Positions 1-20,310 of a DNA stretch of 20,310 nucleotides are shown one piece after another; within the stretch, counting starts at the first letter, position 1; the number at the start of each line of letters is the position of its first letter. Position numbers and translations under genes: made by a program. Location of the stretch: positions 1 to 20,310 of IMG/VR virus record IMGVR_UViG_3300010339_000103; one strand, written 5' to 3'. Under the pieces are notes generated by a model. The model made no database searches. It worked only from the letters and a program-made list of their open reading frames with translations, and was not told where the DNA came from. Source of the DNA: a virus.

Positions 1-38
1 TCCTCCCGGCTCCACAAGAGCCGCAGCGGGTGACATAA

Positions 39-50
39 GTCGCATGCGAC
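39..50. repeat. 12-bp perfect palindrome
   Basis: The sequence GTCGCATGCGAC is its own reverse complement. It lies just upstream of a strong terminator and downstream of a short GC-rich hairpin (GGCTC at 8-12 with GAGCC at 18-22). It could be a protein-binding site or only a short RNA hairpin; nothing else in the sequence decides. Confidence 0.4.
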
Positions 51-55
51 CATCT

Positions 56-89
56 GACCTACTTTGGTGCCAGCCAGAGTAGGTCTTTT
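56..89 (+). terminator. Rho-independent terminator
   Basis: GACCTAC at 56-62 pairs with GTAGGTC at 79-85. The stem continues inward through TTTGG with CCAGA (one G.U pair), giving about 12 bp around a six-base loop, and it is followed directly by TTTT and then another T-rich stretch. This is a classic intrinsic terminator and probably ends the transcription unit that lies before the window. Confidence 0.8.
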
Positions 90-104
90 GATTTTGGAGT
101 CATT

Positions 105-203
105 ATGTGGATGCGGAATTGCCCGATCTGCCACCGGCTTCTGCTAAAGCGGCATCTTGCTGATATAGTTATTTGCTGGTGTAATTGGGTGTGGGGGAGC
201 TAG
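105..203 (+). CDS. Tiny Cys-rich protein (32 aa)
   Basis: This short ORF starts at ATG 105 behind a TTGGAGT ribosome binding site and ends in TAG, whose last base is the first base of the GTG start of the next gene. The product contains CPICH near residues 6-10 and CWC near residues 24-26. This resembles half of a zinc ribbon, although the spacing does not match a family I can name. The good ribosome binding site and the one-base stop/start overlap favour a real gene. It is short enough that it could instead be a leader ORF that couples translation to the glycosyltransferase. Function unknown. Confidence 0.5.
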   Translation: MWMRNCPICHRLLLKRHLADIVICWCNWVWGS

Positions 204-913
204 TGACTATTATCGTGCCATCGAAGTATCCTGATATTTTTCAGGACTGTCTAACCAGCATCAATCAATTTGCACCAAAGGAAAAAAAGACTTTAGTGAG
301 GGATGGGGAAGATATAACCCCGCCCGCTGGTTGGACATTGATCCAAGGAATTGAACCCTTTATTTACTCTCGTAACGTCAATCTGGGCATCAACGCTTGC
401 ACAGACAATGTGCTTTTGATGAACGATGATTGTTGTTTTACACATGAAAACACTGTGGAAGCAATGGAAAAAGTTTTAGAGGATTACCCGGATGTCGGAA
501 TTCTTTCGCCAAAGATATTGGGTGAGGTAGGAAATGTTAATCAATCGAATGTGAAATCTTCTATAGAGTATTCTGATTATCGGCTGGCGTTCGTGTGTGT
601 ATTGATACGCAGAGCAGTGATTGATAAAATTGGATTACTTGATGAACAATTTATTGATTACGGTTGGGATGACGATGATTATTGCCGCCGAGCACAGGAT
701 GCAGGGTTTAAGTTAGCTTGCACCGCAGACGTATCTGTGAAGCACGGACATGGCGAAAAAGGTTGCACAGCTTCATTCTCACGCACAGGTTATCGAGATA
801 ATCAAGGAATTTATAACAAGAAATGGGGACCACCCAAACGTATTCCGGGTAAATCGCCAACTTATCTTGATAAAAATTTATTAGTACAAGACTGGCGGAG
901 TATGTATCGATGA
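203..913 (+). CDS. Family 2-like glycosyltransferase
   Basis: The protein opens with VTIIVPSKYPD, the usual first beta strand of a GT-A fold transferase, and has LLMNDDC near residue 75, an acidic DXD-like sugar-nucleotide/metal site. Further on, LLDEQFIDYGWDDDDYCRRA is the conserved region of GT2 rhamnosyl- or galactosyl-type transferases that carries the catalytic acidic residues. The chosen start is GTG 203, placed behind GTGGGGGAG and overlapping the upstream stop codon. The in-frame TTG at 185 is possible but has no ribosome binding site. It is the first gene of a carbohydrate cassette and its stop overlaps the next start (ATGA at 910-913). The acceptor and donor sugars cannot be told from sequence. 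Confidence 0.85.
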   Translation: MTIIVPSKYPDIFQDCLTSINQFAPKEKKTLVRDGEDITPPAGWTLIQGIEPFIYSRNVNLGINACTDNVLLMNDDCCFTHENTVEAMEKVLEDYPDVGILSPKILGEVGNVNQSNVKSSIEYSDYRLAFVCVLIRRAVIDKIGLLDEQFIDYGWDDDDYCRRAQDAGFKLACTADVSVKHGHGEKGCTASFSRTGYRDNQGIYNKKWGPPKRIPGKSPTYLDKNLLVQDWRSMYR

Positions 914-1434
914 TTGCCGTTATTACGCCACACAAGCCCGGTAGAGAAAGTCTTCTTATAGAATGTATTGCCTCTGTGAGGGTCCAAACAGTTCCTCATA
1001 GTCATTTTATTGAAACGGATTCGCTTAGATTAGGTCCATCTATTCTTCGCAATGCTATGGTGAACGCCCTTCCTGTAGAATATGATTGGATTGCTTTTCT
1101 GGATGATGATGACCTATTTCTGCCGAATCATTTGGCAACATTGAGTGCTGTTTCCGAAAATGCCGATGTAGTTTACAGTTCCTGTCAATCGGGCATCGCA
1201 ACGGTTATTCGTAAATTTGATAGGGAATCCTTACGATACGGTAATTACATTGCAGTGACTTCCTTAGTACGACGTAGTATGTTTGAAAAAGTTGGCGGAT
1301 TTCCCGATTTGAAGAAATACGAGGACTGGCAACTCTGGAACAATATCGCAGACGCAGGGGGGCGGTTTATATTTATACCGGAGGTCACTTGGACATACCG
1401 CATCCAGAAGGACAGCCGAAACGCATCCTGTTAG
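910..1434 (+). CDS. Family 2-like glycosyltransferase, short
   Basis: A 174-residue GT-A type transferase. It begins MIAVITPHKPGR, has WIAFLDDDDLFLP near residues 60-72 (the DXD metal and nucleotide-sugar site), and then VGGFPDLKKYEDWQLW, where the ED matches the catalytic-base region of GT2 enzymes. It is compact compared with the usual 220-300 residues, but both key regions are present. The start overlaps the upstream stop (ATGA). The 3' end overlaps the next gene by 46 bases, and the ribosome binding site of that gene lies inside this one. The role is transfer of an activated sugar; the glycan target is not known. Confidence 0.82.
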   Translation: MIAVITPHKPGRESLLIECIASVRVQTVPHSHFIETDSLRLGPSILRNAMVNALPVEYDWIAFLDDDDLFLPNHLATLSAVSENADVVYSSCQSGIATVIRKFDRESLRYGNYIAVTSLVRRSMFEKVGGFPDLKKYEDWQLWNNIADAGGRFIFIPEVTWTYRIQKDSRNASC

Positions 1435-2096
1435 GAATTTTTTCGTGTCATAGATATCAATACATTACCAATGACCTAATGCAGGATTGGTTTACTCGTC
1501 CGGTGACTGATAGGTTATCAGGTATTCGTGATTCGTGGTTGAAAGACGTTACGTGTGATTACAAAGTGTTCAAGGGGAAGCCTTGCAGTCGGATTGAACC
1601 GTTACCCGATGAAGTTTTTCTTGATGCTTCCGACGATTATCATCATTCTTTCGAGAAGATCCGAGCATTGATCTCCTACGCCCTTGATGGCGGGTATGAT
1701 TATTTATTGAAAGTGGATGATGATGTGTACGTATACTGGGATCGTATTCTCAAGAATATCCCTACCGCTGATTATGTTGGTGGACCCGTTGGCACAGATT
1801 ATTGCTCGGGTATGACATACTGGCTTAGTAAACATGCGATGGAATTTCTTAGGAGCGCCCCAACTGGAAATTGGGCTGAGGATCGTTGGGTAGGTGAATC
1901 GTTGCGAAGGAAGGGTATCAATTGTTCCTTCGATGGTCGCTATCATATAGCCCATCAATCAAAGACGAATCAATATATCAGCGATGAGGAGTTGGCAAAG
2001 CCAAATGAGTATTTGTCAGTGCATAGTCTTTCTCCAGATCAAATGAGAGGGTATTATGCTAGTCGATCCAGCGGACATCCCGGTATACTTCAATAA
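1389..2096 (+). CDS. GT31-like (galactosyltransferase-type) protein
   Basis: The 235-residue product has RILLGIFSCHRY at the start and YDYLLKVDDDVYV near residues 103-115. The latter is the DDD motif typical of the beta-1,3-galactosyltransferase (GT31)/fringe group. YVGGPVG and later WAEDRWVGESL fit the conserved GGPxY and EDV regions of that group. The start is taken as TTG 1389 because GGAGG sits five bases upstream; there is no ATG candidate before the conserved strand. It overlaps its neighbours at both ends, so it belongs to one translated cassette. GT31-like enzymes are common in large viruses, less so in bacteria. The linkage specificity is not predictable. Confidence 0.75.
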   Translation: MDIPHPEGQPKRILLGIFSCHRYQYITNDLMQDWFTRPVTDRLSGIRDSWLKDVTCDYKVFKGKPCSRIEPLPDEVFLDASDDYHHSFEKIRALISYALDGGYDYLLKVDDDVYVYWDRILKNIPTADYVGGPVGTDYCSGMTYWLSKHAMEFLRSAPTGNWAEDRWVGESLRRKGINCSFDGRYHIAHQSKTNQYISDEELAKPNEYLSVHSLSPDQMRGYYASRSSGHPGILQ

Positions 2097-2730
2097 CTTC
2101 AATCGCCTCACAGCAATGCGGGAGATGATTGATTGGTTGCAGGATGCTGGTACGAAGAATATTGTTATTTTTGATAACGCTTCAACATATCCGCCGTTGA
2201 TGGAGTATTACAAAAATCTTCCTGAAGGCGTGAGTGTGAATTACCTCGGACAAAATTGCGGACCTTGGGCGTTCTGGGATAAGGGTTTTCACCTGCAACA
2301 GCGCACTCCGTATATCGTTACCGATCCAGATTTAATACCGGACATAAACTGTCCAAAAGATTTAATAAACCAGTTGCAATTGTTGTTGCACGATAATCCT
2401 TCATGTGGCAAAGTCGGCACGGGGCTTTTATTCCCTGGTCTTGTTCCCCCAGAGACATATGATCCCAAGGGTAAGTCTCGGTATGACGAGAATATGTACT
2501 GGACCCGTCGCCACAGTGCAAAAGCCTTTTATGCTCCGATTGATACGACGTTTGCATTGTATCCGGTAGGACCAGCGAAGCACGATTACGGGATTAACAA
2601 GAACAATTTACGGATGGATCGGCCCTATGTCGTGAAACATACTCCATCTTTTTATACGGGAATTCAACCCCCGGAAGAATTGTATTACATTGCTCACGTT
2701 AATCGGAAATGGTCCCATGTAGGTTGGTGA
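2056..2730 (+). CDS. GT2/GT-A-like glycosyltransferase
   Basis: The protein begins DIPVYFNNFNRLTAMREMID and then has IVIFDNASTYPPLMEYY, the pattern of GT2 transferases that start from a DNxS donor-binding strand. YIVTDPDLIPD near residues 94-104 supplies a D-P-D acidic motif in place of DXD. ATG 2056 follows GAGAGGG and lies inside the end of the previous gene (41-base overlap). It ends 8 bases before the ATG of the deacetylase. This resembles the transferases often found beside capsule or O-antigen genes. Substrate unknown. Confidence 0.75.
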   Translation: MLVDPADIPVYFNNFNRLTAMREMIDWLQDAGTKNIVIFDNASTYPPLMEYYKNLPEGVSVNYLGQNCGPWAFWDKGFHLQQRTPYIVTDPDLIPDINCPKDLINQLQLLLHDNPSCGKVGTGLLFPGLVPPETYDPKGKSRYDENMYWTRRHSAKAFYAPIDTTFALYPVGPAKHDYGINKNNLRMDRPYVVKHTPSFYTGIQPPEELYYIAHVNRKWSHVGW

Positions 2731-2738
2731 GGAGAGAT

Positions 2739-3323
2739 ATGGGTCGAAGGCTGGCATTGACATACGACGATGGTCCGAACACCCCATTTACTCTTGATTT
2801 GTTAGATGTTCTTGATAAGCATGGTGTGAAAGCTACCTTTTTCATGGTAGGCGGGTTTGTCCAGCTTCTACCAGATATAGCCCAGCAAGTTTCTAAAGCC
2901 GGACACCTAATTGGCAATCACACAATCACGCATCCGAAGTTGACGGAATTATCATTGCCCGAGATCCGAACAGAGATTGAAGGGTGCGAACACATCCTGA
3001 CAGAAGTTGTTGGAGAGCATTCAAAACTATTTCGTCCACCCTTTGTATTGATAAACTCACAGATAGAATCCATCGTCACTTCTCACGGATTGATTACGGT
3101 GATGTGGAAAGCCGCAGGCAGTGATTGGCGACTTAATGGCGTAGATTATATTGTAAACAAAGTGCATACGGAGTTGGCGGGTGGCGGCGGAATTATTTTG
3201 ATGCACGATGGCGGACATCTTGGTATTGGTGCTCCCCGGTTCGACACAGTGCGCTCAACAGATATTATGATTGCTCGGTATAAGAGCGAAGGATATGAGT
3301 TTGTATCTCCCCTGGAGGTGTGA
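2739..3323 (+). CDS. Polysaccharide deacetylase (NodB domain)
   Basis: A 194-residue NodB-homology (carbohydrate esterase 4) enzyme that would remove N- or O-acetyl groups from a polysaccharide. The five family motifs are visible: TYDDGPN at residues 8-14 (the base and a metal Asp), GNHTITHP at 59-66 (the two metal His residues 61 and 65), FRPPF, the SDWR region, and ILMHDGG with the second catalytic His. ATG 2739 is chosen because GAGGAGAG lies directly upstream; an in-frame start 30 bases earlier has no such site. No signal peptide is visible, so it would act inside the infected cell or as a virion part. It ends one base before the next start and sits inside the glycosyltransferase cassette. 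Confidence 0.92.
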   Translation: MGRRLALTYDDGPNTPFTLDLLDVLDKHGVKATFFMVGGFVQLLPDIAQQVSKAGHLIGNHTITHPKLTELSLPEIRTEIEGCEHILTEVVGEHSKLFRPPFVLINSQIESIVTSHGLITVMWKAAGSDWRLNGVDYIVNKVHTELAGGGGIILMHDGGHLGIGAPRFDTVRSTDIMIARYKSEGYEFVSPLEV

Positions 3324-3324
3324 G

Positions 3325-4047
3325 ATGCCAATGGAATTGTTGACTGAAAGACTGAACGCCCACCAGAAAGAAATTTGCCAGAATACTATTAGCCCTAATA
3401 CATTTTTTATGTTAGTAGCCAATGCGCTGGTATCTCAAGAATCATTATCTTTAGTTCGTATGGGGGACGGCGAGAAGTATCTTTTTCAACACGCACAGAA
3501 GGGGCTGCCTGAAGTTACGATTAAACCACCTAACTCACCGTTTAATGAACAGTGGCTTAGGGGTCTTGGATGCTATGATATCCCAAATGGAGAATTGATA
3601 CGTCGGCTAAAAATCGCTGCAGAAGATTCCACATATTATGCCCCAAACATTATGGGTATCCAGATGGAGAGTTTTAGTGTAGCGGATTTGTTTACCGCCA
3701 GAAAGCGATATATAGATAATTGGTTTGTGCGAACGTGGAGTAGGAAATTGCAGGATCAATTGTTTTATCAAGCCAGACAAGTACTCTTTATCAATGGTGA
3801 CAAAAACGCCAACATTACTTTTACGAAACGCATTCATGCCCTTGGGTTAATGACGGACTGCATCGAGATGACTTCGTGGCAGCAAGCCGATTCTGTTATC
3901 ATGCAAGCAAAAAGTAATATATGTCCATTGGTTTTATTTGCAGGCGGACCGGCTAATAAACACATAGCTCCAGCAATTGCTACTACGGGATGTCGCCCGA
4001 AAGTTGTTCTTGATCTTGGTCATGCCGCAGCGATGGAATGGTTATGA
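3325..4047 (+). CDS. GT-D fold/DUF1792-like glycosyltransferase
   Basis: The segment LSLVRMGDGEKYLF at residues 41-54 is the signature of the DUF1792/GT-D glycosyltransferase domain, whose R-x-GDGE region forms the DXE-type metal and sugar-nucleotide site. The later VLFINGDKNAN and LVLFAGGPANKHIAPAI segments fit the C-terminal half of that domain, where GGPA precedes the last helix. Length (240 residues) is close to a single domain. The start is ATG 3325, behind CTGGAGGTG and two bases after the deacetylase stop. Its TGA overlaps the ATG of the pyruvyl transferase (ATGA). In bacteria this domain works on O-linked glycans of serine-rich adhesins or in capsule clusters; the target here is unknown. 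Confidence 0.75.
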   Translation: MPMELLTERLNAHQKEICQNTISPNTFFMLVANALVSQESLSLVRMGDGEKYLFQHAQKGLPEVTIKPPNSPFNEQWLRGLGCYDIPNGELIRRLKIAAEDSTYYAPNIMGIQMESFSVADLFTARKRYIDNWFVRTWSRKLQDQLFYQARQVLFINGDKNANITFTKRIHALGLMTDCIEMTSWQQADSVIMQAKSNICPLVLFAGGPANKHIAPAIATTGCRPKVVLDLGHAAAMEWL

Positions 4048-4808
4048 ATGCTTTTTGGTTTGTTGGTGATAATCCCTTAAATGAAAATAATTGGGGGGAT
4101 GCATTTAATCCGTTTCTATTTAAAACCTTATATGACATTGAATTAAGGAGAGTACCTCCGCCGACCACCAGTTTGATTTGTGTTGGCTCAATTTTGGAAA
4201 CAGTGACTCCCGAATTCAAAGGTCATATACTCGGGTCGGGCTTCATACATCGGGAGTCTCGACGAGATTTGAGTGCCGCCGTAGTGCATCTGCTGCGGGG
4301 GCGGTTGACTAAAGAACATTGCACTGGAATATTGGACGATATTCCGCTAGGCGACCCCGGACTTCTGGCGTATTTGTTCGCAAAGCCGACGAAGAAAAAA
4401 TTCCGTTACGGGATTATTCCACACTATGCCGACAAAACTTCCGCACAGGTTACCGAGTTAAGCCCGGATGTACTGAATATAGATGTACAATCAGGTGTCC
4501 AAGAGGTGATTGACGCCGCATCGCAATGTGAGAATTTAATATCTAGCTCTTTACATGGGTTGATACTGGCGGATTCGCTTGATATACCAAATTGTTGGGT
4601 GAAGTTGAGCGATAATCTGACAGGAGGCAATTTCAAGTTTGAGGATTACTATTCCATTTATGACGAATGTCCAGTTGTAGTAACATCCATTAAAGAAGCC
4701 TTCAATTGCTGCCAGACTAGGAATACATACAGGGTAAAGGAAACAATTCTGAAAGCGATGAACAAGTTTGTCGGTCTGGGGTGGAGTTACGCTCAAACGT
4801 ATAGGTAA
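4044..4808 (+). CDS. Polysaccharide pyruvyl transferase-like protein
   Basis: The protein has the layout of the PS_pyruv_trans (CsaB/WcaK) family. It starts with a FVGDNPLNENNWGDAFNPFL strand, has LICVGSILE and GSGFIH in the first half, and LISSSLHGLILADSL near residues 168-182, which is the family's conserved SxRxHG-like region. Members transfer pyruvate from phosphoenolpyruvate to a sugar as a ketal or form a related GT-B-like scaffold. The start at ATG 4044 makes an ATGA overlap with the upstream stop; an in-frame ATG at 4038 is also possible. It is separated from the next gene by three bases. Within the cassette it would add an acidic decoration to the glycan. Confidence 0.8.
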   Translation: MNAFWFVGDNPLNENNWGDAFNPFLFKTLYDIELRRVPPPTTSLICVGSILETVTPEFKGHILGSGFIHRESRRDLSAAVVHLLRGRLTKEHCTGILDDIPLGDPGLLAYLFAKPTKKKFRYGIIPHYADKTSAQVTELSPDVLNIDVQSGVQEVIDAASQCENLISSSLHGLILADSLDIPNCWVKLSDNLTGGNFKFEDYYSIYDECPVVVTSIKEAFNCCQTRNTYRVKETILKAMNKFVGLGWSYAQTYR

Positions 4809-4811
4809 CCT

Positions 4812-5531
4812 ATGGACATCATGCAAAGTTTTTGGTCCGGGTCAAAGTTGGGGATTGTGGGTCGGTTATGTTGCGCTTCATATATAGCGAATGGCCATGA
4901 ATTCCATCTTTATACTTACGGCCCAATAGAGGATGCCCCCATAGGTGTTATCATTAAAGATGCTAACGAGATTGTTCCTCAATCAGACCTCGCTCGATTC
5001 AAACTTGCAGCGCAATTTTCTGATTGGTTTAAATACCATTTATTGTTTAATCGGGGTAACTGGTGGGTTGATATGGATACAGTCTGTTTGCGCCCATTTG
5101 ATTTCTTGGATGAAACTATATTCGTAGAGGAGCGACTTGATAAAAACCGTCCAGACTACATTAACGCAGATTTTTGTAAAGCCCCAAAGGGTTCCCCTGT
5201 CATGGCTTGGTGTATAGCTCAAGTCAAGGAAAAAAGTAATCCGGCAGGGAATTGGCATGAACTGAAAGATTATTGCGAACTCGGTCCCTGGCTACAGACT
5301 GCAGCAGTGCGACATTTTGGTATTTGCCCGCAGTCGTATTATAAGTTTTTTAACCCAGCCCATGTAACACCGTCTAATCCGGAATGGTTGTGGTTTAATG
5401 GAGTGGTTCAACTTCCGCCGGATATTTATGGTGTTCATTTTTGGCGATGCAATCGTCAGGAAGCAGATTGGAAAGGCGCTGATAATTCAATTTTTGAACA
5501 GTTGAGGCGCAGATATGCGGTATATCGTTAA
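4812..5531 (+). CDS. GT32-like glycosyltransferase
   Basis: The key region is FSDWFKYHLLFNRGNWWVDMD ending at residue 89, the standard DXD region of GT32 (capsular polysaccharide synthesis / mannosyltransferase Och1-like) enzymes, with Asp87 and Asp89 as metal ligands. Upstream, the HEFHLYTYGP segment matches the family's N-terminal strand; downstream, GPWLQTAAVR and YGVHFWR correspond to the conserved GP and HxW/HHW positions that close the active site. The full 239-residue length is typical. It is the last enzyme of the cassette, and its 3' end overlaps a small membrane-protein gene by 17 bases. Confidence 0.88.
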   Translation: MDIMQSFWSGSKLGIVGRLCCASYIANGHEFHLYTYGPIEDAPIGVIIKDANEIVPQSDLARFKLAAQFSDWFKYHLLFNRGNWWVDMDTVCLRPFDFLDETIFVEERLDKNRPDYINADFCKAPKGSPVMAWCIAQVKEKSNPAGNWHELKDYCELGPWLQTAAVRHFGICPQSYYKFFNPAHVTPSNPEWLWFNGVVQLPPDIYGVHFWRCNRQEADWKGADNSIFEQLRRRYAVYR

Positions 5532-5655
5532 CAATCCGAACATACCCCCCGGACCGATTCGGTGGATTTGGGAATTGGAAAAACTCGCTTTGAAAATTTT
5601 AGGAGTTATTGCGACGATTGTTTTATTGATTGTTCTGATTGTGAAATTATGTTAG
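5515..5655 (+). CDS. Small single-span membrane protein (46 aa)
   Basis: ATG 5515 follows GTTGAGGCGC, a fair ribosome binding site, inside the end of the GT32 gene. The product has a proline-rich N-terminus (NNPNIPPGP) and then a continuous hydrophobic segment, roughly residues 24-44 (LALKILGVIATIVLLIVLI), which predicts one membrane helix. Its stop codon overlaps the ATG of the next short gene. It resembles no family I can name. An overlapping reading frame from GTG 5562 is longer but reads as Cys/Asp-rich nonsense until it reaches the next gene's start. Confidence 0.55.
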   Translation: MRYIVNNPNIPPGPIRWIWELEKLALKILGVIATIVLLIVLIVKLC

Positions 5656-5816
5656 TATTTAATCAAGACCCCAAAGAACTAAACGGTCTTACGCCCGAAG
5701 AGTACGAGGCGGGGGTGCGATGGATGCCCGGATTTCCGATAGGGTTTCATAGAGTTTCGTACTCCACAGGACCGGCACTCCCGGTAGAAAAGGAAAAGGA
5801 AATATGCCAGCAATAA
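5649..5816 (+). CDS. Hypothetical protein (55 aa)
   Basis: ATG 5649 lies within the TTATGTTAG end of the preceding membrane-protein gene, so translation is probably coupled to it; the ribosome binding site is weak. The product contains LNGLTPEEYEAGVRWMPGFPIGFHRV and is otherwise featureless. It overlaps the next gene by 13 bases. A start at GTG 5562 would give 84 residues. Function unknown. Confidence 0.55.
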   Translation: MLVFNQDPKELNGLTPEEYEAGVRWMPGFPIGFHRVSYSTGPALPVEKEKEICQQ

Positions 5817-6301
5817 TCAGTAAGAACGCAAACACTAAGGGCAGCGGCTTGACTTTGGGCACTCCCTATGATTCAGGAAATATTCTCGGACACGTCCAAC
5901 CCGGTGGTTTTGGAGCTAAGTTGGTGAATAGTGCACAGCCGAGTGCAACTACTCGTGCTTGTGACGCTACCGCAGGTCAACCCGGAAATTATCTCGAAGG
6001 ATCAAATCAAAACGAAGAAGGTTCCGGCTATATCTCGGTTACCGCACTTAGCTATAACTCGGGAACGGGTGTGCTTACGGTAACAGTTGCAAATAAATTT
6101 TCGGTAGGCCAGAATGTTCAGTTCAATGGCTTTGCTGCGGGTGGAATAAATATCAATCGAGTTAATGCAGTGATTCTTACTTGTAGCACTTCGCAATTTA
6201 CGTGTAAGGTCGGTACGGGTCTTACTATTAGTACAGATACTGGTAAAGTAATCTATACTAATTTTTCACAAAGTTCAGGTTTGTCTTTAGGTCGCGAGTA
6301 A
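5804..6301 (+). CDS. Probable small virion/structural protein
   Basis: The 165-residue product is rich in Gly, Ser, Thr, Asn and Val. From about residue 76 it has alternating strands such as ISVTALSYNSGTGVLTVTV followed by GQNVQFNGF, the look of a beta-sandwich found in phage decoration or fibre proteins. It has no membrane segment. ATG 5804 follows AAAAGGAAAAGGAAAT. The composition and the phage context suggest a virion component, but I do not recognise a family and a stand-alone role is equally possible. Confidence 0.6.
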   Translation: MPAIISKNANTKGSGLTLGTPYDSGNILGHVQPGGFGAKLVNSAQPSATTRACDATAGQPGNYLEGSNQNEEGSGYISVTALSYNSGTGVLTVTVANKFSVGQNVQFNGFAAGGININRVNAVILTCSTSQFTCKVGTGLTISTDTGKVIYTNFSQSSGLSLGRE

Positions 6302-6371
6302 ATCTTAGGGGGCATTCGAAAAAGTTGCTTTGCATCCTTGCTCGCTTGCCCAGTTTTTTTTTGGAGGGGAT

Positions 6372-6785
6372 ATGCCCACAGTTTGGATTAAAAAAACTCA
6401 ACTGGACTATTTTCGCAGACAGGCACGGGACAACCAAAAAGAAATTCAAGCGGTTCTCGTAGGGGAAGTAACAAGCTCCGACAAGATTGTAGTAAAGCAG
6501 ATCGTTCATCCGAAAGAGTACGCCAGCCAAGCCTATAGTTATGTACAATGGTGGGCTGACGAATATGCAAGAGTGGCAGAACAAGCCGCTAAAAAAGGAT
6601 GGAGAATCATCGGAGACATTCACTCGCACCCGAATTGGGACGCAGTGTTAAGTCCGGATGACCACCGGAATCATCTTGCCGAAGGATACCGAATTTCGGG
6701 AATCTGTTCGACGCAAGGAAGAAAAACACGGGTGCGATTTTGGCTTGCGGAAAGTTGCCTGCCAGTTAATATCGAATACGTGTAA
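6372..6785 (+). CDS. JAB/MPN-domain metalloprotease-like protein
   Basis: This 137-residue protein carries the full JAMM signature: HSHPNWDAVLSPDD at residues 84-97 fits H-x-H-x7-S-x2-D, with His84, His86 and Asp97 as zinc ligands. A Glu near residue 36 (VLVGEV) is the likely catalytic acid. Such domains cleave isopeptide or peptide bonds. In phages they occur as tail-assembly proteins (often fused to NlpC/P60) and as stand-alone proteins. ATG 6372 is chosen because GGAGGGG lies just upstream; an in-frame start 42 bases earlier has no such site. Neighbouring small genes give no clear partner. Substrate unknown. Confidence 0.85.
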   Translation: MPTVWIKKTQLDYFRRQARDNQKEIQAVLVGEVTSSDKIVVKQIVHPKEYASQAYSYVQWWADEYARVAEQAAKKGWRIIGDIHSHPNWDAVLSPDDHRNHLAEGYRISGICSTQGRKTRVRFWLAESCLPVNIEYV

Positions 6786-6788
6786 TTA

Positions 6789-6810
6789 AGAAAAAGTATA
6801 CGCTTTTTCT
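6789..6810 (+). terminator. A/T hairpin, possible weak terminator
   Basis: AGAAAAAG at 6789-6796 pairs with CTTTTTCT at 6803-6810 around a six-base loop. The stem is A/T rich and the T-run is inside the stem, so it could act as a terminator on either strand or simply as a spacer hairpin. It lies between the protease-like gene and the next small gene. Confidence 0.4.
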
Positions 6811-6837
6811 AAATGGAGTCATACTTCGGGAGGGGAT

Positions 6838-7095
6838 ATGGCACGACGCAGAAAATATCAAAGTGCTGATTTTGTTGCAGGTGCATATAAAAAAATCGCT
6901 TTAAATAAAGACGGTTTTAATGCCCCGCAACTTATGCAGATGCGAATGGCAGCGGATCGACTTGCTTTGATGGATGAGATTTTTAAGCCAGATCAGATTT
7001 TAGACCCCCCACCTATTCCGGCGGAAACACCATTGTCCGCCGCAGATCAGTTGTTAGAGAGTATGCGTAAGGGGGATAAAAATGCAACTGCTTAA
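6838..7095 (+). CDS. Hypothetical protein (85 aa)
   Basis: ATG 6838 follows CGGGAGGGGAT, a strong ribosome binding site. The product starts with a basic MARRRKY and is mostly helical in composition, with a Pro-rich stretch (LDPPPIPAETP) near residue 60. It overlaps the following gene by 14 bases. I recognise no family. The position shortly before the terminase would allow a small terminase or head-associated role, but no DNA-binding helix-turn-helix is evident. Confidence 0.6.
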   Translation: MARRRKYQSADFVAGAYKKIALNKDGFNAPQLMQMRMAADRLALMDEIFKPDQILDPPPIPAETPLSAADQLLESMRKGDKNATA

Positions 7096-7291
7096 AGTCG
7101 CCTCACAGAAACATGCACAAGATTTTGCAAAGAAATGGCAATATAAAAAGCTTTACCACGTATTCGATGACATTCACCTAATTTTTGCCGCAGACTTCGC
7201 AAATATGATCGTGACTTCGTTCGTGGAAACCCAGATGAAGAAAGCTGCAGAAGCGGCAAAACCAAAAGTTGTACTTACGGAGGAGGAGTGA
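7082..7291 (+). CDS. Hypothetical protein (69 aa)
   Basis: The start ATG 7082 lies inside the preceding gene and follows AAGGGGGAT. The 69-residue product is probably helical, with many Lys and Ala residues and an acidic C-terminus (VVLTEEE). Its TGA overlaps the next ATG by one base (TGATG). No known domain is recognised. Confidence 0.6.
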   Translation: MQLLKVASQKHAQDFAKKWQYKKLYHVFDDIHLIFAADFANMIVTSFVETQMKKAAEAAKPKVVLTEEE

Positions 7292-7446
7292 TGACAGAAA
7301 ATCAGCAAAAAGCCTTTAAGATTTTGATTAATTCCAAAGAACTTTATGAATCTTGTTCCCCTTGTCCAGACGGCATTGTAAGAATACACGATCTACCGGC
7401 TGATGGCGATGTTTATGAGATTACCATTCGTAAGGTGAAACAATGA
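7291..7446 (+). CDS. Hypothetical protein (51 aa)
   Basis: The ATG shares a base with the upstream TGA and has GGAGGAG directly before it, one of the best ribosome binding sites in the window. The product contains SCSPCPDG around residues 21-28 and a C-terminal beta-like stretch (DGDVYEITIRKV). No family is recognised. The ATGA at its end is shared with the next start. Confidence 0.6.
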   Translation: MTENQQKAFKILINSKELYESCSPCPDGIVRIHDLPADGDVYEITIRKVKQ

Positions 7447-7592
7447 ATGGATGTCAGTATCATTTAAAGAGGTTCTCAGCGCCCGCAAGCCAGAATACAG
7501 ACCAGATTACTTGGGACTACGCCTTTCTCACTAAAGCCGAATTCCTAGAGAAATACGGACAAAAAATTTTTGATAAATTGTCGTCTAGTTAA
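7443..7592 (+). CDS. Hypothetical protein (49 aa)
   Basis: The start codon overlaps the previous stop (ATGA), suggesting translational coupling, since no strong ribosome binding site precedes it. The 49-residue product has FLTKAEFLEKYGQKIFDKL near its C-terminus and shows no transmembrane segment or known motif. It is followed by a probable terminator. Confidence 0.5.
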   Translation: MNGCQYHLKRFSAPASQNTDQITWDYAFLTKAEFLEKYGQKIFDKLSSS

Positions 7593-7600
7593 CGGCAGCG

Positions 7601-7630
7601 GGGGGTGCCTTCAACACCACCCATTCTTTT
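7601..7630 (+). terminator. Probable intrinsic terminator
   Basis: GGGGGTG at 7601-7607 pairs with CACC and CCC at 7615-7622 (one bulged A) around CCTTCAA and is followed by ATTCTTTT. It separates the run of small genes from the phosphatase gene. The T-tract is imperfect, so termination may be partial. Confidence 0.5.
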
Positions 7631-7643
7631 AGGAGATTAATAC

Positions 7644-8132
7644 ATGCATGAAATTATAGACCACCTCTACGTAGGCTCCGACGCAGACGTAGCGGAAGCG
7701 GAGAAGCGGGGATACGCAGGGCTTGCTGCGACGAAAGATGGTCCGGACGGCCACCGGGCAATGCTCGGGTATACTACGCTCGGTGCACCAAAAGGAAAAG
7801 ATTACTTGTTCGTCCGCAAAGGCGATCACATGGCTTTGAATCTCATCGACGTGGAGAATCCAGAATTCATTCCTGAAAAAGTCTTGGATGCTGGAATCGC
7901 TTTTATCAAAGAGATGATCGCCGCAGGAAAGACGGTACTGGTACACTGTAACGCAGGTCATAGTAGAGGACCGACGATAGCCCTGTTGTATATGCGGAGC
8001 GTGGGGGAGTTGCCGCAACCATTTAATCGGGCGAGACACATTTTTAAGACACTTTATCCCCCGTATGAACCCGGTCATGGGATGGAATTTCATGCACGCC
8101 GACTCTGGGATGAATTAGCGCCGAAAGGATAG
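7644..8132 (+). CDS. Dual-specificity / tyrosine phosphatase-like protein
   Basis: The 162-residue protein has the cysteine phosphatase P-loop VHCNAGHSRGPT, with HCxxGxSR at residues 101-108 (nucleophile Cys102, phosphate-binding Arg108). Its start, IDHLYVGSDADV, matches the opening of dual-specificity phosphatases (xxLYLGs). The general-acid Asp would lie near VENPEFIPE or the DHMALNLIDVEN region, upstream of the P-loop. ATG 7644 follows TTAGGAGATTAAT. It is the first gene after a terminator and leads into the terminase. Such phosphatases are seen in some phages; a role on host or phage phosphoproteins, or on nucleotides, cannot be decided here. Confidence 0.85.
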   Translation: MHEIIDHLYVGSDADVAEAEKRGYAGLAATKDGPDGHRAMLGYTTLGAPKGKDYLFVRKGDHMALNLIDVENPEFIPEKVLDAGIAFIKEMIAAGKTVLVHCNAGHSRGPTIALLYMRSVGELPQPFNRARHIFKTLYPPYEPGHGMEFHARRLWDELAPKG

Positions 8133-8133
8133 T

Positions 8134-8769
8134 ATGCCGAAAGACATAAGCCAGAGATTGTTGAACATGGGGGCGGGGAGCACTTCTGAAAGAGCATTAG
8201 GCCAGAAGAAACAAAATATCGAAGAATACAACGAGGCGGTAAGCGGCCCTCCCGAAAGACCCAAAGCAAATCCTCCTCAAGAAGTAAACAAAATAACTCA
8301 TACCGAAAAATATGGGAGTCGGCCCGGAGAGATACGAACCCCCACAGACCGATTTACGCAACCTTTAGGCAGTTTCAAACACGGTACGGATTACGTTCCT
8401 GAGACGGGCCTTTACAAGTTGCACGAGGGTGAGAAAGTTACACCCAAAGAGGAAAATATGGCAGCAACGAATTCAGCAGATGTAATGGCGATGATTCCGG
8501 GCAGGGCCGCAAAGAAACCTGCTAAGGTTCTCGACCATATCAGAATTAAATCCCACAAAGACGGAAGTCATACGGTTACTCATCATCACACACATCCAGA
8601 ATATCACCCTGCTGAGGAGCATGGGCTGAGTAACATGGATGCCCTTCATTCCCATTTGGAAGATCATGTAGGCCAGCCTAATTCTGGCGAGGCTGAGGCA
8701 GATAGCGGTAATCCGGAAGCGTACTCAGGTGGTGCACCGGCGGCCCCTGCTGCACCGGCACAGGAGTAA
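8134..8769 (+). CDS. Hypothetical phage protein, His-rich C-terminal half
   Basis: The 211-residue product has a low-complexity, polar N-terminal half and then FKHGTDYVPETGLYKLHEGEKV near residues 88-109, a segment I associate with phage proteins encoded near terminase and tail genes. Residues about 135-180 are strikingly His-rich (HTVTHHHTHPEYH, HSHLEDH), and the tail is Ala/Pro/Gly rich. The start is one base after the phosphatase stop with AAAGGA upstream. No catalytic motif is seen. The His cluster might bind metal, but this is inference. Confidence 0.6.
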   Translation: MPKDISQRLLNMGAGSTSERALGQKKQNIEEYNEAVSGPPERPKANPPQEVNKITHTEKYGSRPGEIRTPTDRFTQPLGSFKHGTDYVPETGLYKLHEGEKVTPKEENMAATNSADVMAMIPGRAAKKPAKVLDHIRIKSHKDGSHTVTHHHTHPEYHPAEEHGLSNMDALHSHLEDHVGQPNSGEAEADSGNPEAYSGGAPAAPAAPAQE

Positions 8770-8771
8770 TT

Positions 8772-8963
8772 ATGGCGAAACATAATGTCAGTTTGTATCG
8801 TGCTTTGCATCATTTAAATAAAGGTGGGCTACATAGAGCACTAGGCGTTCCCGAAGGCGAAAAGATTCCAGCCGCAAAGTTGGCCGCTGCAAAGTCAAGT
8901 TCTAATGAGCATTTGCGCCATATGGCTATGTTCGCTGCCACGATGAAGGGCTTTAAGCACTAA
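8772..8963 (+). CDS. Hypothetical small basic protein (63 aa)
   Basis: ATG 8772 follows CAGGAG and lies two bases after the previous stop. The product is helical in composition and rich in Lys, His and Ala, with HLNKGGLHRALGVPEGEKIPAAKLAAA as its central part. The pattern LHRALGVPEGEKIP is common in small phage proteins encoded immediately before large terminase genes; I know no function for them. It is followed by the terminase after ten bases. Confidence 0.65.
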   Translation: MAKHNVSLYRALHHLNKGGLHRALGVPEGEKIPAAKLAAAKSSSNEHLRHMAMFAATMKGFKH

Positions 8964-8973
8964 CGGGGGAGTT

Positions 8974-10992
8974 ATGCAAGTCGAAGCACTCAAGGAGTGG
9001 TTCAGCAAGCACAAGCTTGACTTGAATTACCAGCATCGGGACATGTCTCCCGAGGAATTTACGGATCGTGCTAAGACTAGCTTTCTCAAGATGAAGAAGG
9101 TCCATCAAGACCGGGTAGTAGAAGTCTGTAAGGCGTACGGTGTTGTAGTAGACGGCAATCCAGAGTCGCTGTTGAATATGTTTCGTTATCGCTACATGGC
9201 GCAAACGAATCTTTTCGCCCTCTGTCACCTTCTTGAAAAATACCGGGATTGTACAGATAAGACCTACATTTGGATCGACGGTACGACTCATAATACGCAT
9301 GAAGAAATCTGTAACGAATTCATGGTCAAAAAAGACCCTACCGTAAAGACTTTCAAAGAATTTGCAAAGAATTATGTAGACCAAAAAGAGCGTTTACTGC
9401 TTGTACCCCGCGGGGGGTTTAAATCGTCTATCGACATGGCCGACACAATACAATATGTGATATGCTGGCCAGAGGTAACGGTCATGATTCTGACCGGCGT
9501 GTTGAAACTGGCTGAAGATTTCGTAGGTGAAATCAAAGGCTTCTTCAAGCTGGAAGACGGCTCGCAAGACACAGCGAATTTGTTTGGAACGAAAAAAGCG
9601 ATCAAGCCCTGTACCCTGGGCGACGATACGTCCTTCATGTTCCAAGTATTATTCGCAGAGCACTGCATTGACAAAGACGCAGGAACTTTGCAGGAATATC
9701 AAACGCCCGTAGTCACTCAAGCGGAAAAAGAGTGTACAGTCTGGGCGGCATCTATTGACCAGAACTTGTCTGGTTGGCACGTCGGAGTTATGAAACTCGA
9801 TGACGTGGTGACTAACGAAAACAGTCGGACGGTAGAACGAATCAAGAATGTAAACAAGCAAGTAAGCATCAACAAAGCCATGCTCCACCCGTACGGATTC
9901 TATGACAAGATCGGTACATGGTATGACCAAGAAGATACGTACGGTCAGGACATGAAGCATATAAAACTTTGCGAAAAGAATGGTGATCCGGTAAAGACTA
10001 AGGTATATCTGCGTCCGTGCTGGTGGCCGAATGCTGCTGCAATCAAGGCGGGCAAAGTTGAAAGTGAGATGGTGGAGAACGACTACGAACTTTGGTTCAA
10101 CGTTCCCGGCCAGCTTACATACGCATTTCTCCGTGGAGAGATGCACGATGCTGAAGGCTTCGCAATCAAGTATCTGAATGATCCGACCAGAGCGCACACG
10201 ATAAAATTTCCCCGTGAGTTGCTGGAACGCCGGACAATCAATTCCAATTTGCTCCCGCAAACCGGGCTTGTGGTAACTTGTGTAGATACGGCATATTCGA
10301 CAAAGAGTTGGGCTGATTACACGGTAATTATTACGGCTTTGATTTACGGCGGACGATTCTACATTATTGATATGAAGCGTGGGCGCTATAACGAATACGA
10401 ATTGCCCCAGATCATTGCAGCGGTTGCGAATCAATGGCGACCAGTGCGACTTTGTATCGAAGATTCAGTCGGCGTAAAGTGGCTCGGTAAAGAAATCTAT
10501 CGTGAGATGGACAAACTCCGGGTCCGTGTACCGATAGAATTTGTCCCACTCGGCCAAGGAAACAAGGCGAGTGCAAAAGATATGAAGGCCAAACCCGTGC
10601 TCAGATATCTGGGCGATGATCGGCTACTGTTCGCAAACCAATGCGTCGGCCTTGAAGAACTATACACAGAACTCGCTAACTTCGGAACGGCAGCAAGCAC
10701 ACACGATGATATCGTAAGTGCCCTCTCGATTCTGGTTGACCAGTTCGCATCTTACGCAGACATGGAAGGCAAAAAGCAGGAAGCCTCCCCGGACTTCGTG
10801 ATTAGTTCGCAAGCCAAGCAGCAGTACGATCATATATACGGCAAAGGCGTTTACGGAAAGTGTTTTCAGCAAAAGGCATTGAATGCCGCTTTGAACAACC
10901 CGGACGTTCCAATTCAAGAAGCAGTAAAAGCCGAACAAGTCGCTGCAGCGGATTTTAGTGATCCCTTTGCAGACGCAGGATTGTATAACTAG
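8974..10992 (+). CDS. Terminase large subunit
   Basis: This 672-residue protein is the DNA-packaging motor. The ATPase half has a Walker A variant PRGGFKSS at about residues 144-151 and a Walker B region GWHVGVMKLDDVV at about 267-279. The C-terminal RNase H-like nuclease half has its acidic residues in VTCVDTAYSTKSWADYT (about 434-450), LCIEDSVG (about 492-499) and THDDIVSAL (about 575-583). ATG 8974 follows GGGGGAG. The length is larger than the usual 450-600 residues, mainly through an N-terminal extension before the ATPase. It lies eight bases before the portal gene, the normal order. No intron or break is seen in it, unlike the capsid gene. Confidence 0.93.
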   Translation: MQVEALKEWFSKHKLDLNYQHRDMSPEEFTDRAKTSFLKMKKVHQDRVVEVCKAYGVVVDGNPESLLNMFRYRYMAQTNLFALCHLLEKYRDCTDKTYIWIDGTTHNTHEEICNEFMVKKDPTVKTFKEFAKNYVDQKERLLLVPRGGFKSSIDMADTIQYVICWPEVTVMILTGVLKLAEDFVGEIKGFFKLEDGSQDTANLFGTKKAIKPCTLGDDTSFMFQVLFAEHCIDKDAGTLQEYQTPVVTQAEKECTVWAASIDQNLSGWHVGVMKLDDVVTNENSRTVERIKNVNKQVSINKAMLHPYGFYDKIGTWYDQEDTYGQDMKHIKLCEKNGDPVKTKVYLRPCWWPNAAAIKAGKVESEMVENDYELWFNVPGQLTYAFLRGEMHDAEGFAIKYLNDPTRAHTIKFPRELLERRTINSNLLPQTGLVVTCVDTAYSTKSWADYTVIITALIYGGRFYIIDMKRGRYNEYELPQIIAAVANQWRPVRLCIEDSVGVKWLGKEIYREMDKLRVRVPIEFVPLGQGNKASAKDMKAKPVLRYLGDDRLLFANQCVGLEELYTELANFGTAASTHDDIVSALSILVDQFASYADMEGKKQEASPDFVISSQAKQQYDHIYGKGVYGKCFQQKALNAALNNPDVPIQEAVKAEQVAAADFSDPFADAGLYN

Positions 10993-11000
10993 GAATAATT

Positions 11001-13124
11001 ATGGCTGACCAGAACAATACGTTACAAGGCGAGGGCAATGCAAGTGTGACGATGAATACAGAGAATACAACTGCCTCCGGAGACATTAAGCCAGGAGTAG
11101 ACAGTTCTGTTGAGTTGTCACTGGTTGTCCGGTCGGCGCAATCTGCTAGGGATTTTCTTGTAAACAAACAGTGGAATCTTCTCTGGCGTGACGCAGACTT
11201 GTTGTTCCAAGCCCCTAGACCAATGACAGTTTACGACAATACCTATGTCCTAGAACCGAATGTGCAACGATTCACAGTCGCAAAGATTTGTAACTCGGTA
11301 GTCCCCCAGCTTTACAAAGGGTTGTTTTACGATGACCCGCCAATGATTCTTCGCCCACGTCCCGGCTCCCATCAAGGAGTCACCGACGCAAAGACAGCTT
11401 TGTTCTCGTATATCTTCGATAAAAGTAAGTTCAAGACTGAGACGAAGTGGGGGCTGGAAACCATGTCCCATTTAGGGACGGGTATCTGGAAATGGGGATA
11501 CGACTGGACCGAGATAGAAGTCTGCAAACGCAAACCTTCGGTCATCGAACAGAAATCCGGACCCGACGGTGCACAGTTAGTTACTAAAATTCAGACGGAT
11601 TTGCCACCTAATATCGAAAGAAAATGTAGGGTAGTCCCGATGCCGTTTTTTGAGCATCGACCATTAGACGCAGTTCTTGTCGATCCAAAGCTGGCAGTTC
11701 CCGACATCCGTGAAGCGAAGTGGGCGGTAGATGTACGGTACATGGACTTTTACGAAATGTATGATTTGCAATGCGCTTTAGAGGAAGCCGCTAAGGACGA
11801 TCCTTCCGTAATGGATGGCTGGGACTTTCCGACTAATCTCAAGGCAGTGTGGATCGGTGAACCCGCTTCTGCGCCTAATCAGATGGTAGACCAATCGGTT
11901 TACATGAAGGGCGCAGTCCATCACGCACAAGACCCGAACATAGGTACTCCTGCTGATCCTTTACGGAAGAAGCTGGAAGTGCTTGAGTATTGGGATGCGA
12001 AACGGAAAATTTTAGTTCTTAAATCTACGAAAGTTATTTTCAAGGGAAAAAACGAATTCAAACGTTTGCCGTTCCTTTCATCGAACTGGTGGAACCGTCC
12101 AAGAGCGTTTTACGGGATGGGACTCGGACTTATTGTAGGCCAGAATCAAAGAGTGGATCAGGGTACGATCAACGCCATTCTGAAAATTATGTCCTTCGGC
12201 GTAAATCCGATTTATCTCAAGAGACGTGATGGCAACAATTTCACTCAGATGGTCAAAACCGGCATTGGTAAAGTACTGACGGTAGACGGCGAAGTAGAAA
12301 AGGCGTTTCATTTGATGGAGACTCCGAAAGTTCCAAGTGATGTTTGGAACGCTCTAAGAGAATCCGAATCAGCGACCGAATCTTCGTCCGGCGCAGACCA
12401 ACAGCTAGTGCAAGGGAGTTCCGCAGGACCGCGGTCCAGTATGGGTCGTACTTCCGGTGGTGCCGCAATTCAAGCATCAGCGAGTGCGACAAGGTTAGAC
12501 GGGCCTCTCGATAATTTTATCGAACAGGTATTTAAACCGTTCCTTTATATCGTGGACGAATTAGTGTTCACGAAAATGTCGGATGCGGCCATTCTTTATA
12601 TCCTAGGAGACGTTCTCGGTAAACCACTTACTGACAAGCTTACCATGGGAGAATATTGGGATTCCCAACATGACTTTGAAGTTCTCGCCGGTGCAAGTAT
12701 GTCGGCAAAGAGAACGATGGCACAGTCCATGGTCATGCTTACGCAGTTCCTTGATAACCCGCAGCTTGTTCAAGCTTTGAGCGATATGGAATTGTACATT
12801 GACTATGATGTGATCTTCAAGATGTGGATGGAAGCATCGGAATGGAAGAATGGTCAGGATATCGTAAAGAAGATGCCTCAAGCGATGATTGACAAGAAAA
12901 CTCAGAATTCTCAAGCGGCATTGGCACAACAGCGCATGCAAACGATGCAGCAACAAACGAACCAGAAGTTTCAACAGAAACAAGAACTTGAAGACCAGTC
13001 GACTAATAATCGTATCAAGCATGATTTAGTAATTGCCTCAGCCAAAGCTTCAGGGCTTTCAGAGGCGGTCCTAGGCGAGCCTAGTACGGGTGGGCTGGAA
13101 GGCCAGATGCCAAGTGTAATATAG
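11001..13124 (+). CDS. Portal protein
   Basis: The 707-residue product is in the right place (directly after the terminase) and of the right size for a large portal protein, the dodecameric ring through which DNA enters the head. Recognisable portal-like parts are the N-terminal wing strands (FTVAKICNSVVPQLYKGLFYDDPP), the charged aromatic middle (GIWKWGYDWTEIE), the SSNWWNRPRAFYGMGLGLIVG region before the stem, and a long Gln-rich, coiled C-terminus (AALAQQRMQTMQQQTNQKF) that could form the barrel. ATG 11001 follows AGGAATAAT. The C-terminal end is Gly/Ser poor and ends near a structured RNA. Confidence 0.85.
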   Translation: MADQNNTLQGEGNASVTMNTENTTASGDIKPGVDSSVELSLVVRSAQSARDFLVNKQWNLLWRDADLLFQAPRPMTVYDNTYVLEPNVQRFTVAKICNSVVPQLYKGLFYDDPPMILRPRPGSHQGVTDAKTALFSYIFDKSKFKTETKWGLETMSHLGTGIWKWGYDWTEIEVCKRKPSVIEQKSGPDGAQLVTKIQTDLPPNIERKCRVVPMPFFEHRPLDAVLVDPKLAVPDIREAKWAVDVRYMDFYEMYDLQCALEEAAKDDPSVMDGWDFPTNLKAVWIGEPASAPNQMVDQSVYMKGAVHHAQDPNIGTPADPLRKKLEVLEYWDAKRKILVLKSTKVIFKGKNEFKRLPFLSSNWWNRPRAFYGMGLGLIVGQNQRVDQGTINAILKIMSFGVNPIYLKRRDGNNFTQMVKTGIGKVLTVDGEVEKAFHLMETPKVPSDVWNALRESESATESSSGADQQLVQGSSAGPRSSMGRTSGGAAIQASASATRLDGPLDNFIEQVFKPFLYIVDELVFTKMSDAAILYILGDVLGKPLTDKLTMGEYWDSQHDFEVLAGASMSAKRTMAQSMVMLTQFLDNPQLVQALSDMELYIDYDVIFKMWMEASEWKNGQDIVKKMPQAMIDKKTQNSQAALAQQRMQTMQQQTNQKFQQKQELEDQSTNNRIKHDLVIASAKASGLSEAVLGEPSTGGLEGQMPSVI

Positions 13125-13190
13125 GCGGGAACAGAGGGGCCGAAAGGCACCCGCAGAGGTCGTAATGCTCTGTCTGAGCGACCTCCGGAG
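13125..13190 (+). promoter_or_regulatory. Two-hairpin RNA leader before a membrane-protein gene
   Basis: Immediately after the portal stop, GCGGG (13125-13129) pairs with CCCGC (13150-13154), enclosing a GCC-GAAA-GGC tetraloop hairpin. A second stem follows, GAGGTCG (13156-13162) with CGACCTC (13179-13185). It ends one base before the CGGAG ribosome binding site of the next gene. No U-tract follows, so it is not a simple terminator. It may shape translation of the gene downstream or stabilise the message. Confidence 0.5.
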
Positions 13191-13197
13191 CAGCAAT

Positions 13198-13614
13198 ATG
13201 AAAAAGTTTCGCCAGTTTCTTTGCACATCTTTTGTCTGGTTGATTCTCGCACCTTGGATGATTACGTTCACCGGGGAGGCAAGCAACCAGCTTGTGCTTA
13301 TCGCAAATCAGGATAAGTTTCCGGTTATGATCAACGCTGTAAAGTTAGACGAACTGAGAAATCCGCCACCCAGTTTACTTGGAATGCTTAGACCGGCTCC
13401 TAGAGTGACAGATGATGGCATGATTGATGAAATCCATTGCATTATGACTAATAAAACGCATCTGAATTTCCTCGCAGATGTTTTTGATCTGCACGAATCA
13501 ATCTACAGTATCGGAGATCTTATGCTGATGCTTGGTGAGTGGCTTTGGTCGTTCGTGCCACTTGTTTGGGTAACCTTGGTTCTAAAGAAATTTTGGGACG
13601 AAAACGTAGTTTAA
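13198..13614 (+). CDS. Small membrane protein between portal and scaffold
   Basis: ATG 13198 is chosen over the in-frame ATG 33 bases upstream because CGGAG lies seven bases before it; the first hydrophobic stretch FLCTSFVWLILAPWMITF then forms a signal anchor at residues 6-24. A second hydrophobic segment sits at the C-terminus (WLWSFVPLVWVTLVL). Between them, NQLVLIANQDKFPVMINAV resembles the short conserved motif of DUF5317-type membrane proteins, and MIDEIHCIMTNKTHLNFLADVFDL is a conserved-looking block. Function unknown; I would not go beyond 'membrane protein'. Confidence 0.65.
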   Translation: MKKFRQFLCTSFVWLILAPWMITFTGEASNQLVLIANQDKFPVMINAVKLDELRNPPPSLLGMLRPAPRVTDDGMIDEIHCIMTNKTHLNFLADVFDLHESIYSIGDLMLMLGEWLWSFVPLVWVTLVLKKFWDENVV

Positions 13615-13632
13615 TAGCATTTCGGAGGAGAT

Positions 13633-13974
13633 ATGCTTAAGATAGATACTGAATTGAAGGGGTTGGATGTTGAGTTTGTTCTGGACGATCAGGATAAAGC
13701 CACACTTTCTGCGTATGTCAAGCAACAGGGCTTTGATATTATACAGAAAATTATGGAAGATTGCGTCCGTAAGTTCAATTTTAATTTGCTCAATACCAAC
13801 CCCGCAAATTCCGAACAAGTTTTAGCGAACCATTATCTGGCGAAAGTCTCAGCGATGTTTTATACGAGTTTGATGAATCGCATTGAAACTGAGTGCCAGA
13901 TCAATGCGTACAATAACCGCAATCGAGAAGCTGTAGAGGAAGCGGTTACTGCAAATATACCAGAATTTAAGTAA
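13633..13974 (+). CDS. Hypothetical protein (113 aa)
   Basis: ATG 13633 follows CGGAGGAGAT. The product is predicted mostly alpha-helical, with charged and hydrophobic residues alternating (GFDIIQKIMEDCVRKFNFNLL). It has no known motif. It lies between portal-associated genes and the scaffold-like gene, so it may be a minor head or assembly protein. This is inferred from position only. Confidence 0.6.
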   Translation: MLKIDTELKGLDVEFVLDDQDKATLSAYVKQQGFDIIQKIMEDCVRKFNFNLLNTNPANSEQVLANHYLAKVSAMFYTSLMNRIETECQINAYNNRNREAVEEAVTANIPEFK

Positions 13975-13989
13975 CCTTGGAGGAGGACT

Positions 13990-15030
13990 ATGAGTACAAT
14001 ACCAGTTGTTATTGAGCAAGACCCCACTATCCCCGCTGTCGAAGCGATTATGCCTCCGCCAGCGGAAGTGGTTGTAGCGCCAGTTGCTCCTGCCCCTATG
14101 CCCGAAGTAAAGTGGCATGTTTACCAGCCAAAGGATGCCGAAGGTAGGCCAATTGGCGGGCAACAAAGAATCAGTTATACCACGCAAGAGGAACTCATCG
14201 AGAAATTGACACACAACCACGAGGAGTCTATTCGTGGGCTTCGTGATGTGCGGCGTAAACAACGCCTAGGTATTACAGAAGCTGAAACATTGCCGGACGG
14301 TTTAGACAAGATGACAAATCCTGTTCAGTTCAGGGAGAAAGAGCTTACCGTTGAAGAACGGTTCTTGATTTCCCAAGAACTGAATGACCCGGCGAAGTTC
14401 ACGGAAGCCCGTGACAAGCTATTCGAATCTGCTATAGGTGTAAAACCCGCAGAGCTTCGAGAAACATTGAATAAGACGCAAGTGCAGACTGCACAGTTAG
14501 TCGCTGCCCAGAATGCTAGAACTTGGGTTGAACGTCATCCTGAGTTTAACTCTTGCGAAGAAAATGTAACTACAATTTGTGAATGGATGGTAAAGACCGG
14601 GCTACAGCCAACCGTTCGAAATTTTGAATTTGCCCAAGCTAAGATGGAAGAAGCCGGATTGCTTCTGCCATCGCCTATCGTGCGTGAGGTTCCGCCCACA
14701 ATACCGGTGATTCCGGTAGTGCCAGTGGCGGAAGTGGTGCCGCAACCGCAAGCGCCAGTATTGGAACCAACTCGGATTAGTGAAGTTCCGGTGCCGCAAT
14801 CGTCTGCTAGTGTATCAGTAGAAAAGCGTCAGAGTATCGTCCCGTCAGGACTGAATAACCGTATTGCCCCGAATAGCGGCGGTATGGCTCCAGAAAAGGC
14901 GGCTACTTTAACTCTGCGAGATGTCGAGAATATGAGTTCCGACGAATACCGGAAGAATTTATCTAATCCCGAATTTAGAAAACGGGTAGATGAATTGGAG
15001 TCTCAAAGACCCCCTCGCCCTCGACGTTAA
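13990..15030 (+). CDS. Probable scaffolding protein
   Basis: The 346-residue protein sits between portal and capsid genes, where the scaffold or head protease normally is. It is acidic and low in aromatic residues. It has Pro/Val/Ala-rich stretches at about residues 5-40 and 230-275, a helical middle, and a C-terminal LRDVENMSSDEYRKNLSNPEFRKRV segment that resembles the end of many phage scaffold proteins. There is no protease Ser/His/Asp arrangement. ATG 13990 follows GGAGGAGGA. Assignment rests on position and composition. It ends 13 bases before the first exon of the capsid gene. Confidence 0.65.
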   Translation: MSTIPVVIEQDPTIPAVEAIMPPPAEVVVAPVAPAPMPEVKWHVYQPKDAEGRPIGGQQRISYTTQEELIEKLTHNHEESIRGLRDVRRKQRLGITEAETLPDGLDKMTNPVQFREKELTVEERFLISQELNDPAKFTEARDKLFESAIGVKPAELRETLNKTQVQTAQLVAAQNARTWVERHPEFNSCEENVTTICEWMVKTGLQPTVRNFEFAQAKMEEAGLLLPSPIVREVPPTIPVIPVVPVAEVVPQPQAPVLEPTRISEVPVPQSSASVSVEKRQSIVPSGLNNRIAPNSGGMAPEKAATLTLRDVENMSSDEYRKNLSNPEFRKRVDELESQRPPRPRR

Positions 15031-15043
15031 CAGGTAATTTATT

Positions 15044-17793
15044 ATGGGATTCTCCCCAGCCGGAAACCAGCTTTCCAACCTGCCTCAGTCCACGGTAAAG
15101 TTTTCATAGAACTTAACGGAAAACCGTAAACTGTTGATTCCGCGGTAATTATGTATGACAAAAAGTTCCGTGAGAACCTTTGACCTAAGGGTTCTTTAAA
15201 TCTTGCTATATCCGTCAAAGTATGATACTATCATAAGAGACGGAGGAAAGACCTCATGCAAGCCAAAAATAATGGGTACCTCGCAGGAATTCTAGATGGT
15301 GAAGGCTGTATTTCCATTTACATTTCTAAGCGATGGGATAAGAGACAAAACAAATTTGGCTTTCGACCCGTGTTAGAGATTTCAATTTATCAAGCCGATA
15401 AGCGTTTGACGGATTGGCTTCAGTTTCATTATGGTGGTAAATGTTACGAACACACCATGAAAAATTCTACACGACCCGGATATCAATGGATTGCTCCTAG
15501 AGGCAAGGACCGCGAGTTGTTCGTTCTTGAGATGATGCCATATTTAATTCTCAAAAAAGAACAGGCTCTGTTAGCTCTTGAATACCTGAGACTCCCTAGT
15601 ACAGGGGACCGATGTAAAGAGCGATTTGACCTTGCCCGGAAATGTTCCACGTTTAATCGTAAGGCGTCGTCTACGAGTAAGATTGCCGCAAAGTACGAAG
15701 AAGCGATGAAAGCCTTTGAGGAATCCCCAACGACTAATACGCAAGACGTGTCAAGCCCCAAACTTGACTAAAGATAGAGTCTGAACTGCATGGTGACATG
15801 CAGAACGTGACCCCAGTGATGGGGACAACAATAACAAATTTGGAAGGCGCAAACCCCGTTCGTCGCATGCTCGGAACGTCTCGACCTGCCGATGAATTCT
15901 GGTAACCAGTATTTTTAAGCATCTTGTACTGGATATGCGATATTTGACCTAATTGGAGATGTTCATGTACGTTCCGCTGGCCGCTAACACCGTCCAGACT
16001 ACGGAAGGCACTGTGGGTTCTTCCCTCAGCGTCAGCGTACTGACAAATACCGCGACTATCGGTGAATTAATTGCTAGTTCACCGTAAAAACTTGACTATA
16101 TCGGTGGATATCTGCTATACTAAAATAGTAGACAATACCGAGGGAAGACACTATGAACGATAAACATCGTTGGCCGTATGTGGCTGGAATCGTGGATGGT
16201 GAGGGTAGTTTTTCCATCTATTACAACAAACATAGCGAGAATCACAATGCTCGCATTACGATTGGGAATACTTCAATTGAACTAATTAAATATTTGATGC
16301 ATAATTTTGGTGGAAAGTTTTATTCTTTTGACCCAAAAGACATGCACGGATTCAATCGTAAAACTATGCATTCTTGGAGACTCAGTGGGGTGAAGAATAA
16401 AGAGGATTTTATTCTAGGAATTCTTCCACATTTGGTTATCAAGAAAGAGCAAGCAAAGGTTTTCTTAGAGTTTTTGAGAATACCACGTTGTAATCAATGG
16501 TCGCTCAAGACTGATGTTGCAAAAAACAAAGAATTACGCGACAGTCTGATGCATAAATTATCTGCACTTAACCACGGTAGTGAACCTCTAACGACTAATA
16601 CGTCAAGCATCAGCAGCGATGCTGTAAAGATAGAGTCTGAACTCATGGGCGACCATGAGAGTGTCCCTAGTGTGAATTAGGGGACGTTCACGTTCCGTGA
16701 ACAGTCTTAAATCCTAAACAACTTTGATGCAGATTACGCGAACTTTAGTTCGCTCAGTCTTGCAACTGCCATTGATAACACAGTTGAGAACGTTGCCCGT
16801 GAAATGTCGTATCGCCTTGGCGAGTCGTTGTCCGCACTTGTGCGTGCAACCGCTGACGGCGCATCCAGCATTGACGCAAGCGTTCTTACACAACTCGCCC
16901 AGTCCAGCACTTCGAGTTTCACCGCTCTGTCGCTCTCTCAAATCCGTAACAGCGTTCAATCGCTGGCGGGTCGCAGTGTGCGTCCGTTTGATGAAGCTTC
17001 CAAGAGCTTCTCTGGTGTGATCCATCCGTTCGCATTGGGCGACGTGATTGCTGACAACAGCAATGACGCACCAATTGACATTCTCAAGCACACCCCGGTG
17101 GGTTTGATGAAGATGGATTCGCTGGTGTCGGTTGATCTGACCGAAGTTATCGAACTGCCTACAACGGGAGTCCAGTTTTATCAGACTAACCTTGTTACGC
17201 AGACCATTAACTACGGCGGAACTACCGGTCTGACGGCACTTCGCACTTACATCTTCGGGCGTGATGGTATCTTCTCCATTAACCTCGGAGCCAAGGGCGA
17301 CACCGGTTTCGGTGATGGCGAATGGCGTAACATTGAATGTAATATTGTTCAGAATGCGGAGCCAACCGTTGCCGATCCTGAAGGTTTGATCCCTGGATAT
17401 ACAAAGTCTGTCCAGGTTATATCTAGTAAACTAAAAGCGATGTCTGCTACCGCAGGTTGCTAATTGCTAGATAGGCGTAGTCATGTAAGATATTGGGACT
17501 TCTTACAGGGTTCACTTTACTACGTCACTCGGCCCTAAATGATAAGTATTGGGGCGAGTAATAAACCCACTCTGATTGACTTGGAAGCTGAAATGGCTAA
17601 CAAGGCGGAAGCTGAAAGGCACCGTGAGAGACTAAGTGAGCGGGCACCGAAAGGTGATGCGATAGTCCGAACTTGCAGGAATAACAATTGCAAGAGACTA
17701 GCAGAAATGTCTAGTCCCGCTGAAAAGCGAGTAACAATATTGGATACAACTATTAGGATGCGCCAGATTGACGCTGCTTCGGCGATCTCCTAA
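15044..17793 (+). CDS. Major capsid protein, N4-gp56-like, seven exons
   Basis: The capsid protein is rebuilt by joining 15044-15103, 15154-15179, 15843-15912, 15956-16067, 16727-17398, 17496-17536 and 17743-17793. The total is 1032 nt, one open frame, 343 residues. In order the exons give: MGFSPAGN..QSTVKF; YDKKFRENL; KAQTPFVACSERLDLPMNSG; EMFMYVPLAANTVQ..TIGE; YADYANFSSLSLATAIDN through GLIPGW; TSYRVHFTTSLGP; DTTIRMRQIDAASAIS. The NSG plus YVPLAA and TIGEYADY features, and the EGT element, fit the N4-gp56 capsid family (HK97 fold). Only the 672-nt fifth exon is a long ORF by itself; every other exon runs into a stop if read unspliced. The joins were placed with group I rules (U before, G at the intron end, P1 and P10 pairing) and family expectation. 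The ribosome binding site (CAGGTAA) is weak. Confidence 0.8.
15104..15153 (+). other. Miniature intron-like element A (50 nt)
   Basis: The first exon of the capsid gene ends in TTT at 15103 and runs into TAG three bases later than needed; the frame resumes at TAT 15154. P1: exon GUAAAGUUU (15095-15103) pairs with GAACUUAAC (15109-15117), one A.A mismatch, U.G wobble at the splice site. P10: UCAUA (15104-15108) pairs with the 3' exon UAUGA (15154-15158). The element ends in G. In between is one hairpin (CGGAA at 15117-15121 with UUCCG at 15138-15142). There is no room for a group I core. Confidence 0.65.
15203..15246 (+). promoter_or_regulatory. Promoter and SD-hiding hairpin of the intron 1 endonuclease
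   Basis: TTGCTA (15203-15208) and an extended -10, TGATACTAT (TACTAT at 15226-15231), with a 17-base spacer, form a plausible sigma-70-type promoter. The same DNA folds as RNA: TCCGTC (15211-15216) pairs with GACGGA (15239-15244), covering part of the GGAGG ribosome binding site, around an inner TATGAT/ATCATA stem. A message starting at this promoter would lack the 5' half of the outer stem, so the site would be free; read-through capsid mRNA would hide it. Confidence 0.5.
15256..15771 (+). CDS. LAGLIDADG homing endonuclease in intron 1
   Basis: The 171-residue protein has one LAGLIDADG helix, GYLAGILDGEGCISIYIS at residues 7-24, in which DGEG provides the acidic metal ligand. The single motif means it would act as a homodimer. 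FHYGGKCYE, LEMMPYLILKKEQALLALEYLRLP are the other conserved parts of the domain. It would cut intron-less alleles of the capsid gene at the intron insertion site to drive homing. ATG 15256 follows GGAGG nine bases away. The last dozen codons (TTNTQDVSSPKLD) run through the ribozyme's P7, P3 and P8, so protein and RNA core share sequence. It is a paralogue of the endonuclease in intron 2. Confidence 0.9.
   Translation: MQAKNNGYLAGILDGEGCISIYISKRWDKRQNKFGFRPVLEISIYQADKRLTDWLQFHYGGKCYEHTMKNSTRPGYQWIAPRGKDRELFVLEMMPYLILKKEQALLALEYLRLPSTGDRCKERFDLARKCSTFNRKASSTSKIAAKYEEAMKAFEESPTTNTQDVSSPKLD
15913..15955 (+). other. Miniature intron-like element B (43 nt)
   Basis: The capsid frame runs AACCAGTAT and then TTT TAA; it resumes 43 bases later with GAGATGTTC. 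P1: exon CCAGUAU (15906-15912) pairs perfectly with GUACUGG (15926-15932) including a U.G pair at the splice site. P10: AGCAUCUU (15918-15925), directly before it, pairs over eight bases with the 3' exon GAGAUGUU (15956-15963). The last base is G. The rest is one short AUAU-GCG-AUAU hairpin plus a UUGACCUAAUUG tail. No catalytic core can be present. Confidence 0.7.
16092..16145 (+). promoter_or_regulatory. Promoter and SD-hiding hairpin of the intron 2 endonuclease
   Basis: TTGACT (16092-16097), 18 bases, then an extended -10 TGC-TATACT (TATACT at 16116-16121) make a near-consensus sigma-70 promoter. As RNA, TCGGT (16101-16105) pairs with ACCGA (16137-16141) with an inner TACTA/TAGTA stem, overlapping the start of the GAGGGA ribosome binding site. 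The arrangement is the same as in intron 1 and parallels the known control of intron-encoded endonucleases in T4. Confidence 0.6.
16153..16680 (+). CDS. LAGLIDADG homing endonuclease in intron 2
   Basis: A 175-residue protein with the single motif PYVAGIVDGEGSFSIYYN at residues 8-25, followed by FGGKFYSF and ILGILPHLVIKKEQAKVFLEFLRIP, block for block like the endonuclease in intron 1. It would act as a homodimer and recognise the capsid gene at this second site. ATG 16153 follows GAGGGA. The C-terminal part (TTNTSSISSDAVKIESELMGDHES) is read through the P7, P8 and P9 RNA elements. The two endonucleases are clearly related, so one intron or its endonuclease gene may have arisen from the other by transposition. 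Confidence 0.9.
   Translation: MNDKHRWPYVAGIVDGEGSFSIYYNKHSENHNARITIGNTSIELIKYLMHNFGGKFYSFDPKDMHGFNRKTMHSWRLSGVKNKEDFILGILPHLVIKKEQAKVFLEFLRIPRCNQWSLKTDVAKNKELRDSLMHKLSALNHGSEPLTTNTSSISSDAVKIESELMGDHESVPSVN
17399..17495 (+). other. Short intron-like element 3 (97 nt)
   Basis: The capsid exon ends CCTGGAT at 17398. P1: CCUGGAU pairs with GUCCAGG (17410-17416), U.G at the splice site. P10: AAGUCU (17404-17409) pairs with the 3' exon GGACUU (17496-17501). The exons join as GGA-T/GG-ACT, giving GWTSYRVHF. The body folds as one domain: UAUCUAG (17420-17426) with CUAGAUA (17467-17473), enclosing AGCGA/UUGCU and UCUGC/GCAGG stems. I find no P7/P3/P8 arrangement, and 97 nt is below the size of any complete group I intron I know. 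Confidence 0.65.
17537..17742 (+). ncRNA. Group I intron 4, ORF-less (206 nt)
   Basis: The exon CTCG-G-CCCU pairs with GGGG-CGAG (17551-17558; one bulged G, U.G at the splice site), and GUAUU just before it pairs with the 3' exon GAUAC (P10). Core: GACTA (17630-17634) with TAGTC (17663-17667) forms P7; CACC-GAAA-GGTG (17645-17656) is P8 with a GNRA loop; CTTGCA/TGCAAG and ACTAG/CTAGT are 3' hairpins. It ends in G, and joining gives SLGP-DTTIRMRQ. This is a compact but complete-looking group I intron. Confidence 0.85.
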
Positions 17794-17818
17794 CTTGACA
17801 ATGTGGTATAGTAATTTA

Positions 17819-17862
17819 GGCATATGCCTATTTTGAGAAGGGTGGGTGCCTAACCACCCACC
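17819..17862 (+). other. Hairpins between capsid and HNH genes
   Basis: A perfect 10-base palindrome, GGCATATGCC (17819-17828), is followed by a strong stem, GGTGGGT (17841-17847) with ACCCACC (17856-17862). There is no U-tract after the stem, so it is unlikely to be an efficient intrinsic terminator; it may mark the 3' end of the capsid message or slow transcription. The next gene starts 27 bases later. Confidence 0.4.
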
Positions 17863-17888
17863 TAACTCAATCCCTGTTAGGAGGGAAA

Positions 17889-18518
17889 ATGAAAGCGCAT
17901 TCGGAAGAAGTACGTCAAAAGACTTTAGAATTATTGCGTCAACAGCGAAGCATGCAGGAAATATCTACCCGAACAGGGATATCTGTAGGTACGATAGAAG
18001 ATTGGGCTGCTGAGTGGCGAAAAGACGGAATGCTTGTTGAATACAAGCAAGAGGGTTCGAGATTTATAAAACATGCTCAACATCTGTCAAAAGGTTATTA
18101 CAAGTGCATTCGAAAGAGATATAATGGAATGCGCTGGACAGATAAGATGTTGAATCGCCAGTTTGGATTTGATAATATTTTACAAGCGATTCATTACTAT
18201 TTGAAGAATGGTCATCCTAGACCCTGTGCGTACTGTGGGAGATTCCCCGGTATCGGTAAAGTGTGGGGGCTAGACAGGATTAATTCTTCTTTAGGACATG
18301 TACCTGGAAATTTGGTCCCTTGTTGCAGTTCTCATTTCGAAAGCCCGCAACTTTCCTGCCAAGCCAGCAAATCAAAATTTTCATTGCTGTTTTGGATGGA
18401 AAGTAGTATGTCACGGGCTAACGGTGGAATTGTTCCGTTTCGTGTTGTAGAACAGCGGTTAGAGAGAATCTATACGCTGGCGAAAGAACTTGGTTCATTT
18501 GAACCAGAAAAGGAATAA
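17889..18518 (+). CDS. HNH endonuclease with N-terminal helix-turn-helix
   Basis: Residues about 5-45 look like a helix-turn-helix (EVRQKTLELLRQQRSMQEIS, then TGISVGTIEDW). The nuclease part has CAYCG near residue 113, then GLDRINSSLGHVPGNLVPCC, the core of phage HNH homing nucleases: DR...N...Y/HxPxN...CC. After PCCSS there is an extra HFESPQLS before CQASKSKFSLLFW, so the second CxxC is stretched. It is still one open frame of 209 residues. ATG 17889 follows TTAGGAGGG. It is a free-standing endonuclease gene next to the last capsid intron, a usual place for enzymes that promote spread of neighbouring introns. Confidence 0.8.
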   Translation: MKAHSEEVRQKTLELLRQQRSMQEISTRTGISVGTIEDWAAEWRKDGMLVEYKQEGSRFIKHAQHLSKGYYKCIRKRYNGMRWTDKMLNRQFGFDNILQAIHYYLKNGHPRPCAYCGRFPGIGKVWGLDRINSSLGHVPGNLVPCCSSHFESPQLSCQASKSKFSLLFWMESSMSRANGGIVPFRVVEQRLERIYTLAKELGSFEPEKE

Positions 18519-18519
18519 T

Positions 18520-19119
18520 ATGGCAAATCCCAATCCACAACATACCCCTACGGACGGTTTTAATGTAGCAGCGTATGTTCAAGTCACAGGTACTAACGTT
18601 GTTAATAATAGCGGTGGTTCCTCAGCAACACAAGGCACAGCAGGTTTTCCGTTGGGCCAAGGTATTGGCGCAGCGCCTTCTTCGAAGCACCCCGTTGCAC
18701 AGTATGAACTGACTCTTAGTTTGTCTAGTGCGTTGGCCGGTCCTACGGGATACACTGTTCAGTATTATAACACTTGTCAGTTGACAACTGTTCTAAAAGA
18801 TGTAGCAAATACTTCATATACTCCGGCAGGTTCGCCAGTATACAAGTCTTATGGCAACCCCGCATTCTCGGGCTACAATCCGAGTAATGCTATCAGTGGA
18901 AATGGTTTACTCAAAAATCAAGTGGCATATTCTGCACTAATTGCGTCAGTTTCTGGAAGTGGTTTGGTTACGAGTCTTCATGTAGGCCAAACGATTGTCG
19001 AAGTCCAGTTCCCGACTTTTGATTTTGTCCAGAGTTCCATTGATCCTGAACCAATACAGGCTAGTGGCGATCCCGTGCAGATGATTTACGCTCAAATCAT
19101 TGTAAACGTTATTGCGTAA
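18520..19119 (+). CDS. Probable virion protein downstream of the capsid gene
   Basis: ATG 18520 follows AAAAGGAATAAT and overlaps nothing; an in-frame start 30 bases upstream lies in the HNH gene. The 199-residue product is rich in Gly, Ser, Val and Thr with a beta-rich C-terminal part: YSALIASVSGSGLVTSL, then VGQTIVEVQFPTFDF. That part resembles a bacterial Ig-like (BIG2-type) fold. Such proteins next to the capsid gene are often head decoration or adaptor proteins. Assignment is by composition and position. Confidence 0.6.
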   Translation: MANPNPQHTPTDGFNVAAYVQVTGTNVVNNSGGSSATQGTAGFPLGQGIGAAPSSKHPVAQYELTLSLSSALAGPTGYTVQYYNTCQLTTVLKDVANTSYTPAGSPVYKSYGNPAFSGYNPSNAISGNGLLKNQVAYSALIASVSGSGLVTSLHVGQTIVEVQFPTFDFVQSSIDPEPIQASGDPVQMIYAQIIVNVIA

Positions 19120-19126
19120 TTTGAGA

Positions 19127-19148
19127 GGGGCTGTAGGAATACAGCCCT
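19127..19148 (+). terminator. Strong hairpin, possible terminator
   Basis: GGGGCTGTA (19127-19135) pairs with TACAGCCCT (19140-19148) around a GGAA loop, nine pairs. The following TACTCATTCC is only moderately T-rich, so it may act as a weak terminator or a 3'-end stabiliser. It lies just after the probable virion protein gene. Confidence 0.45.
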
Positions 19149-19172
19149 ACTCATTCCTTGGGGGGAGGAATT

Positions 19173-19463
19173 ATGGACTTGAACAAAGATTTGACTATAC
19201 GAGCACTCATGGAGTCAAATGAGTTGCTTGGACAGATACTTGTGAGATACCGGAGAGCCATTACTTATCTGAGGCAGGAGAACGGCAAACTTCGGAGATT
19301 GAAGAATATTCAGATTCAGAACGACCAGGAGTTTAGAGGTATGTGTCAGGATGACACCGTTGCATTCCCCTATCGGGGATATGAGAAAGAGATTGATACA
19401 GACGTGACTTCGCAGAAAGCGTTATTGCCTGAAGCAAAGTCTAGTCGGATTCGTCATACGTAG
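19173..19463 (+). CDS. Hypothetical coiled-coil-like protein (96 aa)
   Basis: ATG 19173 follows GGGGGGAGGAA, a very strong ribosome binding site; the in-frame TTG 15 bases upstream is inside that site and is not the start. The first half is helical with heptad-like hydrophobic spacing (ELLGQILVRYRRAITYLRQENGKLRRLK), which suggests a coiled coil. The second half is polar. No family is recognised. Confidence 0.6.
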   Translation: MDLNKDLTIRALMESNELLGQILVRYRRAITYLRQENGKLRRLKNIQIQNDQEFRGMCQDDTVAFPYRGYEKEIDTDVTSQKALLPEAKSSRIRHT

Positions 19464-19577
19464 GGCGAGCGAGGCGTTGGCGGTTACTATGGCTGATCCC
19501 CATAGCGGACACTGATTCTGTTCATTGCATGAAAGGCTTATCTTTTGATGGAAGCCTGAGCCAAAGGAGGATAGGCC
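19464..19577 (+). other. Intergenic stretch with two hairpins
   Basis: CTATGG (19487-19492) pairs with CCATAG (19500-19505), and AGGCTT (19534-19539) pairs with AAGCCT (19552-19557). I see no gene, no tRNA and no T-tract. The GGAGG ribosome binding site of the next gene lies at its end. Confidence 0.4.
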
Positions 19578-20282
19578 ATGAGTGCTCTGTCGAATGACGA
19601 TTATATGGAGCGGTGGGAAGCATCTGCGCCTAAAGCCGTAGATAGCAACCCTAATTTAGAGCAAATTAAAAAGTTTCAGGGCACTCGTAACAACGAATCC
19701 GCACCGTGGGAAAATTACATGGTAGATGCGCCGATGACTCCCGAGATGGAAGCCGCCGTCGCAGAGTACGGAACGCATGTTCATGATGATAGTTCCAATC
19801 AGACGAAAGAAGAACTTTGCCGCTGGAAGGAAGGCAACGAAGAAATAGCTAAGGAATATCAGTTTGTAAAACCAGATGAGTATAACGATGTTGATGAGCG
19901 TATGGGACGAATTTTACATTCTTCTGAATTTATCAACATTTTACGGGATAAGGTCAAGATAAAGTGTTGGTACAGGACACACCCCCACCCGGATAAGTTG
20001 ACTCTACTAGTACAAAAAGGTTTTGGTTTAGAAAAGCCTGAAATTGCTTGTTGGGTGCAAAATGGTTTTGCTCCCGAGTTGAGCATTATGCGATTTGATG
20101 AGCATGGTGTTCCCTTGAATGAATCCCATCGTGGTTGGCGAACCTGCATCTTACAACTGATTTTGAAAGGGATGATTACTGAAGAACAAGCAGATAAATA
20201 TTTTGGACCCCCTAAACAAACCGAAGCCTATGAACGGTATAACTCTACTTTACATTCTTGGAGGAATCGTGCCGAAAAATAA
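19578..20282 (+). CDS. Hypothetical phage protein (234 aa)
   Basis: ATG 19578 follows AAAGGAGG. The soluble product has an acidic N-terminal half and a C-terminal half with FINILRDKVKIKCWYRTHPHPDKLTLLV and SHRGWRTCILQLILKGMITEEQADKYFG. The latter, with GWRT-LL-LI--G-I-E--A---FG, is a pattern common in phage proteins encoded between head genes. I know no function for it. Its 3' end overlaps the start of the next gene. Confidence 0.65.
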   Translation: MSALSNDDYMERWEASAPKAVDSNPNLEQIKKFQGTRNNESAPWENYMVDAPMTPEMEAAVAEYGTHVHDDSSNQTKEELCRWKEGNEEIAKEYQFVKPDEYNDVDERMGRILHSSEFINILRDKVKIKCWYRTHPHPDKLTLLVQKGFGLEKPEIACWVQNGFAPELSIMRFDEHGVPLNESHRGWRTCILQLILKGMITEEQADKYFGPPKQTEAYERYNSTLHSWRNRAEK

Positions 20283-20310
20283 GGTTGTAAAAGGGTTCAA
20301 GATTTGTCCA
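20269..20310 (+). CDS. Start of a gene cut by the window end
   Basis: GTG 20269 follows TTGGAGGAATC, a very good ribosome binding site, and the frame MPKNKVVKGFKICP is open to the end of the window. It overlaps the upstream stop by 14 bases, as other genes here do. Only 14 codons are visible, so no product can be named. Confidence 0.5.
   Translation, partial: MPKNKVVKGFKICP

What the first reader, a model, noticed from the sequence alone, without database searches (positions are those of the whole stretch)
15104..17495. Three core-less miniature group I-type introns (50, 43 and 97 nt), possibly spliced in trans
Seen: each short insertion carries a contiguous guide strand complementary to both sides of its own exon junction (P1 plus P10), with a U.G pair at the 5' splice site and a terminal G, the exact substrate rules of group I introns. 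All three restore the capsid frame. None has space for the P3-P8 catalytic core. Known: a group I core can act on a P1 supplied separately. Inference: they are non-autonomous, MITE-like derivatives whose splicing is catalysed in trans by complete introns 1, 2 or 4 of the same transcript. I know of no described natural case.
Basis: partly seen in the sequence, partly recalled or inferred. Interest (0 to 1): 0.96.

Follow-up and report, generated by a model that had tools for sequence, protein, structure and literature searches.

The report
Core-less mini-introns beside complete ribozyme introns
A soil-phage capsid gene and dozens of its relatives carry tiny insertions of 32-98 bases that look exactly like the substrate half of a self-splicing group I intron but lack the catalytic half; each sits just upstream of a complete self-splicing intron, so a neighbour's ribozyme probably cuts them out, an arrangement I found described only in engineered RNAs.

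Summary
Alignment to uninterrupted relatives, including cultured Tunturiibacter phage Tunturi_3, places the three insertions exactly at 15104-15153, 15913-15955 and 17399-17495. Each has U at the 5' exon end, a terminal G, a U.G pair and a contiguous P1+P10 guide, with no room for a core. Related capsid genes from public viral contigs hold 43 distinct such minis (32-98 nt, 12 sites). All 43 carry the guide; exchanging minis between sites reproduces it in 1 of 1486 combinations. Homologous sites show compensatory changes, and the exons are under strong purifying selection. Minis never occur without a complete group I intron in the gene, and every mini in a complete gene is immediately followed by one, 20-215 nt away (37 of 37; expected misses 15, p about 1e-10 before correcting for shared ancestry). 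The rule held for 13 of 13 minis fetched after it was noted. Best explanation: non-autonomous group I-type introns excised by the ribozyme core of the next downstream intron while it is still in the transcript. Translational bypass is rejected. Splicing itself and the identity of the catalyst are inferred; no RNA data were available.

The parts
15044..17793 (+). Major capsid protein gene: 7 exons (15044-15103, 15154-15179, 15843-15912, 15956-16067, 16727-17398, 17496-17536, 17743-17793), 343 aa when joined
   Evidence: uninterrupted homologue in PP885686
15104..15153 (+). Mini 1 (50 nt). P1: 15098-15103 with 15109-15114; P10: 15154-15158 with 15104-15108; U15103.G15109; terminal G15153
15180..15842 (+). 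Full group I intron 1 (663 nt) with LAGLIDADG ORF 15256-15771; partner of mini 1, 26 nt downstream of it
   Evidence: (Rfam RF00028, E 8e-4, below gathering score)
15913..15955 (+). Mini 2 (43 nt). P1: 15906-15912 with 15926-15932; P10: 15956-15963 with 15918-15925; U15912.G15926; terminal G15955
16068..16726 (+). Full group I intron 2 (659 nt) with ORF 16153-16680 (LAGLIDADG-like by eye, no Pfam match); partner of mini 2, 112 nt downstream of it
   Evidence: (RF00028, E 0.09)
17399..17495 (+). Mini 3 (97 nt). P1: 17392-17398 with 17410-17416; P10: 17496-17501 with 17404-17409; U17398.G17410; terminal G17495; the tail folds into a stable hairpin (fold of 17386-17508, z -2.96)
17537..17742 (+). 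Full ORF-less group I intron (206 nt) with covarying core helices and P7 strands; partner of mini 3, about 41 nt downstream of it

Best explanation
The three insertions are non-autonomous group I-type introns. Each keeps only what a group I ribozyme must recognise: a 5' exon ending in U, an internal guide that pairs with both exon ends (P1 with U.G, then contiguous P10), a short linker and a terminal G. The P3-P9 core is absent. The core of the next complete group I intron downstream in the same transcript takes the mini's P1 into its active site, cuts after U with guanosine, then joins the exons at the mini's terminal G using P10, and afterwards splices itself out. The core must act while still tethered: an upstream intron would already have spliced itself out and left, which explains why minis lie only upstream of their partner. 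Minis probably arose when the core of an intron was lost while a downstream intron could serve in its place. Shown: anatomy, exact junctions, conservation of the guide rules, covariation, and the obligate order mini then full intron. Inferred: splicing, who catalyses it, and the order of events.
For: Junctions are fixed independently of splice rules by homology. 43 distinct minis at 12 capsid sites all have U|...G, U.G, P1 5-10 bp and contiguous P10 4-12 bp; swapped controls 1/1486; in the 21 cases with a single possible junction all 21 are U|...G. Compensatory changes at 7 P1/P10 positions of homologous sites. Minis occur at sites (aa 18, 21, 23, 31, 53, 54, 300) that hold full introns in other phages, as expected for core-loss derivatives. 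The exons on both sides are under purifying selection (whole-gene dN 0.05-0.17 against dS above 1), so the minis must be removed in expression: of the first 30, 20 shift the frame and the 10 whose length is a multiple of three all contain an in-frame stop. No mini without a full intron: 39 genes with both, 36 with full introns only, 70 with neither, 0 with minis only. 37 of 37 minis in 27 distinct complete architectures are immediately followed by a full intron (expected 15.2 misses, p 9e-11), over 21 distinct mini-to-intron site pairs 20-215 nt apart; 13/13 in loci fetched after the rule was noted. 20 of 43 partners are 260 nt or less, and L094/L095 and L107 have a single 200/222-nt full intron, so an intron-encoded protein of the same gene is not required. 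Partner introns end in G in 58/58 occurrences, while other full introns sometimes end in A. Partners have weaker contiguous P10 than other full introns (p 8e-6), as if they yield to the mini first. [quoted passage not shown] coli (PMC4094466).
Against: No transcript or splicing assay; all contigs are read here as DNA. p-values ignore shared ancestry. The mini-partner link could partly reflect joint transfer: in the allele pair L031/L036 the exon between mini 54 and its partner is 84% identical while the exons flanking that tract are 99%. No specific pairing between mini tails and their partners was found (mean rank 0.48), so how the 3' splice site is held beyond P10 is unknown. The weaker P10 of partners is confounded with insertion site. 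The junction tie-break among 1-7 near-equal placements favoured U|...G, although the 21 unambiguous cases agree without it.
Confidence: 0.73

Rival explanations
1. The minis are excised by group I chemistry, but by free ribozymes: excised introns from this or another phage gene act in true trans, with no special role for the next downstream intron.
For: Same substrate anatomy; the portal gene of some relatives also carries full introns; engineered spliceozymes act in true trans (PMC4094466).
Against: Does not predict the strict order mini then full intron (0 of 37 violations) or that no gene has minis only.
Confidence: 0.12
2. Each mini splices itself through a minimal, non-canonical fold, as claimed for the 63-75 nt introns of Phialophora rDNA.
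For: Published claim of in vitro splicing of a 67-nt intron (PMC3160393); P1 hairpins form on their own.
Against: The shortest minis have only 15-19 nt beyond the guide, with no shared motif other than a T/A-rich end and G; no mini in 70 uninterrupted genes or in any gene lacking a full intron.
Confidence: 0.05
3. Mini and full intron are associated only because they are transferred together during homing of the full intron; the mini is spliced by some other factor, for example a host or phage protein.
For: Tract pattern in L031/L036, and lower identity around and beyond mini 314 in L058/L052. Lichen rDNA degenerate group I introns are removed by an unknown machinery (PMC8527467).
Against: Co-conversion is expected on both sides of the cut, yet minis are only upstream; 21 different site pairs show repeated re-pairing.
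Confidence: 0.06
4. Ribosomes hop over the insertions (programmed translational bypass, as in T4 gene 60).
For: Mini 1 is 50 nt, like the gene 60 gap, and has matching GTA triplets 6 nt off the homology-defined junction.
Against: Matching take-off and landing triplets in only 2 of 30 minis; no reason for U|...G, U.G and P10, or for a full group I intron next door.
Confidence: 0.02
5. The minis are dead remnants or assembly errors in genes that are no longer used.
For: They could arise by simple deletion inside introns.
Against: Same elements in contigs from different metagenomes; purifying selection in all exons across dS above 1; compensatory changes in the guides.
Confidence: 0.02

Closest known systems
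Group I introns (self-splicing, e.g. phage T4 td, Twort, mycobacteriophage LittleE capsid intron, PMC3706429)
   Same: U at the 5' exon end, U.G pair, P1/P10 guide and terminal G; some minis occupy sites that hold full group I introns in related phages
   Different: No P3-P9 catalytic core; 32-98 nt
Small degenerate group I introns of Phialophora and lichen rDNA (PMC3160393, PMC8527467)
   Same: Very short (56-81 nt), P1 and P10 retained, core largely lost, G.U at the 5' splice site
   Different: rRNA genes of fungi, a single monophyletic group reported, terminal U instead of G, a P7-like pairing claimed, self-splicing or unknown machinery proposed; no obligate neighbouring full intron reported
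Engineered spliceozymes and trans excision-splicing ribozymes (PMC4094466, PMC6155759)
   Same: A group I core removes a separate, core-less intron of about 100 nt, with pairing at the splice sites and largely free interior sequence
   Different: Artificial; there the guide is in the ribozyme, here it is in the mini; separate molecule instead of the same transcript
Naturally trans-spliced (split) group I introns of organelles (PMC3873408, PMC10027690)
   Same: Natural group I splicing with parts not contiguous
   Different: There one complete intron is broken in two; here a whole core would serve a second intron
Exon skipping between tandem group I introns (phage Twort orf142, Coxiella 23S; PMC10136302)
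   Same: Two neighbouring group I introns in one transcript interact
   Different: Both have cores, and the product loses an exon; here all exons are kept
Translational bypass elements (T4 gene 60, yeast mitochondrial byps; own knowledge)
   Same: Short insertions in coding genes that must be skipped to make the product
   Different: Matching take-off and landing codons absent; group I signals present

Membership tests
Group I intron | 5' exon ends in U, paired as U.G in P1 | tested here: met
   43/43 distinct minis; 21/21 where the junction is unambiguous
Group I intron | Terminal G of the intron | tested here: met
   43/43
Group I intron | Internal guide forming P1 and P10 | tested here: met
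   P1 5-10, P10 4-12 bp contiguous; swapped control 1/1486; compensatory changes
Group I intron | Catalytic core P3-P8 with P7 guanosine site | tested here: not met
   Only about 15-80 nt remain after the guide; no Rfam match at the minis. So not filed as a member, only as working like its substrate half
Group I intron | Self-splicing with exogenous guanosine | not testable with these tools
   No wet assay
Group I intron (the full-size partners) | Conserved covarying core and P7 strands | tested here: met
   Alignment of 20 ORF-less introns: 34 of 38 pairs with two-sided changes, GACTA/ATAGTC-type strands; L003 intron 59.5 bits, above Rfam gathering score; window introns 1 and 2 below it
Degenerate small group I introns of fungal rDNA | Terminal U, in rRNA genes, with P7-like pairing | tested here: not met
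   Terminal G in 43/43; protein-coding capsid gene. The P7-like pairing itself was not modelled
Translational bypass element | Matching take-off and landing codons | tested here: not met
   2 of 30
MITE-like mobile element | Independent movement of the short element | tested here: inconclusive
   One near-isogenic pair suggests transfer together with the partner intron

The most novel reading that the evidence does not exclude
A natural two-part splicing system: core-less introns that carry only splice-site guides are excised by the ribozyme of the next intron in the same transcript, a group I counterpart of the step by which spliceosomal introns are thought to have lost their own catalytic parts.
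Probability: 0.73. Interest if true: 0.96.

Novelty: categorically new. Interest (0 to 1): 0.93.

Why it matters
Self-splicing introns are thought of as each carrying its own catalyst. A natural family in which one ribozyme serves a neighbouring, catalytically empty intron would be a living model of how introns become dependent on a shared splicing machine. The partners can be as small as 196 nt and the substrate as small as 32 nt, so the whole reaction can be tested in vitro with one short transcript. It would also mean that annotation of phage genes misses very short frame-restoring introns.

Tried and rejected
Specific base pairing between mini tails and their partner introns: none beyond chance (mean rank 0.48). 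Minis in other genes: the portal gene of relatives has full introns, sometimes two close together, but no convincing minis (the only short insertions came with alignment deletions in divergent copies); none of the short insertion type was seen in 12 further Tunturi_3 proteins by a coarse tblastn gap search. Prophage copies in GTDB genomes: none found. Translational bypass: rejected. A sliding alternative for mini 1 (GTA...GTA) was considered and dropped because relatives read VKFYDKKF or VKYYDKKF at that point. 21-nt 'insertions' at aa 229-256 in some relatives came with compensating deletions and are alignment artefacts. Papers: no description of natural excision of one group I intron by another in the searches made; subscription journals and most preprints are not covered.

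Full report
WHAT WAS CHECKED. The window is an IMG/VR virus record. Its major capsid gene runs from 15044 to 17793 and is broken six times. I aligned it, codon by codon and with introns allowed at any phase, to a profile built from 37 uninterrupted homologues. This places the insertions without using any splice rule: 50 nt at 15104-15153, 663 nt at 15180-15842, 43 nt at 15913-15955, 659 nt at 16068-16726, 97 nt at 17399-17495 and 206 nt at 17537-17742. The joined protein is 343 aa and its first 327 aa match the uninterrupted capsid of Tunturiibacter phage Tunturi_3 without a gap at 82% identity.

ANATOMY. Each mini follows a U, ends in G, and holds a G that pairs with that U; the bases 3' of this G pair with the 5' exon (P1: 6, 7 and 7 bp) and the bases 5' of it pair with the 3' exon (P10: 5, 8 and 6 bp), without interruption. 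Shuffling the inserts with exons fixed gives such guides with p = 4.6e-3, 3.0e-4 and 4.5e-4. P1 hairpins appear in the predicted structures; the long tail of mini 3 folds into a stable hairpin (z -2.96), so its 97 nt are effectively short. None has room for a group I core.

RELATIVES. Viral-contig scans with several capsid queries and the same alignment procedure gave 43 distinct minis of 32-98 nt at 12 sites of the gene. All 43 have the U|...G ends, U.G, P1 of 5-10 bp and contiguous P10 of 4-12 bp; pairing minis with the exons of other sites reaches this level in 1 of 1486 trials. At homologous sites, exon and guide change together at seven paired positions. Several sites hold a mini in some phages and a full intron in others (aa 18, 21, 23, 31, 53, 54, 300). 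The exons are under purifying selection over saturating synonymous divergence, while mini tails diverge freely, so the minis have been carried for a long time by genes that must make intact capsid protein. Of the first 30 minis, 20 shift the frame and the 10 with lengths divisible by three all contain an in-frame stop.

THE PARTNER RULE. Complete genes fall into 70 without insertions, 36 with full introns only, 39 with minis and full introns, and none with minis only. Every mini in a complete gene is immediately followed by a full-size intron: window mFmFmF; others mF, mFmF, FmF, mFF, FmFmF and so on. In 27 distinct architectures with 37 minis there are 0 exceptions against 15.2 expected if labels were exchangeable (p 9e-11, not corrected for shared ancestry). 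I noted the rule after the first set; two later scans brought 13 further distinct minis, all 13 in agreement. The two apparent exceptions, L050 and L085, are contigs whose alignment breaks off at aa 331, before the expected partner. The 21 different mini-to-intron site pairs, 20-215 nt apart, argue that the order arose repeatedly.

THE PARTNERS. Twenty ORF-less full introns align with covarying P3, P4, P6, P8 and P9 helices and conserved P7 strands; one passes the Rfam Intron_gpI gathering score, and window introns 1 and 2 match the same family below threshold. Twenty of 43 partner introns are 260 nt or less, and in L094/L095 and L107 the gene's only full intron is 200 or 222 nt long, so an intron-encoded protein in the same gene is not required. 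Partner introns always end in G (58/58 occurrences), whereas some other full introns appear to end in A. Partners tend to lack a contiguous P10 of their own (p 8e-6); this fits a partner that is slow on itself and serves the mini first, but is confounded with insertion site.

MECHANISM. Shown: the substrate anatomy, its conservation and covariation, and the obligate order. Inferred: that the next downstream core binds the mini's P1, performs both steps using the mini's terminal G and P10, and then excises itself. The one-sided order follows naturally: an upstream intron has probably left when the mini is transcribed, a downstream core is still attached. Engineered group I ribozymes do remove 100-nt introns in trans, tolerating many interior sequences (PMC4094466), so the chemistry is plausible. 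No specific docking between mini tail and partner was detected.

RIVALS. Bypass is rejected by the lack of matching codons (2/30). Self-splicing of the bare mini, as claimed for fungal rDNA introns (PMC3160393), would not explain the partner rule. Joint transfer is likely in at least one case: the empty allele L031 and the allele L036 are 99% identical between full intron 23 and mini 54 and again after full intron 90, but 84% in the exon between mini 54 and full intron 90; in L058/L052 identity falls from about 20 nt before mini 314 to the gene end. Co-transfer could account for part of the association but not obviously for its one-sidedness.

NOVELTY. By the membership test the minis are not group I introns, because the core was looked for and is absent; they work like the substrate half of one. 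Small degenerate group I introns are known from fungal rDNA (PMC3160393, PMC8527467), split group I introns from organelles (PMC3873408), and removal of a separate intron by a group I core only from engineering (PMC4094466, PMC6155759). I found no natural intron family served by a neighbouring group I ribozyme in the searches made. I therefore rate it categorically new, with the reservation that the decisive step, RNA evidence, is missing; if the minis turned out to splice alone, they would be a new variant of the degenerate fungal introns.

Noticed in passing
L050 9237-9886, L078 8366-9139, L051 9338-10000, L065 8622-9823 and others: Several full introns at sites aa 31, 53, 91, 190 and 212 appear to end in A instead of G at the homology-defined junction, with apparently normal G-type P7 strands; none has a mini directly upstream.
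   Followed up: partly
L031 and L036, capsid gene: Near-isogenic empty and occupied alleles: 99% identity between full intron 23 and mini 54 and after full intron 90, 84% in the exon between mini 54 and intron 90, as if mini, exon and full intron were transferred as one tract.
   Followed up: yes
L116 5092-5609, L117 2663-3168, L080 3095-3522, L013 191-693 (portal gene): The portal gene of relatives carries one or two full-size insertions (188-247 nt) near its start, presumably group I introns, without minis.
   Followed up: partly
window 17889-18518: Free-standing ORF with an N-terminal helix-turn-helix (Pfam) and, by eye, an HNH-like C-terminus, just downstream of the capsid gene; possibly a homing endonuclease.
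   Followed up: no
window 17399-17495: The 97-nt mini's tail folds into a long stable hairpin (fold of 17386-17508, z -2.96), unlike the bare 15-19 nt tails of the shortest minis.
   Followed up: partly
window 15180-15842 and 16068-16726, compared with full introns of relatives: Full introns that follow a mini mostly lack a contiguous P10 (Mann-Whitney p 8e-6), e.g. the five at aa 54 with a mini upstream listed against 8 bp in L115, which has none.
   Followed up: partly

What the first reader, a model, noticed from the sequence alone, without database searches (positions are those of the whole stretch)
15906..15963. The 43-nt element B has a 15-base guide pairing across its own exon junction
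Seen: AGCAUCUUGUACUGG pairs with CCAGUAU on one side and GAGAUGUU on the other, fifteen consecutive pairs with G.U at the junction and one inside P10. It is the smallest and best-paired of the set, and no matching take-off and landing codons fit the 43-nt shift, so ribosome hopping explains it poorly. At 43 nt it would be one of the shortest introns of any kind.
Basis: seen in the sequence. Interest (0 to 1): 0.88.

Follow-up and report, generated by a model that had tools for sequence, protein, structure and literature searches.

The report
Tiny introns borrowing a neighbour's ribozyme
A soil phage's coat-protein gene is cut by a 43-letter insert that looks like an intron stripped of its own catalytic RNA, and dozens of similar inserts in related phages seem to be removed with the help of the next, full-size self-splicing intron, a division of labour so far known only from engineered RNAs.

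Summary
In detail: element B (15913-15955, 43 nt) carries a 15-nt guide (15918-15932) pairing 7 bp with its 5' exon end and 8 bp with its 3' exon start. B is one of three such "minis" in this capsid gene (50, 43, 97 nt), and one of 43 distinct minis (32-98 nt, 12 capsid sites) in related phage contigs. All 43 have the guide with a U.G at the 5' junction and a terminal G; none has room for a group I core. All 42 minis with enough downstream sequence are followed, as the next insertion, by a full-length intron (>=196 nt). The mini's 3' half holds a second guide pairing with exon sequence just upstream of that next intron's 5' splice site; it covaries and peaks exactly there. Best reading: core-less group I-type introns excised by the ribozyme core of the next intron on the same transcript, for B intron 3 (16068-16726), not intron 4. 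Ribosome hopping is not supported (0 of 43 matching take-off/landing codons). The pairings, order and covariation are computed; excision and the identity of the catalyst are inferred, with no RNA evidence. The nearest known systems are engineered spliceozymes and, by analogy, Euglena group III introns.

The parts
15044..15103 (+). capsid exon 1 (..STVKF)
   Evidence: spliced protein-DNA alignment
15104..15153 (+). mini-intron A, 50 nt; guide TCATA+GAACTT at 15104-15114
15116..15121 (+). A: candidate second (T) guide ACGGAA; weak, scores lower than a match elsewhere in the gene
15154..15179 (+). 26-nt micro-exon 2 (YDKKFRENL); holds A's T target TTCCGT at 15166-15171
15180..15842 (+). intron 2, full-length group I intron (partner of A); LAGLIDADG-type ORF 15256-15771; RF00028 28.6 bits at 15618-15803 (below gathering)
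15843..15912 (+). exon 3; last 7 nt CCAGTAT (15906-15912) pair with B's internal guide sequence
15913..15955 (+). mini-intron B, 43 nt, the given finding; last base G
15918..15925 (+). B: P10 guide AGCATCTT, pairs with 3' exon start 15956-15963
15926..15932 (+). B: P1 guide GTACTGG, pairs with 5' exon end 15906-15912, U.G at the splice site
15936..15946 (+). B: second (T) guide TGCGATATTTG, pairs with exon 16044-16054 just upstream of intron 3
15956..16067 (+). exon 4 (EMFMY..IGE)
16044..16054 (+). T target CAAATACCGCG in exon 4, 13 nt upstream of intron 3's 5' splice site
16068..16726 (+). intron 3, full-length group I intron (proposed catalytic partner of B); LAGLIDADG-type ORF 16153-16680; RF00028 21.8 bits at 16451-16659 (below gathering)
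16727..17398 (+). exon 5
17399..17495 (+). mini-intron C, 97 nt; guide 17404-17416, closing stem 17420-17426/17467-17473, T guide 17474-17481
17496..17536 (+). exon 6 (GTSYRVHFTTSLGP); C's T target ACTACGTC 17519-17526
17537..17742 (+). intron 4, 206 nt, no ORF; group I core (P3/P7 order) by comparison with relatives; proposed partner of C
17743..17793 (+). exon 7, end of capsid gene

Best explanation
B is a core-less, non-autonomous group I-type intron removed from the capsid mRNA precursor. Its 5' half is a bridging guide: P1 fixes the 5' splice site with a U.G pair and the contiguous P10 holds the 3' exon. Its last base is the G that group I chemistry needs. Its 3' half holds a second guide (T) that pairs with the last part of the downstream exon, immediately upstream of the P1 of the next, full-length group I intron (intron 3). 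This loops out exon 4 and lays B's splice-site duplex beside the catalytic core of intron 3, which performs both steps on B (external G attack, then exon ligation) and then, or separately, splices itself out. T follows P1 by 2-4 nt in most minis, so it may take the place of the missing P2. Shown by computation: the insertions, guides, covariation, order rule and T helix. Inferred: that B is spliced, that intron 3's core is the catalyst, and the order of events.
For: Insertions: uninterrupted relatives define all ends; 43 of 43 minis start after T and end in G. Guide: 43 of 43 have P1 of 6-13 pairs plus contiguous P10 of 4-12 pairs, all with U.G at the donor; own-flank mean 13.7 pairs against 3.98 with flanks of other sites; 40 of 43 at p<=0.01, all 43 at p<=0.034 against shuffles. 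Guide-exon covariation, e.g. site 314.1 P1: AT 7, TA 2, CG 1 and TA 4, CG 6. No core: minis are 32-98 nt, the shortest of 92 distinct long insertions 180 nt; short partner introns keep P3 and P7 in group I order, P3 covarying (24 of 24 with >=6 of 7 P3 pairs); RF00028 hits in introns 2 and 3. Order: 42 of 42 minis with enough downstream sequence have a long intron (>=196 nt) as the next insertion; 0 of 150 capsid loci hold a mini without a long intron. T helix: mean score 18.6 exactly upstream of the partner's donor, 11.3-14.8 elsewhere; fixed-register p<=0.005 for five partner sites, all four Watson-Crick types in one column at 328.0; expected T pairs 6.8 against 1.9 with shuffled tails, Wilcoxon 4e-11; the unconstrained centroid of 15900-16100 contains B's P1, the T helix and intron 3's P1. 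Seven of 12 mini sites hold full-length introns in other phages.
Against: There is no RNA or protein evidence. No cDNA was found: the insertion-free capsid sequences held are at most about 97% identical to a mini-bearing gene, so none can be called its cDNA. The T helix is weak or absent in some pairs: window A scores lower with its own partner (15) than with the intron 3 donor (20); the next donor is the best of all long donors in 27 of 32 testable minis; L002, L006, L049 and the 54.2 mini of L141 show almost no ensemble T pairing. Partner sites 53.0 (n=2) and 89.0 (n=1) are not significant. No direct pairing between mini tail and partner intron was found in general. The minimal fold of B alone is not unusually stable (z -0.41). 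Loci and minis are related, so the p-values overstate independence. How a second P1 would dock in a core with one P1 site is not explained.
Confidence: 0.77

Rival explanations
1. The mini is a group I-type intron whose core comes from a different or freely diffusing group I ribozyme (an upstream intron, intron 4, or an already excised intron acting in trans). The T helix would then only order the splicing events or prevent exon skipping.
For: The guide lies in the mini, so any core could in principle act on it. The T target is in the exon, not in the partner intron, and no general tail-partner intron pairing was found. Window A's tail scores better with the intron 3 donor than with its next neighbour.
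Against: 42 of 42 minis have a long intron as the next insertion downstream, even in genes with several introns. T complementarity is specific to the next donor in 27 of 32 testable minis (mean 18.7 against 12.1).
Confidence: 0.13
2. The mini self-splices as a minimal group I ribozyme, like the 56-81 nt fungal rDNA introns (PaSSU).
For: Such small introns are reported to splice in vitro and have P1, P10 and an intron-exon pairing (PMC3160393, passages).
Against: Minis go down to 32 nt; guide plus T use most of the length and leave no room for P3/P7. The fungal introns have a P7 and end in U, the minis end in G. Self-sufficiency would not need an intron directly downstream in 42 of 42 cases.
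Confidence: 0.05
3. Ribosome hopping: the ribosome skips the 43 nt as in T4 gene 60.
For: Similar size (gene 60 gap 50 nt, recalled), a stop codon early in the gap, and a hairpin.
Against: 0 of 43 minis have the same take-off and landing codon or amino acid, and junction ambiguity is 0-1 nt. Hopping would not require U.G, P10, a final G, or a group I intron next downstream.
Confidence: 0.03
4. Dead gene or assembly artefact.
For: Many stops and insertions in one gene.
Against: Exons read conserved capsid protein throughout; compensatory changes keep guides and T helices paired; the same kind of element recurs in contigs of different metagenomes.
Confidence: 0.02

Closest known systems
Engineered group I spliceozymes and trans-excision ribozymes (PMC4094466)
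   Same: A group I core that is not part of the intron removes a short intron (about 100 nt; earlier trans-excision variants up to 28 nt) and joins the exons, also in E. coli.
   Different: Engineered Tetrahymena ribozyme acting in trans, with the recognition sequences in the ribozyme. Here the guide sits in the excised element, the helper is a neighbouring natural intron on the same transcript, and the tether is an exon pairing.
Small 'degenerate' group I introns of fungal rDNA (PaSSU, PMC3160393)
   Same: Very short, P1 and P10 kept, most core helices absent, a pairing between intron and exon.
   Different: 56-81 nt with a P7 and a terminal U, in rDNA, claimed to self-splice. Minis are 32-98 nt, end in G, sit in a phage capsid gene and always precede a full intron.
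Euglena group III introns (degenerate group II introns)
   Same: Natural introns that lost catalytic domains (passage in PMC8393795); that other RNAs or factors in trans splice them is recalled.
   Different: Group II chemistry and signals in chloroplasts. Here group I signals in a phage, with an identifiable neighbour and explicit guides.
Trans-spliced (discontinuous) mitochondrial group I introns (e.g. PMC3873408, seen in listing only)
   Same: Group I splicing with parts not in one continuous intron.
   Different: There (recalled) one core is assembled from pieces for one junction; here one intact core would serve two introns.
T4 gene 60 translational bypassing element
   Same: A 50-nt (recalled) non-coding gap in a phage gene.
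   Different: Needs matching take-off and landing codons (recalled), absent in 43 of 43 minis.

Membership tests
Group I introns | 5' splice site after U, paired as U.G with an internal guide sequence (P1) | tested here: met
   B and all 43 minis
Group I introns | P10 between guide and 3' exon | tested here: met
   4-12 contiguous pairs in 43 of 43; B 8
Group I introns | terminal G of the intron | tested here: met
   43 of 43 minis; 11 of 43 boundaries shift by 1-2 nt if the alignment gives no bonus for T/G
Group I introns | conserved catalytic core (P3-P8) | tested here: not met
   B is 43 nt, minis 32-98 nt; no Rfam group I match over B. Partner introns keep the core
Group I introns | guanosine-dependent splicing activity | not testable with these tools
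   no RNA or bench data
Small degenerate group I introns (PaSSU type) | P7-like hairpin and terminal U | tested here: not met
Translational bypassing elements | matching take-off and landing codons | tested here: not met
   0 of 43
Spliceozyme-like system (works like) | an external group I core excises the intron | tested here: inconclusive
   order rule and T helix support it; no direct test
Group III (degenerate group II) introns | group II-type domain VI with bulged A | not tested
   terminal G and P1/P10 guide point to group I; domain VI was not searched for

The most novel reading that the evidence does not exclude
A natural, spliceosome-like division of labour built on group I chemistry: introns reduced to guide RNAs (down to 32 nt), each removed by the ribozyme core of the next intron through a partner-specific exon-bridging helix. 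It repeats up to three times in one phage gene and has arisen at many sites, partly where full-length introns sit in other phages.
Probability: 0.7. Interest if true: 0.97.

Novelty: categorically new. Interest (0 to 1): 0.94.

Why it matters
If true, these would be naturally occurring group I introns that have given up their catalytic core and depend on a neighbour, a step long proposed for group II introns on the way to the spliceosome but, as far as my ten paper searches show, not reported for group I. It is testable in one tube: the compact unit of L109 (35-nt mini, 50-nt exon, 200-nt intron) is under 300 nt. It would also show one ribozyme core serving two substrates by guide exchange, give a natural model for engineered spliceozymes, and add a class of introns that gene finders miss because they look like frameshifts.

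Tried and rejected
Ribosome hopping: rejected on codon matches. Tail pairing with the partner intron itself: RNAduplex against shuffled tails gave z near 0 or positive in most pairs. Only L112/L117 were strong (z -2.8, -1.8), inside an ORF and not followed up. Rfam on B: only sub-threshold unrelated matches; on the 206-nt intron no group I hit either, so its core was checked by comparison. Minis in other genes: portal genes of the 16 relatives tried hold long introns only, apart from alignment noise at the variable N-terminus; a general blastx gap scan found minis almost only in the capsid gene, but the DNA held is biased to that gene. Looking for cDNA-like contigs: none. Capsid in genome contigs: one locus, labelled as a Bacteroidetes MAG, not analysed further. 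HEG of intron 2: one further locus.

Rows dropped before the counts: L081 (copy of the window), L025 (truncated copy of L026 etc.), L053 (what looked like a mini is the end of a full intron cut by the contig start), L089 and L086 (score under 500), L145 (truncated), and pattern loci with capsid score not above 1200, except L187. Among the dropped ones L153 (score 383) shows a possible 38-nt mini followed by a 217-nt insertion; L136, L142 and L164 show a long insertion at 314.1 without a mini; the other low scorers are junk or partial alignments. L060's mini has only 94 nt of contig after it. The 150 loci include repeats of the same contig. The 43 minis fall into 34 clusters at 85% similarity.

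Choices that lean the results: the spliced alignment gives a bonus of 2 for T before and G at the end of an insertion; without it 32 of 43 boundaries are unchanged and 11 move by 1-2 nt. The order test (sum log10 p -12.0 over 33 configurations) ignores kinship. The T hypothesis was formed by eye on the output and then tested on the same loci plus later ones, so one search is exploratory. The T zone was set; its controls (shuffled tails, other sites, sliding) are internal. Partner donors of L177 and L187 were set by hand.
Full report
What was checked. The window is a 20.3-kb virus record with terminase, an SU10-type portal and a capsid gene. Relatives are uncultured IMG/VR contigs and one isolate, Tunturiibacter phage Tunturi_3, whose capsid gene is uninterrupted. 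An uninterrupted relative's capsid protein aligned to the window with intron states gives six insertions: 50, 663, 43, 659, 97 and 206 nt.

B is not alone. Running the same alignment over relatives found by capsid protein, by the intron ORFs and by an intron core pattern gave 150 capsid loci with 43 distinct mini-insertions of 32-98 nt at 12 sites, and 92 distinct long insertions of at least 180 nt; nothing lies between 98 and 180. 65 loci have no insertion, 29 only long ones, 56 both, none only minis. Seven of the 12 mini sites hold a full-length intron in some other phage of the set, so minis could be internally deleted descendants; this is inference.

First guide. All 43 minis carry, near the 5' end of the element, a guide that pairs contiguously with the 5' exon end (6-13 bp) and the 3' exon start (4-12 bp), with U.G at the splice site in 43 of 43. 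Paired with flanks of other sites the mean drops from 13.7 to 4.0. Changes in exon and guide compensate each other, for example A-U/U-A/C-G at one P1 column of site 314.1. These are the P1, P10 and terminal G of group I introns. The minis have no room for a core.

Order rule. 42 of 42 minis with enough downstream sequence have a long intron as the next insertion; the 43rd runs off its contig 94 nt later. The partner introns are group I: RF00028 matches introns 2 and 3 below its gathering score (28.6 and 21.8 bits). The short ORF-less partners, which Rfam misses in the one case tried, have P3 and P7 in the interleaved group I order, with P3 covarying (24 of 24 introns with at least 6 of 7 P3 pairs; some of these 24 are solo introns, and L132 was left out as an outlier of 25).

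Second guide. The part of the mini after the first guide pairs with the exon a few bases upstream of the partner's 5' splice site. Mean complementarity is 18.6 at that spot and 11.3-14.8 at the other printed offsets along the coding sequence (40 of 42 pairs usable, fewer at the far offsets). With a fixed register per partner site and shuffled tails as control, p is at most 0.005 for sites 328.0, 90.1, 54.2, 331.2 and 319.2, 0.010 for 29.2, 0.015 for 341.1, and not significant for 89.0 (n=1, 0.10) and 53.0 (n=2, 0.16). At partner 328.0 one column shows G-C, U-A, C-G and A-U among nine pairs. Folding without constraints recovers it: expected pairs 6.8 against 1.9 with shuffled tails over 42 pairs, at least 4 in 35 of 42. 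The centroid of window 15900-16100 contains B's P1, the T helix and intron 3's P1 together. In many minis T starts 2-4 nt after the P1 guide, where a P2 would start in an ordinary group I intron (recalled); in the 97-nt element C the extra bases can close as a stem between the two.

Mechanism. The simplest account: the first guide aligns the two exons, the T helix loops out the intervening exon and places this duplex beside the partner's core, which then carries out group I chemistry on the mini. Because T uses the exon still attached to the unspliced partner, the mini should be removed before the partner. For B the partner is intron 3; the score with its donor is 19.5 against 10 and 11 for the other two. 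The guide, order rule, T helix and covariation are shown by computation; the splicing, the catalyst and the order of events are inferred.

Against it. There is no transcript. T is poor in some pairs (window A, L002, L006, L049, L141 at 54.2). Kinship among the loci inflates the p-values. The single docking site for P1 in a group I core (recalled) means P1 of the partner must move aside, which is not shown.

Known systems. Engineered spliceozymes remove 100-nt introns in trans with a Tetrahymena core (PMC4094466; abstract, introduction and discussion read). Fungal 56-81 nt introns with P1, P7, P10 are claimed to self-splice (PMC3160393, abstract and passages). Euglena group III introns are degenerate group II introns (PMC8393795, passages). 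A review of bacterial group I introns gave no passage for 'in trans' or 'trans-splic' (PMC3984707, term search), and the Tunturi phage paper has no occurrence of 'intron' (PMC11924767, term search). Ten searches of the library returned nothing that, from the listings and the passages opened, describes natural core-less group I introns served by a neighbour; most subscription papers and all bioRxiv-only preprints are not covered.

Verdict. B is real, far from chance, and one of a family with a consistent anatomy that fits no natural system I know or found described.

Noticed in passing
window 17889-18518: Free-standing ORF with an N-terminal helix-turn-helix (PF13384) and an endonuclease VII-like match (phrog_1035), just after the intron-rich capsid gene; perhaps a free-standing homing endonuclease.
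   Followed up: no
L138, L139, L143, L144, L163, L165, L166, L171 and others: Portal genes of relatives carry 183-235 nt insertions near residues 58-86 without any mini upstream.
   Followed up: partly
L112/L117 site 23.0: The tail of this mini can pair over about 20 bp with a stretch inside the partner intron's ORF; chance or an extra contact.
   Followed up: no
window 185-5531: Run of glycosyltransferase-looking and deacetylase-looking ORFs upstream of the packaging genes (by eye only).
   Followed up: no
L061, L113, L119, L123 (32.0) and L049, L063 (92.0): Some solo long introns end in A instead of G (75 of 92 distinct long insertions end in G), while all minis end in G.
   Followed up: no
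L153: A divergent capsid gene with a possible 38-nt insertion followed by a 217-nt one, perhaps the same arrangement outside the close family.
   Followed up: no
L193: Close capsid relative (87%) in a MAG labelled Bacteroidetes, possibly a mis-binned phage contig.
   Followed up: no

Follow-up and report, generated by a model that had tools for sequence, protein, structure and literature searches.

The gene for the major capsid protein (MCP) in the window, a soil phage record of 20,310 bases, carries six interruptions of 50, 663, 43, 659, 97 and 206 nt, in which small inserts (S1 to S3) and full group I introns alternate in the order small, full, small, full, small, full. Judged from its sequence, the 97-nt insert S3 is probably a coreless group I-type intron, whose P1 and P10 helices would be handled by the core of intron 4, the full intron that follows on the same transcript after 41 nt. 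Because its core is missing, S3 stands outside the group I introns proper and works like the substrate half of one. On balance, related genes lead us to favor a natural two-part group I splicing system in phage capsid genes, in which introns as short as 32 nt would have nothing left but P1, P10 and a terminal G and would be excised by the next downstream core; each core would then serve two introns, in a set order.

Features of the MCP region in the window.
Feature	Position	Strand	Description or evidence
MCP gene	15044-17793	+	Seven exons; spliced protein alignment to Tunturi_3 MCP
S1	15104-15153	+	Putative small coreless intron, 50 nt; P1 6 pairs, P10 5 pairs
Intron 1	15180-15842	+	Full group I intron, class A, 663 nt; proposed S1 partner
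ORF inside intron 1	15256-15771	+	LAGLIDADG homing endonuclease; E 0.0005, below Pfam cut-off
S2	15913-15955	+	Putative small coreless intron, 43 nt; P1 7 pairs, P10 8 pairs
Intron 2	16068-16726	+	Full group I intron, class A, 659 nt; proposed S2 partner
ORF inside intron 2	16153-16680	+	LAGLIDADG homing endonuclease; E 0.0028, below Pfam cut-off
P1 of S3	17392-17416	+	Exon CCTGGAT (17392-17398) with GTCCAGG (17410-17416); 7 pairs including U.G at the splice site
S3	17399-17495	+	Probable small coreless intron, 97 nt; no insert in intron-free relatives
P10 of S3	17404-17501	+	AAGTCT (17404-17409) with exon GGACTT (17496-17501); 6 pairs
Hairpin in S3 body	17420-17473	+	Two-part, dispensable; folding; missing from the 36-nt insert of L222
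Intron 4	17537-17742	+	Full group I intron, class B, 206 nt; putative catalyst for S3; 191.9 bits with model R1 over 17562-17742; consensus with covariation
Helix-turn-helix gene	17889-18518	+	Free-standing, just past MCP; Pfam HTH_23

The original prediction placed the boundaries of S3 correctly. Dozens of uninterrupted relatives, including the cultured Tunturiibacter phage Tunturi_3, read IPGWTSYRVHF (IPG-W-TSYRVHF) across the empty site and lack the insert. Its intact P1 and P10 are also exact. These helices were equalled by none of 500 shuffles of the S3 body, and are supported by compensatory changes across the small inserts at the S3 site. S3 thus displays P1 with a U.G pair, P10 and a 3'-terminal G, whereas the catalytic core of P3-P8 with the G-site of P7 is absent. 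The missing P7 partner and P8 had been noted from the sequence, and we confirm this: with filters off, the full-intron covariance model R1 gave at most 0.6 bits over 17380-17510 (191.9 for intron 4), detecting no P3-P9 in S3 and no confident full group I fold within the 97 nt, and no Rfam intron family was found in 17300-17600 at E up to 10. Rfam run on the whole window placed nothing on S3, and its matches up to E 1 included no group II family.

Two finer readings of the S3 body did not survive. The multi-stem domain taken for a P4-P6 relic is one long two-part hairpin, and the motif CGTAGTC, said to resemble a P7 strand vaguely, is not one by the covariance-model search; P4-P6 and P7 were both rejected as candidates on covariance-model score and hairpin fold. 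Folding of hairpins of this type yields z scores of -1.4 in the window copy, -3.2 in L002 and -3.6 in L240. At the S3 site, L222 has an insert of 36 nt and L240 one of 83 nt; compared by eye, the two have the same guide sequence and very similar tails and differ by the hairpin, which L222 lacks, and MAFFT leaves the tails unaligned. The likeness reported between the tails of S3 and intron 4 is literally there, but it does not track the partner in relatives. In a separate comparison, pairing of small-insert tails with the core of their own partner scored no higher than pairing with the cores of others or with shuffled sequence (mean exceeded fractions of 0.39 and 0.41).

R1 was built from 14 aligned full introns of class B (the intron-4 type), intron 4 among them, because Rfam missed intron 4 too. 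The class B consensus contains P3, P4, P5, P6, P8, P9 and P9.1, the helix names being our own assignment, with both-sided changes in 28 of the 38 pairs. When P3, P4, P7 and P8 are pooled, 99.6% of cells pair, compared with 37-52% when slid; P7 (GACTA/TAGTC in intron 4) is invariant in this class, and therefore speaks neither for nor against by covariation. Among cultured phages, MW202674 and CRP-118 have class B introns. With Rfam Intron_gpI, intron 1 scored 28.6 bits and intron 2 scored 21.8 bits (E 0.089), both under the gathering score of 50. A stretch of 33 nt in intron 1 is common, at 97%, to T4 nrdD records, and its P7-P9 are similar to those of the T4 nrdD intron.

To place S3 among related genes, we mapped 264 MCP loci by spliced protein alignment (own script) and kept 235, leaving 29 with distant or short MCPs out of the final tally; one contig may hold several loci, so these are not independent phages. 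With inserts under 25 nt ignored as coding indels, 107 of the 235 loci are insert-free; the MCP gene of Tunturi_3 is likewise uninterrupted. In the set, 13 sites carry small inserts, 48 distinct ones measuring 32-98 nt, and there are 112 distinct full introns of 180-1202 nt; no insert in these loci has a size in between. At 97 nt, S3 lies at the upper end of the small class, and its size is therefore no sign of an ongoing transition. Thus, the prediction of a group I-type intron without a core stands, while "caught in the middle" of losing it is unsupported, as is an intermediate between full introns and the 43-50 nt elements. A longer intron at the S3 site, as envisaged for an ancestor, does occur in relatives: the distant MCPs L158, L171 and L201 have complete introns of 204-207 nt at the same W codon, T|GG. 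Small-then-full pairs were also seen in some of the left-out loci (L192, L196, L269, L281 and L290), some of them fitted by eye; in another left-out group (L255, L257, L284 and L285), calls of 48 nt and 139 nt are regarded as alignment errors.

The small inserts share the exon pairings of S3. In 47/48, P1 (6-12 pairs) and P10 (4-8) are contiguous, sum to 10 pairs or more and place a U.G wobble at the 5' splice site; shuffled bodies reach 10 pairs in 110 of 9600 trials. The scoring covered T...G junctions no more than 3 nt away from the aligned position. Such a T|...G| junction exists for all 48. The exception, a 49-nt insert at site 22 in L187, has by eye an 8-pair P10 and one mismatch in P1. 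Exon and guide show compensatory changes at nine helix positions. The shortest inserts, of 32 and 33 nt, have 15-16 nt remaining after P1. Among the other insertions, the 331-site intron of L181 and the 292-site introns show no clear T...G junction.

The reading frame is broken by all 41 small inserts tested in an earlier set, 40 of which bring an in-frame stop. The joined exons are under purifying selection: omega is 0.03-0.18 in eight of 11 pairs, 0.32 in the near-identical L035/L253 and 0.48 in L222/L240, a pair with a frame problem, with one pair not computable. The joined exons of L240 contain stops, probably from one 20-nt insertion call. For genes with small inserts we found no near-identical intron-free contig, the best comparison being L039 with L128/L031 at 96.8%. 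Taken together, excision of the small inserts is well supported by comparative sequence data.

What stands downstream of each small insert was absent from the original prediction. A full intron follows immediately in 47 of the 48 distinct cases, which is every one with a readable downstream side; in L174, the 48th, the contig stops after the first 41 nt of a new insertion at site 330. In the alignment, 44/48 small inserts directly precede a full intron and 0/48 directly precede a small one; L222, L233 and L240, which have their full intron near residue 340, fall outside these 44. The order small to full holds in 29/29 distinct architectures, and the product of the within-gene label-shuffle probabilities is 1e-12, the architectures not being independent; for this test the full introns of L222 and L240 were added by hand and up to 15 incomplete or duplicate entries were excluded by name. 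Some earlier scans selected for full introns, and scans with the small insert alone were blind to them, some partners being found via longer loci of the same contig. In the blind scans, a downstream full intron or its beginning was present in 11/12 cases for site 53 (L293 ends at the insert), in 13/14 for site 313 (L295, on the contig that also carries L046, stops 18 nt inside the following insertion) and in 12/12 capsid-gene places among 64 stretches for site 20 (L390 ends inside the full intron). The final tally holds 21 site pairs and there is one more (313 to 340), all with identical order, and the exons between small insert and full partner measure 15-215 nt. In the aligned capsid genes no small insert was seen downstream of the last full intron, and full introns often occur without any small insert. 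The only cores seen are those of full introns, one of which is next downstream of each readable small insert.

From this arrangement, the full intron downstream probably does the cutting for the small one. We infer that the neighbor provides catalysis, that the inserts leave as RNA and that the action is in cis. S3 would bring the guide sequence, which pairs with the 5' exon in P1, with its conserved U.G, and with the 3' exon in P10, together with the 3'-terminal G and an optional hairpin. The core of intron 4 would first dock the P1/P10 helix of S3, splice S3 out by two group I transesterifications, and then splice itself. Small elements would lie directly before a full intron because a more upstream core would be gone from the transcript by then, and the upstream placement would keep substrate and core on one transcript.

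The identity of the partner varies between relatives. Small inserts at site 313 precede a full intron at 326, 330 or 340 and those at site 20 precede one at 28, 52, 53 or 90, while similar inserts at site 53 have a class A partner at 89, or at 87 in L034, and a class B partner at 89 in L168. As both the site and the class of the partner change, this points to the need for a core rather than to one inherited block. Linkage follows the site too, since a small insert comes before 17/18 distinct full introns at sites 318-331 and before 0/28 at sites 22, 186, 189 and 316. The helix-turn-helix gene accompanies 12 of 23 loci with the 3' small-full pair and 7 of 98 others (Fisher 2.9e-6, loci not independent), and is possibly the homing endonuclease of this pair. 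Given the two-way association near the 3' end and the associated free-standing gene, part of the linkage could come from a co-mobile cassette, and the small-full pair, at times together with an endonuclease-like gene that follows it, may spread as one cassette. The same two observations would fit splicing by another trans-acting factor, such as released intron RNA or a phage or host protein, with the order reflecting joint inheritance of a homing cassette and no catalytic dependence. We regard this as unlikely: small inserts stay while partner site and core class change, co-conversion should also put small inserts past the last full intron, where none is seen, and an ORF of this size would not fit into many of the partners.

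Autonomy of the small inserts is a doubtful alternative, and a slightly weaker one. They would then be minimal ribozymes that splice unaided, like the degenerate Phialophora rDNA group I introns of 63-75 nt. Introns this small do exist, and the P1/P10 geometry is shared. The small SSU rRNA introns of Phialophora and lichen fungi (PaSSU) are presented in PMC3160393 as one monophyletic group of 56-81 nt with omega-U, a retained P7 and exon pairing, and with reported self-splicing, one of them reportedly in vitro with P1, P7, P10 and exon pairing. S3 has neither P7 nor omega-U nor an rRNA site. The 15-16 nt left after P1 in the 32- and 33-nt inserts are too little for a P7, S3 gives no core signal, the phage inserts end in G whereas the fungal introns end in U, and self-sufficiency does not predict a full intron after every readable insert. 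It is highly improbable that the genes are inactive and their inserts dead or artefacts of assembly, in view of 48 distinct inserts over many contigs, purifying selection on the exons and P1/P10 covariation. The bypass element of T4 gene 60 is a non-translated insert of ~50 nt near a homing endonuclease gene, and hopping over it needs matched codons. Ribosomes could hop over unspliced phage inserts in the same way, which are of similar size, have a hairpin at the junction and have homing endonucleases nearby; since in 0/41 would a jump between matched take-off and landing codons yield the correct protein, and hopping would leave both the terminal G and the pairing of P10 to the 3' exon without a function, there is very little to be said for it.

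The standard account treats group I introns as self-contained ribozymes. The precedents that seem closest to catalysis by a neighboring core are the tiny fungal rDNA introns and the group III introns of Euglena. The phage inserts resemble the former in having P1 with G.U, P10 and a core that is mostly gone, and differ from them, as far as PMC3160393 describes these introns, in lying in a phage capsid gene at 13 sites, with lengths of 32-98 nt, a terminal G and a full intron next wherever readable. Euglena chloroplast group III introns, in the parts of PMC4424553 that deal with them, are likewise short and degenerate and thought to be served by trans-acting machinery; they derive from group II introns, whereas the phage inserts follow group I logic with an apparent one-to-one neighbor on the same transcript. 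In group I spliceozymes a group I core also removes an intron of ~100 nt held elsewhere, but these are engineered and, as described in PMC4094466, carry the guide sequence in the ribozyme, whereas in the phage case the guide sits in the excised element. Twort orf142 is likewise a single phage gene with short exons and more than one group I intron, and PMC10136302 describes its introns as group I with exon skipping rather than as coreless. In one library covering introns, bypass and related literature, we recognized no report of coreless group I introns in phages, and the word "intron" is absent from the Tunturi phage paper.

If true, a coreless class that persists only next to an intact intron would illustrate how dependence on a shared catalyst can arise. 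Such dependence is the step postulated between self-splicing introns and the spliceosome, as set out in PMC4424553, and among group I introns the phage arrangement would correspond to that step in the origin of the spliceosome. The parts are small, and the idea is open to testing in the test tube. The list of introns that Rfam missed here also grows by these, and capsid genes of this kind therefore look broken.

As to origin, the simplest course would be that a full intron beside another loses its core; sites 20, 22, 30, 52 and 53 hold both small and full inserts. Small inserts may also have been gained independently, since inserts that occupy the same site often have little in common except the guide sequence. 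The portal gene contains one or two full introns and no accepted small ones; the short insert calls in the portal and terminase genes are mostly multiples of 3 or in weak alignments. The terminal base of class A full introns differs with their company: G in 22 and A in 0 after a small insert, and G in 10 and A in 16 otherwise (Fisher 4e-6, tables entered by hand). Collapsed by site, the counts are 7/0 and 8/6 (p 0.06), which is at most suggestive of terminal-A full introns avoiding the company of small inserts.

Among the complete class A group I introns of the major capsid protein (MCP) genes, 21 distinct introns end in A rather than G. Their junctions were set by the reading frame and, where inspected by eye, also by a contiguous P10. 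None of these 21 has a small coreless insert directly before it; class A introns that directly follow such an insert end in G in every case (24 of 24).

Several small inserts at MCP insertion site 313 extend the capsid reading frame by about 20 codons (17399-17465 in the window) with residues that are alike (GYTKSVQ...AGR, followed by a stop). Unspliced mRNA would thus yield a capsid protein with a different C-terminus.

The free-standing helix-turn-helix gene following the window capsid gene contains a Cys-rich, HNH-like stretch, recognized by eye, and is possibly a homing endonuclease. Such a gene follows the capsid gene in 12 of the 23 distinct loci in which a small insert precedes a full intron near the 3' end of the MCP gene, versus 7 of 98 others.

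At the tabulated loci, among others, the portal gene is interrupted once or twice by a class B group I intron that lacks an ORF and measures 198-247 nt; no small inserts accompany these introns. Two further class B introns split genes whose halves are annotated as separate genes.

Positions of introns and of the helix-turn-helix gene (L-numbers, compared loci)
Feature	Position	Locus	Context
A-ending full class A introns	MCP sites 30, 52, 90, 186, 189, 211	L046, L054, L056, L071, L074, L151, L159, L168, L181, L221, L222, L244, L252, L256, L258, L289	MCP genes
Class B introns	portal residues 57-85	L199, L166, L230, L203, L147, L209 and others	portal genes
Helix-turn-helix gene	17889-18518	window	directly 3' of capsid gene
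Class B group I intron	2493-2687	L370 (MW202674)	interrupts P22-type coat gene
Class B group I intron	2491-2687	L369 (Roseobacter phage CRP-118)	interrupts ribonucleotide reductase gene
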